From Arenibacter amylolyticus (lineage in GTDB: Bacteria; Bacteroidota; Bacteroidia; Flavobacteriales; Flavobacteriaceae), in assembly GCF_002150785.1 (NCBI RefSeq), contig NZ_MTAZ01000011.1, forward strand, positions 1 to 64,000: a stretch of 64,000 nt of DNA, in the 5' to 3' direction. Below, in pieces: positions 1-64,000 of this stretch (the first letter of the stretch is position 1; the number at the start of each line of letters is the position of its first letter). The notes beneath the pieces were generated by a model, which saw only the letters and a program-made list of their open reading frames with translations, was not told the origin of the DNA and made no database searches. The position numbers and the translations under genes are program-made.

Positions 1-1
1 A

Positions 2-472
2 ACGGTAGTTTTAGAACTTCCTGAAATCGTTTAGGACAGTATTGGTCATGAACAGTATATCAAGGAAGAAATTCTGATACCCCTTGGGCTAAATAACACC
101 TACTTTTCCCTTGAGGAAGTAAATATAGACGATGTGATGAGCGGTTATTACGTGGGCATTGACAAAGATTTTAAGACAAACGAAAACGGAATGTTGGCCA
201 CAGCCGAAGACGTGGGCATATTTCTCAGGGCATTGAACGATGGTTCTGTATTTGAAGAAGGCGAACAGGAAATCTATTCCACTATTTATGAGTACGAGCA
301 TGGAGGCCTGGTCCCTGGGTATCAAAGTCTCGCAGAATATTATGAAGACATGGATACCGTGGTCGTTCAATTCATAAACACCACGGATTTTGCGGGATAT
401 GAATGGAATTTATCGGAAATCGTAATCAATCGTATTGTAAAAATTTTGCGTAAGCAAAATAATGCTTCATAA
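2..472 (+). pseudogene. Serine hydrolase (beta-lactamase class C family), 3' remnant
   Basis: The frame that opens at base 2 reads into a typical C-terminal half of a beta-lactamase-like serine hydrolase (YIKEEILIPLGLNNTYFS, then VPGYQS and a C-terminal helix), but a TAG codon interrupts it at 32-34. The longest ATG-initiated frame (134-472, 112 aa) lacks the SxxK and YxN active-site regions, so it cannot be a working enzyme. The rest of the gene lies outside the window, so one stop is the only lesion visible. The next gene is also broken, which supports decay of this locus. The family call rests on the LGLNNTYFS and VPGYQS-type segments. Confidence 0.6.
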
Positions 473-498
473 CATAGGATTATTTTTAAATCTATTCC

Positions 499-927
499 AT
501 GAGAATTTTAGTAGTAGGTGCAAGTGGTGCCACAGGAAGACAATTAGTGGAACAACTGCTAATGCAAGGAGAGGAGGTTAAGGTAGTAGTAAGGCCTCTT
601 GAAAAACTGCCCGAATCTTGAAAGGGCAATCAGCGCTTACATATCATTTTAGCAAGCCTATTAGAGTTAAGCGATACTGAAATGACCGAACTTGTTGATG
701 AATGCCATTCAATTGTAAGCTGCCTCGGACATAACATGACCTGGAAGGGTATCTATGGCCAGCCTAGAAAACTGGTGGCGGATGCCACCCATAGATTGTG
801 CGATGCCATCACAGCGAACAGGCCAGAGCAAAAAATAAAGTATGTTCTAATGCAAAGAGCAAGAAATAAAATACCTTGTTGCTCCTTTATGCCGCTGCTG
901 CAAATAAGGGCTGAGACGAAAATTTAG
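499..927 (+). pseudogene. NAD(P)-binding atypical SDR oxidoreductase, broken
   Basis: An ATG at 499 opens a Rossmann-fold N-terminus (MRILVVGASGATGRQLVEQL) with the GxxGxxG dinucleotide-binding loop. A TGA at 619-621 ends it after 40 residues. The same frame continues directly after the stop and encodes the expected next strand-helix units, including VSCLGHNMTWKGIYGQPRKL and KYVLMQ. After about base 855 the similarity to the family is lost and the frame ends at 927, well short of the usual length of over 200 residues. This suggests both a nonsense mutation and a 3' deletion or frameshift. The segment from 682 looks like an ORF of its own but is only the middle of this gene. Confidence 0.75.
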
Positions 928-989
928 GACCTAGGCTAGTTTCTAGGGTGTTTGCAAATTTGTCCTAGTAATTGAGTTAAACTAATCAG

Positions 990-1022
990 AGGCTCCAGAA
1001 ATAAAGGAGCCTTTGTTTTTTA
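990..1022 (+). terminator. Rho-independent terminator
   Basis: The perfect 7-bp stem AGGCTCC/GGAGCCT (990-996 and 1006-1012) has a 9-nt loop and is followed by GTTTTTT. It lies about 60 bp downstream of the broken oxidoreductase gene and faces the convergent permease gene. Confidence 0.75.
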
Positions 1023-1123
1023 ACGCTTGCCAACTATGTTTCATCTAGCTTGTTCTTCCCTAATTATTAATATTGACTTCCCATTTTGACAATAAAAAGC
1101 GGAATTAAATAGAAGTGAATTTG

Positions 1124-3301
1124 CTACACCAAAACATTTTCCAAAGTAGAATCTACGCAGAAAATACCGGATACTCTAGACTCGTACACTATGGTAATCA
1201 TATCGGCAGTGGACATGCCGACATCAACGCTAAATAGGTTTACATCGGCATTGCGGTATTTTTTAACGTTCTCCAGAAGATCCCCCTCCGCAAAATTAAT
1301 AGTGGTCTTCTTAGGGAACCTAATCATGGATTTAAGGTCTTCTATATCTGTTTCCGAGAATTTTAAATTTGGATTATTATCCACCACAAAGGCATCAATT
1401 TCACCCTTCCAATTCTTGCAAATTAGAAGCGCAAGAAGAGTTGATAAATCATTGTTTCCGATGTTGAAAATCTCTTTCCAATTAGAGGGAACCTTGGTTA
1501 ACCAGAGGTTGATGTTTTTCTCAATGGCTAAGCTAGCTGTGGAATACGGAATGTATATAATCATTCCAAAATTATTCTTTTTAACATCCGATATTAGCTT
1601 GTCGTAAAAATCTAGGTCAGCATGTCCGGTATCAACACTAACAAAAATAATATTGGGTTTAAAAAAAGCGGCATTCAAAGATTGCATGCTGATATTAATA
1701 GTGGTGTTGAGTTCTCTATTTTCAACAAATGCATAAGAAACAGAAATCCCATTTTCTTTGTATTTCTGTGAAGCATTTTTCAAAAACAACTCAATATTTC
1801 GCTGTTCTTCTGGATTCTCATTAAACAACGCCAGTATTTTTATGGAACCATTGGGATGAACAATGGAGTGAATTAGCTTGTACGAGCTTCTTATTTCCTT
1901 CGGCATGGTCATTGGAATTAAAAGATCGGGACGCCAAGATCTAACTTCCTTTTGAGGGCTCAGGTTACTCGACTTTTTTGTGGCCCACTCTGCAAGCGCT
2001 GTAAAAAGACCACTTCTGGAATCACCTGCTTCGGATTTCAATTTTAAATTTACCAGATAGAAATAAAAGATGAAAATTAATATGAGGGATGTTAAGGCGA
2101 CAATAACATTAATTACAAACATAATCGCGATAGATCCAAAGGCACCTATTGCAGGTACAAATAGCGGTACTTTTAAGGTGGGCCTATAACTGGGTAAATT
2201 CAAGGATTGTTCTACAAGTACAACAATATTTACCATGGCATAGGTAATCATAAAAAACATAGTGAGAATAGGAGCAATCGTATTTAAATCGCGCAATGAA
2301 ATTCCTATAAATACGATAACGGCAGTTATTAGCATAGAATTGATTGGCTCCCCTTTTTTGGACGTTTTTGCCAGTTCCCTGCTTTTAGGTAATATACCCT
2401 TTTCTGCCAATGCAAGTAAAATTCGCGGAGCACCTATAAATGACCCTAAAGCTGATGAAAGTGTAGCGCCCAATAAACCTGCTAGTACTATGGGGCTAAA
2501 AAGGGCTTTGTCTATAAACAAATTATAGTTGGAGGTTAATTCTTCGGGAGTTGCTAGGAGTGCTGCCACGAATATTAAACTTATATAAACAAATGTGGTT
2601 AAGATTACCGCCGAAATAGTGCCCTTAGGAATGCTTTTCCGTGGACTGGTGAGATCCCCAGACATATTAGCGCCAGCCATTACCCCTGTCACAGCAGGGA
2701 AAAACACCGCAAAAACAACCCAAAAGGAGGTTCCTTCAAAATTATTCTCTATAGATCCTGGATAGTTGCCAAACAACTCAAAATCGTAGTTTAAATCGCT
2801 CACAAAAAGGGCCCCATAGATGGAAATTAAAGACAGGACAATAATCCCAAGGATTACATACTGAATTTTAAAAGCAAAACTGGTACTTATAAATGCTATT
2901 GTCATTACCAGTGAAAAAATAACCACATCTAGTACCAATGGATTTAAATTAGGCAAAATGGAAACCAATCCTTCTCTAAACCCAAAAATATACATGGCCA
3001 CAGCCAAAGCTTGGGCTATGTAAAATGGAATGCCTATAGCGCCCCCAATTTCTAATCCCAATGATTTTGAAATGATGCTAAAAGCACCACCAGCACCAAT
3101 ACGTACATTGGTAGTAATTGAAGATAAACTTAATGCTGTAGTTAATGTTATGGCCACAGAAATTAAAAGAATTGCTAACGCACCAACAATACCAGCATTT
3201 CCCACCACCCATGGTTGGCGGATGTACATTATTACCCCAAGTATGGTTAAGGTTGTGGGTGTAAAAACTCCGGCTAGCGTTCCAAATGTTTTCTTACTCA
3301 T
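1124..3301 (-). CDS. APC-superfamily permease, cation-chloride cotransporter (SLC12)-like
   Basis: The 725-residue inner-membrane transporter starts with the cotransporter signature GVFTPTTLTILGVIMYIRQ in TM1 and has about 12 hydrophobic segments within roughly the first 430 residues. The remaining 300 residues form a soluble cytoplasmic domain, as in eukaryotic Na-K-Cl and K-Cl cotransporters and their bacterial relatives. Family knowledge suggests electroneutral cation/chloride or amino-acid transport, but the substrate cannot be read from the sequence. It is a single gene on the minus strand between two plus-strand loci. The start at 3301 puts TM1 close to the N-terminus, as in homologues. 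Confidence 0.85.
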   Translation of the reverse strand: MSKKTFGTLAGVFTPTTLTILGVIMYIRQPWVVGNAGIVGALAILLISVAITLTTALSLSSITTNVRIGAGGAFSIISKSLGLEIGGAIGIPFYIAQALAVAMYIFGFREGLVSILPNLNPLVLDVVIFSLVMTIAFISTSFAFKIQYVILGIIVLSLISIYGALFVSDLNYDFELFGNYPGSIENNFEGTSFWVVFAVFFPAVTGVMAGANMSGDLTSPRKSIPKGTISAVILTTFVYISLIFVAALLATPEELTSNYNLFIDKALFSPIVLAGLLGATLSSALGSFIGAPRILLALAEKGILPKSRELAKTSKKGEPINSMLITAVIVFIGISLRDLNTIAPILTMFFMITYAMVNIVVLVEQSLNLPSYRPTLKVPLFVPAIGAFGSIAIMFVINVIVALTSLILIFIFYFYLVNLKLKSEAGDSRSGLFTALAEWATKKSSNLSPQKEVRSWRPDLLIPMTMPKEIRSSYKLIHSIVHPNGSIKILALFNENPEEQRNIELFLKNASQKYKENGISVSYAFVENRELNTTINISMQSLNAAFFKPNIIFVSVDTGHADLDFYDKLISDVKKNNFGMIIYIPYSTASLAIEKNINLWLTKVPSNWKEIFNIGNNDLSTLLALLICKNWKGEIDAFVVDNNPNLKFSETDIEDLKSMIRFPKKTTINFAEGDLLENVKKYRNADVNLFSVDVGMSTADMITIVYESRVSGIFCVDSTLENVLV

Positions 3302-3579
3302 GTTTCTAACATTTTTTACAATTATGGAATTTTCGTTGGCTGTTTAAACAAATGCATACCGGTCCTATTTGTTTATTTAAAAAGGGATATATGCTATTCC
3401 TGCAATAAATGGGGTTAGATGAGTGCTGTCACAATCAATGTATTGGTTTGTTTCCTGTGTTTATACCATTAATATACGTCTAAAAATAGCGAGTCGCTAA
3501 TCATCTGGGTAAATATTGTATGGTTTCCTTGCCATGGGCAAGTTTCAGGTATATCAATGGAATAGTCTAAAGTTGTGGG

Positions 3580-3587
3580 TATATTTG
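3580..3587 (+). promoter_or_regulatory. -7 element of the serine hydrolase promoter
   Basis: TATATTTG matches the Bacteroidota -7 consensus TAnnTTTG and lies 18 bp before the ATG at 3605. It shows that the upstream in-frame ATG at 3575 would precede the transcript and cannot be the start. I see no convincing -33 TTTG. The rest of the 303-bp gap 3302-3604 shows nothing else I can support. Confidence 0.5.
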
Positions 3588-3604
3588 GCCAAAACCCTAT
3601 ATCC

Positions 3605-5161
3605 ATGACAAGAATTATTTTTAATTGGTACTTTTTAGTACTTTTTTTATTTGTTAGTGTTTATCATTATTCCCTTTCCGCACAAGAATCCCTGCCTCCC
3701 AATTTTGAGGCGTGGGTAGCCGCTGCACAAAAAGAATGGAACATTCCAGGAATGGCCGTGGGGATTGTAAAGGATGGCGAAGTGGTCTTTGCAAAGGGCT
3801 TTGGTGAAAAACAACTAGGCAGCGGGGAAGCGGTAGATGCCAATACCATTTTTAGCATTGCCTCGGTAAGTAAAAATATGACCGCTGCGGCATTGGGAAT
3901 TTTGGTAGATGAAGGAAAAATTGATTGGGATGATAAAATCACCAAACACATTCCGTGGTTTCAGCTCCAAGACCCATGGGTGACCCAAGAGCTCACCATT
4001 CGCGATGCGCTCACCCATAGGGTAGGATTGGGAAGAAAGTTGGGGAATAGGCTTCAATTTATGACGAACAGCCCCCGGGATAGCGTGCTGTATAGAATGC
4101 GGTATATGGACATGGAAAAACCGTTCCGATCCCAGTTTGTATACAATAACGTCCTCTATTCCTTGGCTGGACAGATTATTGAATATGTGGATGGGCGAAC
4201 CTGGGACGAGTTTTTAAAGGACCGCCTTTTTGAACCCCTCGGTATGACTTCCAGTACTACAAGTATTACTCAATTGAGACCCAGCGATAATCAGGCCTAC
4301 CCGCATCAGGAAATAGAAGGTAAGGTAGTCCCCATTAATAGACGAAATTGGGACAATGCAGGTCCTGCCGGTGGGGTGAATGCTTCCGTAAACGACTTAA
4401 ATAAGTGGATGTTGATGCAATTGGGAGTGGCCGGGACCTATGAGGGGAAGGAGATAATTAGCCCAAAACAAATGAATGAAATTCACAAACCGCAAATGCT
4501 CCGTCCGCAGGCAAATGCCTTGGCGGCACAAGGTTCTTATGGCTTTGGATGGACCATCACAGACTATAAAGGAAAACGGGTTATTACCCATGGTGGAGCA
4601 ACGGATGGGTTTAACAGTGCCATGTACCTGATGCCCGAGTTGAATCTGGGGATTATAGTTGTAGGAAATACTTTTAACCGCCTAGGGAATGCGGTTGCCT
4701 ATCAGGTGATGGATGCCTACTTGGGAACCAATGCGTTAGACTGGAACCAGTATTATCTGCAAGGGTATCAGAAAACCTTTGAGCGGGCTTTGGAAGCGCG
4801 AAAAGAAATTGACCAAGCCAGAATAAAGAAAACGAAGCCTAGCCTAGGGCTAGATGCGTTTACGGGCGTATACAAATCCAAGGGATACGGAAAGGTGGAG
4901 GTTAAAAAAGATGGGAAGGATCTGGTAATACGCTTTTGGGATACAGACGATTTAGAGGCAAGGCTAGAACATTGGCATTATGATACCTTTAGGGCAATTT
5001 GGAAGAATCCTGCCCAACGGGAGGAGTTTATGCAATTCCACCTAAACAAATCAGGGAAGGTGGAGGCTTTGGATTTTGAATTTGCCCTTAGGCCTCAATT
5101 ATTGCAGGTTGGAGCTTATCCTTCCAACTATACCCATACAGAGCGGTTTGTAAAACAATGA
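3605..5161 (+). CDS. Secreted beta-lactamase-fold serine hydrolase with DUF3471-like tail
   Basis: The protein (518 aa from ATG 3605) has an N-terminal signal peptide or anchor (residues 1-26, ending near SLSAQ). A class C beta-lactamase/DD-peptidase domain follows, with SVSK at about 87-90 (catalytic Ser87 and Lys90), a Tyr-Asn-Asn motif in the middle and HGGATDGF as the KTG-like box. The last 100 residues (from LGLDAFTGVYKS) resemble DUF3471, a lipocalin-like domain often attached to these enzymes. It probably acts in the periplasm on an amide or ester; the substrate is unknown. The start at 3605 is preferred over 3575 because the latter adds a hydrophilic stretch before the signal peptide and precedes the -7 element. 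Confidence 0.85.
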   Translation: MTRIIFNWYFLVLFLFVSVYHYSLSAQESLPPNFEAWVAAAQKEWNIPGMAVGIVKDGEVVFAKGFGEKQLGSGEAVDANTIFSIASVSKNMTAAALGILVDEGKIDWDDKITKHIPWFQLQDPWVTQELTIRDALTHRVGLGRKLGNRLQFMTNSPRDSVLYRMRYMDMEKPFRSQFVYNNVLYSLAGQIIEYVDGRTWDEFLKDRLFEPLGMTSSTTSITQLRPSDNQAYPHQEIEGKVVPINRRNWDNAGPAGGVNASVNDLNKWMLMQLGVAGTYEGKEIISPKQMNEIHKPQMLRPQANALAAQGSYGFGWTITDYKGKRVITHGGATDGFNSAMYLMPELNLGIIVVGNTFNRLGNAVAYQVMDAYLGTNALDWNQYYLQGYQKTFERALEARKEIDQARIKKTKPSLGLDAFTGVYKSKGYGKVEVKKDGKDLVIRFWDTDDLEARLEHWHYDTFRAIWKNPAQREEFMQFHLNKSGKVEALDFEFALRPQLLQVGAYPSNYTHTERFVKQ

Positions 5162-5294
5162 TAATAGTTAGTGTTTGTACTCAGGGGAGTCGTATTTATA
5201 CCCGTTAGTGGTTGTTTTTCCAATGGTTATAAGACGCTCCGGTCAACGATTGGAGGTATACGTGTCGCGGGGGATAAACTTTTTATTATCGCTT

Positions 5295-6122
5295 TTACTG
5301 CAGGTTTAAAAAGCGATTTTCCTCGCGACCATAACCAATAACTTTTATGTGCTCGTGGTAGAATTCCAAAACGGCGTACGCATTTGTTTCGGTATCTACC
5401 ATGCCATGCATGTTTAGATAGTGAATCCCGTTTTTAACTCCATAGTTGCCTTTGTGATTATGTCCGTTTAGGTAGGCTTTTACATTTGGATAGTTTTCTA
5501 GTATCGTTATCACTTCTTCGGCATTCCAGAGATTATGGATATCCTCTGGGTATACGGGGAAATGGCAGAATACCATCACATTTTCTTGATCCTTTTCCGC
5601 TTGGTCTAGCACGGTCCTTAACCATTGTAACTGGGTGGGGCCAATGGCACCGTTCCAGTAGGGGGCATCAATTTGGTTTCTAATATAGTAATCCGCGGTA
5701 ATTTGATAGCCTTCACTAATTTCGGGAAACGCATGGAAGCTGAGGTCGTTTCCATCCAATACTATAAACCGCCAGTTGGCAACCTTAAAGTCATAGTAGG
5801 GAAAAGGCATTTCCAGCTTTCTGAATACCGCAGCTTTCTCATCATCCTCTACCCAGAAATCATGGTTTCCCAATACTTGGTACGTCGGCATTTTTAAGGA
5901 ATTGAAGATGGGCTGTACCACATCAAAATTTTTCCAGTCCCGATCTATAAGATCCCCTAGGTGAATGGTGAAAGCTAAATTCATGCTATTGAAATGTTCC
6001 ACACATTTCTGTAATTTCTCCTTGGATTGAATATATTTTCTGGCTCCTGCATCTTCTAGGTCCGCATATTGGCAATCTGCCATTACCCCAATGGAAAACG
6101 GGGTCTTTTTGGTTGCTGACAT
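5295..6122 (-). CDS. Calcineurin-like metallophosphoesterase, ADPRibase-Mn type
   Basis: The 275-residue soluble enzyme carries the full metal-binding set of calcineurin-like phosphoesterases: MADCQYAD near the N-terminus, GDLIDRDW, GNHDFW and a C-terminal NGHNHKGNYG. The spacing and the N-terminal FSIGVMADCQYAD match the Mn-dependent ADP-ribose/CDP-alcohol diphosphatase family. That family cleaves ADP-ribose and CDP-alcohols to the monophosphates. There is no signal peptide, so it is cytoplasmic. It stands alone between the serine hydrolase gene and the cco cluster. The activity is inferred from the family. Confidence 0.85.
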   Translation of the reverse strand: MSATKKTPFSIGVMADCQYADLEDAGARKYIQSKEKLQKCVEHFNSMNLAFTIHLGDLIDRDWKNFDVVQPIFNSLKMPTYQVLGNHDFWVEDDEKAAVFRKLEMPFPYYDFKVANWRFIVLDGNDLSFHAFPEISEGYQITADYYIRNQIDAPYWNGAIGPTQLQWLRTVLDQAEKDQENVMVFCHFPVYPEDIHNLWNAEEVITILENYPNVKAYLNGHNHKGNYGVKNGIHYLNMHGMVDTETNAYAVLEFYHEHIKVIGYGREENRFLNLQ

Positions 6123-6408
6123 GTAAGTTTGTTCTAGTTGTTTTTATTGGACATGGACCTCTAGGTAAGCATATAATGGATGCTCCTAAGAAGGTGCTTG
6201 CAAATATATAGGAATCAAGTTCCTTTAAAAGTTCTTGAAACCTATTTTCATGATCCCCTTAATAGGAGGGTGGCAGAAATATAATCATTCTTTTTTATAA
6301 AGGGATTGGGGAGGTCATTAGTATCCAGGGTGTAGTGGGGGTAAACATTTGAAAGTATCCAATTTCTGTTGCCAATTGCTTACTTCTGGTTCAATGCCAA
6401 TCCACCTA

Positions 6409-7113
6409 TTAGTTGTGGCACTCTATGGCACTGCTCACAGTTTCCGTAATAGGTGCAGGAGAAAGATAGGGGATTCCCAGTCCCAAGCCTCTTAGGATAA
6501 AAAGGAGGCCAATTAATACCACAAAAACTGGGATTAAGCGCTGAACCGTTTGCTTTGCCTTGCCTTTTAGCATGCTTCCAAAATATACTGCAGTGGTCAT
6601 TAATGGGATGGTTCCCAATCCGAAGAACACCATAAAAAGGGCACCCCACCAAGGGTTGGCAGTGGCAATACTGGTAAATACGGCCATATATACCAAGCCA
6701 CAGGGAAGAAAACCGTTTAGGAAGCCTATGGTGAGAAAGGTGTCCGGACTTTTCTTTTTCAGTTCCTTGCCCATTTGATTTTTTACCTTGGACAAAAGGC
6801 CGTAAATGGGTTTGGAAAAATTGTATTTACTAAAGGTTTGATAGGGGATTAGGACAATCACAATCATTACGACCCCTATGATTATAGAGAGCCTTTGCTG
6901 TAATCCAAATACATAGAGTCCCTTCCCCAAAAATCCAAATACCAATCCTATGATGCCATATGCAGTTAGTCTGCCAAAATGGTAAAGGGCTACCTGTAGT
7001 AGTTTTTTACCCGGTCTATGATGATCTACGGGCAACATAAAGGCGATGGGTCCGCACATGCCAATGCAGTGAAAGCTCCCCATTAATCCCAATAAAATGG
7101 CAGTGACCAACAT
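6409..7113 (-). CDS. DsbD_2/TauE-SafE-like membrane protein of the cco cluster
   Basis: The 234-residue membrane protein has about six hydrophobic segments. It opens with GLMGSFHCIGMCGP, a His-Cys-x-x-Met-Cys motif typical of the UreH/DsbD_2 transmembrane family, which databases often label sulfite exporter TauE/SafE. It lies 36 bp after ccoH and is the last gene of the cbb3 oxidase cluster. A role in copper or thiol handling during oxidase assembly is therefore more likely than sulfite export. That role is an inference from context; the paired cysteines and the TM layout are seen directly. Confidence 0.75.
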   Translation of the reverse strand: MLVTAILLGLMGSFHCIGMCGPIAFMLPVDHHRPGKKLLQVALYHFGRLTAYGIIGLVFGFLGKGLYVFGLQQRLSIIIGVVMIVIVLIPYQTFSKYNFSKPIYGLLSKVKNQMGKELKKKSPDTFLTIGFLNGFLPCGLVYMAVFTSIATANPWWGALFMVFFGLGTIPLMTTAVYFGSMLKGKAKQTVQRLIPVFVVLIGLLFILRGLGLGIPYLSPAPITETVSSAIECHN

Positions 7114-7149
7114 GTCTGGTAAATTTTGTAGTGGATTCTGTATTGTTCT

Positions 7150-7596
7150 TTAATAAGTTATCTGGTCTCTGAACAAATAGGATTCGTCTTTGTTTTGCCA
7201 GGAGACTTTTACATTCCATCTGCCTTCTACTAATCGCTTCTCGGGTATAATAAAATAATGGTTCCTCAACCGAATGGGCAAATCAAAGTCCAATTGCTTG
7301 TTAGAGGGCCTATAAAAGGAGACGGTTCCTGTAATGCTGTTGGGATCCATTTCCTGTGGAAATTCTAACTTTAATCCTTCCGGACCGTGTACTAGTTTTA
7401 GGGCTGCATTTTTGTCTTGCGCGTTAATCTCCGCATCCAATTCCTCCTGAAATCCCATCTCTGCCTGGTAGTAATCCTCACGAACTAGGTCGTGATTGGT
7501 CCTGTCATCCATCAGCATACTTACTACAAAGAATAAGATAAAACTAATGAACCCTATAAATGCCAGTACAATGCCTGTTCCCCAATTAATTTTCAT
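7150..7596 (-). CDS. ccoH: cbb3 oxidase assembly protein CcoH/FixH
   Basis: From the ATG at 7596 (MKINWGTG) the protein has 148 residues: one N-terminal transmembrane helix, then a periplasmic domain with DDRTNHDLVREDYYQAE, a pattern characteristic of FixH. CcoH is needed for stable assembly of cytochrome cbb3 oxidase. An in-frame ATG lies eight codons upstream (7620), but the shorter start gives the usual FixH N-terminus. The gene follows ccoG at 77 bp, in the usual order G-H. Confidence 0.88.
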   Translation of the reverse strand: MKINWGTGIVLAFIGFISFILFFVVSMLMDDRTNHDLVREDYYQAEMGFQEELDAEINAQDKNAALKLVHGPEGLKLEFPQEMDPNSITGTVSFYRPSNKQLDFDLPIRLRNHYFIIPEKRLVEGRWNVKVSWQNKDESYLFRDQITY

Positions 7597-7673
7597 GTTG
7601 TTTATATTTTTTGCACCCATTTTATTAGGGTCGTTTTTATTTCAATTTTTAAAAGTCAGGGAGCTATAATGGT

Positions 7674-9092
7674 TTATTTATAACTACGTGGGGCCATAAA
7701 CCTTGCAGAGGTCGTTTCAATTTTTTTATCTCCGCTATAGACACCAATTTTCACCGTATTCTTGTCGCCTTCCAAGGCAGCATTGTCAATTTCTATAAAC
7801 AGTGTCCCTTCCGTCAATTCTTGGGCTGGAACTGTAAATTCTGTATTCCCCACAAGGGATATAGATCCCTTGTGCGATAGTAGCTTAAAGCTAACATCAG
7901 GAATGTCTCTTGTGGTTTTATTTACCAGTTTAAAGGTGTATACATTGCTAATAATATTACCTTCCTTGTGTTCGTACAATTGCCCTGGAAGTCGTAAAAT
8001 ATTTGCTTCCAGATCATTTCTTAGAAAGAGCATGCCTATCAAAATCCCTGTTAGAATAACAAGGACGGCACTGTATCCTTTGAGTCGGGGTGTAAATTTA
8101 AACTTGGCTTTTTTCTCAATATTATCCTCGCTGGCGTATCGTATAAGGCCTTTAGGGAGGTCTACCTTCTCCATAATAGCATCACAGGCATCTATACAGG
8201 CCGTACAATTAATACACTCTAGTTGGGTGCCGTTTCTAATATCGATACCGGTAGGGCATACATTAACGCATTGGAAACAGTCTATGCAGTCCCCGTGCCC
8301 CATGGCTTGGCGGTCTTCCCCTTTTCTAAACTTTTTTCTTCCTTTTTCGTTCTCACCACGCTTATGGTCATATGCTACTACTATGGATTTGTTATCTAGC
8401 AATACCCCTTGCATACGGCCATAGGGGCATGCAATAATGCAGACTTGTTCTCTAAACCAGGCGAAAACAAAATAAAATACCGCTGTAAAGATCAGTAGGG
8501 AGACCATGGTGCTTATATGTTGCATGGGGCCATCCGCTATATATTGGATAAGGCGATCGCTACCTATTAAATAAGCGAGGAAAACGTTGGCAATTATAAA
8601 GGAAATCACAAAAAATATCGTCCATTTAAGCCCTCGTTTTCTGATTTTCTCTGCATTCCAGGCTTGTTTGTCTAGCCGAATCTGGGCGCCACGGTCCCCA
8701 TCTATCCAGTATTCTATCCTTCTAAACACCATTTCCATAAAAATGGTCTGCGGACAAAGCCAACCGCAAAAAATACGGCCAAAGGCAACGGTAAATAGGG
8801 CGATGAATACCACCCCTATGATCATGGAGATTACAAAAAGGTAGAAGTCTTGCGGCCAGAAAGGGAAACCAAAAATATTGAACCTGCGTTCCAGAATGTT
8901 GAACATCAAAAATTGGTTCCCATTTATTTTTACAAATGGCGCTAATAATAAGAATGCTAGGAGTACATAACTTACATATTTACGGTATTCATAGTATTGG
9001 CCCTGGGGTTTTTTGGGAAATACCCAAGCCCGTTTGCCCTCTTTATTAATAGTGCCTATGGAGTCCCTAAAATTATTTTGTTCCTGTGCCAT
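7674..9092 (-). CDS. ccoG: Cytochrome cbb3 oxidase accessory protein CcoG (RdxA/FixG), 2x[4Fe-4S]
   Basis: The 472-residue membrane ferredoxin-like protein has several TM helices, the motif CGWLCPQT in an intramembrane loop and a C-terminal soluble part. Two ferredoxin cysteine sets follow (CIDCFQCVNVCP and CINCTACIDACD), consistent with two [4Fe-4S] clusters. A C-terminal Ig-like FixG domain ends the protein. CcoG helps mature the copper centre of cbb3 oxidase, probably by reducing Cu(II). It is encoded 40 bp after ccoP within the operon. All key cysteines are present. Confidence 0.93.
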   Translation of the reverse strand: MAQEQNNFRDSIGTINKEGKRAWVFPKKPQGQYYEYRKYVSYVLLAFLLLAPFVKINGNQFLMFNILERRFNIFGFPFWPQDFYLFVISMIIGVVFIALFTVAFGRIFCGWLCPQTIFMEMVFRRIEYWIDGDRGAQIRLDKQAWNAEKIRKRGLKWTIFFVISFIIANVFLAYLIGSDRLIQYIADGPMQHISTMVSLLIFTAVFYFVFAWFREQVCIIACPYGRMQGVLLDNKSIVVAYDHKRGENEKGRKKFRKGEDRQAMGHGDCIDCFQCVNVCPTGIDIRNGTQLECINCTACIDACDAIMEKVDLPKGLIRYASEDNIEKKAKFKFTPRLKGYSAVLVILTGILIGMLFLRNDLEANILRLPGQLYEHKEGNIISNVYTFKLVNKTTRDIPDVSFKLLSHKGSISLVGNTEFTVPAQELTEGTLFIEIDNAALEGDKNTVKIGVYSGDKKIETTSARFMAPRSYK

Positions 9093-9132
9093 TCTTAGCC
9101 TTATGGGTCAATTTAATTTGGTGATTTAAGTG

Positions 9133-10011
9133 CTAATCCTCTGTCCAAAGTTCCCCTTCTGCATCCTTTGGATTTGCAGGGGTGGTTCCCGTTAACTCCG
9201 TAAGGATATAACTGGAGACCTGGGCTATCTCGGCTGGTTTAAGTACTTGCTTCCAAGCTACCATTCCCTTTCCTGCACGTCCTCCTTCAGAAACCGTTTG
9301 GAAAACTTCTTTAATACCACCGCCAAGAATCCAATAGTCATCCGTTAAATTGGGGCCTATACCCCCGCCGCCATCTGCCATATGACAAGCAACGCAATTG
9401 GCAAGATATACCGCCTCCCCAGCTTTTAGGTCGGAGGCATCGGTCAATAGCTCCACGGTACTGGCATCTACTAAACCTTTTGCAGTTTTTTTGTACTCTT
9501 CTATTTCTACCTGGGCCTGTGCTACGGCTCTTTCATACTCCATATCTTGGTTGTCCCCGCCAAATATATGGTAGCGGGCCATGTAGACTATAGCGAAGAG
9601 GATGGAGGCATAAAATAGGTACACCCACCATGGTGGAAGATTGTTGTCCAGTTCTTGAATGCCGTCGTAGTTGTGATCCAATATAATCTCGTGCTCCTCT
9701 TCAATGGTTTTCTCTCCCACCATTTTTTGTCGGAGGCGCTCTATCCAATTCCAAGCACTTTTTTTAGTCTTGGTTTCCAAATAGCGCTCTTTGGCCTCTG
9801 GAGATAAGCTGTTGAATAGGACGTTTTCTATCGATTTAACGATTAGCTCTATGCCGATCAATAGAAATAAAACTACTCCCAAGAACAATAAGGCAAGAGG
9901 GTGTTCCAAAAAGGCTGGTTTACTGCCCGATTCTACAAAGTATTCCATCAATCCGAAGATTAGAAAGAAGAAGAGCGGAATTCTTATCCACCATGGTGTG
10001 GTATTTCTCAT
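9133..10011 (-). CDS. ccoP: cbb3 oxidase subunit III, mono-haem CcoP
   Basis: The 292-residue subunit has two TM segments near the N-terminus, a further TM around 128-145 and a C-terminal cytochrome c domain with one haem-binding motif, CVACH, at about 206-210. The axial methionine is probably in GKGMVAWKQ. Classical proteobacterial CcoP carries two haem c groups, so this is the short mono-haem form common in Bacteroidota. It passes electrons from soluble donors to CcoO and then to CcoN. It sits between ccoQ and ccoG on the minus strand. Confidence 0.92.
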   Translation of the reverse strand: MRNTTPWWIRIPLFFFLIFGLMEYFVESGSKPAFLEHPLALLFLGVVLFLLIGIELIVKSIENVLFNSLSPEAKERYLETKTKKSAWNWIERLRQKMVGEKTIEEEHEIILDHNYDGIQELDNNLPPWWVYLFYASILFAIVYMARYHIFGGDNQDMEYERAVAQAQVEIEEYKKTAKGLVDASTVELLTDASDLKAGEAVYLANCVACHMADGGGGIGPNLTDDYWILGGGIKEVFQTVSEGGRAGKGMVAWKQVLKPAEIAQVSSYILTELTGTTPANPKDAEGELWTED

Positions 10012-10070
10012 CGTATTTGTTTTAAGTGGTTTCCTTAGGTTGAATTTGTTTTATATACGTGTTAGAGTCC

Positions 10071-10101
10071 AATTACCTACCCGACAGGCAAGTAGGTAAT
10101 T
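10071..10101. repeat. Palindromic intergenic hairpin between ccoQ and ccoP
   Basis: Ten-bp perfect arms (AATTACCTAC / GTAGGTAATT) flank CCGACAGGCAA in the 101-bp gap between ccoQ and ccoP. In the transcript it would form a strong hairpin without a T-run, so it could protect or process the mRNA rather than terminate it. Its core resembles the CCTGCC...GGCAGG palindromes at 15911-15930 and near 16175. Confidence 0.6.
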
Positions 10102-10112
10102 CAACCTTTTCG

Positions 10113-10286
10113 CTACTCATCCTCCTCCAAGGGGATTTCGCTAATTTCCTTGATATGTTCCTTGGATGCCGTAAATACCCACCAAAATAGGATGGTAAAA
10201 AAGGCAAAGAATATCAGGAGGGATATGATGGGGTAGGTGGCAATCCCATCGATGGTTTCCATATAACCTTTTACAAATTTTAACAT
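10113..10286 (-). CDS. ccoQ: cbb3 oxidase small subunit CcoQ
   Basis: A 57-residue frame, short enough to be missed by length filters, runs from ATG at 10284-10286 to TAG at 10113-10115. It encodes MLKFVKGYMETIDGIATYPI, one transmembrane helix (ISLLIFFAFFTILFWWVFTA) and an acidic tail ending PLEEDE. This is the CcoQ layout: a single TM helix with a charged C-terminus. It starts 6 bp after the ccoNO stop and precedes ccoP, exactly the ccoNOQP order. Confidence 0.88.
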   Translation of the reverse strand: MLKFVKGYMETIDGIATYPIISLLIFFAFFTILFWWVFTASKEHIKEISEIPLEEDE

Positions 10287-10292
10287 AGACTT

Positions 10293-12491
10293 TTAGTTTT
10301 GGGAGATTTCCTCCTTAGTGTTCTTTATTTTGATATCGGTTCCGAGTCGTTGTAGGTAGGCGATCATTGCTACAATCTCCCGATCCTTCATTTCTATAAA
10401 TTCCTCTCCGTTTTCCGCAGCATACTGTTTATCTGCTTCATAATTCGCCGCAAAGTCTGGATCGGTATATAGATTCTTTTCTATTTGGGAGGCCTGTTGA
10501 TCCATATGCTCAAAGGCGTTGGCAACCTCCTCCTCAGTATACGGGACCCCCAAAGCGATCATTGCCTCCATTTTCTTTTGGATTTTACTTCTGTCGTGCT
10601 TGTCTCTTACCAACCATTGATATGCCGGCATAATAGATCCTGAAGAGGTACTTTGTGGATCGTACATATGGTTTAGGTGCCAACTGTCAGAATACTTTCC
10701 ACCTATCCGTAGCAAGTCGGGCCCGGTACGTTTACTACCCCATAGGAAGGGATGGTCGTAGACAAATTCCCCTGCTTTGGAATATTCTCCATACCGCTCT
10801 ACCTCACTACGGAACGGTCTTACCATTTGGGAGTGACAACCAACGCAGCCTTCTCTAATGTAAAGGTCTCGTCCTTCCAATTCTAATGGGGTGTAAGGTT
10901 TTACACTGGTAATCGTGGGAATGTTGGATTTTACCAATATGGTGGGTACTATTTGGATGATACCTCCTATAAGGATGGCCACTGTGGCCAAAATAGTCAA
11001 CTGTATAGGCTTTCGCTCTAACCAGGTATGGAAGGTTTCTCCTGCAGTTCTTTTCTTGGAAACCCTGGTTAAGGCTGCGGCCTCTGCCAACTCGTCTTCT
11101 ACCTTGCTGCCAGATTTAATGGTTTTAGCTAGGTTGTAGATCATTACTAGGGCACCTACGATAAACATACTGCCTCCTATAGCACGCATCCAATACATAG
11201 GGATAATCTGAGTAACGGTTTCTAGGAAGTTTCCGTAAACCAAGGTTCCGTCGGGATTAAATTCTTTCCACATTAAAGCTTGGGTAAAACCAGCAACATA
11301 CATAGGTAGTGCATATAGAATAATACCTAAGGTGCCTATCCAAAAGTGGAAGTTGGCCAAGGGAACAGAATGTAACTTGGTTTTGAACATTCTCGGAATT
11401 AACCAATAGATCATTCCAAAGGTGAGGAATCCGTTCCAAGCCAAGGCGCCTACGTGGACGTGGGCTATAATCCAATCGCTAAAGTGTGCAATGGCATTTA
11501 CATTTTTTAAAGATAGCATGGGGCCTTCAAAAGTGGCCATCCCGTATCCGGTTATAGCGACCACCATAAACTTTAAAACAGGATCTGTCCTTACCTTATC
11601 CCAAGCACCCCTAAGTGTTAGTAGACCGTTGATCATACCACCCCAAGAGGGGGCTAGCAGCATTATGGAAAAGGCCACCCCTAAATTTTGGGCCCAATCT
11701 GGTAACGAAGAATACAAAAGGTGGTGTGGCCCCGCCCAGATATAGATGAAAATTAAAGACCAAAAGTGAACAATAGAAAGTCTATAGGAATAAACAGGCC
11801 TATTGGCCGCCTTGGGAACAAAATAATACATTAGTCCCAAGAAGGGGGTGGTGAGAAAGAAGGCTACCGCATTGTGTCCGTACCACCACTGTACCAACGC
11901 ATCCTGTACCCCGGCATAAACGGAGTAGCTCTTAAAAAGCCCTACTGGGATGGCCAGACTATTGAAAATATGAAGTACGGCAACGGTTACGAAAGTAGCC
12001 AGATAGAACCAGATAGCGACATATAAGTGACGCTGTCTCCTCCTTAACATGGTGCCGATGAGGTTCCAGCCAAAAGCTACCCAAACAATGGTTATGGCAA
12101 TATCTATTGGCCACTCCAGTTCTGCATATTCCTTGGTAGAGGTGTATCCCAGCGGTAAGGTGATGGCGGCTGCCACAATAATGGCTTGCCAGCCCCAGAA
12201 ATTTAAGTTACTTAGTTTGTCACTGTACATTCTGGCCTTTAGCAGTCGCTGTGTGGAATAATAGACCCCTGCAAAAATGGCGTTTCCTACAAAGGCAAAA
12301 ATCACCGCATTGGTATGTAGGGGACGCAGGCGGCCAAAACTTAACCAGGGTATGCCATCGGTGATGTTGGGGAAGAGAAACATAAAGGCGAGCAATAGCC
12401 CCACGGACATGCCCACAATTCCCCAAAACATGGTAGCATAAATGAATTTTTTTACGATTTTATTATCGTAATAGAACTGCTGTACTTCCAT
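10293..12491 (-). CDS. ccoNO: Fused cbb3 oxidase catalytic and mono-haem subunits CcoNO
   Basis: This 732-residue fusion joins CcoN (residues 1 to about 460; multi-TM haem-copper oxidase subunit I, with conserved segments such as WYGHNAVAFFLT and HVHVGALAWNGF) to CcoO. The CcoO part has a TM anchor near 500-520 and one haem c motif, CVGCH, at about 549-553, followed by SQMVRPF. The fused form is usual in Bacteroidota. It is the oxygen-reducing, proton-pumping core of the high-affinity cbb3 terminal oxidase in the inner membrane. It is co-transcribed with ccoS (2-bp gap) and ccoQ. Confidence 0.95.
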   Translation of the reverse strand: MEVQQFYYDNKIVKKFIYATMFWGIVGMSVGLLLAFMFLFPNITDGIPWLSFGRLRPLHTNAVIFAFVGNAIFAGVYYSTQRLLKARMYSDKLSNLNFWGWQAIIVAAAITLPLGYTSTKEYAELEWPIDIAITIVWVAFGWNLIGTMLRRRQRHLYVAIWFYLATFVTVAVLHIFNSLAIPVGLFKSYSVYAGVQDALVQWWYGHNAVAFFLTTPFLGLMYYFVPKAANRPVYSYRLSIVHFWSLIFIYIWAGPHHLLYSSLPDWAQNLGVAFSIMLLAPSWGGMINGLLTLRGAWDKVRTDPVLKFMVVAITGYGMATFEGPMLSLKNVNAIAHFSDWIIAHVHVGALAWNGFLTFGMIYWLIPRMFKTKLHSVPLANFHFWIGTLGIILYALPMYVAGFTQALMWKEFNPDGTLVYGNFLETVTQIIPMYWMRAIGGSMFIVGALVMIYNLAKTIKSGSKVEDELAEAAALTRVSKKRTAGETFHTWLERKPIQLTILATVAILIGGIIQIVPTILVKSNIPTITSVKPYTPLELEGRDLYIREGCVGCHSQMVRPFRSEVERYGEYSKAGEFVYDHPFLWGSKRTGPDLLRIGGKYSDSWHLNHMYDPQSTSSGSIMPAYQWLVRDKHDRSKIQKKMEAMIALGVPYTEEEVANAFEHMDQQASQIEKNLYTDPDFAANYEADKQYAAENGEEFIEMKDREIVAMIAYLQRLGTDIKIKNTKEEISQN

Positions 12492-12493
12492 AA

Positions 12494-12703
12494 TTACAAT
12501 TTTTGACTTTCACTTAATTGGTTAGATTTTTCTTTTGGATTTGTCTCGGAAGTGCCTTTTACCAGATCATCTTCAAAAAGCATGCGCACAGCAGGAGTAT
12601 AAGAGTCGTCGTACTGACCCCTCCTAACAGATACTATGAATGCAATGAAAAAAACAAGGGCCACCAAAATACTCAGGGCCAATAATAAATAGATGACACT
12701 CAT
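12494..12703 (-). CDS. ccoS: cbb3 oxidase maturation protein CcoS
   Basis: The small 69-residue protein has one N-terminal TM helix (IYLLLALSILVALVFFIAFI) and the CcoS hallmark RRGQYDDSYTPAVRMLFEDD. CcoS is required to load haem b and copper into cbb3 oxidase. It is the first gene of the structural operon and is preceded by an Fnr-like box, so oxygen control of the operon begins here rather than at ccoI. Confidence 0.9.
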   Translation of the reverse strand: MSVIYLLLALSILVALVFFIAFIVSVRRGQYDDSYTPAVRMLFEDDLVKGTSETNPKEKSNQLSESQKL

Positions 12704-12722
12704 TCCAGATATAATTTCGGTG

Positions 12723-12765
12723 TAAAACTAAAAAGGGGGTAATTGGTATAACATGACATTAATCA
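12723..12765 (-). promoter_or_regulatory. Fnr-like box and -7 element of the ccoSNOQP promoter
   Basis: The inverted repeat TGACATTAATCA (12754-12765) lies upstream of ccoS. On the minus strand a -7 element TAGTTTTA (12730 down to 12723) begins 29.5 bp from its centre. The same spacing recurs at the ccoI, fnr and uspA promoters. If the -7 element starts near -12, the box is centred near -41.5, the class II activation position. The rest of the 391-bp gap 12704-13094, which must also hold the promoter for the divergent cytochrome gene, shows no other clear signal. Confidence 0.7.
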
Positions 12766-13094
12766 GCTTTTGAAAAAAAACTTTTGGGAAATAACTTTTA
12801 AGAAAGAAAAGAGCTCAATTGTCATTCTAAACAAACTGGTTGACAAGGAGTTGGTTGGTAGGGTAAAGGGAAGAGGGCCTATACGTACTAAGACGGCTTC
12901 TCTTTAATGGATTATTCGTAACGATTTATGGACAATACGTTAGGAAATGAAGTATTATGTATGAATAGTTTCTTAAAATGAAACAATTTATGGGAAAGAT
13001 TTTTAGTTTTGCGACTTTCAGATTAAAAACCAGCGATTTTTGTCGGGAATGTATATTAATTAAATGTTGATTTAATAGGTTAATAGCGTAAACT

Positions 13095-15743
13095 ATGTTT
13101 AAGAAAATTGGATTTGTTTTATTATTGGGGCTGTTTGTGGTCAGCTGTGGGGAAGACAAGACTCCTTGTGACCCAAGTAGCGAGGTTATAGATTATTCCG
13201 AGGCCGATTCTTTGGCACAGGTCTATAATTGGCCCAAAGATTTAAAAATTACAAGATTTGCCGGACCCGATCTAACCCCTAGCCCAGCGTGTATGGCTGT
13301 GGCAGCTACAGGAGAAGTTTTTGTAGGGGTAGATATGATGGGTTCCCTAGGGAAGGATATGGGGAAAGGGTTTATCAAAAAATTGGTAGACTGTAATCAT
13401 GATGGGGTGCTGGATTCCTATACTAAATTTGCGGAGGTAGATAACCCAAGGGGAATTTTACCTGTTGGAAATCAACTTTTTGTTTTACATACTACCTTTA
13501 CCGAGGAAACGGGAAAGGCAGATAATATGGACCTAATCGTTTTTGAGGATTTAGATAATGATGGTGTGGCCGATGGTCCAGCCAAAGTATTGATCAAAAA
13601 CCTGAGTAACTCCAAATACCTTCAGGAAAGAGGTACAGACCATGCTACCAACGGGATCCAAATGGGAATAGACGGGTGGATCTATATCGCAGTGGGCGAT
13701 TTCGGATTCCATAACGCTACCGGTACTGATGGTACACAGTTGACCATGTTGGGCGGTGGAGTACTTCGTGTGCGCCCCGATGGTACCGAAATGGAAGAAT
13801 ATACTCATGGATTGCGTAACATCTATGATGTAGCTATTGATCCCTTCATGAATATCTTTACTAGAGGAAATACCAATGATGGTGGAGGATGGAATATTCG
13901 TTTTTCTCATCAGATGCAAACTGGGGAATATGGTTATCCCATGCTTTTTAAACATTTTACAGAAGAAATTATCCCGGCCTTGGTAGATGCAGGTGGTGGA
14001 TCTGGTACAGGAGCGTTGTTTATGAATGACGACCGCTGGCCAGCGCATTACAACAATGTGCCCATGATGGCAGATTGGGGTAGAAGTTTCCTATACATGC
14101 ATAGGGTTACAGAAGACAAGGCTAGTTTTACTCAAGAAGAAGAGGAGTTTATTAAACTACCACAGATAACGGATCTAGATGTAGATGCCTCTGGGGTAAT
14201 GTACTTATCTGCTTGGGACGGAGCAGGATATTCTGGTAGTCCGGACAGAGGGTATATTGTAAGAGTAGTTCCAGAGAACTTGGAGCACGAGCCTTTTTCA
14301 CCGGTAGAAGATATCTATTGGACTAAGAGTTTGGTGAACTTACTAAAAGCAGGGAATGCCAAAACAAGATTAAGTGCGCAGTACGAATTGATTAGGAGAG
14401 GAAAAGGAGCGAACTCCGTTTTAAAACTGGCGAAGGATAAGAACCTTTCACTGGAATCAAGAGTTGCAAGTATCTTCACCTATGCACAAATGACGGGTGA
14501 GGAAGGAATAGATAACCTAGTATCCCTTACGGAAGACCCAGCGGTGCAGGAGTTCGCTTTAAGAGCCCTGGCAGACCGATTGGGAATTGTAGCGAACGTT
14601 CCATCGGAGCCATTTGTGGAGGCATTAAAATCTGACTCGGACAGGGTAAAGGCCGCCGCTATTGTAGGCTTGGGCAGATTGGGTAGAGCAGAATTGGCAG
14701 AGCACCTATTGGAGGTGCCGGTTCCTAACTCCTTCCAAGCTCCATTATTGGGAAGTGAAGGTCCGCATGCCACACCTAATTCGGATATACTTTTGCCTCA
14801 CTTGGCCGTAAAAGCCTTGGTAGCATTAAATGCCGAAGACGCAGTTGTAAACGCTTTACGTACTAAAAATCAGGATTTGGCACTATGGGCTATGCGTTAC
14901 ATGCATTCACCTAAGGTGGTAGAAGGATTGATTAAGGCCTATGATGAAACTGAAAACGCCGAATTTAAGGAGAAAGTAAGCAATACTTTGGCCCGACTCT
15001 ATCATCAGGAAGCTCCGTACGACACCTCTTGGTGGTGGAGTACTAGACCAGATACCCATGGTCCTTATTATAAAACGGTAGAATGGGAGATGACCCCCAT
15101 TATTGGTGAGTTCCTTACCCAAGAATGGAAGAAAACCCCAGAGGAGCGTAAAGATTTATATGCCGAACTTAACAGTAAATACCGATTAGGGATAGAGGAG
15201 TTTGGTATCTTGGAGAAAAGAGAGCCTAAAGAGGATATGCCTTTGGTAGACCTAGACAAAATCAAGAACAAGAAAGGTCAGGTAGGTGAAGCTTCCATCG
15301 AAGACGTAATGATCGCCATTAAGCAGATTAAAGGAGATCCGGTAAAAGGAAAGGAAATCTATGGGAATCAAGGTTGCTTTGCATGCCATAGTATTAGCAC
15401 TAGTGAGGTAATGAAAGGACCCTTTATGGGGCAGATCGGTTCCATTATGAACAGGGAGCAGATTGCAGAATCTATTCTAAAACCTAACGCCTCCATTTCT
15501 CAAGGGTTCTCTACGGTAAAGATTGAGACCAATGATGGAAGTATTCATGTAGGGTTTGTAACCGCAGAATCGGCTACTGACCTTACCATACGGAATATTG
15601 CCGGGATTGCAACGGAGCTTAAAATAGCTGATATTGCAGAAAGAGAAGAATTGCCAACCTCTATGATGCCTGCAGGATTGGTGAATTCGCTCAGCTATGA
15701 GGAGTTTGCCTCCTTACTTGCATTCTTGGAAGAGCAGAAATAA
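13095..15743 (+). CDS. Lipoprotein: beta-propeller dehydrogenase-like, HEAT and cytochrome c domains
   Basis: The 882-residue protein begins with a lipoprotein signal (lipobox VVSC, Cys18). A sorbosone/glucose-dehydrogenase-like beta-propeller follows (roughly 35-400: NPRGILPVGNQLFV, HATNGIQMGIDGWIYIAVGD), then alpha-helical HEAT-like repeats (about 420-650). The C-terminal cytochrome c domain has CFACH at 761-765. Database relatives are labelled PVC-type haem-binding CxxCH or membrane-bound dehydrogenase proteins. It is probably anchored in the outer or inner membrane facing the periplasm and may oxidise a sugar-like substrate. It splits the cco cluster on the opposite strand, so it could feed electrons to cbb3 oxidase; that is inference only. 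Confidence 0.82.
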   Translation: MFKKIGFVLLLGLFVVSCGEDKTPCDPSSEVIDYSEADSLAQVYNWPKDLKITRFAGPDLTPSPACMAVAATGEVFVGVDMMGSLGKDMGKGFIKKLVDCNHDGVLDSYTKFAEVDNPRGILPVGNQLFVLHTTFTEETGKADNMDLIVFEDLDNDGVADGPAKVLIKNLSNSKYLQERGTDHATNGIQMGIDGWIYIAVGDFGFHNATGTDGTQLTMLGGGVLRVRPDGTEMEEYTHGLRNIYDVAIDPFMNIFTRGNTNDGGGWNIRFSHQMQTGEYGYPMLFKHFTEEIIPALVDAGGGSGTGALFMNDDRWPAHYNNVPMMADWGRSFLYMHRVTEDKASFTQEEEEFIKLPQITDLDVDASGVMYLSAWDGAGYSGSPDRGYIVRVVPENLEHEPFSPVEDIYWTKSLVNLLKAGNAKTRLSAQYELIRRGKGANSVLKLAKDKNLSLESRVASIFTYAQMTGEEGIDNLVSLTEDPAVQEFALRALADRLGIVANVPSEPFVEALKSDSDRVKAAAIVGLGRLGRAELAEHLLEVPVPNSFQAPLLGSEGPHATPNSDILLPHLAVKALVALNAEDAVVNALRTKNQDLALWAMRYMHSPKVVEGLIKAYDETENAEFKEKVSNTLARLYHQEAPYDTSWWWSTRPDTHGPYYKTVEWEMTPIIGEFLTQEWKKTPEERKDLYAELNSKYRLGIEEFGILEKREPKEDMPLVDLDKIKNKKGQVGEASIEDVMIAIKQIKGDPVKGKEIYGNQGCFACHSISTSEVMKGPFMGQIGSIMNREQIAESILKPNASISQGFSTVKIETNDGSIHVGFVTAESATDLTIRNIAGIATELKIADIAEREELPTSMMPAGLVNSLSYEEFASLLAFLEEQK

Positions 15744-15798
15744 GAGGGGTAGTCCCACTTTTTGAAAGTCGGGCCACTTAAATCTTAATATGATAAAG

Positions 15799-15838
15799 GG
15801 AAGCAGTCTCCAGGGATTGCTTCCTTTTTTTTTTTTTT
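15799..15838 (+). terminator. Strong rho-independent terminator
   Basis: The perfect stem GGAAGCA/TGCTTCC (15799-15805, 15818-15824) with a 12-nt loop is followed by 14 consecutive T. It ends the lipoprotein cytochrome transcript 55 bp after its stop codon. Confidence 0.9.
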
Positions 15839-15875
15839 GGAATGCTTATCGGAAAATCCAAGTGGCATATCAGTT

Positions 15876-16076
15876 GGGCGCTCCCCTATCGGGTCGCTCT
15901 TTCCACTGTACCTGCCTGCTGGCCGGCAGGTCTTTTTTGTATAATTCCCCGCAGGATTACTTTATGTATATGCGGACATTATACACAATGCCGACAAGGT
16001 TTTCAAAACTTTGCAGAATCAGGAGCGAAAAGAACAAAAAGCCAAAAAAGGATGCCGCTGCACTAGCTAAGGCGAA
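15876..16076 (+). repeat. Dispersed intergenic repeat, copy B, interrupted by about 110 bp
   Basis: The left end (GGGCGCTCCCCTATCGGGTC then GCTCTTTCC, 15876-15904) and right end (AAAAAAGGATGCCGCT...CTAGCTAA, 16044-16070) match the intergenic element at 48289-48391 in inverse orientation. In that copy only about 25 bp separate the two ends, here about 133 bp. A 20-bp GC-rich palindrome (15911-15930) sits exactly between the TA and TCTTTTTT that are adjacent in the other copy. Both copies lie just beyond a terminator. ORFs predicted across this stretch are not genes. Confidence 0.7.
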
Positions 16077-16201
16077 GATTAGAATTGATTACAAAGTATT
16101 GAGACCCTCCGCGGTCGGGCCCGAGAACAAGAACCTTATCTAATTTCAGGGCTTAATACGGGGACAGAGCGGAGCCTGCCTACCGACAGGTATGGCCGAA
16201 G

Positions 16202-16513
16202 TCACGAAATTAAACAGGTATAAATTTGTATGTTGTTATCCAAAATCGGGGATAATGCCATCATGAAAACAGCATCATTATTTCCTAAACAAGGCATTGG
16301 GTGGACCTTAGAGGATAGTCTCTGGGTATGGGGCCCTACAGCCCATAATTGAATACCTCGAGGAGAGTTAGTGGGGAGATTTGGATCAACTGAACCTTCT
16401 ATTTCTTTCTTTATTGTTGAATGGACTTTGGCAGTCACTTCCACATAAGGTGCATTTTCAGCACCGATTGAGAGGTCGCACAAGTAGCTTTTAATATCAT
16501 GGTAAATTTTCAT
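16202..16513 (-). CDS. Hypothetical protein, doubtful
   Basis: A 103-residue open frame starts MKIYHDIKSYLCDLSIGAEN and has no recognisable domain, signal peptide or TM helix. It lies in the otherwise gene-free, repeat-rich stretch between the cytochrome lipoprotein gene and ccoI. Its first 60 residues have an ordinary protein-like composition, while the last part does not. It may be a small real gene, or a remnant of a larger gene lost when this region was rearranged. I do not recognise it. Confidence 0.3.
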   Translation of the reverse strand: MKIYHDIKSYLCDLSIGAENAPYVEVTAKVHSTIKKEIEGSVDPNLPTNSPRGIQLWAVGPHTQRLSSKVHPMPCLGNNDAVFMMALSPILDNNIQIYTCLIS

Positions 16514-16679
16514 TTATAGGGAATAGTCGCTCTCCATAGGCATAAAACAAATCTAAAATGGGATAATTCAGATGTGCTAGATTAGCGTAAAGTATACGTC
16601 CCCTAGTAGAGGTTGGCCAAAAATAAATGCAAAACTATTCTACAGTCCATACCCTGCTCAAAAGGGGGATGAAAATTGC

Positions 16680-19058
16680 CTACCGATCCAATTTTCTTCC
16701 CAATAAGTTAGTGGCAATAGTGGTAAATGCCACAATACTGATGGAGCTCAAAGGCATCAAGATAGCTGCAATAACAGGTTTTAACTGACCGGTAACCGCA
16801 AAATAAAGTCCTACTACATTATATAATAAGGAGAGCAGGAAGCTCAGTTTAATTATTTTAATAGCTTTCCTAGAGGCTAGGACGTATTGGTAGAGATGCT
16901 TAAAATGTTGGGCGTCCAGTATGCCGTCGCATGCAGGGGAAAATACGTTGATATTCTCAGAAATGGCAATTCCCACATCGCTTTGTGCCAAGGCTCCAGC
17001 ATCATTTAGGCCATCGCCCACCATTAATACCTTTTTGTTTTGATGCTGTAATTGATTGATGAACGCTAGTTTATTGTCCGGTTTTTGATTAAAGTGCATG
17101 GTAGTCCCCCTTGGTAAAAGTTTGCCAAGAATGGCTCTTTCCCCATCGTTATCGCCAGATAGAATAGCCAATTCCATATCTGAAGACATCTCCTGGAACA
17201 GTTCACTTAGCCCCTCCCTATAGTGGTTTTCAAAAATATAACGGCCTTTATACTCATCGTTAGAACTGATGTGTACTGTGGTTTGGTCCGTGGAAACTGG
17301 TTGGGAGTGACCTACAAAGGATGCAGAACCCACTTTAATCTTGTTCTGCTGGGAAACCCCTACAATTCCATGGCCTAGCTGCTCCTCATATTCCGCTAAG
17401 GTAATTATGTCGTGATCTGCCAATAGTTTATATAGCTTTCTGCTTAAAGGGTGGTTAGAGGAACGCAAGGTGTTTTTTAACAGGGATTCCTCTTCCAAGC
17501 TTAAGTCCATTCCTTCGTAGTGTACTTCACTGTTGGCTGCGGTAGTGATGGTGCCTGTTTTATCGAATATGCCGGTATCTATCTGTGCTAGCTTCTCTAT
17601 GGTTTTACTGTCTTTTAGGTAAAATTTATGTCGGCCAAATAAGCGCAGCATATTCCCTAAGGTAAAAGGCGCTGCCAAGGCAATGGCACAGGGGCAGGCA
17701 ATAATAAGGACGGCAGTAAATACGTTTACCACCTTCCCTGGGTCTAAAAATAACCAGATGCCCGATGCTACAAATGCAATGGTCAGTACCGCAATGGTAA
17801 ATCGCTTACCTATTCCATCTGTCATCGTTTTAAAACTACTGGAGGGGTCGTCCTTAAAAACAGCATTGCTCCAGAGTTGGGTGAGGTAGCTTTGCGATAC
17901 AGATTTAACAGCTTCTACCTCAATGGCACTTGCCAATTGTTTTCCTCCGGCAAATACCTTGTCTCCAGATTTTTTCGGAACGGGCTGGGACTCGCCGGTA
18001 ACAAAACTGTAATCAATTTTAGCCGCTTCACTCATCAGTATAGCATCAACAGGTATAATCTCCCCGTTGCGAATAAGGAGTCGGTCTCCCTTTTCCAGAT
18101 CATAGATCTGTACGCTTTCTTCTTTGTTTTCCTTGTTGATTCTTGTAATTGCAATGGGGAAATAGGATTTATAGTCGCGCTCAAACGATAAATAAGAATA
18201 GGTTTTTTGCTGAAAGAACTTACCCAAGAGCAAGAAAAACACCAATCCCGTAAGGCTATCGAAAAATCCGGCACCCCAATCAAAAATAATCTCGGCGGTA
18301 CTCCTAACAAACAATACTACAATACCTAAGGCTATGGGGACATCTAGATTTAGAAAGCGGGATCGTAACCCTTTGTAGGCCGCAATAAAGAAATCTTGAG
18401 CCGAGTAAAAAACTACGGGCAGGGAAAAAGCGAACATCAGCCATCTAAACACTATTTTAAACTGTTCTAACCAAAACTCCTCCACATCAAAATACTCTGG
18501 GAAGGATAGGAACATCACATTGCCAAAGGCAAAACCAGCAATACCCAATTTATAGATTAAGCTTCTGTCTTTGGTCTTTTTATTATTGTCAAAGTCTTTT
18601 AGGGATATATAGGGCTCATAGCCGATCCGTGCTAAAAGGATGGCAATTTCTTTGAGGGAGGTCTTTTCGGAATTGTAGTTGATCCGAACGGTTTTCTCGG
18701 GGAAATCTACCTGTGAACTAGTGATTCCTGGCGATAATTTATTTAAATTCTCTAAAATCCAAATACAGGAACTACAATGGATATGTGGTATCTGCAGGCT
18801 TACAATCTGAAGGCCGTTGTCACTGAACTCGATAAGTTTCTCCTGGATTTTCTCGGTTTCCAGAAAATCGAACTTGCCTTCAATCTCTGGAGGTGTACTA
18901 CCCGCAGCAGCTTGCAGGTCGTAATAATAGGTAAGCTCGTTGCTGGAAAATATCTCATAGACCGTTTTACAGCCCGAGCAGCAGAAGCTTTTATCCTCAA
19001 AATTTACGGTTGTCTTCTCACAAAGATCGCCACAATGGAAACAAGTGGATTTGTCCAT
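16680..19058 (-). CDS. ccoI: Copper-exporting P1B-type ATPase CcoI/FixI of cbb3 assembly
   Basis: The 792-residue heavy-metal ATPase has an N-terminal cysteine-rich stretch (CFHCGDLC, CCSGC, residues 6-30). An HMA-like domain carries HCSSC at 94-98. Eight TM segments follow, with the transport motif CPCAIALAAP, the phosphorylation motif DKTGTIT and the hinge GDGLNDAGALAQ. CcoI/FixI-type pumps supply copper for cbb3 oxidase. It is on the same strand as ccoS but 4 kb away. It shares a 118-bp divergent promoter region with the Crp/Fnr gene, which carries an Fnr-like palindrome. Confidence 0.92.
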   Translation of the reverse strand: MDKSTCFHCGDLCEKTTVNFEDKSFCCSGCKTVYEIFSSNELTYYYDLQAAAGSTPPEIEGKFDFLETEKIQEKLIEFSDNGLQIVSLQIPHIHCSSCIWILENLNKLSPGITSSQVDFPEKTVRINYNSEKTSLKEIAILLARIGYEPYISLKDFDNNKKTKDRSLIYKLGIAGFAFGNVMFLSFPEYFDVEEFWLEQFKIVFRWLMFAFSLPVVFYSAQDFFIAAYKGLRSRFLNLDVPIALGIVVLFVRSTAEIIFDWGAGFFDSLTGLVFFLLLGKFFQQKTYSYLSFERDYKSYFPIAITRINKENKEESVQIYDLEKGDRLLIRNGEIIPVDAILMSEAAKIDYSFVTGESQPVPKKSGDKVFAGGKQLASAIEVEAVKSVSQSYLTQLWSNAVFKDDPSSSFKTMTDGIGKRFTIAVLTIAFVASGIWLFLDPGKVVNVFTAVLIIACPCAIALAAPFTLGNMLRLFGRHKFYLKDSKTIEKLAQIDTGIFDKTGTITTAANSEVHYEGMDLSLEEESLLKNTLRSSNHPLSRKLYKLLADHDIITLAEYEEQLGHGIVGVSQQNKIKVGSASFVGHSQPVSTDQTTVHISSNDEYKGRYIFENHYREGLSELFQEMSSDMELAILSGDNDGERAILGKLLPRGTTMHFNQKPDNKLAFINQLQHQNKKVLMVGDGLNDAGALAQSDVGIAISENINVFSPACDGILDAQHFKHLYQYVLASRKAIKIIKLSFLLSLLYNVVGLYFAVTGQLKPVIAAILMPLSSISIVAFTTIATNLLGRKLDR

Positions 19059-19083
19059 ATCTAGTTAACTTTAAACACATCTG

Positions 19084-19157
19084 CAAAGTTGGTTGCCAAG
19101 TCTGGGTATAAACATGACAATTGTCAGTTTACCGAATTTTTATAGTGTTTAATTTTG
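19084..19157. promoter_or_regulatory. Bidirectional Fnr-box promoter between ccoI and fnr
   Basis: The perfect 12-bp palindrome TGACAATTGTCA (19115-19126) is centred at 19120.5. On the plus strand TAATTTTG begins at 19150. On the minus strand CAACTTTG, one mismatch from TAnnTTTG, begins at 19091. Both are exactly 29.5 bp from the centre. One dimer site could therefore activate ccoI and the regulator gene symmetrically, making the regulator autoregulated. Confidence 0.75.
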
Positions 19158-19182
19158 CCCTGTCCAGTAAAACCAAGTGTAT

Positions 19183-19869
19183 ATGAGCAGATGTGAAAAT
19201 TGTATAATTCGTCAATTTAATTCCTTACGAGCAATGACTAAGGAAGAGTTAAAAAAGGTCTCGGATACCAAAACCACCAAGATACTTAGGAAAGGGGAGA
19301 TTATCTTTGATGAGGGAGAAAAGCTGAATGGCGTTTATTGTGTTCGTGGCGGGGTTTCCAAACTCTCCAAATTAAGTCCCAACGGAAAGGACCAAATTGT
19401 AAAGTTGGCTACTAAAGGGTCGGTATTGGGACAGCGCTCCGTGATTGCAGAGGAATCATCTAACCTTAAAGCTACGGCCGTAAATGATATGGAAGTCTGT
19501 TTTATTCCCAAAGATGCTATTGTAGATACCCTAAACCGAAATCCCAATTTTGCAGTGGAGGTACTGCGTCATATGGCGCACGATTTAAAGGAGGCCGATG
19601 ATGTTATTGTAAATATGTCCCAGAAAACAGTTAAACAAAGGGTTGCCGAAGCCTTTATCTACCTAGAGGATAATTTTGGGGTGGATGATCAAGGGTATTT
19701 GCTTCTTACCCTTACTAGGGAAGATATTGCCAATGTAGTAGGAACGGCCACCGAATCTGCTATCAGGATCATATCCGAATTTAAGAAGTTGGGGCTCATT
19801 AAAGCTTCCGGTAAAAAAATTGCGATTGCCAACGCCAAAGGACTTGCCGATATGGCCGTGGGCATGTAA
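19183..19869 (+). CDS. Crp/Fnr-family transcriptional regulator
   Basis: From ATG 19183 the protein has 228 residues (MSRCENCIIRQFNSL). It has a cyclic-nucleotide-binding-type beta-barrel (about 30-140, with GEIIFDEGEKLNGVYCVRGG), a dimerisation helix and a C-terminal winged HTH (LTLTREDIANVVGTATESAI). Two N-terminal cysteines (CENC) and further cysteines at VYC and VCF are present. They do not reproduce the exact E. coli Fnr set, so Fe-S sensing is possible but unproven. A GTG two codons upstream is an alternative start. The regulator lies beside ccoI, the cco operon and uspA, all with matching palindromes. Confidence 0.88.
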   Translation: MSRCENCIIRQFNSLRAMTKEELKKVSDTKTTKILRKGEIIFDEGEKLNGVYCVRGGVSKLSKLSPNGKDQIVKLATKGSVLGQRSVIAEESSNLKATAVNDMEVCFIPKDAIVDTLNRNPNFAVEVLRHMAHDLKEADDVIVNMSQKTVKQRVAEAFIYLEDNFGVDDQGYLLLTLTREDIANVVGTATESAIRIISEFKKLGLIKASGKKIAIANAKGLADMAVGM

Positions 19870-20015
19870 ACAGTTCTCCTATTGCTAAGGATACAGTTAT
19901 TCATTGGAAATATGGCCATAACCTTTTGTGTGATCATTTATTCTTGAAACGCAAAATTGGCAAGGCAGGTTAAAGGTATACAGCCCTGATTGTATCTCCA
20001 TACTCCCTAGGAATA

Positions 20016-20058
20016 TGACATAAATCATAGATTCAGCCAAGTGCTACCCTTAATTTTA
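20016..20058 (+). promoter_or_regulatory. Fnr-like box and -7 element of the uspA promoter
   Basis: TGACATAAATCA (20016-20027; the symmetry extends to TATGA...TCATA) is followed by TAATTTTA at 20051-20058. The -7 element starts 29.5 bp from the box centre, the same geometry as at the ccoS, ccoI and fnr promoters. Confidence 0.7.
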
Positions 20059-20105
20059 CCACCGAGTAAATGGCCCGATCAATGAACATTTAAAAATATA
20101 AAAGC

Positions 20106-21023
20106 TTGAAAAAGATATTGTTGCCAACAGATTTTTCGGAGAATTCCTGGAATGCTGCCAAGTATGCCATCTCGCTATATAAGGACGAAGCATGTATATT
20201 TTATGTGCTTAACACCTATACCCCAACCATTGCGCATAGCAGATTTATGGCTGCCTCGGTTACGGGGAAGGCCTGTGAGGATATGGAAAAATGTAACTCG
20301 GAGAAGGGACTAGCACACTTTTTGGAGCGAATGAAAAAAGAGAGCTCCAATCCCAAGCATAGGTTGGTGCCCATTTCCTCTTTTGGTTTATTGGTAAACG
20401 AGGTAAAGAATATTATCGCAGCCAAAGAAATAGATTTGGTAGTTACGGGCACTAAAGGAGCTTCAGGTTTAGAGGAGGTTTTTATGGGAAGCAATACCGT
20501 GCGAATGATTAAAGCCATAAAAAACTGTCCTGTTCTGGCAATCCCTCAGCATTTTAGTTTTAAAACTCCTTCCGAAATTGCCTTCGCTACGGATTTTAAC
20601 AGATTCTATACCAGTTCGGAGCTACAGCCCCTAATAGAAATGGCACACTCCTTTAAAGCGGCCATTAGAATTGTTCACGTTCAATACCAAATAAAATCCT
20701 TGTCGGAAGTGCAGCAATTTAACCTCAATATGTTACGGAAATATTTTAGGGGAGTGGAGTATTACGTGCATACGGTTTCGGAATTGAATTCTGTATCCAA
20801 GACCTTGGAGGTTTTTACCAGTGAATTGGGCATCCATTTATTGGCCATGCTAAATTACCCCCATAGCCATATGGATGAGGTGACCCGTGAGCCGGTAGTA
20901 AAAAGAATGGTTTTTCATACCCAAATTCCGCTTTTGGTTATCCCAGAATTGGGCATGGGAGCCCCATCGCATAGATCAGCGGAAAATCAACAATCTCTTC
21001 CTAAATCCCCTATGAATCCATAG
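20106..21023 (+). CDS. Tandem universal stress protein (UspA family)
   Basis: The 305-residue protein contains two Usp domains. The first (1-150) begins KKILLPTDFSENSWNAAKYA and ends with the ATP-binding pattern GTKGASGLEEVFMGSNT. The second (155-285) is more divergent and has lost that glycine-rich motif. The start is TTG at 20106, because no ATG gives the conserved KKILLPTDFS N-terminus. Such proteins are common beside flavobacterial cco genes and are expected to support survival under low oxygen. An Fnr-like promoter precedes it. Its 3' end overlaps the convergent small gene by 14 bp. Confidence 0.88.
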   Translation: MKKILLPTDFSENSWNAAKYAISLYKDEACIFYVLNTYTPTIAHSRFMAASVTGKACEDMEKCNSEKGLAHFLERMKKESSNPKHRLVPISSFGLLVNEVKNIIAAKEIDLVVTGTKGASGLEEVFMGSNTVRMIKAIKNCPVLAIPQHFSFKTPSEIAFATDFNRFYTSSELQPLIEMAHSFKAAIRIVHVQYQIKSLSEVQQFNLNMLRKYFRGVEYYVHTVSELNSVSKTLEVFTSELGIHLLAMLNYPHSHMDEVTREPVVKRMVFHTQIPLLVIPELGMGAPSHRSAENQQSLPKSPMNP

Positions 21024-21228
21024 GGTGATCTTCATAAAAGTCGTCAAACGTTTTTTGGGTGCTATAGGGGTCTGTTAATACCCTGTAGACCATATATACT
21101 ACCATAATCTGCCCCACTACCGTACCGTAAAAGACCCAGTTAAAGGGGAGGTTTAGGCCAGACATGATGGCCAAGCTGACCAACACCAAAGTGGTTGCCC
21201 AAACCCAAAATAGTGCCGTGGTTTTCAT
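21010..21228 (-). CDS. Small two-helix membrane protein of the cco/usp locus
   Basis: The 72-residue protein has two predicted TM helices (LFWVWATTLVLVSLAIMSGL and VFYGTVVGQIMVVYMVYRVL) and an acidic C-terminal tail (FDDFYEDHP). I do not recognise a named family. It converges on uspA with a 14-bp overlap of coding ends, so antisense transcripts are possible. Its place at the edge of the respiratory cluster suggests a link to microaerobic growth, but no function can be assigned. Confidence 0.7.
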   Translation of the reverse strand: MKTTALFWVWATTLVLVSLAIMSGLNLPFNWVFYGTVVGQIMVVYMVYRVLTDPYSTQKTFDDFYEDHPMDS

Positions 21229-21524
21229 TTTTATTATTAATTTACGGAAAACATAACTACCTCCCTGTTAAGAGAGTAATAAAATAAAATTGTAAATTGC
21301 TGTAAGTTAATATTGTAATTAATTGATTTATTTGGCTTACTTGTAGCTTATAGATAGGTTGTTTTTGTAAGAGAAGGAGCCAATTAGTTAGCAATTACAG
21401 CATTTGACTGGCTTATCGCCAAAGAGATCCTTCCTTAAGGTAACACCTAGGGGGTATTGGTCTACCATGCCTACGAACGGTGTTTTAGGGTTGCCTATAA
21501 TTATTAATAAATACCAACTTACCT

Positions 21525-22214
21525 ATGAAAAATAGCTATTCTGTAGCCCCCAGCATTTTGGTTGCAACGGATTGTATTGTCTTTGGTTTTGACAAAGGGG
21601 TGCTAAAGCTTCTGGTTTTTAAAAGAAGAGTAGAGCCATTTAAGGATCAATGGTCGTTAATTGGGAGTTTTGTGAAGGAAGATGAGAGTGTAACTGAAGC
21701 AGGAAGGCGGGTATTGTACCAGTTTACCGGTTTGGAAGATGTTTTTCAGGAAAAACTTAGGGTGTACAGTGATGTAAATCGCGATCCGGGAGCCAGATGC
21801 ATTTCTATAGCTCAGTATGCCTTAATCCGGATAAATGATTATGATAAGGGGCAGGTAGAAAAACACGGAGCCAAATGGTTTGCGATGGATCAATTACCGG
21901 ATATGGTGCTAGATCACCAGGAAATGATTGCCGACGCCCTGGAAGGGCTAAGGCGTAAAGCGGCCCAAAAGCCCATTGGTTTTGAGTTGCTGCCTAAAAA
22001 GTTTACCCTCCCTAGACTTCAGGCTTTATACGAATCCATATACCAAAGAAAAATGGATGATCGGAATTTTAGGAAAAAAGTAATGTCCTTAGATCTGTTA
22101 ATTAAGTTGGATGAGAAAGACAAGTCTACCTCCAGGAAAGGTGCCTTTCTTTACAAGTTTGATTATGATAAGTATAAGAAGTTGGAGAAATCGGGCTTTA
22201 ATTTTGTGTTATAG
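21525..22214 (+). CDS. NUDIX-domain transcriptional regulator (NrtR/AraR-like)
   Basis: The 229-residue protein has an N-terminal NUDIX-like domain (10-140: LVATDCIVFGFDKGVLKLLV) and a C-terminal winged helix (from KFTLPRLQALYESIYQ). The catalytic NUDIX box is degenerate: after GSFVKEDESVTEAG the REVxEE acidic residues are missing (RRVLYQFTG). It therefore probably senses a ligand rather than hydrolysing it, as in NrtR-type repressors. Bacteroidota relatives regulate sugar or NAD metabolism. No operon partner is adjacent, and the downstream neighbour is a small RNA, so its target is unknown. Confidence 0.85.
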   Translation: MKNSYSVAPSILVATDCIVFGFDKGVLKLLVFKRRVEPFKDQWSLIGSFVKEDESVTEAGRRVLYQFTGLEDVFQEKLRVYSDVNRDPGARCISIAQYALIRINDYDKGQVEKHGAKWFAMDQLPDMVLDHQEMIADALEGLRRKAAQKPIGFELLPKKFTLPRLQALYESIYQRKMDDRNFRKKVMSLDLLIKLDEKDKSTSRKGAFLYKFDYDKYKKLEKSGFNFVL

Positions 22215-22286
22215 TCCAAGAAGGGCATAGGAGCTTTGTGATAAAGAAATAACGGTAACAAAGAGTGTTTATAATAAAACCTTTGC

Positions 22287-22294
22287 TATATTTG
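22287..22294 (+). promoter_or_regulatory. -7 promoter element of the small RNA
   Basis: TATATTTG is a perfect match to TAnnTTTG. It would start a transcript at about 22300, directly before the first hairpin of the small RNA and well away from the hmgA start at 22537. Confidence 0.65.
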
Positions 22295-22299
22295 CCTTG

Positions 22300-22415
22300 T
22301 TGTGTTGTGTCCCAGTGAAAATTGGGACGTAGGTTGAAATTGTTGAACGATGCCGGGTGTAGTTCCGGTACAACAATAACCGATGAAAGGCTTTCCATTT
22401 TGGAGGGCTTTTTTT
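22300..22415 (+). ncRNA. Structured small RNA candidate, about 115 nt
   Basis: Between a consensus -7 element and a rho-independent terminator lie two clear foldings. The first is a hairpin GTCCCA(8 nt)TGGGAC at 22309-22328. The second is a stem TTGTTG/CAACAA (22340-22345 with 22371-22376) enclosing an inner GCCGG/CCGGT helix. There is no credible ORF on the plus strand. Promoter, structure and terminator together indicate an independent non-coding RNA rather than an hmgA leader. Flavobacterial RNA families of similar size, such as Flavo-1 or 6S-Flavo, should be considered. I cannot assign it from memory. Confidence 0.65.
22388..22415 (+). terminator. Terminator of the small RNA
   Basis: The 9-bp stem AGGCTTTCC/GGAGGGCTT (with G-U pairs) has an ATTTT loop and is followed by a run of T. 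It closes the small RNA about 120 bp before hmgA. Confidence 0.8.
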
Positions 22416-22536
22416 ATTTATAAACTGTTTTTACTCCTCTTGATTTAAACGGATTATATTTTTCGAAAGCTGTAAATTATTGTATTTTTAATACGGAATG
22501 CCTTAAATAGGTATTTATAAATATAAACCTACAGCG

Positions 22537-23694
22537 ATGCCTTTATACCATAAGCTTGGGAAGATACCCCAGAAAAGACACACCATATTTAAGAAACCCG
22601 ATGGTAGCCTACACTACGAGCAACTTTTTGGGACCATTGGTTTTGATGGGATGTCGTCCCTAATGTATCATTTACACCGTCCTACCATGGTAAAGGAAGT
22701 GGGAAAAACCTTGGATATTTCACCGGTTGCCGCGGTAGACCACAATATTAAATCGCGATTGTTAAAAGGTTTTGAACTGAGGTCCGTGGCCGATTTTCTA
22801 GATAGTAGAAAGGTGGTATTGTTCAATTCGGATGTGCATATAGCATTGGCTGCACCCAAAAAATCCATGACGGATTATTTTTATAAAAATGCGGATGCGG
22901 ATGAATTGTTGTTTGTTCACAAGGGGAAGGGTACCTTAAAAACGATGCTGGGGGAGATTAATTTTGAATATGGGGATTACTTGTTAATTCCACGAGGGAT
23001 GATTTATCAACTACATTTCGAGTCTGAGGATAATAGGCTATTCATCACAGAATCTTACCATCCAATTTATACTCCCAAACGATACCGGAACTGGTTTGGC
23101 CAGCATTTGGAGCATTCGCCTTTTTGTGAGCGCGACTTTAAGTTGCCTGATAATTTGCAGACGCACGATGAACAAGGGGATTTCCTGATAAAGGTGAAAA
23201 AGCAAGGCCAATTGCATCATTTGGTATATGCATCACACCCCTTTGATGTAGTAGGCTGGGATGGGTACAACTATCCCTACGGTTTTTCCATCCATAATTT
23301 TGAACCCATTACAGGGCGGGTACATCAACCGCCACCGGTACATCAAACATTTGAGACTTCGGCTTTTGTGGTCTGTTCATTTGTGCCTAGGTTGTACGAT
23401 TATCACCCGCAATCCATTCCAGCACCCTACAATCATTCTAACATAGATTCTGATGAGGTTTTGTATTATGTGGATGGTGACTTTATGAGTAGAAAAAGTA
23501 TAGATAAAGGATATATTTCCTTGCATCCAGCGGGTATTCCCCATGGGCCGCATCCAGGAACCTATGAGGCTAGTATAGGAAAATCCAAGACCGAAGAGTT
23601 GGCGGTTATGGTAGATACGTTTAAACCTTTGCAGCTTACTCAGGCTGCGTTGGATTTGGATGATGGGGTCTATTACCAATCTTGGTTGGAATAG
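22537..23694 (+). CDS. hmgA: Homogentisate 1,2-dioxygenase
   Basis: The 385-residue cupin-fold Fe(II) enzyme opens the ring of homogentisate to maleylacetoacetate in tyrosine and phenylalanine breakdown. Family features include FGTIGFDGMSSLMYH, the C-terminal metal-site segments SNIDSDEVLYYVDGDF (Glu ligand) and HPAGIPHGPHPGTYE (His ligands), and overall length. No other tyrosine-pathway gene is adjacent. The neighbouring hut operon makes this a small amino-acid-catabolism region. A partly symmetrical AT-rich sequence (22508-22531, TAGGT...ACCTA) immediately before the ATG could be an operator. Confidence 0.93.
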   Translation: MPLYHKLGKIPQKRHTIFKKPDGSLHYEQLFGTIGFDGMSSLMYHLHRPTMVKEVGKTLDISPVAAVDHNIKSRLLKGFELRSVADFLDSRKVVLFNSDVHIALAAPKKSMTDYFYKNADADELLFVHKGKGTLKTMLGEINFEYGDYLLIPRGMIYQLHFESEDNRLFITESYHPIYTPKRYRNWFGQHLEHSPFCERDFKLPDNLQTHDEQGDFLIKVKKQGQLHHLVYASHPFDVVGWDGYNYPYGFSIHNFEPITGRVHQPPPVHQTFETSAFVVCSFVPRLYDYHPQSIPAPYNHSNIDSDEVLYYVDGDFMSRKSIDKGYISLHPAGIPHGPHPGTYEASIGKSKTEELAVMVDTFKPLQLTQAALDLDDGVYYQSWLE

Positions 23695-23710
23695 GGAAGT
23701 AGCTGGCTGT

Positions 23711-24676
23711 TTATTGGTGTATTACAAAATGTATTAGGGAGGCAGCTAGCTTTGCCGTTTGATGGTCTATATCGTAGGTGGGGTTCATTTCTGCAATGTC
23801 CATACTTATTAATTTGTCAGAATCCTTAATGATTTCCAAACATTCCAACACTATTTCCGGGGAAAATCCCATGGGAGAGGCGGCACTGACCCCAGGGGCA
23901 TAGGCAGAGGAAAAGCCGTCTAAATCTATGGTTAGGTATAGGTAATCTACCTCCTTTATAAAACGTTCTAACTTTATTTTAAGGTTGGCGAGATGGTGGA
24001 GGTTGAATTTTTTATTTTGTAGGACGGTAACGTTGAGGTTTTTGGCGGTGTTGAATAGGGTTTCGTTATTGGCATCCTCTCGGATACCTAGGCACATATA
24101 CTTAAATTTTTTATTCTCCGTTTTTTGATCCTGTGCAATCTGATAAAAAGGTGTTCCAGAATTGTTCCCATGGCTATTGGAGCGTAAATCGAAATGCGCA
24201 TCAAAATTGATGATACCAATGGTTCTGCTTTTGTCATGGGTAGCAAGGTGTCTCTTTATTCCCTGGAAATGTCCATAGGCAATATCGTGTCCGCCGCCAA
24301 TTAGAATAGGAAAGGTGTTTAATTCTAGTAATCGTGAAACACCTGATGCCAGTGATTTCTGTGCTTCTTCCATATTGGAATTGATACATGGGATGGTTCC
24401 CGCATCCAAAAGGGAGGTATCCCCACCTAAATGGTTTGGCATTTTTGCCAGTTGTTTTCTAATGGCTTCTGGACCGTCTACGGCCCCTGGTCTCCCTAGA
24501 TTTCTTTTTACCCCCTCATCACAAGCATATCCTAATAGCGCAAAGGCCATATCGGTATAGGGAGCAAGATTGGTTTCTTCCAAATTAATAGGGCGTATCT
24601 TTTCATGAAGATATTCCTGGTTTGCCGAGCTCCTTCCGGTCCAGTGATCGGGGTTTGAGGGGAGGTAGTTTTTCAT
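23711..24676 (-). CDS. hutG: Formimidoylglutamase
   Basis: The 321-residue arginase/ureohydrolase-family enzyme contains the Mn-binding motifs GGGHDIAYGH, NFDAHFDLR and DLDGFSSAYAPGVSA. It hydrolyses N-formimino-L-glutamate to glutamate and formamide, the last step of the hut pathway. The gene is the last of the hut cluster and is separated from hutU by 271 bp of repeat-containing DNA. It may therefore depend on read-through or on a promoter of its own. It ends 16 bp from the convergent hmgA stop. Confidence 0.92.
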   Translation of the reverse strand: MKNYLPSNPDHWTGRSSANQEYLHEKIRPINLEETNLAPYTDMAFALLGYACDEGVKRNLGRPGAVDGPEAIRKQLAKMPNHLGGDTSLLDAGTIPCINSNMEEAQKSLASGVSRLLELNTFPILIGGGHDIAYGHFQGIKRHLATHDKSRTIGIINFDAHFDLRSNSHGNNSGTPFYQIAQDQKTENKKFKYMCLGIREDANNETLFNTAKNLNVTVLQNKKFNLHHLANLKIKLERFIKEVDYLYLTIDLDGFSSAYAPGVSAASPMGFSPEIVLECLEIIKDSDKLISMDIAEMNPTYDIDHQTAKLAASLIHFVIHQ

Positions 24677-24848
24677 TGAAATGTTAGGTGTTGCTGTTGG
24701 GGTAATTTAGGATTGATGAGATAATAACAGGAGTTCAATATAATCAATATTTTCTTGTAGCTATAATCACAATGTCCATATTTAAGGGGGTATGAATTAC
24801 CTTCTTTAATCAAACAAGAGGTTATGATTATTTATCTATGTCTAAGGG

Positions 24849-24903
24849 TTTGGCTAAAGCCAAAACGCCCAATTTCCTTCTATCCACTAGCTGAAGCTAG
24901 TGG
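24849..24903. repeat. REP-like double hairpin between hutU and hutG
   Basis: Two perfect palindromes lie 19 bp apart: TTTGGCTAAAGCCAAA (24849-24864) and CCACTAGCTGAAGCTAGTGG (24884-24903). The second is followed by CAATTCAT. From general recollection, pairs like these (GGCTAAAGCC, then CCAC...GTGGCAATTCA) recur between genes in flavobacterial genomes, like REP elements moved by Y1 (TnpA-REP) transposases. No such transposase lies in this window. Confidence 0.65.
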
Positions 24904-24947
24904 CAATTCATATTTTACCCTCGGAACCATTCTTCAAAATTTATAAA

Positions 24948-26954
24948 TCAAAACAATCCTTCCAGCAAATCATCTGCTACCATATTAGGCAAGGTTACTT
25001 GTAGTTGCGGACTGCGTTGCATTTCCCTTTTTATGGCAAAAAGCGCCTCTTTGTTTCTTGCCCAACTCCTTCTAGATATGCCATTGTTAACATCATAAAA
25101 CAACATGTTCTGCAGCCTTTTGGAAGCAACTTCCGAGCCATCCAGCACCATTCCAAATCCGCCATTGATAACCTCGCCCCAACCTACTCCGCCACCATTG
25201 TGGATAGAGACCCAGGTAGCGCCCCTAAAACTATCGCCAATAACATTATGGATGGCCATATCGGCGGTGAATTTGCTGCCGTCATAAATATTACTGGTCT
25301 CCCTAAATGGGGAATCGGTACCACTTACATCGTGATGATCTCTCCCTAGAACAACAGGGGCGGTGATTTCTTTGTTAGCAATGGCTTTGTTAAAGGCCTC
25401 GGCTATTTTGGCCCTTCCTTCGGCATCGGCATATAATATTCTTGCTTGGGAACCTACCACTAGCTTATTGCTTTCGGCTTCTTTGATCCACTTAATATTG
25501 TCTTGCATTTGCTGCCGTATCTCGGGCGGGGCAGTGGCTTCAATTTCCTGCATCACCCTAAGGGCTATCGCATCTGTTTTTTGCAGGTCTGTCTTCTTTC
25601 CCGAGGTACATACCCACCTAAACGGGCCAAATCCATAATCGAAACACATTGGTCCAAGAATATCTTGAACATAGGAGGGGTATTTAAAATCAATTTTATT
25701 ATCGGCCATTATTGCTGCTCCGGCGCGAGAGGCCTCCAGTAAAAAGGCATTGCCATAATCAAAGAAATAGGTGCCTTTGGCGGTATGTTTGTTGATGGCG
25801 GCTACCTGTCTGCGTAAAGAGGCCTGTACCTTTTTCTTAAATGCTTCGGGTTCTGTGCTCATCATAGTATTTGCTTCCTCAAAAGTGAGTCCGGCCGGGT
25901 AGTACCCCCCAGACCAAGGGTTGTGTAGGGAAGTCTGGTCAGAACCTAGATGGACCATAATATTTTCATCGTAAAATTTCTCCCAAACTTCCACTATATT
26001 CCCTAGATAGGCTAAGGACACTACTTCTTTTTGGGCAATGGCTTGCTTTGCTCTTGTGGTTAATAGGTCTATATCCTTTATAAGTTCGTCTACCCATCCC
26101 TGTTGGTGTCTTTTTTCTGCTGCTGCTTTATTTACTTCGGCGCAAATGGTGATGCAGCCAGCAATATTGCCTGCTTTGGGTTGTGCCCCGCTCATACCGC
26201 CTAGTCCGGCAGTCAGGAATATTTTGCCTGCGGGCGTTTCTCCTTCCTTCAATACCTTTCTAAAAGCATTCATTACGGTAATGGCCGTTCCGTGAACAAT
26301 TCCCTGCGGACCAATATACATATAGGAGCCTGCCGTCATCTGCCCGTATTGGGTAACGCCCAGGGCATTGTATTTCTCCCAGTCGTCCGGTTTGGAATAA
26401 TTGGGAATCATCATCCCATTGGTGACCACTACCCTTGGAGCCTCCTTGGAGGAAGGGAATAATCCCAAGGGGTGTCCAGAATATATATGCAGGGTCTGTT
26501 CTTCGGTCATAGTACTTAAATACTGCATGCTTAGCAGGTATTGTGCCCAATTTTGAAAAACGGCCCCATTGCCTCCGTAGGTAATCAGTTCCTCGGGATG
26601 CTGTGCTACAGCAGGGTCTAAATTGTTTTGTATCATCAACATAATGCTGGCAGCCTGTGGAGTTTTAGCAGGATATTCACTTATAGGCCTAGCGTACATG
26701 GGGTAATTTGGTTTAAAGCGATGCATATAGATTCTGCCAAGGCGTTGCAGTTCTTCCGCAAATTCTATAGCGAGCTCCGGGTGCCAGGCTTCAGGAAAAT
26801 AACGCAAGGCATTTCTGATGGCCAGTTTTTTCTCTTCCGAAGAAAGGATGTCCTTGCGTACAGGTGCCCGATTGGCATGGATAGGATATGGTCTTTTGGG
26901 AGGTAATTCCGCCGGAATCCCTTGTTGTATTAGAGTTTTAAAATTGTCTTCCAT
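24948..26954 (-). CDS. hutU: Urocanate hydratase
   Basis: The 668-residue NAD-dependent enzyme converts urocanate to imidazolonepropionate. Signature segments include YGGNGAVFQNWAQYLL, YSGHPLGLFPSS, GGMSGAQPKAGNIAG and the late GRDHHDVSGTDSPFRET. The length fits the longer urocanase type found in Bacteroidota (about 665 residues, against about 555 in E. coli-type enzymes). The gene follows hutI at 21 bp, so the two are co-transcribed. Confidence 0.95.
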   Translation of the reverse strand: MEDNFKTLIQQGIPAELPPKRPYPIHANRAPVRKDILSSEEKKLAIRNALRYFPEAWHPELAIEFAEELQRLGRIYMHRFKPNYPMYARPISEYPAKTPQAASIMLMIQNNLDPAVAQHPEELITYGGNGAVFQNWAQYLLSMQYLSTMTEEQTLHIYSGHPLGLFPSSKEAPRVVVTNGMMIPNYSKPDDWEKYNALGVTQYGQMTAGSYMYIGPQGIVHGTAITVMNAFRKVLKEGETPAGKIFLTAGLGGMSGAQPKAGNIAGCITICAEVNKAAAEKRHQQGWVDELIKDIDLLTTRAKQAIAQKEVVSLAYLGNIVEVWEKFYDENIMVHLGSDQTSLHNPWSGGYYPAGLTFEEANTMMSTEPEAFKKKVQASLRRQVAAINKHTAKGTYFFDYGNAFLLEASRAGAAIMADNKIDFKYPSYVQDILGPMCFDYGFGPFRWVCTSGKKTDLQKTDAIALRVMQEIEATAPPEIRQQMQDNIKWIKEAESNKLVVGSQARILYADAEGRAKIAEAFNKAIANKEITAPVVLGRDHHDVSGTDSPFRETSNIYDGSKFTADMAIHNVIGDSFRGATWVSIHNGGGVGWGEVINGGFGMVLDGSEVASKRLQNMLFYDVNNGISRRSWARNKEALFAIKREMQRSPQLQVTLPNMVADDLLEGLF

Positions 26955-26975
26955 TGCGCGTGTTGGGTTTTTTAA

Positions 26976-28223
26976 TTACTGAGCCAAAATCTGTTTTCCA
27001 TTTTTCCAAACCATGCTAGGTTGTAGCATCCCTTGATGGTAGAGGACCTCCTTATAATCTTGGGTAGGAAAGGCTACCATATCTGCCAAAAATCCAGATT
27101 CAATTTTCCCTCGGTCTTTTAGGCCTAAGGCTGCCGCCGCTCTAAAGGTGATCCCAGAAAGCACCTCGGCATTGGTAAGTTTTTCAAAAGTCCCCAATAC
27201 GGCGGCTTGTAAAAGCAAATTGCCCATGGGGGCAGAACCAGGATTCCAATCACTGGCAATGGCAACGCTGGCTCCGGCATCCAGAAATTTTCGGGCAGGG
27301 GTATAATTGCAGCCTAGTCCCATGGAAGCGCCAGGTAGGGCAGTAGCAATTACATTACTATTGGCCAATAGTTTAATCTCGGCATCCGTACTAGCTTCCA
27401 AATGATCGGCACTAACAGCTCCAAATTCTACAGCTACTGCACTTCCTCCTGTAGAAAATTGATCTGCATGGACCGTAATATCGAACCCCATCTCCTGCGC
27501 CTTTTTAAAATAGGGGGCAATAGTGGAGGGGGAATACGCTCCTTCCTCAATAAAGGCATCCATCCTATGGGCAAGATTTTCTTTTTTTAATATAGGAAAA
27601 AGGGTAGTGCTTATTTCCGTCAGGTATTCCTCTGGCGACCCCACGTAATCCTTGGGAACCATATGGGCTGCTAAACAGGTAGGGATTAGATCGGCTGCTA
27701 GTGCCTTGTTGGCAGTAGAAATGGCGATAAGCATCTTTAGTTCCTCTTCTACGGATAAACCGTAGCCGCTTTTCACCTCTATGGTGGTCACCCCTTGTTG
27801 TAAATGCCTATTGGCACGTTCTTTTATTCCTCTAACCAGTTGGGCGGAATTGGATTTCCTGGTCTGGGTAACGGTATCCCAGATTCCTCCCCCGGTTTGG
27901 GCAATTTCTAAATAAGTTTTCCCAGCATTCCTAAGCGCATAGTCGTTGGCTCTACTACCGCCAAAACAAATATGTGTGTGGGCATCTATAAATCCAGGGA
28001 AACAGACCATGTCCTCCTCTATTGGGAGGATCCTGGCGTTTAAATCTCTGGCTTCGATTTGTAGGTCCGAAAACGGTCCCACCGCGTAGATTTTCCCATC
28101 TTCGGTGAGTACCCCCGCATCTTGGATGAGTGGTAGTTGATGATCTTGTAAGGCACCCTTTAACGGTAATCCGGACATGGTTAATAGCTGCTTAAAGGGA
28201 CCGATGAGTGAATAGTTGTTCAT
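26976..28223 (-). CDS. hutI: Imidazolonepropionase
   Basis: The 415-residue amidohydrolase carries the metal-binding HTHICFGG segment, TTIEVKSGYGL, a HADQFS motif and ASDWNPGSAP. It opens the imidazolone ring to give formiminoglutamate, the third step of histidine breakdown. It lies 32 bp after hutH and 21 bp before hutU, so it is the second gene of the operon. Confidence 0.95.
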   Translation of the reverse strand: MNNYSLIGPFKQLLTMSGLPLKGALQDHQLPLIQDAGVLTEDGKIYAVGPFSDLQIEARDLNARILPIEEDMVCFPGFIDAHTHICFGGSRANDYALRNAGKTYLEIAQTGGGIWDTVTQTRKSNSAQLVRGIKERANRHLQQGVTTIEVKSGYGLSVEEELKMLIAISTANKALAADLIPTCLAAHMVPKDYVGSPEEYLTEISTTLFPILKKENLAHRMDAFIEEGAYSPSTIAPYFKKAQEMGFDITVHADQFSTGGSAVAVEFGAVSADHLEASTDAEIKLLANSNVIATALPGASMGLGCNYTPARKFLDAGASVAIASDWNPGSAPMGNLLLQAAVLGTFEKLTNAEVLSGITFRAAAALGLKDRGKIESGFLADMVAFPTQDYKEVLYHQGMLQPSMVWKNGKQILAQ

Positions 28224-28255
28224 GTTGATGATTTAGTTTCTTATTCCAGCCATTT

Positions 28256-29836
28256 TTAATATTGTTCAAACTCCGCTTCAAATGGACTGTTTGGGGTAAG
28301 TTGTTGTTGTTTCATCACTTTTCTTACCGTGTGAATAAGGGTTTGATTTTGAATTAATTGAATTCCTTTCTCAATATCGTCTGAAAAGACCCGGTCCTTA
28401 TCGGCGAAAGCGACCTTTTTACGGACTTCTTGGTGGACTTCATCCAGGATGATGCCCGATTTCATGGGCTTTCTAAATGTAAATGCCTGGGCTGCGGTAA
28501 GGAGTTCTATAGCTAATATTTTCTCTACATTTTCCAAAACCTGCAGGGCCTTTCTTCCACTGATAGATCCCATACTTACGTGGTCTTCCTGACCAAGGGA
28601 GGTGGGAATGCTATCTGCACTCGATGGAAAGCAAAGTCCCTTGTTCTCACTTGCCAAAGCGGCAGTAGTATACTGTAGAATCATATAGCCAGAATTGATC
28701 CCGGTATCCTTCATCAGTAATTTGGGGACTCCGGGGCTATTGCCTTCCAAAGCCAGGTATATTCTACGATCCGATATGTTACCCAGCTCCGAGGCGGCCA
28801 AACAAGCATAATCCAGTGCTAAGGCAAGGGGCTGACCGTGAAAGTTACCACCGCTGATAGTTAAGTCTTCATCAATGATAATGGGGTTATCCGTAACCGA
28901 ATTGAGTTCAACTTCCAATAGCTCCTTTAAATGCAACCACGCATTCCTAGAGGCGCCGTGCACCTGTGGGATGCAGCGGAGGGAGTAGGGGTCCTGGACT
29001 TTCTCGCAATTGGCATGGGATTTCATAATTTCCGATCCCTTTAATAAAAACCGGATATTGGCAGCCACATGAATATTACCTTTAAAGGGGCGGATCGTGT
29101 GCAGCTCTTTATAAAATGGTTTAACACTCCCCTTTAAGCCTTCTATCATCATGGCGCCAATAATATCTGCCTGGGTAAGGCAAGATTGCATTTTTTGGAC
29201 CACCATTACCGCATGGGCAGCAATAAATTGGGTGCCATTGATTAGGGCTAGTCCCTCTTTGGGACCCAACTCCAAGGGCTGGAGTCCCGCTTTCTTAAGT
29301 AGCGATTCCATTGGTAGTACTTCTCCCTGGTAGTGAACCTTTCCCAGTCCGATTAATGGGAGGAAGAGATGGGAAAGGGGAGCCAAATCTCCCGATGCGC
29401 CAACGGATCCTTGGGAAGGGACTATGGGGATTGCATTGTTGTCTATATGCCATATAATTCTGTCTAGGGTGGTTTCTGCAATACCAGAATATCCTGTTGC
29501 TAGTGAATGGACCTTTAGGACCATCATTAACTTGGCAATTTCCGAGGCTATGGGCGTACCCACCCCTACACTATGACTTTTTAAAATATTGCTTTGTAAT
29601 ATCTTGGTTTCCTCCTTAGATATCTTGGTGGTGCACAAGGGACCAAAACCGGTATTTATTCCATATACGGGCTCCCCCTTCTCCACAATATTGGCAACAA
29701 CATTGCAGCTAGCCCGAATCTTTTCCCTGATGGTACTGGAGATAACACCCTTGGTTTTTCCTTTTGCAATGGATAGTGCTATTCCGGCAGTAAGATGATC
29801 CTCACCAAATTGGAATGATTTTGTTGAACTGGACAT
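28256..29836 (-). CDS. hutH: Histidine ammonia-lyase
   Basis: The 526-residue enzyme deaminates histidine to urocanate. The autocatalytic MIO cofactor triad Ala-Ser-Gly is at about residues 147-149 within GSVGASGDLAPLSH, and YGINTGFG supplies the active-site Tyr loop. It is the first gene of hutHIUG. A divergent LysR regulator starts 79 bp away, and the shared gap contains the palindrome ATAAATTTAT (29854-29863), which overlaps a possible -7 element for hutH. Confidence 0.95.
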   Translation of the reverse strand: MSSSTKSFQFGEDHLTAGIALSIAKGKTKGVISSTIREKIRASCNVVANIVEKGEPVYGINTGFGPLCTTKISKEETKILQSNILKSHSVGVGTPIASEIAKLMMVLKVHSLATGYSGIAETTLDRIIWHIDNNAIPIVPSQGSVGASGDLAPLSHLFLPLIGLGKVHYQGEVLPMESLLKKAGLQPLELGPKEGLALINGTQFIAAHAVMVVQKMQSCLTQADIIGAMMIEGLKGSVKPFYKELHTIRPFKGNIHVAANIRFLLKGSEIMKSHANCEKVQDPYSLRCIPQVHGASRNAWLHLKELLEVELNSVTDNPIIIDEDLTISGGNFHGQPLALALDYACLAASELGNISDRRIYLALEGNSPGVPKLLMKDTGINSGYMILQYTTAALASENKGLCFPSSADSIPTSLGQEDHVSMGSISGRKALQVLENVEKILAIELLTAAQAFTFRKPMKSGIILDEVHQEVRKKVAFADKDRVFSDDIEKGIQLIQNQTLIHTVRKVMKQQQLTPNSPFEAEFEQY

Positions 29837-29914
29837 AGATGATTTTTTATGATTATAAATTTATTGATTAAGTTTGATAGTTGCCAATACCAATAAGTTG
29901 TGCAATTAATAACT

Positions 29915-30817
29915 ATGAGTTATCAAATAGAAATTCGGCATTTTAAATATTTCCTAGCAGTTGCGGAGGAGTTGCATTATAGGAAAGCAGCAGAGAAATT
30001 GAATATATCCCAGCCAGGCCTAAGTAGACAGATAAAGCAGATGGAGGAGATTTTGGAGGTGGAGTTGTTTGTTAGAAGCAAAAAGAACGTGGCACTCACT
30101 GCTGCGGGTGAATATTTAAGAGGGGAGGTTGAGTTTATTTTAAATCACCTCGAGGTCGCTAAAAAACAATTAAAGTATGTAGATCAAGGAAAGTCTGGCG
30201 AGGTGCGGATTGGATTTTTGGGTTCGGCAATGCAGGAGGTTATTCCAAAATTGTTGCTTAAACTTAAGCATAGTTTTCCAGGGATACGTACTAGTTTGGA
30301 GGAGCTTTCCAACAATGCACAACTTAACGCTTTGCTCAAGGATAGGTTGGATATGGGTTTTGTACGCCTTTCCAGAGTCCCCGATGGATTTAATCTTAGA
30401 CCTATCTATGAGGATACCTTTTCTGTGGTGCTTCCTGCAGCACACCCACTGTCGGTGCAAGATTTTAAGGGCATGGGGCAGTTATCCGAGGAGAATTTTA
30501 TTCTTTTCTCCCAAGATTATAGCCCCTTGTACTACGATACCATTATGAGTATTTGTGAAGATGCGGGCTTCACCCCCAAAGTTTCGCATAAATCGGTACA
30601 TGCCCAAACCATCTTTAAATTGGTGGAGAACAATTTAGGGGTGGCCATAGTTCCTACCTCCCTTCAATTTGGATTTAAGATGAAGGTTAAGTTTGTTGAG
30701 TTAGCAAGGATACCACAGAAAGCCGTATTATCGGTAGTTTGGAAAGAGGACAATAGGAATCCTGCTTTAAGGCATTGTGTTAATTTATTGTTGGAGGGGG
30801 AATGGAATGCCATTTGA
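29915..30817 (+). CDS. LysR-family regulator, probable hut regulator
   Basis: From ATG 29915 (MSYQIEIRHFKYFLAVAEEL) the protein has 300 residues. The N-terminal winged HTH reads HYRKAAEKLNISQPGLSRQI, and an effector-binding domain (about 90-290) follows. A GTG five codons upstream is possible but adds residues not expected in the family. Its divergent placement from hutH is the classic LysR arrangement and suggests it senses histidine or urocanate. That target is inferred, because LysR effectors cannot be read from sequence. An OxyR/CynR-like role is less likely given the neighbourhood. Confidence 0.85.
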   Translation: MSYQIEIRHFKYFLAVAEELHYRKAAEKLNISQPGLSRQIKQMEEILEVELFVRSKKNVALTAAGEYLRGEVEFILNHLEVAKKQLKYVDQGKSGEVRIGFLGSAMQEVIPKLLLKLKHSFPGIRTSLEELSNNAQLNALLKDRLDMGFVRLSRVPDGFNLRPIYEDTFSVVLPAAHPLSVQDFKGMGQLSEENFILFSQDYSPLYYDTIMSICEDAGFTPKVSHKSVHAQTIFKLVENNLGVAIVPTSLQFGFKMKVKFVELARIPQKAVLSVVWKEDNRNPALRHCVNLLLEGEWNAI

Positions 30818-30873
30818 TCATGTAATTTTATTGTTTATTTTAATAGATAGGATACTTTTTAATAATTTGAAAT

Positions 30874-31425
30874 ATGATATTTGATGTAATTAAGGAAAGA
30901 CGATCTGTTTTCCCAGCACAGTACACCGGTACTCCAATTGCCAAGGAAGACATTGAAAAAGTATTGGAAGCTGCCAATTGTGCGCCCACCCATAGAAAAA
31001 CGGAACCATGGCGGTTTAAAGTATTGCAAGGAGAGGCCAAGGAAAAGTTGGGAATGTTCCTGTCTTTAAAATATATGGAAACAGACCCCAGTCCAAAGCA
31101 GTTTAAGGCGGGTAAATTGATTGAGAACCCTAAAAAAGCGGGCGCTATTATTGCTATTTGTATGCAGCGCGATCCCAATGAAAGTGTGCCAGAATGGGAG
31201 GAAATAGCGGCAACGGCTATGGCGGTACAAAATATGTGGCTGTGTTGTACCCAAATGGGAATCGGTTGCTACTGGAGTTCGCCAGGACTAATTAAATATA
31301 TGGACGAGTTTTTTGAATTTAATGAAGGTGAAAAATGCCTCGGATTTTTCTATATGGGAAATTATGAGGGAGACCTCCCCGAAGTAGAAAGAGGCACTTG
31401 GGAAGAGAAAGTTACTTGGATGTAA
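30874..31425 (+). CDS. Nitroreductase-family flavoprotein
   Basis: The 183-residue single-domain protein starts IFDVIKERRSVFPAQYT, the FMN-binding Arg-Arg-Ser loop of nitroreductases. It continues with AANCAPTHRKTEPWRFKVL, the substrate-side segment, and ends with a GNYEGDLPEVERG-like flavin loop. It resembles the YdjA type, which reduces nitro or quinone-like compounds with NAD(P)H. It follows the LysR gene but is probably expressed from its own promoter. Its 3' end converges on the DUF456 gene, 10 bp away. Confidence 0.85.
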   Translation: MIFDVIKERRSVFPAQYTGTPIAKEDIEKVLEAANCAPTHRKTEPWRFKVLQGEAKEKLGMFLSLKYMETDPSPKQFKAGKLIENPKKAGAIIAICMQRDPNESVPEWEEIAATAMAVQNMWLCCTQMGIGCYWSSPGLIKYMDEFFEFNEGEKCLGFFYMGNYEGDLPEVERGTWEEKVTWM

Positions 31426-31435
31426 ATTTTTGTCC

Positions 31436-31948
31436 CTAGTAAAAAGTAAACAGGGCCGACTTATTTTCCCACGTCTTATAGATAAATAGGCCTAGAAATA
31501 TTACGGTAACCATGAATTTTATAAAGGTGCCGGTAAGAAAGCCCAAAAAAGACCCGAAAGCAGCCTTCAAGGCTGTTTTTTGGTCTGCTTTATTAATCAA
31601 TTCCCCTACCAATGCGCCCACAAAAGGCCAAATGATAATTCCGAAAAACCCAAGAATGGGAAAAATCAGTGCTATCAGCAATCCTAGGGTAGTGCCAATC
31701 ATTCCCCACCTACTGCCTCCAAACTTTTTGGTACCCCATACCGGGATAATATAATCCAAGGTAAATACAATAATAGCAACAGCCAACGTAATACCTAAGA
31801 ACACCCAATCATCCGGTACGGCCTTGGTGAGGTGGAGCAGAAACAATCCTACCCAACTTATTGGGGTTCCCGGTAAAACAGGAAGAAAGCTACCCAAGAT
31901 CCCTACAAGCATTAGTATAAACCCAAGAAATAATAATAGGATGTCCAT
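31436..31948 (-). CDS. DUF456 membrane protein
   Basis: The 170-residue protein has about five TM segments and glycine-rich loops. It opens with LLLFLGFILMLVGILGSFLPVLPGTPISW, the conserved start of the DUF456 family, and has a repeated Gly-rich TM motif (FGGSRWGMIGTTLG). The function is unknown. It is a single minus-strand gene among plus-strand genes. Confidence 0.82.
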   Translation of the reverse strand: MDILLLFLGFILMLVGILGSFLPVLPGTPISWVGLFLLHLTKAVPDDWVFLGITLAVAIIVFTLDYIIPVWGTKKFGGSRWGMIGTTLGLLIALIFPILGFFGIIIWPFVGALVGELINKADQKTALKAAFGSFLGFLTGTFIKFMVTVIFLGLFIYKTWENKSALFTFY

Positions 31949-32187
31949 GTACCGCCTTTAAATACGTTAGAAATTGTTTTGTGTTGGACGAAGATAAGGG
32001 AGAATTGTTACAATAGCGTAAGGTATGACTGGATGAGTCACTTCAACAGAGTCCCTTTTTTCCAGACTCCCAATGCGTTCGGGAGAGAAGTCGCACACCT
32101 TGCTATTTTATGGGAGAGGAACTATATAAGAATTAGCATCCTATCTCTACCTAAAAAACACCTCAATACAAAATTTAACAACTAAAA

Positions 32188-32247
32188 TATTAGTTTAAAC
32201 TAATAATTTAGTTATATTTGATTTAAAGTTAAACTAAAAGCTTAGTT
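32188..32247 (+). promoter_or_regulatory. BlaI-type operators over the promoter of the first blaI-M56 pair
   Basis: A perfect 18-bp palindrome, TATTAGTTTAAACTAATA (32188-32205), lies in the -33 region. The -7 element TATATTTG follows at 32213-32220. A second operator-like repeat, AACTAA(4 nt)TTAGTT (32232-32247), ends 2 bp before the blaI ATG. The shared half-site TTAGTT suggests that BlaI dimers bind both and shut off their own promoter. Nothing else is visible in the gap 31949-32187. Confidence 0.75.
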
Positions 32248-32249
32248 GT

Positions 32250-32612
32250 ATGAGACAGTTGACCAAGGCAGAAGAAGAGGTAATGCACGTATTATGGCAA
32301 TTGGAAAAATGTAATGTAGCGGCCATAATAGAGCAATTTCCAGAACCTAAACCAGCGTATAACACCGTGTCCACCATTGTCCGAATTCTAGAGAGCAAAG
32401 GCTTTGTAGATCACGAAAAGGAGGGAAGGGGACATTTATATTTTCCACTCGTGAAGAAATCGGACTACGGGAACCAATCCATTAATAAGTTGGTGGATGG
32501 TTATTTTCAAGGCTCTTTTAAAAGTATGGTTTCTTTCTTTATGAAGAAAAATGATATGAGTCTTTCGGAGTTAGAATCCATTATGAAGGAAATTAAAAAG
32601 GAAAAGGAATGA
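32250..32612 (+). CDS. BlaI/MecI-family repressor
   Basis: The 120-residue winged-HTH repressor starts MRQLTKAEEEVMHVLWQL and continues with NTVSTIVRILESKGFVDHEKEGRG, the recognition helix and wing of the family, then a C-terminal dimerisation helix. Its stop overlaps the M56 peptidase start (ATGA), so the two are translationally coupled. By analogy with BlaI/BlaR1, cleavage or inactivation of this repressor after signalling through the M56 protein would derepress the pair. No beta-lactamase gene is linked, so the target function is unclear. Confidence 0.9.
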   Translation: MRQLTKAEEEVMHVLWQLEKCNVAAIIEQFPEPKPAYNTVSTIVRILESKGFVDHEKEGRGHLYFPLVKKSDYGNQSINKLVDGYFQGSFKSMVSFFMKKNDMSLSELESIMKEIKKEKE

Positions 32613-34873
32613 TACAGTATATCCTAGAGTGCATGGCGTTTCAGCTGTTATTTTTAATAGTGTATGACCTGTTTTTGAAAAAGGAAACTTTTTTCCAATG
32701 GAACAGGGCATACCTTCTAAGCTCTTTTGTGCTTTCCATTGTACTTCCTTGGATAAAGATCGAAGCCCTAAAGACTACGGTGTCCCAAGAATCCTTTGTA
32801 TATCCGGAATATCTGTGGGGCATGGACATGTCGGCTGGAGTGGTAGCGACCCCTGAACTTTCAGCCTCAATCCAACTTTCTACCACCGAAATGGTTCTTT
32901 ATGGGGGAATGCTCTTAGCAGCAGTATTGTTTTGCTTTAAACTGTATCAAATAGTACAACTAAAAAGAAAGGGCGAGATCCGCTACTTTAAAAGTTTTAC
33001 CAGAATAATGGTGCACAATAGTCAAATGGCCTTTTCATTTTTCAGGTCCATTTTCATAGGGGACAAAGTATTGGAAAAGGATCATGATAGTATCATTCAG
33101 CACGAGCTGGTGCATATAGAACAGCGCCATTCTTTGGATTTATTATTCTTTGAGCTCATGCGGATTATTGCTTGGTTTAATCCCCTAGTCTACGTCTATC
33201 AAAACCGAATTTCCGAATTGCACGAGTTCATCGCCGATGCAAAAGTGGCCAAAACACACAAAGCAGCTCAATACCAAATGTTGTTATCGCAGGTTTTTCA
33301 GACCCAAAATATTTCATTCATCAATCATTTTTATAAAAGTTCATTAATCAAAAAACGAATCGTCATGTTACAAAAAACAAAATCGAAACAAATCTGGAGG
33401 TTAAAGTATTTATTGATGTTGCCTTTGGTTATAGGAATGTTGGCGTATACCTCCATGGAGGGCAAGCCTTCCTCAACTTTTCATCCCGATATAGACCTTG
33501 AGAGTATTGGGGTGGACTATCAAGATCCAATGGACATGCCCTTTTCCGTGGTAGAAAAGGTCCCTGTTTTTCCAGGTTGTGAGGATGCGGATGATAAAAG
33601 GGCTTGTTTTAATGAGATGATGCAGAATCATATTATAGATAATTTTAGATATCCCGAAGAGGCGCAAGATAAAGCTATTCAAGGTCGTGTAATCACCATG
33701 TTTATTATTCAAGAGGATGGAAGCATAGGCGGTGTTAGAACGCGTGGTCCAGATAAAATTTTGGAGGAAGAGGCAGCACGTATAATTTCTCTATTACCTA
33801 GCATGACCCCAGGGGAGCATAACGGGGAGAAAGTACGGGTTCCTTTTTCCACTCCAATTAGCTTTATAATGGAGGGAAATAAGAAGGATGAAACTAAAGA
33901 CATGGAAGTCGAAGACAGTGATGATATACCTGTTTTTCCTGGCTGTGAAGATGCAGAGGACAAAAGGGCATGTTTTGAGGAAATGATGAGAAAGCACATT
34001 TCCAACAACTTTGAGTTTAATAAAGAGCAGGCGAAGCAGTTTTTTGAAGAAAGAATGGTAGAATATATTAGCAAAAACGCAACAGCTTCAAAATACAACG
34101 AATTGGTAATGGAACGGGAGCAATTATTAAAGAATACTGATGAAAAGAATCCCATAATAATCAATTTAGACCAACAATTGAAGGCCCTTCGGAATAAAAT
34201 AGATGCTAATGAAATAGATATTCCCTTTTCCGTTGTAGATGAGGTACCTGTTTTCCCTGGCTGTGAGAATGCGGAGGATAAAAGAGCGTGCTTTAATAAA
34301 ATGATGCAGAATCATATCGCAGAAAATTTTAGATACCCCGAAGAGGCTCAAAAGAAAGGAATTGAAGGCCGTGTAAATACTATGCTTGTCATTCAAGAGG
34401 ATGGGAGTATAGGGGGTGTAAGAACGCGGGGTCCAGATACCCTTTTGGAAGAGGAGGCGGCACGCATTATCTCCCTATTGCCGAGCATGACACCCGGGGA
34501 GCATAGGGGTAAAGCCGCTCGTGTGCCCTATTCCATTCCTATTACGTTTAAGCTTCATGGTCCTTCAAAGAATGAGGGATTACAATCGCCTGAGTTGAAG
34601 ACATCTTCAAATATGATGTCTGTTGTAGCACTGGTAATAACTAAAAACGGTAAAAAATATCTTACGGGAACTCTGTCTGATGGGGCAAGGGGATTGCCAG
34701 GCGCAAATATTTCCATTCAAAATGGGAATAAAGCGGTCGTTTCCGACTTTGATGGTGTTTTTAGCATTGAGGTTGAAAAAGGGAATGTTATTGAATTTCA
34801 GTTTACCGGACTACCAACTGCACGGCTTACTATTACAGATGAAGCCGAATACAGAATAAAGAAAATAAAATAA
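32609..34873 (+). CDS. BlaR1-like M56 peptidase with repeated TonB-C domains
   Basis: The 754-residue membrane protein has N-terminal TM helices and an M56 domain with the zinc motif HELVHIEQ (His165-His169). The periplasmic part begins with a complete TonB C-terminal-like domain (VPVFPGCEDADDKRACF ... RVPFSTPISF). A truncated copy follows (PVFPGCEDAEDKRACFEEMM then unrelated helical sequence), then a second full copy, and finally a carboxypeptidase-regulatory-like beta-sandwich (LPGANISIQNGNK...DFDGVFSIEV). Such fusions are frequent in Bacteroidota and may connect peptidase signalling to TonB-type contacts. It is probably a sensor of the cell envelope. Confidence 0.85.
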   Translation: MIQYILECMAFQLLFLIVYDLFLKKETFFQWNRAYLLSSFVLSIVLPWIKIEALKTTVSQESFVYPEYLWGMDMSAGVVATPELSASIQLSTTEMVLYGGMLLAAVLFCFKLYQIVQLKRKGEIRYFKSFTRIMVHNSQMAFSFFRSIFIGDKVLEKDHDSIIQHELVHIEQRHSLDLLFFELMRIIAWFNPLVYVYQNRISELHEFIADAKVAKTHKAAQYQMLLSQVFQTQNISFINHFYKSSLIKKRIVMLQKTKSKQIWRLKYLLMLPLVIGMLAYTSMEGKPSSTFHPDIDLESIGVDYQDPMDMPFSVVEKVPVFPGCEDADDKRACFNEMMQNHIIDNFRYPEEAQDKAIQGRVITMFIIQEDGSIGGVRTRGPDKILEEEAARIISLLPSMTPGEHNGEKVRVPFSTPISFIMEGNKKDETKDMEVEDSDDIPVFPGCEDAEDKRACFEEMMRKHISNNFEFNKEQAKQFFEERMVEYISKNATASKYNELVMEREQLLKNTDEKNPIIINLDQQLKALRNKIDANEIDIPFSVVDEVPVFPGCENAEDKRACFNKMMQNHIAENFRYPEEAQKKGIEGRVNTMLVIQEDGSIGGVRTRGPDTLLEEEAARIISLLPSMTPGEHRGKAARVPYSIPITFKLHGPSKNEGLQSPELKTSSNMMSVVALVITKNGKKYLTGTLSDGARGLPGANISIQNGNKAVVSDFDGVFSIEVEKGNVIEFQFTGLPTARLTITDEAEYRIKKIK

Positions 34874-34921
34874 ATCGGGCTATAGCATCGTATAGATGGT
34901 AAAACTTATCGACCTAAATAA

Positions 34922-36067
34922 TTGAAAACACAATGCTTAATTTTTTTATTGATTGGGTTGGTTGGCAATGGAAACTCCCAGATCAGCTCTACCGCGACTG
35001 CCGATAGTCTCTATGCCACTGGAAACTATTCTTTGGCCATTAATGAATATGCCAAACACGGGGCATCTTCCAAAGCGCAATTGCAAATTGCACGGGCCTA
35101 TAATACCATAGGGAACTATGATAAAGCTGTAACTCAATACACAAGCTTGGTGCAAAACAACCAATCCTTGGTGCTAGCAAAATATGAGCTGGGCAGATTG
35201 TATCTGAAGCTCAAGAATTATGCCCTTGCACATACGGTGTTTTCTCAATTGACCGAGAAAAATCATCAGAACCCGGAATATTTCTACTATCTGGGGGAGT
35301 CCTTAAATGGGTTAGATCGCTCAGCGGAAAGTATATCCGCCTATAAGCAATCGGTGAAAATTGACAGTACCCACTTGCGAAGTCTGTTTCAATTGGGAAA
35401 GTATTATGTTTTTAAAAGGGAACGCGATTCCGTATTGAAATATGTGGATAAAGGACTTCAATTCTACAGGAACGATGTAGGTTTAATCCATCTAAAGGCA
35501 CTGGCCTATTATAATGACCGCTATTTTAGTCGAGCTATTCCTTTATTTGAAAAATTAGTGGAATTAGGGGAGGATAAGGAATATATTCATGAAAGGATGG
35601 GGCAGGCATACCTAAGTATGCGGGAGTATGCCAAAGCAAAAGACGCCTATCTTAAATGGTTAGCGTTTAATATTGAAAATCCAAAAGCCCTATATTGGGT
35701 GGAAACTTCCCTTTGGAAATTGCAGGAATTGGACAGCGCAAAAATATATTTTCTAAAATCCATCGATGTGCAACAGGTTGCGCTGGATAAGGAATACAAT
35801 GCTTTAGCCCGATTAGCAATGGAGCAGAATGATTTAAAATTGGCCATTGATCATTATAAAAAGGCATACTTGGAGAATCCCGAAGGCTACCTTTACAAGT
35901 ATGAGATATGTTTATTATCCGAACAATACTTTAGAAACCCACAACAGGCTTTAAAATGTTATAGGGAATACCAACGGAAATTTGGACATCAAAACGACTA
36001 TTTCTCAGAATTTGCTTCAAAACGAATATCCAAGATAAAGGAGGAAATTCATAGGAATGCCTACTAA
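34922..36067 (+). CDS. Secreted TPR-repeat protein
   Basis: The 381-residue protein has an N-terminal signal peptide (TQCLIFLLIGLVGNGNS) and then about eight tetratricopeptide repeats filling the rest. Typical units are YDKAVTQYTSLVQNN, YALAHTVFSQLTEKN and AESISAYKQSVKIDS. The start is TTG at 34922, because no ATG precedes the signal peptide. It follows the M56 gene at 48 bp and the pair-like gene at 36102 also has a TonB-C-like domain, so the four genes may form one envelope-related operon. TPR proteins are scaffolds; no enzymatic role is suggested. Confidence 0.82.
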   Translation: MKTQCLIFLLIGLVGNGNSQISSTATADSLYATGNYSLAINEYAKHGASSKAQLQIARAYNTIGNYDKAVTQYTSLVQNNQSLVLAKYELGRLYLKLKNYALAHTVFSQLTEKNHQNPEYFYYLGESLNGLDRSAESISAYKQSVKIDSTHLRSLFQLGKYYVFKRERDSVLKYVDKGLQFYRNDVGLIHLKALAYYNDRYFSRAIPLFEKLVELGEDKEYIHERMGQAYLSMREYAKAKDAYLKWLAFNIENPKALYWVETSLWKLQELDSAKIYFLKSIDVQQVALDKEYNALARLAMEQNDLKLAIDHYKKAYLENPEGYLYKYEICLLSEQYFRNPQQALKCYREYQRKFGHQNDYFSEFASKRISKIKEEIHRNAY

Positions 36068-36101
36068 ATTGACCAAATTATCGTAATTTTCCCCCTAGAA
36101 T

Positions 36102-36587
36102 ATGGCATTCATGAGGAAAGTTGTGGTTTTGGCTTGTATTTGTCTTTTTACCTCTTGTGATTGGTTTACTTCCAAAGAAGAGAAAACCCAGGAATTGGTG
36201 CAGGAGGAAATGCAGAATATAAATTTTAACGAGGTAGACCGGTATCCGCTGTTCGCAGGTTGTGACGAAATGGTTTCTAAACCAGCGCAGAAATTATGCT
36301 TTGAGAAGACCCTGCTAATGCATTTTTCCAAGACCTTGCAAGATTTCGATTTCGTCATTGAAACCGAGGTCAATGATACCATTTATGTGGACTTTCTGAT
36401 GGACAAAAACGGGGCGATCTCTGTTTTGGGGATAGAAAAGAACATGAGTATTGATGATGAAATGCCCGAGTTTAATGGGATTATTACCCAGAGCCTAAAG
36501 AGCATGCCCAAAATAGAACCCGCACTAAAAAGGGGGATTCCCGTAAATGCCAAATTCCGCATTCCTATAGTACTCAACAGTAATTAA
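36102..36587 (+). CDS. Small lipoprotein with TonB-C-like domain
   Basis: The 161-residue protein begins with a lipoprotein signal (VVLACICLFTSC, Cys near residue 19). A charged linker follows, then a domain reading NFNEVDRYPLFAGCDEM ... KLCFEKTLLMHF ... FLMDKNGAISVLGIEK ... VNAKFRIPIVLN. This parallels the TonB-C repeats in the M56 protein at 32609 (VPVFPGCED...ACFNEMM...), but it is a stand-alone lipidated copy. It could be a periplasmic partner or decoy for the same system. It lies 11 bp before ruvC. Confidence 0.7.
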   Translation: MAFMRKVVVLACICLFTSCDWFTSKEEKTQELVQEEMQNINFNEVDRYPLFAGCDEMVSKPAQKLCFEKTLLMHFSKTLQDFDFVIETEVNDTIYVDFLMDKNGAISVLGIEKNMSIDDEMPEFNGIITQSLKSMPKIEPALKRGIPVNAKFRIPIVLNSN

Positions 36588-36597
36588 TACATAGTTT

Positions 36598-37152
36598 TTG
36601 AAACACGAAAAGATAATATTGGGAATAGATCCCGGAACCACCATCATGGGATTCGGTCTAATAAAGGTGGTGGACAAGAAAATGGAGTTCCTCCAAATGA
36701 ACGAACTGCTTTTGCAAAAATATAGCGATCCCTATACCAAACTGAAACTTATTTTTGAACGCACCATAGAGCTGATAGATACCTATCACCCTGATGAGAT
36801 TGCCATTGAGGCTCCCTTTTTTGGGAAGAACGTACAATCCATGCTAAAACTAGGTAGAGCCCAAGGGGTGGCCATGGCCGCAGGATTATCACGAGAAATT
36901 CCCATAACGGAATACCTACCTAAAAAAATAAAAATGTCCATAACCGGTAACGGAAATGCCAGTAAGGAGCAGGTGGCCAAAATGCTTCAGAGTGTCCTTA
37001 AACTAAAATCACTTCCCAAAAACCTGGACAGCACGGACGGACTCGCCGCAGCGGTATGCCATTTCTATAACGAAGGCCGTATAGAAGTCGGCAAAAACTA
37101 CAGCGGATGGGAAGCCTTTGTAAAGCAAAATGAGAAACGGGTGAAGAAGTGA
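36598..37152 (+). CDS. ruvC: Holliday junction resolvase RuvC
   Basis: The 184-residue endonuclease cuts four-way DNA junctions in recombination and repair. The expected acidic active-site segments are present: LGIDPGTT with the first Asp, IAIEAPFFGKN with Glu and LDSTDGLAAAVCH with the C-terminal Asp pair. The start is TTG at 36598, because the conserved KIILGIDPG begins five codons later and no ATG is available. A coding start 11 bp after the lipoprotein gene suggests co-transcription. Confidence 0.92.
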   Translation: MKHEKIILGIDPGTTIMGFGLIKVVDKKMEFLQMNELLLQKYSDPYTKLKLIFERTIELIDTYHPDEIAIEAPFFGKNVQSMLKLGRAQGVAMAAGLSREIPITEYLPKKIKMSITGNGNASKEQVAKMLQSVLKLKSLPKNLDSTDGLAAAVCHFYNEGRIEVGKNYSGWEAFVKQNEKRVKK

Positions 37153-37207
37153 TTAATTCAATAAGCAATAATTAATTAGCAGTTAACAATGCTTTAAAAC
37201 GGTAATT

Positions 37208-37573
37208 ATGGATAGTAAGAATAATCCTTTATCTATTAAGTCTTTTAATTTTGCACTGAAGGTAGTGACCCTTTACAAAGATGTAATAAAACTAGAAAAA
37301 GAGTATGTGCTATCTAAGCAATTCTTGAAGTCTGGCACCTCTATCGGGGCAAATATTGCAGAAGCTAACGGTGCCATTTCAAAATCTGATTTTTCCTCTA
37401 AAATTTCCATAGCGTATAAGGAAAGTCTTGAAACAAAATATTGGCTTAAATTATTAAGGGATTCAGACTATATCTCTAAATCAAAAGCTGAGGAATTAAT
37501 TTCAGATGCTGATGAATTGTCAAAAATTATGTTCGCCATCCTTAAAACCACCAGAATTAATAATAGAATTTAA
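37208..37573 (+). CDS. Four-helix-bundle protein (S23/23S rRNA intervening-sequence family)
   Basis: The 121-residue all-helical protein has the family core FLKSGTSIGANIAEANGAISKSDF. It ends EELISDADELSKIMFAILKTTR. This family occurs scattered in Bacteroidota genomes and inside 23S rRNA intervening sequences in other bacteria; its function is not established. Short AT-rich repeats flank it (TTAATTGTTTATTGCTAA-like on both sides). A fragment of a second copy follows at 37640-37738, which suggests local tandem duplication or mobility. Confidence 0.88.
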   Translation: MDSKNNPLSIKSFNFALKVVTLYKDVIKLEKEYVLSKQFLKSGTSIGANIAEANGAISKSDFSSKISIAYKESLETKYWLKLLRDSDYISKSKAEELISDADELSKIMFAILKTTRINNRI

Positions 37574-37609
37574 TTGTTTATTGCTAACTGATAATTGTTA
37601 ATTGTTCAA

Positions 37610-37738
37610 ATGAGCTGGATCTAAATACATATAAACCATGTCTCTAAAATAACAGCAGGGGAATTAATTACGGATGCAGATGAATTGTCGAAAATTATGT
37701 TCACCATCCTAAAAACTACCAAGACTAAAATTGAATAA
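37610..37738 (+). pseudogene. Decayed tandem duplicate: hemW start relic plus S23-family C-terminus
   Basis: At 37610 the sequence ATGAGCTGGATCTAAATAC copies the start of hemW (ATGAGCGGCATCTACATCC at 37775) but with a stop codon. At 37640-37738 the frame reads SKITAGELITDADELSKIMF...ILKTTKTKIE-stop, a close copy of the last 32 residues of the four-helix-bundle gene. The spacer repeat AATTGTTTATTGCTAA also occurs twice. The order S23 gene, hemW start, S23 end, hemW shows that a segment spanning the S23-hemW junction was duplicated in tandem and then decayed. Confidence 0.75.
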
Positions 37739-37774
37739 TTGTTTATTGCTAATTGCTAACTGTTAATTGTAAAA

Positions 37775-38902
37775 ATGAGCGGCATCTACATCCATATCCC
37801 TTTTTGCAAGCAGGCTTGCCACTATTGTAATTTCCACTTCTCCACCAATATGAAGAAAAAGGAGGAGATGATTGGTGCGCTGATCCGGGAATTGGAGTTG
37901 AGAAAAGGGGAATTCGCTGAGGATGAATTGTATACCATTTATTTTGGGGGAGGTACGCCCTCGGTCTTGAATGCATCGGAAATAGAACAGCTCCTGGACG
38001 CAGTATATCAAAACTATAGGGTGGCAGCAAATCCAGAAATCACGCTGGAAGCAAATCCCGATGACCTTTCTGAATATACGATCAAAGAACTGTCCAGTAC
38101 CGCCATCAATAGGTTGAGCATAGGAGTGCAATCATTTTTTGAGGAAGACCTAAAGCTGATGAATAGGGCCCACAATGCCAAAGAGGCGGAAGACTGCATT
38201 AAACTGGCCTGTACCTATTTCAACAATATTTCCATCGATCTAATTTATGGCACACCAGGGATGAGCAATGAACGCTGGGCGGCCAATATTGAAAAAGCGC
38301 TATCGTTCCAGATTCCCCATATCTCTAGCTATGCGCTTACCGTTGAGCCCAAAACGGCCCTGAAAGCCTTTATAGAAAAGGGGGTTATAGCCCCGGTAGA
38401 AGATGAGTTGGCCGAAGGGCATTTTCAGATCCTAATTGAAAAACTCTCAGCTGCGGGCTTTATCCAATATGAGTTTTCAAATTTTGGGAAGCAGGATTAT
38501 TTTTCCCAGAATAATACCGCCTACTGGAAAGGGAAAAAGTATTTGGGAATTGGACCTTCCGCTCATTCCTTTGACGGAATCCGAAGGGGTTGGAATGTAG
38601 AGAATAATACGAAATACATAAAAAGCATTGCCCAAGGCATCCTCCCAATGGAAACAGAGGTGCTTTCTACAACAGATCGCTTTAACGAATATATGATGAC
38701 GGGAATGCGCACCATATGGGGGGTTTCCTTGCAGCGTATAAGGACCGAATTTGGAGAGGATTACTATTCACACCTGCTAAAAGAAGCTGCGGTTAAATTA
38801 GATAAAGGACTGTTGGTCGTAGATAATGAACACCTTTTGGTAACCCCAAAAGGAAAGTTTTTGTGCGATGGCATAGCTTCGGACCTTTTTATGGTCGGTT
38901 AA
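37775..38902 (+). CDS. hemW: Radical SAM protein HemW (CPO3/HemN-like)
   Basis: The 375-residue protein opens SGIYIHIPFCKQACHYC, with the radical-SAM CxxxCxxC cysteines at 11, 15 and 18. It continues with the glycine-rich SAM-binding stretch YFGGGTPS. Length and motifs fit HemW, the haem chaperone formerly annotated as oxygen-independent coproporphyrinogen oxidase. HemW delivers haem to respiratory enzymes, so it may serve the cbb3 oxidase encoded 20 kb away. True HemN would carry a longer N-terminus and one more cysteine in the motif (CxxxCxxCxC). Confidence 0.88.
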   Translation: MSGIYIHIPFCKQACHYCNFHFSTNMKKKEEMIGALIRELELRKGEFAEDELYTIYFGGGTPSVLNASEIEQLLDAVYQNYRVAANPEITLEANPDDLSEYTIKELSSTAINRLSIGVQSFFEEDLKLMNRAHNAKEAEDCIKLACTYFNNISIDLIYGTPGMSNERWAANIEKALSFQIPHISSYALTVEPKTALKAFIEKGVIAPVEDELAEGHFQILIEKLSAAGFIQYEFSNFGKQDYFSQNNTAYWKGKKYLGIGPSAHSFDGIRRGWNVENNTKYIKSIAQGILPMETEVLSTTDRFNEYMMTGMRTIWGVSLQRIRTEFGEDYYSHLLKEAAVKLDKGLLVVDNEHLLVTPKGKFLCDGIASDLFMVG

Positions 38903-39186
38903 TACTGCACCCTAATTTCTCTCGATTTTATGTCTTTTACCCAAAGTTTAGTCCGAAAAGTACTATTTGTGGGTGGTTTGTCCCAGCACAAGACCTCCCT
39001 TTTAAGGGGTGATCCAGTGCATATTGAAGGTTTTAGAAGTAATTTATTTAGGTTAAGCAACCATCTACGGGCCTTAATACATTTATTTTATGTAAATTTT
39101 AAAGCCTTCAAATAGCCTAGTGGCTCTAGAAGAGGAATCTCGATTATTATCCGATTACTAGAAGAACTAATACAAGAATTTTATAC

Positions 39187-39936
39187 ATGAAGACAATTAT
39201 TAAACACAACACCATTAACTATACTATAGACCTTTCCGATCCCTTGGATATTTCCATCCCTATAAAAGGGGGAGATTCCAATGTGAATTCGTGGTACCTT
39301 CCCCCGCCAAAAATAGAGCCTCATAGTGAGGGCGAATTTGTAGGGAAGGTTACCGAAGGGGGGTCCACCAATTTTAATGATATCTACTTTAATCCTCATT
39401 CCCACGGGACGCATACAGAGTGTGTGGGGCATATTACGGAGGAATTTAGATCGGTTAACCAGAGTCTTTCCAAGTTTTTCTTTATGACTGAGGTGATAAC
39501 GATAGCCCCTGAAAAAATGGGAGACGATTTTGTGATTTCCAAGAAGCAATTGCAATATGCCTTGGGAAATAAAAATAGGGAGGCGGTGGTTATTAGAACG
39601 CTTCCTAATTTATCGGAAAAAAAATCCAGACAATACTCCAATACCAATCCGCCCTATTTATTGGAGGATGCCGCCAAACTATTATTGGAGAAAGGGATAT
39701 CGCATTTATTAATAGATCTGCCTAGCGTGGACAAGGAGAAAGATGGCGGACTCCTCTTGGCCCATAAAGCATTTTGGGATTACGATGGCAAAATTAGGCA
39801 TGACGCCACCATAACCGAGCTGATCTTTGTGGCCAATAGTATTGAAGATGGAAAATACTTCCTAAACCTACAGTTGGCCCCTTTTGAAAACGATGCAAGT
39901 CCCAGCAGACCGGTACTATATAAAATTGAAGACTAA
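39187..39936 (+). CDS. Cyclase-family protein, kynurenine-formamidase-like
   Basis: The 249-residue protein belongs to the cyclase/KynB metallo-hydrolase family, with the metal motif NPHSHGTHTECVGHI (HxGTHxD-like) in the first third. Family members hydrolyse formylkynurenine or related amides. Other kynurenine genes are absent here, so the substrate is open. It stands at the head of a close-packed run to 42262 (39948, 40300, 40954, 41356, 41906; gaps of 33 bp or less). The 284-bp gap before it holds one short ORF (38930-39115) that I reject. Confidence 0.8.
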   Translation: MKTIIKHNTINYTIDLSDPLDISIPIKGGDSNVNSWYLPPPKIEPHSEGEFVGKVTEGGSTNFNDIYFNPHSHGTHTECVGHITEEFRSVNQSLSKFFFMTEVITIAPEKMGDDFVISKKQLQYALGNKNREAVVIRTLPNLSEKKSRQYSNTNPPYLLEDAAKLLLEKGISHLLIDLPSVDKEKDGGLLLAHKAFWDYDGKIRHDATITELIFVANSIEDGKYFLNLQLAPFENDASPSRPVLYKIED

Positions 39937-39947
39937 AAAATGCGTGG

Positions 39948-40307
39948 ATGGCTACACTTTTAAAACTGGAAGAGTTGTTTATGTTCCTTCTGGGAATATA
40001 CCTCTTTAGTCTTCTAGACTATAGTTGGTGGTGGTTTCTAGGACTAATTCTTACCCCAGACATTGGTATGTTGGGCTATTTGTGGGGAAAGAAGGTCGGA
40101 GCCATAGGGTACAACCTTTTTCATCACAAGGGATGGGCTATTGCAATTTATTTAATGGGTAGCTATCTTTCCTTACCTTTGTGTCAGCTGATTGGAATAA
40201 TTGTATTCTCCCACGCCTCTTTGGATAGGATTTTTGGTTATGGCTTAAAGTTTGACAAGGGATTTAAATATACCCATTTAGGCGAAATAGGCAACGCAAA
40301 TGAATGA
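39948..40307 (+). CDS. DUF4260 membrane protein
   Basis: The 119-residue protein has three or four TM helices and the DUF4260 pattern LKLEELFMFLLGIYLFSLLD ... LTPDIGMLGYLWG ... YNLFHHKGWAIA ... FSHASLDRIFGYGLKF. The function is unknown. It begins 11 bp after the cyclase gene and overlaps the next gene by 8 bp. Confidence 0.88.
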   Translation: MATLLKLEELFMFLLGIYLFSLLDYSWWWFLGLILTPDIGMLGYLWGKKVGAIGYNLFHHKGWAIAIYLMGSYLSLPLCQLIGIIVFSHASLDRIFGYGLKFDKGFKYTHLGEIGNANE

Positions 40308-40920
40308 AATAGTAGAACTTTTTTTAGGGCTTATTCTTGGAGCCATCGCCATGTATTGGGTATTTTCCCTATTCCGAAAAAAACGGAACAAGGAACTTAC
40401 AGATCATCAGTCCACCATTTTGCTGGATAAGATCAAGAGCGTCTGTAAACTGATTACGGTAGAGGGCGATTTTGCCGAAATATATCGTTATGAGAATACC
40501 AGGGAGTCCTTTCTAAGTTTGGTTAGTAGTAAGAAAAAGGCCCTCATTGTCATAAATGCCAAAGTGCATATTGGGTTCGATCTAAAAAAGTTGCGGATGC
40601 ATGCGGATAAGGAGCATAAAAAGATTGTTCTGACCAATTTCCCAGAACCCGAAATTTTGTCCATTTCACCAGATTTGCAATTTTACGATATTAAAAATGG
40701 GCTGTTCAATGTCTTCACCCCGTCGGATCTCACCTCCCTTAACCTAGAGGCCAAAAAACATATAGAGGATAAGATACCCGCCAGCGGATTAATGGATACG
40801 GCAAATAGGGAAGCCTTGGAAGCTGTGCTCCTAATAGAGAGTATTGTGGAGACCATTGGTTGGAAACTGGATTACTCTGCCTTGGAATTGGCCGATAAAA
40901 AGAAGCAATTATTAGATTAA
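40300..40920 (+). CDS. DUF4230 protein, membrane-anchored
   Basis: The 206-residue protein has an N-terminal TM helix (LFLGLILGAIAMYWVFSLF) and a DUF4230 domain (VCKLITVEGDFAEIYRYEN ... INAKVHIGFDLKKL ... ILSISPDLQFYDIKNGLFN). The family occurs widely with unknown function. It overlaps the DUF4260 gene by 8 bp, so translation is coupled. Confidence 0.85.
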   Translation: MNEIVELFLGLILGAIAMYWVFSLFRKKRNKELTDHQSTILLDKIKSVCKLITVEGDFAEIYRYENTRESFLSLVSSKKKALIVINAKVHIGFDLKKLRMHADKEHKKIVLTNFPEPEILSISPDLQFYDIKNGLFNVFTPSDLTSLNLEAKKHIEDKIPASGLMDTANREALEAVLLIESIVETIGWKLDYSALELADKKKQLLD

Positions 40921-40953
40921 TTAATATTAAAATCCCCTTACGCATAGGAAGTT

Positions 40954-41346
40954 ATGAGAACTATATTTTTTGGATTATTATTTTTAACAACCGTCATTGT
41001 CAACGCCCAAACCGAAGAAACCATGCAAGATTTTGATTCCAACTTTGTACATACCGTCTATTTTTGGTTAAAAAACCCTACCGATAAGGACGATAGAAAG
41101 GCATTTGAAACCTCGCTCAAAAAGTTTTTGGCAAACTCCCAATATGCCAAGACCAACTTTATTGGCGTGCCTCCCAAGGCATCCCGGGAGGTGGTAGACG
41201 GTTCGTTCACCTATTCCCTGGTGGTTACCTTTGATTCTGCCGAAGCCCAGGAAAAGTATCAGAACGAGGAGCCTCACTTATTGTTCGTTAAGGAGTCTAG
41301 CGATTTGTGGACCAAGGTAATTGTTTATGATTCCACCGGAATTTAG
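40954..41346 (+). CDS. Secreted Dabb (stress-responsive A/B barrel) protein
   Basis: The 130-residue protein has a signal peptide (TIFFGLLFLTTVIVNAQ) and then one Dabb ferredoxin-like barrel, with the family start VHTVYFWLKNP and the end HLLFVKESSDLWTKVIVYD. Dabb domains are found in stress proteins and in small cyclases or decarboxylases. The export signal suggests a periplasmic role. It lies in the close-packed run of small genes between the cyclase and MutS-like genes. Confidence 0.85.
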   Translation: MRTIFFGLLFLTTVIVNAQTEETMQDFDSNFVHTVYFWLKNPTDKDDRKAFETSLKKFLANSQYAKTNFIGVPPKASREVVDGSFTYSLVVTFDSAEAQEKYQNEEPHLLFVKESSDLWTKVIVYDSTGI

Positions 41347-41355
41347 AGTCTCAGC

Positions 41356-41898
41356 ATGATTACCTATAGACCGGCACAGTTGGAAGATTATAGAAGTATT
41401 GCCCACTTGCATACCCGTAGTTGGCAAGAGAACTATAGAGGGAACTTTAGTGATCGTTTTTTAGATGAGGAAGCGCTGGCAGACCGGATGAAGGTGTGGG
41501 AGGAAAGGTTAACACGGCCCGCTCCCAATCAGTTTCTATGGGTAGCTACACAAAATGGAGAAATATGCGGTTTTGCCTGTGCCTTTAAGGAGGAGGATAG
41601 TCAGTATGGAACCCTTTTAGATAATTTACATGTATCTAAAGCGTCCATAGGGCAGGGGATAGGGAAGCGCTTGATTAGCCTATTGGCGAATGAAATTAAG
41701 CAAACGCTGCCCAATGCCAAAATGTATCTGTGGGTGTTAGAAAACAATGTAAGTGCTATCAGGTTCTATGAACGCTTAGGAGGCGTTAATTATGAAACGG
41801 TAGTAGGTAACGACATCGGTGATAGGGAAATACGGAAATGCCGGATGGTTTGGAATTCCTTGGAGTCCTTGGAGATGAAGGATCACCCCCTAATTTAG
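41356..41898 (+). CDS. GNAT-family N-acetyltransferase
   Basis: The 180-residue GNAT enzyme starts MITYRPAQLEDYRSIAHLH and contains the acetyl-CoA binding motif LHVSKASIGQGIGKRLISLL (QxxGxG), followed by LWVLENNVSAIRFYERLGG, a typical strand-helix end of the fold. The acceptor substrate is unknown. It follows the Dabb gene by 9 bp and precedes the YjbR gene by 7 bp. Confidence 0.88.
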   Translation: MITYRPAQLEDYRSIAHLHTRSWQENYRGNFSDRFLDEEALADRMKVWEERLTRPAPNQFLWVATQNGEICGFACAFKEEDSQYGTLLDNLHVSKASIGQGIGKRLISLLANEIKQTLPNAKMYLWVLENNVSAIRFYERLGGVNYETVVGNDIGDREIRKCRMVWNSLESLEMKDHPLI

Positions 41899-41905
41899 GA
41901 AAGTT

Positions 41906-42262
41906 ATGAATATTGAGGAATTTAGATGGTATTGCCTCGGTAAAAAGGGGGTTACGGAAGAGCTTCCTTTTGGTCCGGATACCTTGGTCTTTAAAGTAAT
42001 GGGGAAAATGTTTGCCTTGGTAGCCTTGGAAAGGCACCCTTTTCAAGCAAACCTTAAATGCGATCCGGAAAAGGCGCTGGAGTTAAGAGAAGTCCACGAG
42101 GGAGTAATTATTCCCGGATACCATATGAGTAAGGTGCATTGGAATACCCTATATTTGGAGCGCTTGCCTCCCAACTTGGTACAGCAATTAATAGACCATT
42201 CCTATGCACTGGTGGTGGCTAAACTAAGCAAGAAATTACAAGCACAATTACAAGACAGCTAA
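41906..42262 (+). CDS. MmcQ/YjbR-family DNA-binding-like protein
   Basis: The 118-residue CyaY-like fold protein matches the MmcQ/YjbR family in its opening IEEFRWYCLGKKGVTEELPFG, its middle MGKMFALVALE and its late segment PGYHMSKVHWNTLYLE. The structure suggests nucleic-acid binding, but the role is not established. It is the last gene of the run starting at 39187. Confidence 0.87.
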   Translation: MNIEEFRWYCLGKKGVTEELPFGPDTLVFKVMGKMFALVALERHPFQANLKCDPEKALELREVHEGVIIPGYHMSKVHWNTLYLERLPPNLVQQLIDHSYALVVAKLSKKLQAQLQDS

Positions 42263-42295
42263 GGTTGTGAACCCTAAGCTAATTTATCTTCCCCT

Positions 42296-44068
42296 ATGGA
42301 TCAATTAATATCATTTTATACGAAACGGATAGCTGCCCAAACAAAGTTGCTACATGCGGTAAAAAGACAATTGCTAATTTCTAGCATCCTGCGCTTAATA
42401 GTTTTTTTACTGGGGAGCTTTGGGGTGTATTTCTTTTTTGGGAATGCAAAAATGGTATTGGCCATAATTATTGTCGCCATAGCGCTGTTCCTGTTTTTGG
42501 TGAGCAAGCACACAGACCTACAATACAAAAGGGATAAAATACTGGCTTTAATCCGTATAAACGAAACTGAGATACAGGTCCTGAATCGCAATTACCACCA
42601 CCTTCCGGATGGTAAAGAGTATAAGGACGATAGTCACTACTTTGCTCAGGATATAGACCTCTTTGGGAAGGGATCCTTTTATCAGTATAGCAATCGTACC
42701 GCTTTACCGGATGGGAGCGATTATCTGGCAGAACTATTTTTGTCTAACTCCGTTCAAGGTATTTTAGACAGACAGGAAGCCGTGAAAGAACTCTCTCAAT
42801 TGACCGATTGGCGACAAGATTTTTCTGCGGTGGCTACCTTGGTAAAGGCCGAGGCGAGTACTAAGACCATTGTTTCTTGGTTGAAGGGATATACGGCGTA
42901 CGTTCCAAAATTGATGCGATGGTTGCCTAATTTATTTGCCTTTTGCTCTCTATTGCTTCTTGGCGGGTATTTTGTTGGCTTTCTTCCAGGCTTCCCTATC
43001 CTTATCGCCTTTTTGGTGGGCATGATGCTCAGTAGCTTCTACATGAAGAAAACCGGTAAATTGGCCTCCGATGCCAATAAGGTGCAAAGTACTTTTCAAC
43101 AGTACCAAAGATTGGTCTTAAAGTTAGAACAACAAGAATTTAGTGCCAGTTTACTAAAGGCTCAAAGAAATAACATCCTCACTCAGAACCATCCAGCCTC
43201 TCAATTATTAAAGGAGTTTTCTTCCAAGTTAAATGCCCTGGATCAACGTAATAATTTTATTTTCGGCTTTTTTGGGAATGGTTTTCTCCTTTGGGACCTG
43301 CGTCAGGGATATAAATTGGAGCGGTGGATTGCCCAGCATGGGGCTGAGGTGGAGCAATGGTTTGCTGCCATCGCTTTTTTTGATGCCTATAATAGCATGG
43401 GGAATTTCGCCTATAATCATCCTAGTTATGCTTTTCCAAAATTGGTGGAGGATAAATCCGTCTTAAAAGCCAAGGGCGCCTCCCATCCTCTATTAGATCC
43501 TAAAAAAGCCGTTCCTAACGATATTGATATTCGCCAGGAAGAGTTCTTTATTATCACTGGGGCTAATATGGCAGGGAAAAGTACATTTTTACGCACCGTC
43601 TCCTTGCAGCTGGTGATGGCCAATATGGGGCTTCCCGTATGTGCGGAAGAGATGAAATATCATCCTATAAAATTGATCACCAGTATGCGGACCACCGATT
43701 CCCTAACGGATGATGAGTCTTATTTTTTCTCCGAATTAAAGCGGCTTAAATTTATTGTAAACGAAATAAAAAAGGATCGTTATTTTATCGTTCTGGACGA
43801 AATCTTAAAAGGGACCAACAGCCTGGATAAGGCTATTGGATCTAGGAAATTTGTAGAGAAATTGGTGGGGTCCAAATCTACGGGTATCATTGCAACCCAT
43901 GATTTAAGCTTATGCGAAGCCTCTGCAGATCTGCCGCAGATTAGGAACCATTATTTTGATGCGGAAATTATTGATAACGAACTTTATTTTGATTATACTT
44001 TTAAAGAAGGGGTGTGCCAAAATATGAATGCCTCCTTCTTATTAAAGAAAATGGAAATTGTAGAGTAA
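42296..44068 (+). CDS. Membrane-anchored MutS-domain ATPase (MutS-related)
   Basis: The 590-residue protein carries the MutS ATPase domain at its C-terminus: Walker A GANMAGKST, then the switch TTDSLTDDESYFFSELKRL, Walker B YFIVLDEILKGTNS and a conserved ATHDLSL. The N-terminal part has two pairs of TM helices (around 28-70 and 205-245) and lacks the mismatch-recognition domain. It is therefore not a mismatch-repair MutS. Relatives are common in Bacteroidota and are usually annotated as DNA mismatch repair protein; the real role is unknown. The second TM pair and the basic flanks suggest a membrane-located ATPase. Confidence 0.85.
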   Translation: MDQLISFYTKRIAAQTKLLHAVKRQLLISSILRLIVFLLGSFGVYFFFGNAKMVLAIIIVAIALFLFLVSKHTDLQYKRDKILALIRINETEIQVLNRNYHHLPDGKEYKDDSHYFAQDIDLFGKGSFYQYSNRTALPDGSDYLAELFLSNSVQGILDRQEAVKELSQLTDWRQDFSAVATLVKAEASTKTIVSWLKGYTAYVPKLMRWLPNLFAFCSLLLLGGYFVGFLPGFPILIAFLVGMMLSSFYMKKTGKLASDANKVQSTFQQYQRLVLKLEQQEFSASLLKAQRNNILTQNHPASQLLKEFSSKLNALDQRNNFIFGFFGNGFLLWDLRQGYKLERWIAQHGAEVEQWFAAIAFFDAYNSMGNFAYNHPSYAFPKLVEDKSVLKAKGASHPLLDPKKAVPNDIDIRQEEFFIITGANMAGKSTFLRTVSLQLVMANMGLPVCAEEMKYHPIKLITSMRTTDSLTDDESYFFSELKRLKFIVNEIKKDRYFIVLDEILKGTNSLDKAIGSRKFVEKLVGSKSTGIIATHDLSLCEASADLPQIRNHYFDAEIIDNELYFDYTFKEGVCQNMNASFLLKKMEIVE

Positions 44069-44122
44069 CCACAACCATATGGGAGGTCATTGGACTGTAG
44101 GTTAGGTAGCTAAAGGATATAC

Positions 44123-45124
44123 ATGGATTCACTTACACAGATAGTATTGGGTGCCGCCGTAGGAGAAGCGGTTTTGGGGAAGAAGGTTGGTAATAAGGCG
44201 ATGCTTTATGGGGCGATCGCAGGGACTATCCCAGATTTGGATATATTGGCCAATCATTTTACAGATACGGTAAGCGCCATTGAATGGCACCGTGGAATTA
44301 GTCATTCTGTCTTCTTTTCATTGTTGTTTGCCCCAGTTTTTGGATGGCTGATTTATAAGCTGGAGAGAAAACAAGCTGCTTCTTGGAAAGATTGGTCCCG
44401 ATTAATGTTTTGGGGCTTGTTTACCCATCCATTGCTCGATGCATTTACTACCTGGGGTACCCAGTTGTTTTGGCCGTTTAATTACAAAGTGGCGTTTCAG
44501 AGCATCTTTGTGATAGACCCTTTATACACCCTACCGTTTTTGGTTTTTCTTATTATGGCTATGGTGCAGAAAAAGGATTCACCCAAGCGAGCGAGATATA
44601 ATAGGTTGGGGCTAATGGTGAGTACGACTTACTTAGGAATTACGCTGCTTTTAAAAGGAATGGCGTATATGAAGATTACCCAGAACTTAGAAGACCAGGG
44701 GATCGCGTATGAGCAAATGACCGTTAGGCCTGCCCCGTTCAACACAATACTATGGGCAGCCAATATTGATGTGGGTGATGCCTACCTAATCGGAAATTAT
44801 TCCTTCTTTGACCAACAACCAATACAATTCAGTAGATACCCAAAAAACCACGAACTACTTGGGGACCTGGCATCGCAGGATAAGATTGGCCGACTCCAAA
44901 ACATCACCGAGGGTTGGTTTACCATTGTAGACAACAACGGGGAGCTTTTCTTTAACGATCTCCGCTTTGGATTAATGAGTTTGGAAGCAGAGGAAGAGCG
45001 TTTTGCGTTTAGCTATAAGTTAACACCTTTGGAAGACGATGTGTTGGTAGAGGAGACACCTAAGCTGAAACGAGATGCCAAATTGCTATTATCTGCCCTC
45101 TGGGCACGTATGTGGGGAGTTTAA
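44123..45124 (+). CDS. YdjM-like membrane-bound metal-dependent hydrolase (DUF457 type)
   Basis: The 333-residue membrane protein starts MDSLTQIVLGAAVGEAVLGKK and carries the metal-ligand pairs EWHRGISHSVFFS and HPLLDAFTTWGTQL between TM helices, as in the YdjM/LexA-regulated hydrolase family. A soluble tail of about 130 residues follows the TM part. The substrate is unknown. The 218-bp gap after it contains no gene. Confidence 0.85.
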   Translation: MDSLTQIVLGAAVGEAVLGKKVGNKAMLYGAIAGTIPDLDILANHFTDTVSAIEWHRGISHSVFFSLLFAPVFGWLIYKLERKQAASWKDWSRLMFWGLFTHPLLDAFTTWGTQLFWPFNYKVAFQSIFVIDPLYTLPFLVFLIMAMVQKKDSPKRARYNRLGLMVSTTYLGITLLLKGMAYMKITQNLEDQGIAYEQMTVRPAPFNTILWAANIDVGDAYLIGNYSFFDQQPIQFSRYPKNHELLGDLASQDKIGRLQNITEGWFTIVDNNGELFFNDLRFGLMSLEAEEERFAFSYKLTPLEDDVLVEETPKLKRDAKLLLSALWARMWGV

Positions 45125-45342
45125 TGCTTGTTCTAAGGATTAGTAAAGAACTATCCCAACTCAATAAAGAAATAGTACCTGCCTTCCAATGGTTTCTACG
45201 TACGTATGGTTAAAAATAAGATTCACGTACAATAATTAGGGGGTGCTATACACAGATATTCTGCAATTCCTGATCTATATCATATGTGCTATGCCTTTTG
45301 TTAACGACCTTTAGGTAATTAACAGCATAAAAAAGAAACGAG

Positions 45343-45762
45343 ATGAATAAAGGGGAATTGGTATCAAAAATAATGTCGACAGATGTAATTACCATCAATT
45401 TTACCAATAGCTTATTGGATGCAGAGCGACTTTTCAAAAAGAATAAAATTCGCCACATACCGGTGGTAAATAACAATAAGATTGTGGGGATGTTGAGTTT
45501 AACGGATTTGTTGCGAATCAGTTTTGTTGACTCCTTTGGGGAAGAAGATTCCATAGAAGATACGCCTATCTATAATATGTTAAGTATAGAACAGGTAATG
45601 GTGAAAGACCCCGTACATGTGTCAGCAGACAAAACGATTAAGGAGGTGACCGAAATTTTATCCAAGCAAGAATTTCATGCCTTGCCGGTGGTAGATAAAG
45701 GGAAATTGGTAGGGATTGTAACCACAACGGATTTGCTCAACTATTTATTGGAGCAATACTAA
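45343..45762 (+). CDS. Two-CBS-domain protein
   Basis: The 139-residue protein consists of two CBS motifs (IMSTDVITINFTNSLLDAER ... HIPVVNNNKIVGMLSLTDLL and VMVKDPVHVSADKTIKEV ... ALPVVDKGKLVGIVTTTDLL). Such pairs bind adenine nucleotides and sense energy state. No fused effector domain is present, and the neighbours do not show its partner. Confidence 0.87.
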   Translation: MNKGELVSKIMSTDVITINFTNSLLDAERLFKKNKIRHIPVVNNNKIVGMLSLTDLLRISFVDSFGEEDSIEDTPIYNMLSIEQVMVKDPVHVSADKTIKEVTEILSKQEFHALPVVDKGKLVGIVTTTDLLNYLLEQY

Positions 45763-45782
45763 ACGATAGCTTATAAATTATA

Positions 45783-45817
45783 AAAATCCATAAATGAAGA
45801 CCTCATCTATGGATTTT
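45783..45817. terminator. Bidirectional terminator between CBS and M56 genes
   Basis: Perfect 10-bp arms, AAAATCCATA and TATGGATTTT, lie between two convergent genes. Read on the minus strand, the stem is followed by a T-rich run. It can end both transcripts. Confidence 0.75.
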
Positions 45818-45924
45818 GCTAGTTCTGGTATTTCTCTAAGGATCCACTTTAAACGTATATCCTTCTTAAATTTATTGTATGTTATGGCTCTTGCCGTAAA
45901 GGATATCTATTTTCTAAATTTCCA

Positions 45925-47694
45925 TTATTCATGATCCTTGGGGGTGGCCTTTGTCGGACTCATTAGACCTTCTTTTTTTGCCAATTCCACAAAGCTATCA
46001 TGCAATACCAATGTTTCTTCGTACAGGGTTTGTAGGTTTAAGATGGTTCCCTCTCCTTTCCTATTATAAGCACCTATTGCTTGCACGTAAATATCGGCCT
46101 TATTGTTGAATTTCTTATAAGCTGTTAATAGTGCGTCGGAATAATTTCCTTGATTGGGGTTTCTAAGAGGTGGTGGTGGGGGCGGAATATTGCCTTTCTC
46201 CCCTTTTTTTACCATCGGTGCTGGGGCAGGTGGGGGTGGAGGCGGCACCTTAGTTCCTTTTTCTGCCTTGGATGATTTTGGAGCGCTTGGGGTTGGTGGA
46301 GGAGGAAAGTTTGGAAAAGGTTGAGCGCTTTTCCTTTGGGTGTCGCTCATACGGTTATAGAGGTATTTCATTCGTTGTACCTCTTTATACTTTACAACCA
46401 CCTCGTTAATGGGCTGGGCATTGTAGTTTTTAGCAAGTTCGTTGTATTCCTTGATCTCCTTTTTAGTAGCACCTTCTTGGATTTCGGGTATTATGTGTTC
46501 TTTGATGTCAATGGTCGCTACCCCATACTCCATTAAAATGCTTTCAGCTTTCCTAATGATACTTTTGGGAGTTTCCTTATCCACCCTTATTACAGCTCTT
46601 AGGAGCTTGCTTCTTTGTTCTTTGCTAAGGTTTTGATTGTAATTAAGTAGGTGCGATTTTAAGTTTTCCAACTTTACCAAATCGTCCTTTACCATAAGCT
46701 GTCCAAATTTGTTTATGGATAGTATTATCTCTTGATCTGTGATTCTTTGGGTTCTGGTATCGTTAAGCAGGTCATCAGATGAAGGCTGTTCATTTTGATA
46801 ATCTGGAAGGATAGTTTTATCCATTACCGTAGGTATGGGAAGAATCTCCTTAGTGCTAAAACTATACAGTAGAAGGGCCATTAGAGGCAATAATAGTAAA
46901 CTTTTTAGCCAAATGGCTTTTTGGGATGTTTGTGTTTTCATGATGACGATTCGTTTTTTGATTGATGAATAATGAATGGCATTTGCCAAAGGTGTTTCAG
47001 GATTTGAGGAGAATGCCAGTACTAGCTTTTGATAATCAGGGACTACTGCACCTTTCTTCAATACGGCTTGGTCCGCAAGAAATTCGTGGTTAAGTTTTAC
47101 TAAGTTTTTAGCCCAATAGATAAGTGGGTTAAACCATAATACTATTTGAAGCAATTCTAATAATAGCACATCCAAACTGTGTTTTTGCGCGGCATGGGCT
47201 TCTTCATGCCAAAAAACTTCCTGTGGTATTTTATTGGATTTATAATTTTTTAGGTTGAAAAAAAGGTAGCTGAAAAAGGTGTGTGGGGCAACTTTTTCTT
47301 GGAGAAGTACGTGAAGGAACTTGCCAGATCGCAACGTAGGATTGTGATGGATATTATTAATTAGGGACCTTAGATTTCTCAGGAATTTTATTGTGAAAAC
47401 TACTACTCCCAAGGTGTAGATGCCCCATAATAAAAAGGGAATAAAATTGATGTTATTCGTAGTAGCTAGCTGTGGATGTACATTGGATGCAATTAGAGAT
47501 GACTGAGAGAATGACGCTGCGCTTAGGGGAACGTATTGGGTGAAGGTGATTAAGGGAATGCCTAGGGCGATGACAAATGCCGCCAAGAGATAGTACCTTT
47601 TAAAATGGTGAATGTGTAGCTTCTCTAACACCAGTTTATAGAACAGGAGTAGAATAAGAAGAGAGGTACTAAATTTTAAAAGATACATCCACAT
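45925..47694 (-). CDS. BlaR1-like M56 peptidase with proline-rich C-terminal segments
   Basis: The 589-residue membrane protein has N-terminal TM helices and an M56 zinc-peptidase domain with HEEAH at about 163-167 and NHEFLADQ downstream. The long periplasmic part is mostly charged helices. It then contains two proline-rich tracts (PPPPTPSAPKSSK and PPPPPPAPAPMVKK, followed by IPPPPPPLRNP), which may span the peptidoglycan. Unlike the paralogue at 32609 it has no TonB-C domain. It is the sensor-protease half of a BlaI/BlaR1-like pair and lies 2 bp after its repressor gene. Confidence 0.85.
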   Translation of the reverse strand: MWMYLLKFSTSLLILLLFYKLVLEKLHIHHFKRYYLLAAFVIALGIPLITFTQYVPLSAASFSQSSLIASNVHPQLATTNNINFIPFLLWGIYTLGVVVFTIKFLRNLRSLINNIHHNPTLRSGKFLHVLLQEKVAPHTFFSYLFFNLKNYKSNKIPQEVFWHEEAHAAQKHSLDVLLLELLQIVLWFNPLIYWAKNLVKLNHEFLADQAVLKKGAVVPDYQKLVLAFSSNPETPLANAIHYSSIKKRIVIMKTQTSQKAIWLKSLLLLPLMALLLYSFSTKEILPIPTVMDKTILPDYQNEQPSSDDLLNDTRTQRITDQEIILSINKFGQLMVKDDLVKLENLKSHLLNYNQNLSKEQRSKLLRAVIRVDKETPKSIIRKAESILMEYGVATIDIKEHIIPEIQEGATKKEIKEYNELAKNYNAQPINEVVVKYKEVQRMKYLYNRMSDTQRKSAQPFPNFPPPPTPSAPKSSKAEKGTKVPPPPPPAPAPMVKKGEKGNIPPPPPPLRNPNQGNYSDALLTAYKKFNNKADIYVQAIGAYNRKGEGTILNLQTLYEETLVLHDSFVELAKKEGLMSPTKATPKDHE

Positions 47695-47696
47695 AG

Positions 47697-48062
47697 CTAT
47701 TTGTTTTTGAGTTTGGTATCTATTAGGGCCCTTAAGTCCTCCAACTCTTCCTTGCTCAGGTTGGTTTCTTGAGTAAAGAAGGAGGCAAATTGAGAAGCGC
47801 TATTGTCAAAGAATTTTTTAATGAGTCCGTTTAAATGTTTGGAGAAATAATCCTTCTTTTCTACAAGTGGAAAATATTCCCTTGCATTTCCTAGAAGTTT
47901 GTAACCTATAAAACCTTTGTCCGTCATTCGTTTTAATAAGGTGGCAACGGTGGTGGTGGCGGGTTTGGGTTCTGGGTAGGCTTGCAAAAGATCTTTCATG
48001 AACCCTTTTTTCAGTTGCCACAGATGGTTCATTAATTCCTCTTCGGATTTAGACAGTTTCAT
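47697..48062 (-). CDS. BlaI/MecI-family repressor, second pair
   Basis: From ATG 48062 (MKLSKSEEELMNHLWQLKKG) the protein has 121 residues, with the winged-HTH segment KPATTTVATLLKRMTDKGFIGYK. A longer frame to ATG 48092 is rejected, because the -7 element and an operator lie at 48081-48096, so that ATG would be outside the transcript. The next gene, the M56 peptidase, starts 2 bp after its stop. It is a paralogue of the repressor at 32250. Confidence 0.9.
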   Translation of the reverse strand: MKLSKSEEELMNHLWQLKKGFMKDLLQAYPEPKPATTTVATLLKRMTDKGFIGYKLLGNAREYFPLVEKKDYFSKHLNGLIKKFFDNSASQFASFFTQETNLSKEELEDLRALIDTKLKNK

Positions 48063-48080
48063 ATGCAGTGCATTTTGATG

Positions 48081-48124
48081 TTCTACAAACATAGAACATT
48101 AATTTTAACTCTACAAATGTAGAG
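48081..48124 (-). promoter_or_regulatory. BlaI-type operators embedding the -33 and -7 elements
   Basis: On the minus strand the palindrome CTCTACATTTGTAGAG (48124-48109) contains the -33 element TTTG. The palindrome TTCTATGTTTGTAGAA (48096-48081) contains the -7 element TATGTTTG. Twenty bp separate TTTG from TATG, which is normal spacing. Both operators have the TACA/TGTA-type core known for BlaI/MecI boxes. Repressor binding would cover both promoter elements. Confidence 0.8.
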
Positions 48125-48288
48125 GTGTTTTTTTAAGATGAGTAGCAAATTAAAAATGTAGTAATGAAGGTATTTTGGGAGAGGTAAAGGGTTGACTGTA
48201 GTCAGTTTTGGTCGTTCACCAATACGTGCGGTACTGTTCACTTCTTATTGACTAAGGTGCAATTCTTTAAGTGTTTATTGCTAGTTGT

Positions 48289-48391
48289 AGAACAGAACCC
48301 TGCGTTAGCTATTGAAGCGGCATCCTTTTTTAAGGGGCAGGAGCGCCTAAAAAAGATATAGCGGAAAGAGCGACCCGATAGGGGAACGCCC
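48289..48391 (-). repeat. Dispersed intergenic repeat, copy A (uninterrupted)
   Basis: Read on the minus strand it starts GGGCGTTCCCCTATCGGGTC, then GCTCTTTCCGCTATATCTTTTTT. It continues to AAAAAAGGATGCCGCTTCAATAGCTAACGC and a GGGTTCTGTTCTAC end. It matches the two ends of the interrupted copy at 15876-16076. It lies directly downstream of a minus-strand terminator. The rest of the gap 48125-48434 shows nothing else. Confidence 0.7.
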
Positions 48392-48396
48392 AAAAA

Positions 48397-48426
48397 AAAA
48401 ATCCGCTCTAAAAAGAACGGATTTTT
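48397..48426 (-). terminator. Terminator of the dipeptidase gene
   Basis: On the minus strand the stem AAAATCCG/CGGATTTT with a 12-nt loop runs into nine or more T. It lies about 10 bp beyond the stop codon of the gene at 48435. Confidence 0.85.
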
Positions 48427-48434
48427 AAAATGTA

Positions 48435-49823
48435 TTACTTGGTTAACTCTGTAAAGTATTTATAGAAGTACGGGATAGTTTCAATCCCCTTTAGGTAATT
48501 CCAAACGCCAAAGTGTTCGTTGGGCGAGTGTATAGCATCGCTATCCAAGCCAAAGCCCATTAGGATGGTCTTGCTGTTAAGCTCTTTCTCAAACAGGGAT
48601 ACAATAGGAATACTTCCTCCACTGCGTTGTGGTATGGGAGTTTTGCCAAAGGTGGTTTCGTAGGCCTTGGAAGCCGCTTTATAGCCATCATTGTCAATAG
48701 GCGTAACATAGCCTTGACCGCCGTGATGGGGACTCACCTTAACGGTTACCCCTGCAGGCGCAATACTTTCAAAATGGGTTTTAAAGAGTGCTGTAATTTC
48801 CTCCCACTCCTGGTGAGGTACCAATCGCATGGAAATTTTTGCATAGGCCTTACTGGCGATGACCGTTTTAGCACCTGCTCCAATATAACCGCCCCAGATT
48901 CCGTTCACATCCAAAGTGGGTCTAATGGAGTTACGCTCATTGGTGGTGTATCCTTTTTCACCGTAGACGTCGTTGATGTCTAGTGCATCCTTATAATCTT
49001 CCAAATTAAAGGGCGCTTTTGCCATTTGGCTTCGTTCCTCTTGGGAGAGCTCTTCCACCTTGTCGTAAAACCCAGGGATGGTGATCCGGTTATTTTCATC
49101 GTGTAGGGAAGCAATCATTTTAGTGAGCACATTAATAGGATTGGCTACGGCACCACCATAGAGTCCGGAATGCAGATCTCGATTAGGACCTGTAACCTCT
49201 ACCTCTACATAGCTAAGGCCGCGTAACCCTGTGGTGATAGAGGGAACGTCTTTGGCAATCATTCCCGTATCGGAGATAAGGATAATGTCATTGGTAAGCT
49301 TTTCCTTGTTATTGGCCACAAACTCACCTAGGTTCTCACTGCCCACTTCTTCTTCCCCTTCTATCATAAACTTCACGTTACAGGGCAATTGATTGGTTTT
49401 CACCATAAATTCCAATGCCTTTACGTGCATGTACATTTGACCTTTGTCGTCACAGGCTCCTCTGGCGAAAATAGCGCCTTCTGGATGGAGGTCCGTTTTT
49501 TTGATGACAGGCTCAAAAGGAGGGGAGTCCCACAAGTCAATGGGGTCTGCCGGTTGTACATCATAATGACCATAGACCAATACGGTAGGTAAGGTTGGAT
49601 CAATTATTTTTTCACCGTAGACAATGGGATACCCTTTGGTTTCACAAATTTCCACGGTATCGCAGCCAGCCTCCAAAAGAGCGGTTTTTACCGCATCGGC
49701 GGTATTTAACACATCCTGTGAAAAAGCGGGGTCTGCACTTACGGAAGGAATTTTTAGGAGCTCTATTAGTTCGTTGATAAAGCGGTCCTGGTTCTTGTTG
49801 AGGTACTCTGTTATTTGTTGCAT
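48435..49823 (-). CDS. M20-family dipeptidase (CNDP-like)
   Basis: From ATG 49823 (MQQITEYLNKNQDRFINELI) the protein has 462 residues. It carries the M20 metal-site motifs GHYDVQPAD, FARGACDDKG (bridging Asp) and IEGEEEVGSENL (catalytic Glu). The end motif DAIHSPNEHFG is also present. It probably cleaves dipeptides in the cytoplasm with two zinc or manganese ions. A frame extends 17 codons further upstream (49874), but that segment is hydrophobic, non-conserved and not needed. Confidence 0.9.
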   Translation of the reverse strand: MQQITEYLNKNQDRFINELIELLKIPSVSADPAFSQDVLNTADAVKTALLEAGCDTVEICETKGYPIVYGEKIIDPTLPTVLVYGHYDVQPADPIDLWDSPPFEPVIKKTDLHPEGAIFARGACDDKGQMYMHVKALEFMVKTNQLPCNVKFMIEGEEEVGSENLGEFVANNKEKLTNDIILISDTGMIAKDVPSITTGLRGLSYVEVEVTGPNRDLHSGLYGGAVANPINVLTKMIASLHDENNRITIPGFYDKVEELSQEERSQMAKAPFNLEDYKDALDINDVYGEKGYTTNERNSIRPTLDVNGIWGGYIGAGAKTVIASKAYAKISMRLVPHQEWEEITALFKTHFESIAPAGVTVKVSPHHGGQGYVTPIDNDGYKAASKAYETTFGKTPIPQRSGGSIPIVSLFEKELNSKTILMGFGLDSDAIHSPNEHFGVWNYLKGIETIPYFYKYFTELTK

Positions 49824-49901
49824 TGTAAAATTTGAATAAACGATAAAAATACAAAAAAGAAATTTTTTTTGCATAAGTATTTCAGAATTGAAAAATTGCT
49901 T

Positions 49902-49909
49902 TATATTTG
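49902..49909 (+). promoter_or_regulatory. -7 element of the tRNA-Leu promoter
   Basis: TATATTTG matches TAnnTTTG. It lies about 50 bp before the broken tRNA copy and would transcribe both the fragment and the intact tRNA-Leu. A TTTC at 49880-49883 is a possible, weak -33 element. Confidence 0.5.
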
Positions 49910-49961
49910 CATCCCGATAATCAACGGAAAGGTTAAGTTCTTTATAATTAAATATTTATTT

Positions 49962-50040
49962 GCAGGCGTGGTGGAATTGGTAGACCCGCCCGAACGTACC
50001 TTTTCGGTACGGGCTGGCACGCTAGAAGTCTAGCGCAATG
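49962..50040 (+). pseudogene. Broken tandem copy of tRNA-Leu with a 33-bp hairpin insertion
   Basis: The first 24 bases (GCAGGCGTGGTGGAATTGGT then AGAC) are identical to the intact tRNA-Leu at 50085. A 33-bp insertion follows (49986-50018), containing GCCC...GTACC(5 nt)GGTACGGGC, a hairpin. Then ACGCTAGA resumes the tRNA, but the anticodon loop is reduced to AG, giving the perfect hairpin CGCTAGAAGTCTAGCG. Variable arm, T arm and acceptor 3' half are missing. The leader is duplicated too (GTTAAGTTCTTT...TTTGCAGG), with a period of 123 bp. Confidence 0.8.
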
Positions 50041-50084
50041 TCAGTAAAGAGTAGTGTTTAAGTTCTTTTTTATATATTTTTATT

Positions 50085-50166
50085 GCAGGCGTGGTGGAAT
50101 TGGTAGACACGCTAGACTTAGGATCTAGTGCCGCGAGGTGTGAGAGTTCGAGTCTCTCCGCCTGCA
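50085..50166 (+). tRNA. tRNA-Leu (anticodon TAG)
   Basis: The acceptor stem GCAGGCG/CGCCTGC with discriminator A encloses a D arm (GTGGAATTGGTAGAC). The anticodon stem CTAGA/TCTAG has loop CTTAGGA, so the anticodon is TAG. A long class II variable arm and a T arm with GTTCGAGTC follow. CCA is not encoded. The anticodon reads CTN codons. Confidence 0.93.
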
Positions 50167-50173
50167 CAAAGGG

Positions 50174-50202
50174 AAAGCCGACTTTTAAGAGTCGGCTTTT
50201 TT
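50174..50202 (+). terminator. Terminator after tRNA-Leu
   Basis: A 10-bp stem, AAAGCCGACT/AGTCGGCTTT, has a 6-nt loop and is followed by TTT. It starts 8 bp after the tRNA. Confidence 0.88.
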
Positions 50203-50218
50203 CGTATTGGTAAAACAA

Positions 50219-50463
50219 TGTTAAAACATTTTTGGGATTTGGGACTCTTGGCCACGCGATCCATTTTCCAGACAATTAAAGCATCTCTCTCTTAATCTTG
50301 GTAGTAATTCATCAAGACCTTTTTGCTCGGCCTTTACTCCTGAAGATATATCTGAAAAAATATCCTTACGGAGAACCTATGCTTTTAATAGAGCATCAAC
50401 TTGCAAATCCAATTTTTGTGTTTTGGAACTTACCCTAACATATCCAAAATCCATCTTGGGCAT
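50219..50463 (-). pseudogene. Serine recombinase (resolvase/invertase family), decayed
   Basis: On the minus strand from ATG 50463 the frame reads MPKMDFGYVRVSSKTQKLDL and on to DALLKA, with the catalytic serine in RVSS. A TAG follows at 50377-50379, then the same frame continues KDIFSDISSGVKAEQKGLDE and LLPRLRE. After that the expected VWKLDRLxRS block appears in another frame (VWKMDRVAKS), so a frameshift is also present. Only the N-terminal catalytic part remains. Next to a tRNA gene this is a scar of a mobile element. The stretch 50464-50718 shows nothing else that I can support. Confidence 0.8.
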
Positions 50464-50718
50464 TTAAAGGTTAAAAGTGTAAACTAATTAAGGATACGGG
50501 AAAAATAAACTATGTTCATTCTGAGCATCAAAAAAGTACTTGACTTTTATTGTTGTAGATTATATGGTCGTTTAAATATACTTTCCTAATTACGTAAAAG
50601 GGGAATTAATAGAAACTACTAAAAAGAATAACAAATGGAACAGGGAACAGAATTTCTCATATGACATCTGAACAGTACTCCAAAACGGACTTTTAGGGGA
50701 CTAAGATATTCCTCCCTT

Positions 50719-50753
50719 TGCAATACAGTTGCACTCATTAATCCGTAATTTTG
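50719..50753 (+). promoter_or_regulatory. Zur-like operator and -7 element of the metal-efflux operon
   Basis: The inverted repeat TGCAA(TACAG)TTGCA at 50719-50733 resembles the AT-flanked TGCAA-type boxes reported for Bacteroidota Zur. It overlaps a TTTG (50717-50720) and lies before a -7 element TAATTTTG (50746-50753). A Fur-family regulator is encoded in the operon. The predicted transcript would start only a few bases before the ATG at 50763, so the leader is very short or the promoter is slightly elsewhere. Confidence 0.6.
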
Positions 50754-50762
50754 TAAAACTTT

Positions 50763-51158
50763 ATGAAAACACTGGTTTCAATATCAATGTCTATTTTATT
50801 CCTTTTTCAAGGAATTAGCCTAGATATGGACTTTTGTGGGCCAATTAAAGAAATTTCAAGCATTATTAACCATTATCAAGACCATAAAGTTTATGGCGAC
50901 TCTTTCCTTGAATATGTTGTTGAAGATTACATTGACCACGATGCAAAAAATGAAGGGCATCATAATAATCCGAATAGGGAGAATACACCAGTCCATTCCC
51001 ATAATCAATGTTGTCACCCTTTAGTATTAATTATTGCTAACAACAATTCGGCTTTAACCAATCAATTAAAGTTTGAAGAGAAAAAACAGTTTAACTTACA
51101 TAAAGTAAACTTCACTTCCAGATATCTGGAATCGCTTTTCCAACCCCCTAAAGTATAA
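50763..51158 (+). CDS. Small secreted His/Cys-rich protein, first gene of the metal operon
   Basis: The 131-residue protein has an N-terminal signal segment (SISMSILFLFQGISLDMDFC) and then a histidine-rich middle with VYGDSF, GHHNNPNREN and HSHNQCCH. This is the composition of periplasmic metal-binding or metal-chaperone proteins. I do not recognise a named family with certainty. Its position ahead of a CzcA-type pump suggests that it binds or senses the pumped metal in the periplasm. It is 117 bp from the pump gene. Confidence 0.7.
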   Translation: MKTLVSISMSILFLFQGISLDMDFCGPIKEISSIINHYQDHKVYGDSFLEYVVEDYIDHDAKNEGHHNNPNRENTPVHSHNQCCHPLVLIIANNNSALTNQLKFEEKKQFNLHKVNFTSRYLESLFQPPKV

Positions 51159-51274
51159 TTCAGTTTTTTAAGGATAGCTATATCCTAACGTGATGCTTTT
51201 CAATATAGGCATCGCTTTATAAATATGATGCATCTGTTCGCATCGTAAGTTTTCAATTGAATTAATACTTATTT

Positions 51275-54200
51275 ATGATTAACAAGATCATTTCTTTTTC
51301 CATTAATAATAAATTTATTATTGGGCTCTTTATAGTAGTGCTTGTCGGTACGGGCATTTGGTCTATGGCCACTATAAACTTGGGTTCTGTACCCGATATT
51401 ACCAACAACCAAGTACAGGTTATTACCGTTGCACCAAATTTAGGTACTGAGGACATTGAGCAATTTGTAACCTTTCCCGTAGAATTGGCAATGGCAAACC
51501 TTCCTGATGTTATCGAGCTGCGTTCGATCTCTCGGTTTGGTCTGTCCGTAGTAACCATTGTCTTTAAAGATCAAGCGGGTACCTACCTTCCCCGGCAATT
51601 GGTACAAGAAAAATTAGCCGAAGTGAAGGGAGAAATTCCTGAAGGTTTTGGTACGCCATTTATGGCACCCATAACCACAGGTCTGGGCGAAATCTACCAA
51701 TACACCCTAAAAGTAAAAGAAGGCTATGAAGATAAATACGATGCAACAGAGCTTCGTACCATCCAGGATTGGATCGTTAAACGTCAAATGGCATTAGTCC
51801 CAGGAGTTGTGGAAGTAAACGCTTTTGGTGGATATGTAAAACAATATGAGGTTGCTCTAAACCCCGATAAACTTAAAAGCTTTGGCCTTACTATGAGCCA
51901 GGTCTTTGAAGCATTAAGCGAAAATAACGCAAACACGGGAGGGGCGTATATTGAAAAAAACCATCAGGCCAATTTTATACGTGGCGAAGGCTTGGCGCGT
52001 AGCATTTCAGATTTGGAAAATACAGTGGTCACTACACAAAATGGTAACCCTATTCTAATCCGTGATGTGGCCGAAAAGGTTGGCTATGGGAGCCAGGTGC
52101 GTTATGGTGCTTTTACACAGGATGGCCACGAAACTGTAGGGGGACAAATATTGATGTTAAAAGGACAAAGCCCGAGCACCGTTATAGACAATGTTGAAAA
52201 GCGTATAACCGAAATTCAAAAATCCTTGCCGGAAGGGGTTTATATAGATACATTTTTAAGCCAAAGCGAGCTTATTGAAAGAACCACAAGTACCGTAAAA
52301 ACAAATCTAATTGAAGGGGCGCTTATAGTCATTTTTGTTTTGGTACTTCTTTTGGGAAGTTTTCGTGGCGGTTTGATAGCTGCTTCGATCATTCCCTTAT
52401 GCTTATTATTTGCATTTATTTTAATGAAACAATTTGGCATTTGGGCAAACCTAATGTCTTTGGGGGCAATTGATTTTGGGATTATTGTTGACGGTGCGGT
52501 AATTATAGTGGAGGGTACGGTTTTCCACATACATCGACGAATAAAGAAATCCAATGCCATAATAGGACAATCCGAGATGGATGAAATAGCCTACGATTCT
52601 TCAAGTAAAATGATGAATTCTGCCTTTTTTGGTCAGCTAATTGTTCTTATTGTTTTTACACCGATTCTGTTTTTGACAGGTATAGAAGGAAAAATGTTCC
52701 GACCAATGGCATTTACTTTTGGATTTGCCGTTTTAGGAGCAATTATTCTTTGCCTTACATACGTGCCAATGATGTCGTCCTTATTTTTAAAACCTGCTAA
52801 AAATCAAAATAGTTGGTTTGCCAAATTTGAAAACAAGATTGATAGGATCAGTGATAAAATTATGGGTGCTTTGAATCGTGCCTATCTTCCCCTGTTGAAT
52901 TTTTCACTTCGTTTTAAAGCAGGAGTCATTATTGGAGCGGTTGCGCTATTCTTGATTGCCGGATTTGTTTTCAGTAATATGGGAGCAGAATTTGTCCCTA
53001 AATTTGATGAAGGCGATATTGCCTTTCAGGCCTTGATAAAACCAGGGAGCAGTCTAACAGAATCCATTGAGGCTTCAGAAAAACTTCAGAATCTGATTAA
53101 TGAATTTCCAGAAGTAAAAACGGTAGTTTCAAGGATTGGCGTGGCCGAAATCCCAACAGACCCAATGCCTATGGATATTGCCGATAGTTACATTATTCTT
53201 GAAAAAGATAAGGGTAAATGGACTTCCGCAGATAGTAAAGAAGAACTCATAGAGAAAATTCAAGAAAAAATTTCAGTTGTCCCCGGCGTAAACTTTGTGT
53301 TTACCCAGCCTGTAGAACTGCGTTTTAATGAATTGCTTACCGGCGTCCGTGAGGACGTGGCAATCAAATTATATGGAGAAGATTTGGACGTGTTGGCAGA
53401 CAAGGTTCAGGAAATTGCTGCGGTAATACGGAAAGTTCCGGGTGCAGCAGACCTTAACGTAGAGGCTACAAGCGGTCTGCCACAAATGACGGTGGTGTAT
53501 AACCGTGCAAAAATGGCACAATATGGTGTTACTGTCAATAAATTGAATGATTATGTAAGTGCTGCCTTTGCTGGAGAAAAAGCAGGGGTCATATTTGAAG
53601 GCGAAAGGCGGTTTGATGTGGTCATTCGTTTGGCGGAAGATTTTAGGCAAGATATCAATAGCTTAAAAAATCTTTATATAGATCTGCCAAACGGTGCACA
53701 AGTTCCTCTAAAGGAAGTGGCTGATATCAGCTATAAACCCGGGCCGATGCAAATTTCAAGAGATAACACTATGCGTCGTATTTCAGTAGGAGTAAACGTT
53801 CGTGGTCGCGATGTAAAATCGATGGTCGAGGAGATTCAGCAAAAACTGGAAACGGAAGTGAAACTGCCACCGGGATATTATGTTACTTACGGAGGATCAT
53901 TTGAAAACCTTCAACGTGCATCAGACCGATTGATGATTGTAGTCCCGATCGTTCTATTAACAATATTTGTTCTGCTTTACTTTGCTTTGAATTCATTTTC
54001 ACAGGCCTTGATGATCTATATGGCGGTGCCTTTAGCAGCCATTGGTGGGGTTTTCGTTTTGTTGATCCGTGGAATGCCTTTCAGTATTTCGGCGGGAGTT
54101 GGGTTTATCGTGCTGTTTGGCGTTGCCGTATTAAACGGACTAATACTCATAAACAAATTCAATGAACTAAAAGATAGTGGAATGACCAATTTAAAAAAAC

Positions 54201-55690
54201 GTATATACGAAGCTACGCACGAACGATTACGTCCAATTTTATTAACAGCCATTACAACAATTATGGGCTTTATCCCAATGGCGGTTTCCACCTCTGGAGG
54301 TGCCGAAGTACAACGACCATTGGCAACAGTAGTGATTGGAGGAATGCTTACTGCAACCTTTCTGACCTTGGTGGTTATTCCTATTCTTTATTACTGGCTT
54401 GAATCGAGAAAGGAACGAAACAATAACAATGGGAGTGTAAGCTATGTCAACAAATCAACGAACATTGTAACCGTATTGTTGATGGTTGGTGGTTTGATGG
54501 CTTCTGGTAATGCGTTTGCACAAGATAGCAATCAAGTTGGTTCAATTTCAAAGACCTTGACGGTAAATGAAGCCATTGCAATTGCAAAAAAGAATTATCC
54601 ATCGCTTAAGGAAAGTAGGGCGTTTATAGAACGAGAACAAGCCATGAAAGGAACGAGCTTTGACCTTGGCAGCACCCAAGTTTTCACAGGAAAGGAAGAA
54701 TATGGCAATAATATTCCCGGAGTACAGACAACTATTGGTGTGCAACAGGGCAACATTGATTTGCTTTCCGGATTTTCAAGATCCAAGTTTTACAAAGAGC
54801 GTATTGCCTTGGGAGAAAAATTTTATGTGGCCAATGAACAACAGTTGGTGCGCAATGTGATGCAAGCCTATGACCAAATTAATTATTACAAGGCACAGTT
54901 GCGTTTTGCAGACCAATTGGACAGTGTTTATGCCAATTTTCAGGCCACCGCCCAACTTCGTTATGACACGGGGGAAACAGGCAAGTTGGAGTTTATTGCG
55001 GCCTCTTCCGAATTTCAACAGATACAAGTGTTAAGGCAACAAGCCTATGATGATATTGAAATTGCCAAACGTGCCCTAAAGCAATATTTGAGAACGGATG
55101 AAAACATCGAAACGGTTGACGGTTTTTACGAGCCTTTGGATTTTATGGCAACTTTGGATTCAACCTCGGTGGCAAACAACCCAATGCTGCAATATGCGTT
55201 ACAAAATGCCGAAGTAAGTAAAGCAAATGTGGGTGTGGAGAAATCCCAGTTCCTGCCGAAATTCAGTTTGTCGTACGGCAGACAGGATGTGGAGGATGTC
55301 CCTGGATTTAATACCTATCAGGCAGGTATTAGTATCCCGTTATGGTTTTTTCCGCAGAAGTCGAGGATCAAGGCAGCCAAGGCCGATGCAATGGTAGCAG
55401 AGAACCAATATCTGGAGCAAAAGGCAACAACTGAAAGCAGGGTGTCGCAATTGCTAAAATCACTTGAGAAAACTCGAAAGGTATTGCAATATTATCAAGA
55501 AGGCGCATTGCTTTTGGCAGAGGAACAAATAGCCACCGCACAATTGGCATCAAAAGAAGGTGAAATAGACTATATCACTTACATAACGATTCTCAACAGC
55601 GCCATCCGTATTAAACAAAATCATTTACAATATATCAATCAGTATAACCAGCAGACCATCGATATGCAATATCAATTGGGCAACCTATAA
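51275..55690 (+). CDS. CzcA/CusA heavy-metal RND pump fused to a TolC-family outer-membrane channel
   Basis: This 1471-residue fusion starts with an HME-RND pump (1-1045). Two large periplasmic loops and 12 TM helices are present, and DFGIIVDGAVIIVE at 400-413 supplies the Asp-Asp-Glu relay typical of CzcA-type divalent-cation pumps. An internal signal-peptide-like segment follows (about 1058-1083, ending GNAFAQ). The last 390 residues are a TolC/CzcC-like outer-membrane factor (TLTVNEAIAIAKKNYPSL ... YHYQ-like coiled coils). The fused form occurs in Bacteroidota. The internal AFA site suggests cleavage after export into separate pump and channel. The substrate is likely Zn, Cd, Co or Ni; no Cu-type methionine pattern was assessed. 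Confidence 0.88.
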   Translation: MINKIISFSINNKFIIGLFIVVLVGTGIWSMATINLGSVPDITNNQVQVITVAPNLGTEDIEQFVTFPVELAMANLPDVIELRSISRFGLSVVTIVFKDQAGTYLPRQLVQEKLAEVKGEIPEGFGTPFMAPITTGLGEIYQYTLKVKEGYEDKYDATELRTIQDWIVKRQMALVPGVVEVNAFGGYVKQYEVALNPDKLKSFGLTMSQVFEALSENNANTGGAYIEKNHQANFIRGEGLARSISDLENTVVTTQNGNPILIRDVAEKVGYGSQVRYGAFTQDGHETVGGQILMLKGQSPSTVIDNVEKRITEIQKSLPEGVYIDTFLSQSELIERTTSTVKTNLIEGALIVIFVLVLLLGSFRGGLIAASIIPLCLLFAFILMKQFGIWANLMSLGAIDFGIIVDGAVIIVEGTVFHIHRRIKKSNAIIGQSEMDEIAYDSSSKMMNSAFFGQLIVLIVFTPILFLTGIEGKMFRPMAFTFGFAVLGAIILCLTYVPMMSSLFLKPAKNQNSWFAKFENKIDRISDKIMGALNRAYLPLLNFSLRFKAGVIIGAVALFLIAGFVFSNMGAEFVPKFDEGDIAFQALIKPGSSLTESIEASEKLQNLINEFPEVKTVVSRIGVAEIPTDPMPMDIADSYIILEKDKGKWTSADSKEELIEKIQEKISVVPGVNFVFTQPVELRFNELLTGVREDVAIKLYGEDLDVLADKVQEIAAVIRKVPGAADLNVEATSGLPQMTVVYNRAKMAQYGVTVNKLNDYVSAAFAGEKAGVIFEGERRFDVVIRLAEDFRQDINSLKNLYIDLPNGAQVPLKEVADISYKPGPMQISRDNTMRRISVGVNVRGRDVKSMVEEIQQKLETEVKLPPGYYVTYGGSFENLQRASDRLMIVVPIVLLTIFVLLYFALNSFSQALMIYMAVPLAAIGGVFVLLIRGMPFSISAGVGFIVLFGVAVLNGLILINKFNELKDSGMTNLKKRIYEATHERLRPILLTAITTIMGFIPMAVSTSGGAEVQRPLATVVIGGMLTATFLTLVVIPILYYWLESRKERNNNNGSVSYVNKSTNIVTVLLMVGGLMASGNAFAQDSNQVGSISKTLTVNEAIAIAKKNYPSLKESRAFIEREQAMKGTSFDLGSTQVFTGKEEYGNNIPGVQTTIGVQQGNIDLLSGFSRSKFYKERIALGEKFYVANEQQLVRNVMQAYDQINYYKAQLRFADQLDSVYANFQATAQLRYDTGETGKLEFIAASSEFQQIQVLRQQAYDDIEIAKRALKQYLRTDENIETVDGFYEPLDFMATLDSTSVANNPMLQYALQNAEVSKANVGVEKSQFLPKFSLSYGRQDVEDVPGFNTYQAGISIPLWFFPQKSRIKAAKADAMVAENQYLEQKATTESRVSQLLKSLEKTRKVLQYYQEGALLLAEEQIATAQLASKEGEIDYITYITILNSAIRIKQNHLQYINQYNQQTIDMQYQLGNL

Positions 55691-55696
55691 TTCAAA

Positions 55697-56923
55697 ATGA
55701 AACAAATAATGAAATATATATCTATAATTAGTTTAGTGTTTGTAACCTCTTTATTGATAGGTTGTAATAATAAAGTAGGTTCAGGGTCCGATAATAAGGA
55801 GAAAGGCACCGCTACGGAACTGGCAAAGGCCGAAGAAGGACAGGATAAGAAAGAAAGCGTTGTCGAACTTACGACGCAACAGGCCGAAACCATCGGATTG
55901 GAAATGAATCCTTTAGAGGAACGGAATTTAGGGAACAACATTAAAGTAACAGGAACGCTGGAGCTTTTTCCACAGGACAAGGCGAACATCAGTCCGTTTG
56001 TTGGCGGGAATGTGAGTTCCATAAAAGTAATACCCGGGGATAACGTAAATAAAGGTCAGGTATTGGCATTTATCGAACACCCGGATATCATTGCAATGCA
56101 ACAGGAGTATCAGGAGAAAATAGACGAACTGGTCTTTTTGAAACAGGATTTTGAGCGCAAGCAGACCCTTTATGATAAAGGCGTGTCTTCAGGGAAGGAA
56201 TTTCAGATGGCGCAGTCAAAATATCGTTCCACATCATCCAGTGTCAATGGTTTGCGGTCCCAGTTAAAACTGTTGGGCATTAATCCCAACAAAGTGGCTG
56301 AAGGCCAAATATATTCCGCGGCTCCCATTACCACACCTATAAGTGGCTACGTGGATGAAGTACTGATTAGCCTTGGCGATTATGTGGCACCACAATCCAG
56401 AATGTTCTCAATAAGCGATAACTCGAAGATTTATGTCAATCTGAAGGTATATGAGAAGGACATAAGGCAAATCGAAAAAGGGCAACAGATACATTTTTCA
56501 ACCGCTTCCCGTCCAGATGAATTGTTTAAGGCATCCGTTCGCTCTATTGGACAGACCTTTAACACCGAGCCAAAAGCTTTAGAAGTTCTGGCAGATATCC
56601 AAAACAAGGATAAAAATCTATTGCCGGGTATGTACGTGCAAGGGCGCATAGTCCAGGGCGAGAAAAAAGGTTTTGCCATACCCGAAGCTGCCATTATAAA
56701 AGAAGGCGAGCATTCCTTTATTTTTATTCTCGATGAAGATGAAAAAATGGAAGCAAACAAAATGAGATTCAAAATGATACCCGTAACGGTTGGTATTACT
56801 GATTTAGGCTTTGTTGGAGTGAATCTTCCTACCGAAGTTCCAAAAGAAGCTAAAGTCGTGATAAAGGGAGCCTATAACCTATCCTCGGAAATGGTCAAGG
56901 ACGAACTGGATCACGACCATTAA
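55697..56923 (+). CDS. CzcB/CusB periplasmic adaptor lipoprotein
   Basis: The 408-residue membrane-fusion protein has a lipoprotein signal (SLVFVTSLLIGC). Its biotinyl-lipoyl-like hairpin domain includes NISPFVGGNVSSIKVIPGDNV and PISGYVDEVLISLGDYV. A beta-barrel domain and a C-terminal membrane-proximal domain follow, and it ends in ELDHDH. It links the RND pump to the outer-membrane channel. The start at 55697 is 6 bp after the pump stop, so it is co-translated. Confidence 0.9.
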   Translation: MKQIMKYISIISLVFVTSLLIGCNNKVGSGSDNKEKGTATELAKAEEGQDKKESVVELTTQQAETIGLEMNPLEERNLGNNIKVTGTLELFPQDKANISPFVGGNVSSIKVIPGDNVNKGQVLAFIEHPDIIAMQQEYQEKIDELVFLKQDFERKQTLYDKGVSSGKEFQMAQSKYRSTSSSVNGLRSQLKLLGINPNKVAEGQIYSAAPITTPISGYVDEVLISLGDYVAPQSRMFSISDNSKIYVNLKVYEKDIRQIEKGQQIHFSTASRPDELFKASVRSIGQTFNTEPKALEVLADIQNKDKNLLPGMYVQGRIVQGEKKGFAIPEAAIIKEGEHSFIFILDEDEKMEANKMRFKMIPVTVGITDLGFVGVNLPTEVPKEAKVVIKGAYNLSSEMVKDELDHDH

Positions 56924-57037
56924 TCCAATAACAAACAACGATTTTGGTTCCGGGTTTGTGGATTGTCTTAATTTGTTAGTTAAAAATCAGAAAGCAGGCT
57001 CGGTTCAAAATCGATTATCATTTTAAAGATTCATACT

Positions 57038-57376
57038 ATGAAAGAAATAAAAGCATTTGTAAAACCAAACAGGATACAAAGAATTATAGAAGCACTGACA
57101 GACAATGGGTTTAAAAGTATGACCTTATCGCAGGCCGAGGGCACAGGAGCCTTTAAGGCTAAAGGTGCAAGGCCGTCATTGGATTTTCATATTACCGATA
57201 GTCCAGTGGTAAAGCTGGAATTGGTCTGCCAGAACGAGGAAGCCCAGTCGGCAATTGCAATAATTGTAAAAAACGGAAGAACGGAAGAACCTGGAGATGG
57301 GATTATCTATATAGCGGATATAGTGGATGCCTTTCAGATAAAAACAGGAGATTCTTTAAAACGGTTTGATTTATAA
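57038..57376 (+). CDS. P-II-like signalling protein in a metal-efflux operon
   Basis: The 112-residue protein has the P-II core: KEIKAFVKPNRIQRIIEAL at the start, a B-loop TEEPGDGIIYI and a C-loop QIKTGDSLKRF. The T-loop is altered (GTGAFKAKGARPSLDFHITD) and lacks the uridylylated tyrosine of GlnB. P-II relatives of this kind, sometimes called PII-NG, accompany CzcABC-type pumps rather than nitrogen genes. It probably binds a nucleotide or metal and regulates the efflux system. It begins 115 bp after the CzcB stop. Confidence 0.82.
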   Translation: MKEIKAFVKPNRIQRIIEALTDNGFKSMTLSQAEGTGAFKAKGARPSLDFHITDSPVVKLELVCQNEEAQSAIAIIVKNGRTEEPGDGIIYIADIVDAFQIKTGDSLKRFDL

Positions 57377-57380
57377 CAAA

Positions 57381-57797
57381 ATGTCTGATTTAGAGCAAAT
57401 ACTGGAGAATAATAACGTAAGACCCACTGCAATGCGTTTGTTGGTCCTACAATATCTCCTAAGCAAAAAAGTAACGGTCAGTTTGATCGATATTGAAGCG
57501 CACTTTCATAATTCGGATAGGACAACATTGTACCGCACCCTAAAAACCTTTGTTGAAAATGGTGTCGCCCATCAAATAGATGATGGTACCGGTAGTACCA
57601 AATATGCTATTTGTGAAGAGAATTGTAACTGTGAAGTGGATACTGATCTACACCTGCATTTTCATTGTGCAAATTGTAATGAAACAGTTTGTTTAACAGA
57701 GCATAAAATCCCACACATCAATTTGCCCGAAGGTTTTAGGGCAGAGAATGTGAATTTGGTGGTAAAGGGCATTTGCGATAAATGCAATGGACGATAA
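57381..57797 (+). CDS. Fur-family metalloregulator, probably Zur-like
   Basis: From ATG 57381 (MSDLEQILENNNVRPTAMRL) the protein has 138 residues. It has the winged HTH (RPTAMRLLVLQYLLSKKVTV) and the Fur metal-binding core, with His-rich DLHLHFHC, CxxC pairs CANC and CDKC, and TVCLTEHK. Two CxxC pairs suggest the structural zinc of Fur/Zur. It starts 5 bp after the P-II-like gene stop. It most likely represses this operon through the palindrome at 50719. Whether the effector is Zn or another metal cannot be told from the sequence. Confidence 0.85.
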   Translation: MSDLEQILENNNVRPTAMRLLVLQYLLSKKVTVSLIDIEAHFHNSDRTTLYRTLKTFVENGVAHQIDDGTGSTKYAICEENCNCEVDTDLHLHFHCANCNETVCLTEHKIPHINLPEGFRAENVNLVVKGICDKCNGR

Positions 57798-57843
57798 ATG
57801 CACTTCCATTGCACTAACTATTAAACTATTTTCTCCAAAATTA

Positions 57844-58206
57844 ATGGATATGAAGTTTTATATAAAAACACCTAAACATCTTAAACAGGGATATAGTAAA
57901 GAATTGGGGCACTACCGCTATTATTTAAGTAAAAAGCAGTATAGCGATGCTTGGTATCATTTAGAAAGAAGCCATATTATAGGTCAATCTTACCCAATCA
58001 AGCACACCTGTTCGCATTGGTTAATGCTAAAGTTTGGTTTAATGCAAAAAGACAACAAAGAGGTATTTGGACTAATAATAAGGTTAGTTGATGGTGGTTG
58101 GAAATCTTTTATAAATCACGTCCCACTTGGCAATACTGGAGGTGCAAATGTACCACCATTAAAAGCGAAGCCTATTCCAATTGATATTAAAAATTTATTC
58201 AAGTAA
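57844..58206 (+). CDS. DUF3703 protein
   Basis: The 120-residue protein (MDMKFYIKTPKHLKQGYSKE) has the DUF3703 block GHYRYYLSKKQYSDAWYHLE, then SYPIKHTCSHWLMLKFG. The function is unknown; relatives are often near heavy-metal genes. A frame from 57787 overlaps the Fur stop, but its extra residues are not conserved in this family, so ATG 57844 is preferred. Its stop is 2 bp before the ATPase ATG. Confidence 0.82.
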   Translation: MDMKFYIKTPKHLKQGYSKELGHYRYYLSKKQYSDAWYHLERSHIIGQSYPIKHTCSHWLMLKFGLMQKDNKEVFGLIIRLVDGGWKSFINHVPLGNTGGANVPPLKAKPIPIDIKNLFK

Positions 58207-58207
58207 A

Positions 58208-60166
58208 ATGAAAAAAAAGAAAGTCAATTTAAGGGATCTAAAACCAAATTCAAAAGAGCCACAGAGTCAGGATGGTGCTCAAGATCACAGTGGCAATTCA
58301 AGTCAAATCAAAGCCTATATTCCAGCAATCATAAGTTTTACAATGCTAATTATTGGTATTGGGTTAGATTATTTTGATGTTACCTTTTTCAAGGATTGGA
58401 TTCGCATTACTTGGTATGGAATTGCTTATTTGCCAGTTGGTCTTCCAGTAGTAAAAGCAGGATGGGAAAGCATCAAAAAAGGAGATGTGTTTACTGAGTT
58501 TTTATTGATGTCCATTGCCACCATAGGTGCATTCGCCATTGGCGAATATCCTGAAGGTGTGGCAGTAATGCTTTTTTATGCGGTTGGCGAGCTCTTCCAA
58601 AATGCCGCGGTCAATCGTGCTAAAGGCAATATAAAAGCATTGCTCGATGTGCGACCCAATGAAGCTCGGGTATATCGGAATAACGACTATATTTCAGTAA
58701 GTCCGGAGACCGTTGCTATTGGCGAAAAAGTACAGGTACGCGTTGGCGAAAAAATCCCTTTGGACGGTATTTTACTATCTGAAAAAGGTTCATTTAATAC
58801 TGCAGCATTAACAGGGGAAAGCAAACCCGATACGATTGTGAAGGGGGAAAAAGTATTTTCAGGAACCATCAACCTGGATGGCGTAATTGAAATCGAGACC
58901 ACCAAAGAATTTAAGGATAGTTCGATTGCCCGAATTCTGGATATGGTCCAAAACGCCACCGCACGTAAATCAAAAACCGAATTGTTTATCAGAAAGTTTG
59001 CAAGGATCTATACCCCCATCGTAGTATTCTTGGCAATTGCATTGACTATTTTGCCCTACTTTTTTGTATCCGATTATGTTTTTCGCGAATGGTTGTACAG
59101 AGCATTGATCTTCTTGGTCATCTCCTGTCCCTGTGCTCTAGTAATCTCAATCCCGTTGGGCTATTTTGGCGGTTTGGGGGCAGCTTCAAAAAATGGGATC
59201 CTTTTTAAAGGGGCGTCCTTTTTAGATGAAATGACAAGGGTAACCACCGTAGTGATGGACAAGACCGGCACCGTGACCAAAGGTGTTTTTAAAATTAAGG
59301 ATGTCGTTATAAGCAGTGGGTCATTGAGCGAACCCGAAATGATGAAATACTTAATGGCTATGGAAGAACAATCCACCCATCCCATTGCCAGGGCCATTAT
59401 GGAACATAAAGCCGATGGCGACAGTTTTCAAGCTTCCGAAGTAAGTGAAATAGCAGGAAAAGGATTGAAAGGAACAGTAAACGGCAAAACAGTTTTGGTC
59501 GGGAATAAGGCATTGATGACCTCAAACAATTTGGAAGTGCCAGTTGAGGCCGACAACATCGTAGAGTCGATCGTAATGATTTCCATTGAAGGGAAATTGG
59601 CCGGATATGTAACCATTGCGGACGAGTTGAAGGACGATGCGCACCAGGCCATTAAACAAATTAGAGAGTCGGGAATTTCAAAAATCATAATGCTTTCAGG
59701 GGACAAGGATTCCATTACCCAACAAGTTGCCAAAGAATTGGGAATGGATTGGGCGAAAGGTGGTCTGCTTCCGGAAGATAAATTGAACGAAGTCGAAAAA
59801 TTGATGTCTGCAAACAACAATAAGTTGGCCTTTATAGGTGATGGTATAAATGATGCGCCAGTATTAGCTGCAAGTGATGTAGGTGTTGCAATGGGCGGAT
59901 TGGGCAGCGATGTAGCTATTGAAACAGCAGACGTTATTATTCAAACGGACCAACCCAGTAAATTTGCAAAAGCTGTTAAAATTGGCCGTTCCACACGGCG
60001 CATCGTTTGGCAAAACATTGGTTTGGCATTTGGGGTGAAAGCAGTGGTTCTGATTTTGGGCGCTGGTGGCGTTGCTACGATGTGGGAGGCAGTTTTTGCT
60101 GACGTGGGAGTGGCTTTATTGGCAATTTTGAATGCTGTTAGGTTGCAGAATATGAAGTGGAAATAA
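58208..60166 (+). CDS. P1B-type heavy-metal ATPase (CadA/ZntA-like) without HMA domain
   Basis: The 652-residue inner-membrane ATPase has a basic N-terminus, then TM helices, the transport motif SCPCALVIS, the phosphorylation site DKTGTVTKG, TGES and the hinge GDGINDAPVLAASDVGVAMG. The cysteine-rich HMA domain is missing, as in many CadA-like pumps. The SCPCAL motif fits P1B-2 (Zn, Cd, Pb) ATPases. It would drain metal from cytoplasm to periplasm, where the RND pump removes it. The start at 58208 is preferred over 58181, because the latter would overlap the preceding gene. Confidence 0.9.
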   Translation: MKKKKVNLRDLKPNSKEPQSQDGAQDHSGNSSQIKAYIPAIISFTMLIIGIGLDYFDVTFFKDWIRITWYGIAYLPVGLPVVKAGWESIKKGDVFTEFLLMSIATIGAFAIGEYPEGVAVMLFYAVGELFQNAAVNRAKGNIKALLDVRPNEARVYRNNDYISVSPETVAIGEKVQVRVGEKIPLDGILLSEKGSFNTAALTGESKPDTIVKGEKVFSGTINLDGVIEIETTKEFKDSSIARILDMVQNATARKSKTELFIRKFARIYTPIVVFLAIALTILPYFFVSDYVFREWLYRALIFLVISCPCALVISIPLGYFGGLGAASKNGILFKGASFLDEMTRVTTVVMDKTGTVTKGVFKIKDVVISSGSLSEPEMMKYLMAMEEQSTHPIARAIMEHKADGDSFQASEVSEIAGKGLKGTVNGKTVLVGNKALMTSNNLEVPVEADNIVESIVMISIEGKLAGYVTIADELKDDAHQAIKQIRESGISKIIMLSGDKDSITQQVAKELGMDWAKGGLLPEDKLNEVEKLMSANNNKLAFIGDGINDAPVLAASDVGVAMGGLGSDVAIETADVIIQTDQPSKFAKAVKIGRSTRRIVWQNIGLAFGVKAVVLILGAGGVATMWEAVFADVGVALLAILNAVRLQNMKWK

Positions 60167-60171
60167 GGATG

Positions 60172-60351
60172 ATGTCGCAAAATCGTAGAAATAGAAGAGT
60201 AAAGAATAAAAAAGGAAAAACTACTGTAAATACCAACCCTAAAAAAGATAAAATTTTAGGTATTATAACTATAGTAACCGTCTTCATCGCTGTTATTGCC
60301 ATATTCTTTGATGAGGCTGTTTTTTACTTTTTTTACCTTCTTTTCAACTAA
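60172..60351 (+). CDS. Small basic membrane protein
   Basis: From ATG 60172 the peptide has 59 residues: a basic head (RRNRRVKNKKGKTTVN) and one C-terminal TM helix (GIITIVTVFIAVIAIFF). It lies 5 bp after the ATPase stop, so it may be the last gene of the operon. The family is unknown. It could be a pump-associated small protein or a chance ORF. Confidence 0.45.
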   Translation: MSQNRRNRRVKNKKGKTTVNTNPKKDKILGIITIVTVFIAVIAIFFDEAVFYFFYLLFN

Positions 60352-60485
60352 TAAAACATTGAATTGTAAAGATTATTACTGATCACATAAAATAAATGGT
60401 TACAGTTTACTAAACCCCACCTACAATTAGACTTTCAAAAAATCCCCAAATCGTTTACTACAAGGGTTAAATTTTAGATACAATA

Positions 60486-61162
60486 TTACGGTTCATCCGG
60501 CATCACAATCTCACATAATTCATTTACATTATACCCTGTAATATTATTCTCCAAAAGACATTTATATAAATTCTAACTTATAAGTGTATGAAAACTAGGA
60601 GCTGGCGTTGAGAAAATATCGAATTTTGGAAAATCTTCATTAAAAACCAGCTTATCCCAATAATATCCTGTAAGGATGGTGCCGAATTGGCTATAGAAAC
60701 AAACTCAAAATTCGTTTTAAAAAGATTTACTTCATCTAAAATTTTTTCCCTATGATCAGGAATTATACTACGCCGGGAAAGCTTTGATTTATTTTTATCG
60801 ATCCAATCCCAAAATCCGTCACTCATAAAGTGAAACCAATTATAATTTAAAATGAAGCCATTGGTATATAATTTTCCTGGATAGAAGGCATGATTTGGCA
60901 AATTTTGTCCTTTTAGTATTGACATTAATTTGTCATTAACTATAAATCCATTACTAATGGCAACAGATGATATCATATCTGTTAAATTAGCTCTTGGCAG
61001 CATTTCCAATTCTAGATTTGGCAAGAAATCTGGAAATTCAAATGGTTTAACATTCCAAACGTTAATTACATCATTAGGATTTACCCCTGTATATATTCTG
61101 CTCTGCGGAAAGACACCTATTTCCGAAGGTTCTGCAGATTTTTTAAAGTTAAAATAATTCAT
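60486..61162 (-). pseudogene. Immunity-protein-like gene (Imm11-type), frameshifted
   Basis: On the minus strand ATG 61162 opens MNYFNFKKSAEPSEIGVFPQ and a chain that resembles Imm11/DUF1629-family proteins (PRANLTDMISSVAISNGFIV, NYNWFHFMSDGFWDWID). Near base 60710 the sequence jumps frame: the original frame ends at 60578, while the second frame encodes the natural continuation FGTILTGYYWDKLVFNEDFP and FDIFSTPAPSFHTLIS. A TAG (60573-60575) interrupts this frame as well, and the last part (NNITGYNVNELCEIVMPDEP) ends at a TAA (60486). The intact protein would have been about 225 residues. Confidence 0.75.
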
Positions 61163-61271
61163 TAACTTAATTCCTTTTCAATCTGAACAATTCCAATTAA
61201 AATATTGAAAACTTTTAAGAATTTAAAAATTTCAAAAATCTCTGATGGAATAATATTATCCTTGAGAAAAA

Positions 61272-61874
61272 ATGAATATTATGAAAAATGGATTTTATTT
61301 CGTTCTAATCTATATGTGCAGTTTTCAAAGTGGATTGGCACAAGAAACTGCATTATATAATTTCGTTAAAACTGAATTAACAGCTGGTAATTACAAATTT
61401 GAGCTCATGACCACCCATGTAACTACTAGAGTTAATGAGGAACCACTTTTACTTGATGAAAATGGTAAAATAATTTATCCAAAAGTAAACATAGAACAAA
61501 TTGATGACGGGCCAAATGTTGCACTTAAAAGTTCTGGTTCAATTTTATTAAATATCCAATATAATGACTCCATTTTAACAATTAGGTCTGTTGATAATAC
61601 TTACTATCCATCAATAAAAATTAATCTGAAATCTGGGGAAGCACTTTTTAATAAAGCTCAAATATGTCTGACAAAGCAAGTAGCAATTTCCGATAATAAA
61701 AATGGATTTAAAAGTCCATGGAAAGGGTTTCAATGGCTTGGAAAATCCAAAAACAATTCTTCTATTATAAAACCAAGGTTGACATTGGGAAAGTTGAAAG
61801 AAGGTGGAAAAATTTACTTGGAAATTTTATGGTTCGAAGGGGAAAGTAAAAGACATTATCGCCTCCTAGGATAA
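61272..61874 (+). CDS. Secreted hypothetical protein
   Basis: The 200-residue protein has a signal peptide (NGFYFVLIYMCSFQSGLAQ). The rest is beta-rich and lysine-rich, with no domain that I recognise. The start may also be ATG 61281. Its sequence is strongly A+T-rich and unlike the genes before 60 kb, as in the whole stretch 60.4-62.4 kb, which suggests recent acquisition. It lies next to the broken immunity-type gene. I cannot name a function. Confidence 0.6.
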   Translation: MNIMKNGFYFVLIYMCSFQSGLAQETALYNFVKTELTAGNYKFELMTTHVTTRVNEEPLLLDENGKIIYPKVNIEQIDDGPNVALKSSGSILLNIQYNDSILTIRSVDNTYYPSIKINLKSGEALFNKAQICLTKQVAISDNKNGFKSPWKGFQWLGKSKNNSSIIKPRLTLGKLKEGGKIYLEILWFEGESKRHYRLLG

Positions 61875-61970
61875 AAAATTTAAACTATTTATACAAAATT
61901 TAAATTAGATCAGTAGGTTCAATTAACCTTCTCTAAATATTGAGGTTTTAAGGTAATCCTCACAAGACAC

Positions 61971-62363
61971 ATGCCAGATATAATACAAACAACTATAGGC
62001 TATTTGGCCACGCAAAAAATAAAAATCGACAAAAATGAATTCGCTTTTCTATGTAAGTCACATCCAGACTATCCGTCTTTACTTGCGGTAAGTGACACAT
62101 TGAAATTCTTCCGAATTAATAATGGCGTCCTATTTGTTAGTAGTCCTGAAATCGAGTTATTGCCAAATGTATTTATTGCTAAATTAAATACAGAGAGGCC
62201 TAACCCATTTTCCCAAATCGTTAAGAAAAACAAATTGTATAACATAAAAAATAAAGACTCTAATAATGATAGGACCATATCATTAGAGGGATTAACTTCT
62301 ATTTGGCAAGACGTTGGATATTATGGTGATAGTTGCCCCCTAAGGATTTTGGTTAAAAGATAA
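61971..62363 (+). CDS. Orphan C39-peptidase-like N-terminal domain, probable gene fragment
   Basis: The 130-residue protein reads DIIQTTIGYLATQKIKIDKN and LCKSHPDYPSLLAVSDTLKF, which resembles the N-terminal double-glycine-peptidase-like domain found in Bacteroidota vitamin K epoxide reductase/thioredoxin fusion proteins and in peptide exporters. In such proteins this domain is joined to a longer chain, but here it stands alone and no continuation follows in 62364-62826. It lacks a clear catalytic Cys-His pair. It is either a stand-alone pseudo-peptidase domain or the remnant of a larger gene. Confidence 0.5.
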   Translation: MPDIIQTTIGYLATQKIKIDKNEFAFLCKSHPDYPSLLAVSDTLKFFRINNGVLFVSSPEIELLPNVFIAKLNTERPNPFSQIVKKNKLYNIKNKDSNNDRTISLEGLTSIWQDVGYYGDSCPLRILVKR

Positions 62364-62431
62364 GTCAATGACAATATTACAATTTCTTCTTAGACTTTCC
62401 GACCTTTCTATTCGATGGTAGGTGTGTGCCA

Positions 62432-62495
62432 ATCCTATAAAATTTACTTACCCCAGGTTTAATTAAACTTTCTGTAGAAATTAATTTTATAGGAT
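62432..62495. repeat. Inverted repeat with 13-bp arms
   Basis: Perfect arms ATCCTATAAAATT (62432-62444) and AATTTTATAGGAT (62483-62495) are 38 bp apart in the 463-bp gene-free stretch 62364-62826. They could be ends of a miniature element or a cruciform/RNA hairpin. The rest of the stretch shows only the promoter element at 62764. Confidence 0.6.
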
Positions 62496-62763
62496 ATGTC
62501 AAGCCCTTGCGCAATCGGCCCTACCTTACAAACCTATTCTTTTCCCTAACCATATTTCAACTATTCCGTTAAGGTAAGATTTCGCCTATAGTCTTGTCCG
62601 ACAGCCTGGAGGCCTCACCAATAGCATAAGGAGTGAAAATCCTATCGTAACCATGTAGCAAATATGTAAACAAGCTTGTTCTATTGTGTCTCGATTATTT
62701 CTTGTCGTTTATTTATGACACGCCTTTCCTTTATCTACTACAGAGATAACTACAGGTCCCTGG

Positions 62764-62771
62764 TATCTTTG
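62764..62771 (+). promoter_or_regulatory. -7 element of the secreted protein gene
   Basis: TATCTTTG fits TAnnTTTG and lies 56 bp before the ATG at 62827, leaving a leader of about 50 nt. No convincing -33 element is seen. Confidence 0.5.
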
Positions 62772-62826
62772 CAGTGTCCTTTTAAACAAAGGGTTAAGAA
62801 AAATAATAATCCCTAAATCAAACAAA

Positions 62827-63366
62827 ATGAAAAATTCAATAATCATCGCCGCCTTCGCTCTTGTAGCATTCGTATTCGGAACTAACCAAGCCCAGGCGCA
62901 AGAAGAGGCAACTACTACAGTAAACATCACTTTGGCCGACGTTATCTCCATCGACGCTTCCAGTGTCGCTAATAATGGAGTCGTAAACTTTGAATATACT
63001 ACCGCCGAACACTACAACAACGGGCTGCCTGCCAAAACCCAAGAGAGTGCTTTAATCGTGACCTCTACCAAGAATTTTAACGTAACGGTAAAGGCCGGAG
63101 GAAAAGATTTTAAGGATGGTGGAAACAAAATTCCTGTAAGCGTACTAACCATCGAAGCGACCGGAGGAACAATGGTTGGATCAAAAAGCAAGATTGAATT
63201 GTCCGAAAAGGATCAGATTTTGGTAGGTGACGCAGAATTGGGAAGTGAGCTTACGATCGACTTCAACTATGAGATCCCTGCGGAGAAATCTTCTTCCTCT
63301 GATATCTTAGGAAAACCAGCGGGTACATACACACAAACAGTTACTTATACAGCGACTGCTCTATAA
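62827..63366 (+). CDS. Secreted beta-rich hypothetical protein
   Basis: The 179-residue protein has a signal peptide (IIIAAFALVAFVFGTNQAQAQ) and a mature chain full of beta-strand patterns (VNITLADVISIDASS ... TVKAGGKDFKDGGNKIPVS). The chain ends with TGTVTYT-like strands (TYTQTVTYTATAL). It resembles secreted or fimbria-like proteins of Bacteroidota but has no named domain that I recognise. A -7 element precedes it and a terminator follows, so it is a one-gene unit, probably well expressed. Confidence 0.75.
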   Translation: MKNSIIIAAFALVAFVFGTNQAQAQEEATTTVNITLADVISIDASSVANNGVVNFEYTTAEHYNNGLPAKTQESALIVTSTKNFNVTVKAGGKDFKDGGNKIPVSVLTIEATGGTMVGSKSKIELSEKDQILVGDAELGSELTIDFNYEIPAEKSSSSDILGKPAGTYTQTVTYTATAL

Positions 63367-63391
63367 GCCCAACAATATTGAAGATGAATTT

Positions 63392-63439
63392 AGGGATTCC
63401 CTTGGAAGCATTCATTGCGTCCTTGGGAATTCCTTTTTT
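63392..63439 (+). terminator. Terminator after the secreted protein gene
   Basis: The stem AGGGATTCCC/GGGAATTCCT (one mismatch) encloses further pairing and is followed by six T, 26 bp after the stop codon. Confidence 0.7.
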
Positions 63440-63570
63440 GGACTGTTTTCTATTTGTCTAGATAAACGGTGGTTCAACCAATAAAATTAGCAGTAGAGCG
63501 GCAAATTTCTTATCTTTTTATTTGCGATAGGAACAGTTGTATATATCGTATACCGTTTAAACTTTATGCT

Positions 63571-63840
63571 ATGCAAGTCGTTTGTCTTCAGGAAGAGGCG
63601 TTTTATGCCTTATTTGATAAGGTAGTGGAGCATATTGAGTCCACTAGAAAGAATCAACCGGCCAAATGGATAGACGGTGAGGAAGCAATGCAAGTTTTAA
63701 GCATCAAATCTACCAGTACTTTACAGAAATTAAGGGACGAAGGAAAGATCAGATTTTCTCAGCCCTATCGAAAAGTTATCCTTTACGATCGGGATTCCCT
63801 TCATGAATATATAGAGAAACACGCTCGCGAAACATTTTAA
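63571..63840 (+). CDS. HTH_17/excisionase-like DNA-binding protein
   Basis: From ATG 63571 (MQVVCLQEEAFYALFDKVVE) the protein has 89 residues. It has an N-terminal helix, then the Helix-turn-Helix unit WIDGEEAMQVLSIKSTSTLQKLRDEGKIRF, with the wing SQPYRKVILYDRDSLHEYI. Such proteins accompany Bacteroidota mobile elements and small gene pairs. An upstream extension to 63469 has no start signal. It is 3 bp from the next gene, so the two form an operon. Confidence 0.75.
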   Translation: MQVVCLQEEAFYALFDKVVEHIESTRKNQPAKWIDGEEAMQVLSIKSTSTLQKLRDEGKIRFSQPYRKVILYDRDSLHEYIEKHARETF

Positions 63841-63843
63841 AGG

Positions 63844-64000
63844 ATGAAAGAAGAAATAAAAGTAGATAGGGATTATTTGCAGGCCTTTAATTTGGGATAT
63901 GAATTGGCCAAAGAGCTTAATTTATCCACCCCTATGTTCAAGGGGCTAGATTCAGAGGACATTAAACTGAATGCCCTTCAAGCGGGAATGGCTGAATATA
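63844..64000 (+). CDS. Partial CDS paired with the HTH gene
   Basis: ATG 63844 opens a frame that runs out of the window (MKEEIKVDRDYLQAFNLGYE, then AKELNLSTPMFKGL). It is open to the last base and cannot be classified. The pairing with the HTH gene is typical of small Bacteroidota accessory modules. Confidence 0.55.
   Translation, partial: MKEEIKVDRDYLQAFNLGYELAKELNLSTPMFKGLDSEDIKLNALQAGMAEY

Follow-up and report, generated by a model that had tools for sequence, protein, structure and literature searches.

A conserved box at fixed distance from the -7 element predicts a low-oxygen regulon, probably read by two Crp/Fnr-type regulators, in Flavobacteriaceae

The FNR and ANR regulons of Proteobacteria are built on a TGAY-N4-RTCA-type site in class II placement, and cbb3 oxidase, hemN and usp genes are targets of the ANR regulon. 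The oxygen sensor FNR uses four cluster cysteines as its ligand set. The FixL-FixJ-FixK cascade of rhizobia comprises the PAS kinase FixL, the response regulator FixJ, which is a receiver plus a LuxR-type HTH, and a Crp/Fnr-type activator of the cbb3 oxidase genes. In F. psychrophilum, cbb3 oxidase and haem biosynthesis are induced by oxygen limitation according to the available part of the source (PMC9723704); Fnr and Crp are absent from the main text of that article, and its available part gives no box or regulator for the response. CRP/FNR homologues of Flavobacteriales in an anammox microbiome were predicted, in the available part of that report, to be MalR-like and carbon-sensing (PMC8510549).

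The system described here lies in a window of 64,000 nucleotides from Arenibacter amylolyticus, the whole stretch of DNA that was analysed. We consider it very probable that the boxes in this window are Crp/Fnr activator sites of a low-oxygen regulon, with two sensors probably reading them. The system resembles the FNR/ANR regulons in site type, in its predicted class II placement and in its putative cbb3 oxidase, hemN and usp targets. It differs from them in that the promoters use the Bacteroidota -7 element TAnnTTTG, in that the regulator, compared with FNR, lacks the third N-terminal cysteine and has an extra conserved Cys53, and in that a second, two-component reader is likely. As in the rhizobial cascade, a FixL-like PAS kinase occurs with a predicted Crp/Fnr-type activator of cbb3 oxidase genes. 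Unlike in that cascade, the receiver and Crp/Fnr parts form one protein, so that a single protein would take over the steps of FixJ and FixK. The cbb3 and haem genes and the -7 box TAnnTTTG are shared with the oxygen-limitation response of F. psychrophilum, as far as the available text describes it (PMC9723704). The anammox-microbiome homologues are Crp/Fnr proteins of the same order, but the available part of that report links them to carbon, whereas the targets here point to oxygen (PMC8510549).

The first-pass annotation of this DNA had claimed an identical 29.5-bp geometry at four promoters, and this was borne out for each pair of box and -7 element: the distance from the centre of the TGAY-N4-RTCA palindrome to the start of the -7-like element is exactly 29.5 bp, i.e. 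a gap of 23 nt, at 4/4 promoters (Table 1). Its box form, TGAC..TCA, proved too narrow, since TGAY-N4-RTCA is needed to cover the sites. Its -7 form, TAnnTTT(G/A), fails at ccoI, where the first T of TAnnTTTG is missing; this base is never T in 68 of 68 ccoI loci. All four of its sites were confirmed, and the set was incomplete, a fifth site at 45271 having been missed. The joint pattern TGAY-N4-RTCA-N23-NANNTTTR occurs five times in the window against 0.02 expected, a number reached by none of 100 shuffles, whereas the palindrome alone (5 found, 3.2 expected) reaches five in 22 of 100 shuffles and is not rare. It is thus the spacing that carries the signal.

Table 1. Boxes, -7-like elements and genes in the window
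Feature	Positions	Strand	Remark
ccoN/O fusion	10293..12491	-	next operon gene after ccoS; PRK14485 above cut-off
ccoS, 69 aa	12494..12703	-	TIGR00847 above cut-off
-7-like element of ccoS, TAGTTTTA	12723..12730	-	29.5 bp from palindrome centre
Box 1, TGACATTAATCA	12754..12765	.	upstream of ccoS-ccoNO
ccoI-like P-type copper ATPase, 792 aa	16680..19058	-	Pfam E1-E2_ATPase, HMA, ATPase-cat_bd
-7-like element of ccoI, CAACTTTG	19084..19091	-	first base not T
Box 2, TGACAATTGTCA	19115..19126	.	common to ccoI and fnr
-7-like element of fnr, TAATTTTG	19150..19157	+	29.5 bp from palindrome centre
fnr, Crp/Fnr regulator, 228 aa	19183..19869	+	Pfam cNMP_binding, HTH_Crp_2
Box 3, TGACATAAATCA	20016..20027	.	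upstream of usp gene
-7-like element of usp gene, TAATTTTA	20051..20058	+	29.5 bp from palindrome centre
Universal stress protein gene, 305 aa	20106..21023	+	TTG start; Pfam Usp
Box 4, TGATCTATATCA	45271..45282	.	fifth joint-pattern match (45271-45313), upstream of CBS-domain gene
-7-like element of CBS-domain gene, GACCTTTA	45306..45313	+	joint-pattern match
CBS-domain protein, 139 aa	45343..45762	+	Pfam CBS, two stretches

The scan of the complete genome suggested by that annotation found further gap-23 sites close to genes of respiration and stress. When the gap between palindrome and -7 element was allowed to range from 8 to 38 nt, 16 of the 28 pairs had a gap of 23. Its claims of a small regulon and of an agreement in spacing beyond chance are both supported. 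The members in this genome include fnr, ccoS, ccoI, hemN, a cytochrome c gene and seven usp genes; some others, such as an acyl-CoA dehydrogenase with its site 282 nt away, may be chance matches. A TTG within 8 nt after the box was found at only 2 of 17 sites, i.e. the upstream core element is weak or absent. No description of such a regulon was found in the open-licence papers searched.

Since the -7 box TAnnTTTG of F. psychrophilum sits at -12 to -5 in the available text (PMC9723704), the predicted centre of the box falls at -41.5, in agreement with the class II-like position proposed earlier. A Crp/Fnr-type dimer bound there would touch RNA polymerase, which would amount to class II activation. 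The target promoters would have a -7 element, mostly without TTG at the expected -33 element, and would therefore be active chiefly under oxygen shortage. Besides its own regulator and many universal stress proteins, the regulon would provide the cbb3 oxidase with its copper pump, a cytochrome c and, through hemN, haem synthesis that needs no oxygen. If so, box, 23 nt and -7 element together form a rule by which control by low oxygen can be predicted in a large family of bacteria.

The candidate for the first sensor is the Fnr protein adjoining ccoI. It has a cNMP-binding-like domain and a Crp HTH (Pfam), and its best PDB matches are FNR-type regulators; with the NCBIfam Fnr model PRK11161 it scores 110 bits, below the cut-off of 228. 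Cys4, Cys7, Cys53 and Cys106 are all present in 49 of 49 aligned proteins. Three of these (Cys4, Cys7 and Cys106) align with FNR cysteines and Cys53 lies elsewhere, while Asn13 stands in place of the third N-terminal cysteine of FNR, so that the four-ligand FNR set is incomplete. The pattern points to a putative Fe-S cluster on Cys4, Cys7, Cys106 and perhaps Cys53.

The candidate for the second sensor is a two-component pair that adjoins boxed genes of a usp cluster: a FixL-like PAS kinase and a receiver-Crp/Fnr response regulator. The best PDB match of the kinase PAS domain is FixL, and the kinase also has HisKA and HATPase domains. One His and one Arg of the PAS domain, which we take to be the haem-ligating and the distal residue of FixL, respectively, are kept in all eight PAS kinases read by eye from 10 loci, and haem in this domain is putative. 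The response regulator consists of receiver, cNMP_binding and HTH_Crp_2 domains and departs from the FixJ architecture, its HTH being of the HTH_Crp_2 and not the LuxR type. Its recognition helix (GMATETLIR) is like that of Fnr (GTATESAIR).

Both regulators are present in the genome from which the window comes. Among 60 genomes of Flavobacteriaceae, the number of boxes follows the presence of either regulator, with medians per genome of 1 for neither, 10 for Fnr only, 15 for receiver-Crp/Fnr only and 24.5 for both (kinship ignored; Fnr presence set at E<=1e-60, thresholds chosen after the lists were seen). Weak Fnr matches (E 1e-30 to 1e-60: G052, G068, G075, G083) were scored as absent. Eleven of the 60 genomes lack Fnr at this threshold and have the receiver-Crp/Fnr regulator, and they still hold 7-34 boxes each, which weakens Fnr as the sole reader. 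At least one further protein probably reads the boxes besides the adjacent Fnr. Of the first-pass annotation's reading, the small regulon is supported, and the adjacent Crp/Fnr protein is a candidate reader. G068, one of the 11 genomes, has a weaker Fnr match. Weaker Fnr-like proteins also occur in G042, G052, G075 and G083, yet these genomes hold only 1, 1, 2 and 5 boxes, respectively. Neither regulator was found in G080, which has 29 boxes (82% complete, 6% contaminated). G080 and the four genomes with few boxes speak against the reading preferred here, as does the lack in Fnr of the third N-terminal cysteine of FNR.

The regulon might also be divided, with Fnr serving the respiratory boxes and the receiver-Crp/Fnr protein the usp boxes, with little overlap. 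This is a tentative possibility, to which we give rather less than even weight. Five of the 20 sites of the Fnr-only genome G022 match ccoI, ccoNO, hemN, cytochrome c and CBS genes and none matches a usp gene of the Arenibacter regulon; usp genes account for 4 of 10 sites in G072, which has only the receiver-Crp/Fnr regulator, and a boxed usp gene comes next in 8 of 10 receiver-Crp/Fnr loci. However, hemN is boxed in G072 as in G022, and G024, without Fnr at E<=1e-60, has boxes upstream of ccoS, ccoI and hemN as well as usp, a comparison of three genomes read gene by gene, two of which (G022 and G024) carry one further Crp/Fnr protein each.

It is unlikely that in this genome the boxes are read by no protein other than the adjacent Fnr, with the receiver-Crp/Fnr protein using another site and having boxed neighbours because Fnr controls them. 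The conserved box beside fnr (70 of 80 loci) would fit this, as would the 23 genomes that have Fnr, lack the receiver-Crp/Fnr protein and hold the median of 10 boxes; against it stand the 11 boxed genomes without Fnr, the sites of G024 and G072 just described and the likeness of the two recognition helices.

Reading by both regulators can be extended to the whole family, although here we regard the case as evenly balanced. A single class II box at exactly -41.5 would then serve two dissimilar oxygen sensors, namely an Fnr whose cysteine set departs from the standard and a FixL-like haem kinase acting through a response regulator that unites FixJ and FixK in one Crp/Fnr activator; either would suffice, and both together would enlarge the regulon. 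Lineages would have shifted the fnr start by 14 bp, with the box unmoved, and so changed autoregulation between activation (-41.5) and repression (-27.5). This would be a natural case of two sensors on one site and of a promoter spacing that seems to switch the sign of autoregulation.

The gap-23 pattern, present in many flavobacteria of marine origin, occurs 861 times in the 60 genomes, against 28 for the reversed pattern, and 95 pairs have this gap among the 150 matches listed (of 331). That the agreement in spacing arose by chance is extremely improbable: the palindrome by itself is not rare in the window, and single sites may be accidental, but for the set chance is rejected by the one-gap spike, the reversed control and conservation across genera. 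The spacing is kept in 68 of 70 boxed ccoI loci. Of the 80 named loci, 8 lacked a ccoNO start within reach and 34 a usp start; the spacing is also kept at the cco operon in 70 of the remaining 72 and at a usp gene in 41 of the remaining 46. Spacers drift across the loci, while the box and the -7 element are kept. Upstream of fnr, no box was found within 300 nt in 10 of the 80 named loci (L060, L072, L074, L083, L084, L086, L105, L115, L116 and L118), which were excluded from the counts; ccoI lies 859-1001 nt upstream in L060, L072, L074, L084 and L086, and no ccoI homologue was found within the locus in L083, L105 and L115. In the boxed fnr promoters, the box takes two main predicted positions, -41.5 or -27.5, and a quick Fnr tree, in which 29 branches among the 67 inner ones are open, requires at least two changes between them (9 of 70 loci fitting neither position left out). 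The homologue of the CBS-domain protein in G022 (63% identity) is also boxed, with the same gap and the -7 element TAACTTTA.

The palindromes and −7-like elements reported by the first-pass annotation (three and four, respectively) lie where it placed them, and all four −7 elements start 29.5 bp from the palindrome centre. The palindrome has the form TGAY-N4-RTCA (the box), and this geometry corresponds to a gap of 23 nt between box and −7 element. The box alone is not enriched within the window (5 found, 3.2 expected); with NAnnTTTR added at gap 23, five matches are seen where 0.02 would be expected. The −7 element of the fifth match, which precedes a CBS-domain gene, lacks the first T; in genome G022, a homologue of this gene with 63% identity also stands behind a box, at the same gap and with the −7 sequence TAACTTTA.

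The further members predicted by the annotation were found when the whole genome was scanned for the box followed by TANNTTTR at gaps of 8-38 nt. Gap 23 formed a spike with 16 of the 28 matches, the remaining 12 being spread over the other 30 gap values, and respiratory and usp genes are among the targets. With the patterns reversed, 9 and 5 matches were counted across the whole gap range, and gap 23 had none. The 18 Usp domain matches in the genome were grouped here into 14 genes, and 7 of the 16 sites precede such genes (hypergeometric probability ~3e-14, assuming 3,500 genes). hemN is directly followed by another usp gene.

Features and sites in the A. amylolyticus genome
Feature	Position	Remarks
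Fifth gap-23 match	window 45271-45313	30 nt upstream of a 139-aa ORF with two CBS domains (through 45762)
FixL-like PAS kinase and receiver-Crp	L147:7644-9954 (contig C11)	beside boxed usp cluster; conserved in other genera
Genes downstream of the 16 gap-23 sites		fnr, ccoS, seven usp genes, hemN, a cytochrome c
Same, continued		formate-THF ligase, pyridoxamine-oxidase-like protein, MlaE permease, TolC-like protein
Same, continued		acyl-CoA dehydrogenase, 282 nt from site

When the first base of the −7 element was left free, the number of sites rose to 24, against one for the reversed pattern. Among the eight sites gained, those of ccoI, the CBS gene and loci L143, L145 and L146 are upstream of genes, and those at L141, L142 and L144 overlap coding sequence. 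L145 encodes a large protein, a 64% identical homologue of which (L190) stands behind a box in genome G072. The gene at L146 encodes a YceI-like secreted protein, and a 43% homologue with a YceI domain (L154:6051-6706) lies behind a gap-23 box in genome G024, which belongs to a second genus. The distance from the −7 end to the ATG is 20-48 nt in 12 of the 15 listed sites with an ATG start, the ccoS start being taken from a 69-aa ORF. Outside these 15, the window's usp gene has a TTG start 48 nt past the −7 element.

The same spacing prevails in the family. In a set of 60 Flavobacteriaceae genomes with each genus represented once, 861 strict gap-23 matches were found, against 28 for the reversed pattern. 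With TANNTTTG at gaps 13-33, there were 331 matches versus 77 reversed; among the 150 of the 331 that were listed, 95 had gap 23, 7 gap 22 and 9 gap 24. Among 18 genomes from the genus of the window, the box shared by ccoI and fnr and both −7 elements are conserved (mean majority identity 0.94 for the box, 0.99 for the ccoI −7 and 0.90 for the fnr −7), but the two intervening 23-nt spacers vary more (0.72 and 0.70). All 18 have gap 23 on the ccoI side; on the fnr side, 16 have gap 23 and two have gap 22. Across the order, 30 loci from as many genomes were compared, and 27 of them have a box before the Fnr gene; among 80 named family loci, 70 have one within 300 nt of fnr. Of these 70, 69 have a divergent ccoI homologue and 68 a ccoI-side −7 at gap 23. 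Where the start was in reach, gap-23 boxes were present at the cco operon in 70 of 72 loci and at the usp gene in 41 of 46.

In flavobacteria, the −7 box for sigma-A is described as spanning −12 to −5 (PMC9723704), which places the predicted palindrome centre at −41.5. TTG occurs within 8 nt after the box at only 2 of 17 sites in this genome, so an activator would substitute for the missing −33 element. The first base of the ccoI −7 (19084-19091 in the window, and equivalents) is never T in 68 related loci (C in 38, A in 19, G in 11), in contrast to the fnr side, where T is first in 25 of 26. Such a weakened −7 would hold ccoI silent without the activator. According to PMC9723704, oxygen limitation induces haem biosynthesis and the cbb3 oxidase; its main text contains neither the word Fnr nor the word Crp.

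Two regulators are candidate readers of the box. The protein adjacent to ccoI is a Crp/Fnr member with FNR type regulators as its best PDB matches; it falls below the cut-off of the NCBI Fnr model (110 of 228 bits). Of the Cys residues of FNR, it retains the central one and the first two at the N-terminus; the third N-terminal Cys of FNR aligns with Asn13, and Cys53 is extra. All four of its Cys are invariant in an alignment of 49 proteins, taken from the window and 48 of the 80 named loci; in a broader set of 19 proteins their conservation is 90% or more. The second candidate, receiver-Crp, is a response regulator with receiver, cNMP-binding and HTH_Crp domains, whose recognition helix reads GMATETLIR versus GTATESAIR in Fnr; its gene is followed by a boxed usp gene. 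We compared ten receiver-Crp loci, this one and nine from other genomes. A gap-23 box follows the gene in nine (all except L163), and the next gene is usp in eight; no next gene was read in L160, and the PAS kinase was not found there. In FixL, a His and an Arg bind haem and oxygen. Both are present in the PAS kinases read in eight of the ten loci; L165 lies outside these eight and differs at the N-terminus as read. A further Crp/Fnr protein, of another type, is encoded at L150:2875-3579 on contig C25.

Known kinds of regulation include class II FNR/ANR promoters, the control of usp genes by ANR and the FixLJ-FixK cascade. In the open-licence literature searched, neither this box nor the receiver-Crp/FixL-like pair was found to have been described for Bacteroidota. 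CRP/FNR homologues of Flavobacteriales are predicted to sense carbon (PMC8510549).

Box number follows regulator content. Presence was called at E<=1e-60 for Fnr, giving 37 genomes, and by a full-length match at E<=1e-70 for receiver-Crp, giving 25. The 12 genomes with neither regulator had a median of 1 box, the 23 with only Fnr a median of 10, the 11 with only receiver-Crp a median of 15 and the 14 carrying both a median of 24.5. Boxes per Mb differed between neither and Fnr only (Mann-Whitney, p 0.0005), neither and receiver-Crp only (p 0.0008), and Fnr only and both (p 0.0002). However, G080 has 29 gap-23 boxes and neither regulator was found in its assembly (82% complete, 6% contaminated), and G042, G052, G075 and G083 have weaker Fnr-like proteins and only 1-5 boxes. 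In the Fnr-only G022, 5 of 20 boxes precede relatives of members found here (ccoI, ccoNO, hemN, cytochrome c, CBS), as do 6 of 10 in the receiver-Crp-only G072 (four usp, hemN, MlaE). Usp, ccoI, ccoS and hemN are boxed in G024, which has two receiver-Crp copies and no Fnr at E<=1e-60. G022 and G024 each have an additional Crp/Fnr protein of another type. From these boxed genes, either regulator type seems able to support the box, and receiver-Crp perhaps leans toward usp genes. The annotation, which had proposed class II activation by the adjacent Crp/Fnr protein, was right in kind but incomplete in naming the reader, since boxes also occur with receiver-Crp and without Fnr at E<=1e-60. In G024, a gap-23 box at 11042 follows the gene for the other-type protein (L154:10388-10984).

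The fnr promoter itself has two main arrangements. On the fnr side of the 70 boxed loci, the gap is 23 in 28, 9 in 33 and neither in 9. At gap 9 the box centre falls at −27.5. This lies between the −33 and −7 regions, and a protein bound there should obstruct polymerase. Where Fnr is at most 67% identical, the gap is 9 in 28 of 33 loci and 23 in none; in the nearer Fnr group it is 23 in 28 of 37 and 9 in 5. The two spacings may represent a flip between positive and negative autoregulation of fnr. The Fnr tree requires at least two changes between the arrangements, and one of these leads to Eudoraea and a neighbour.
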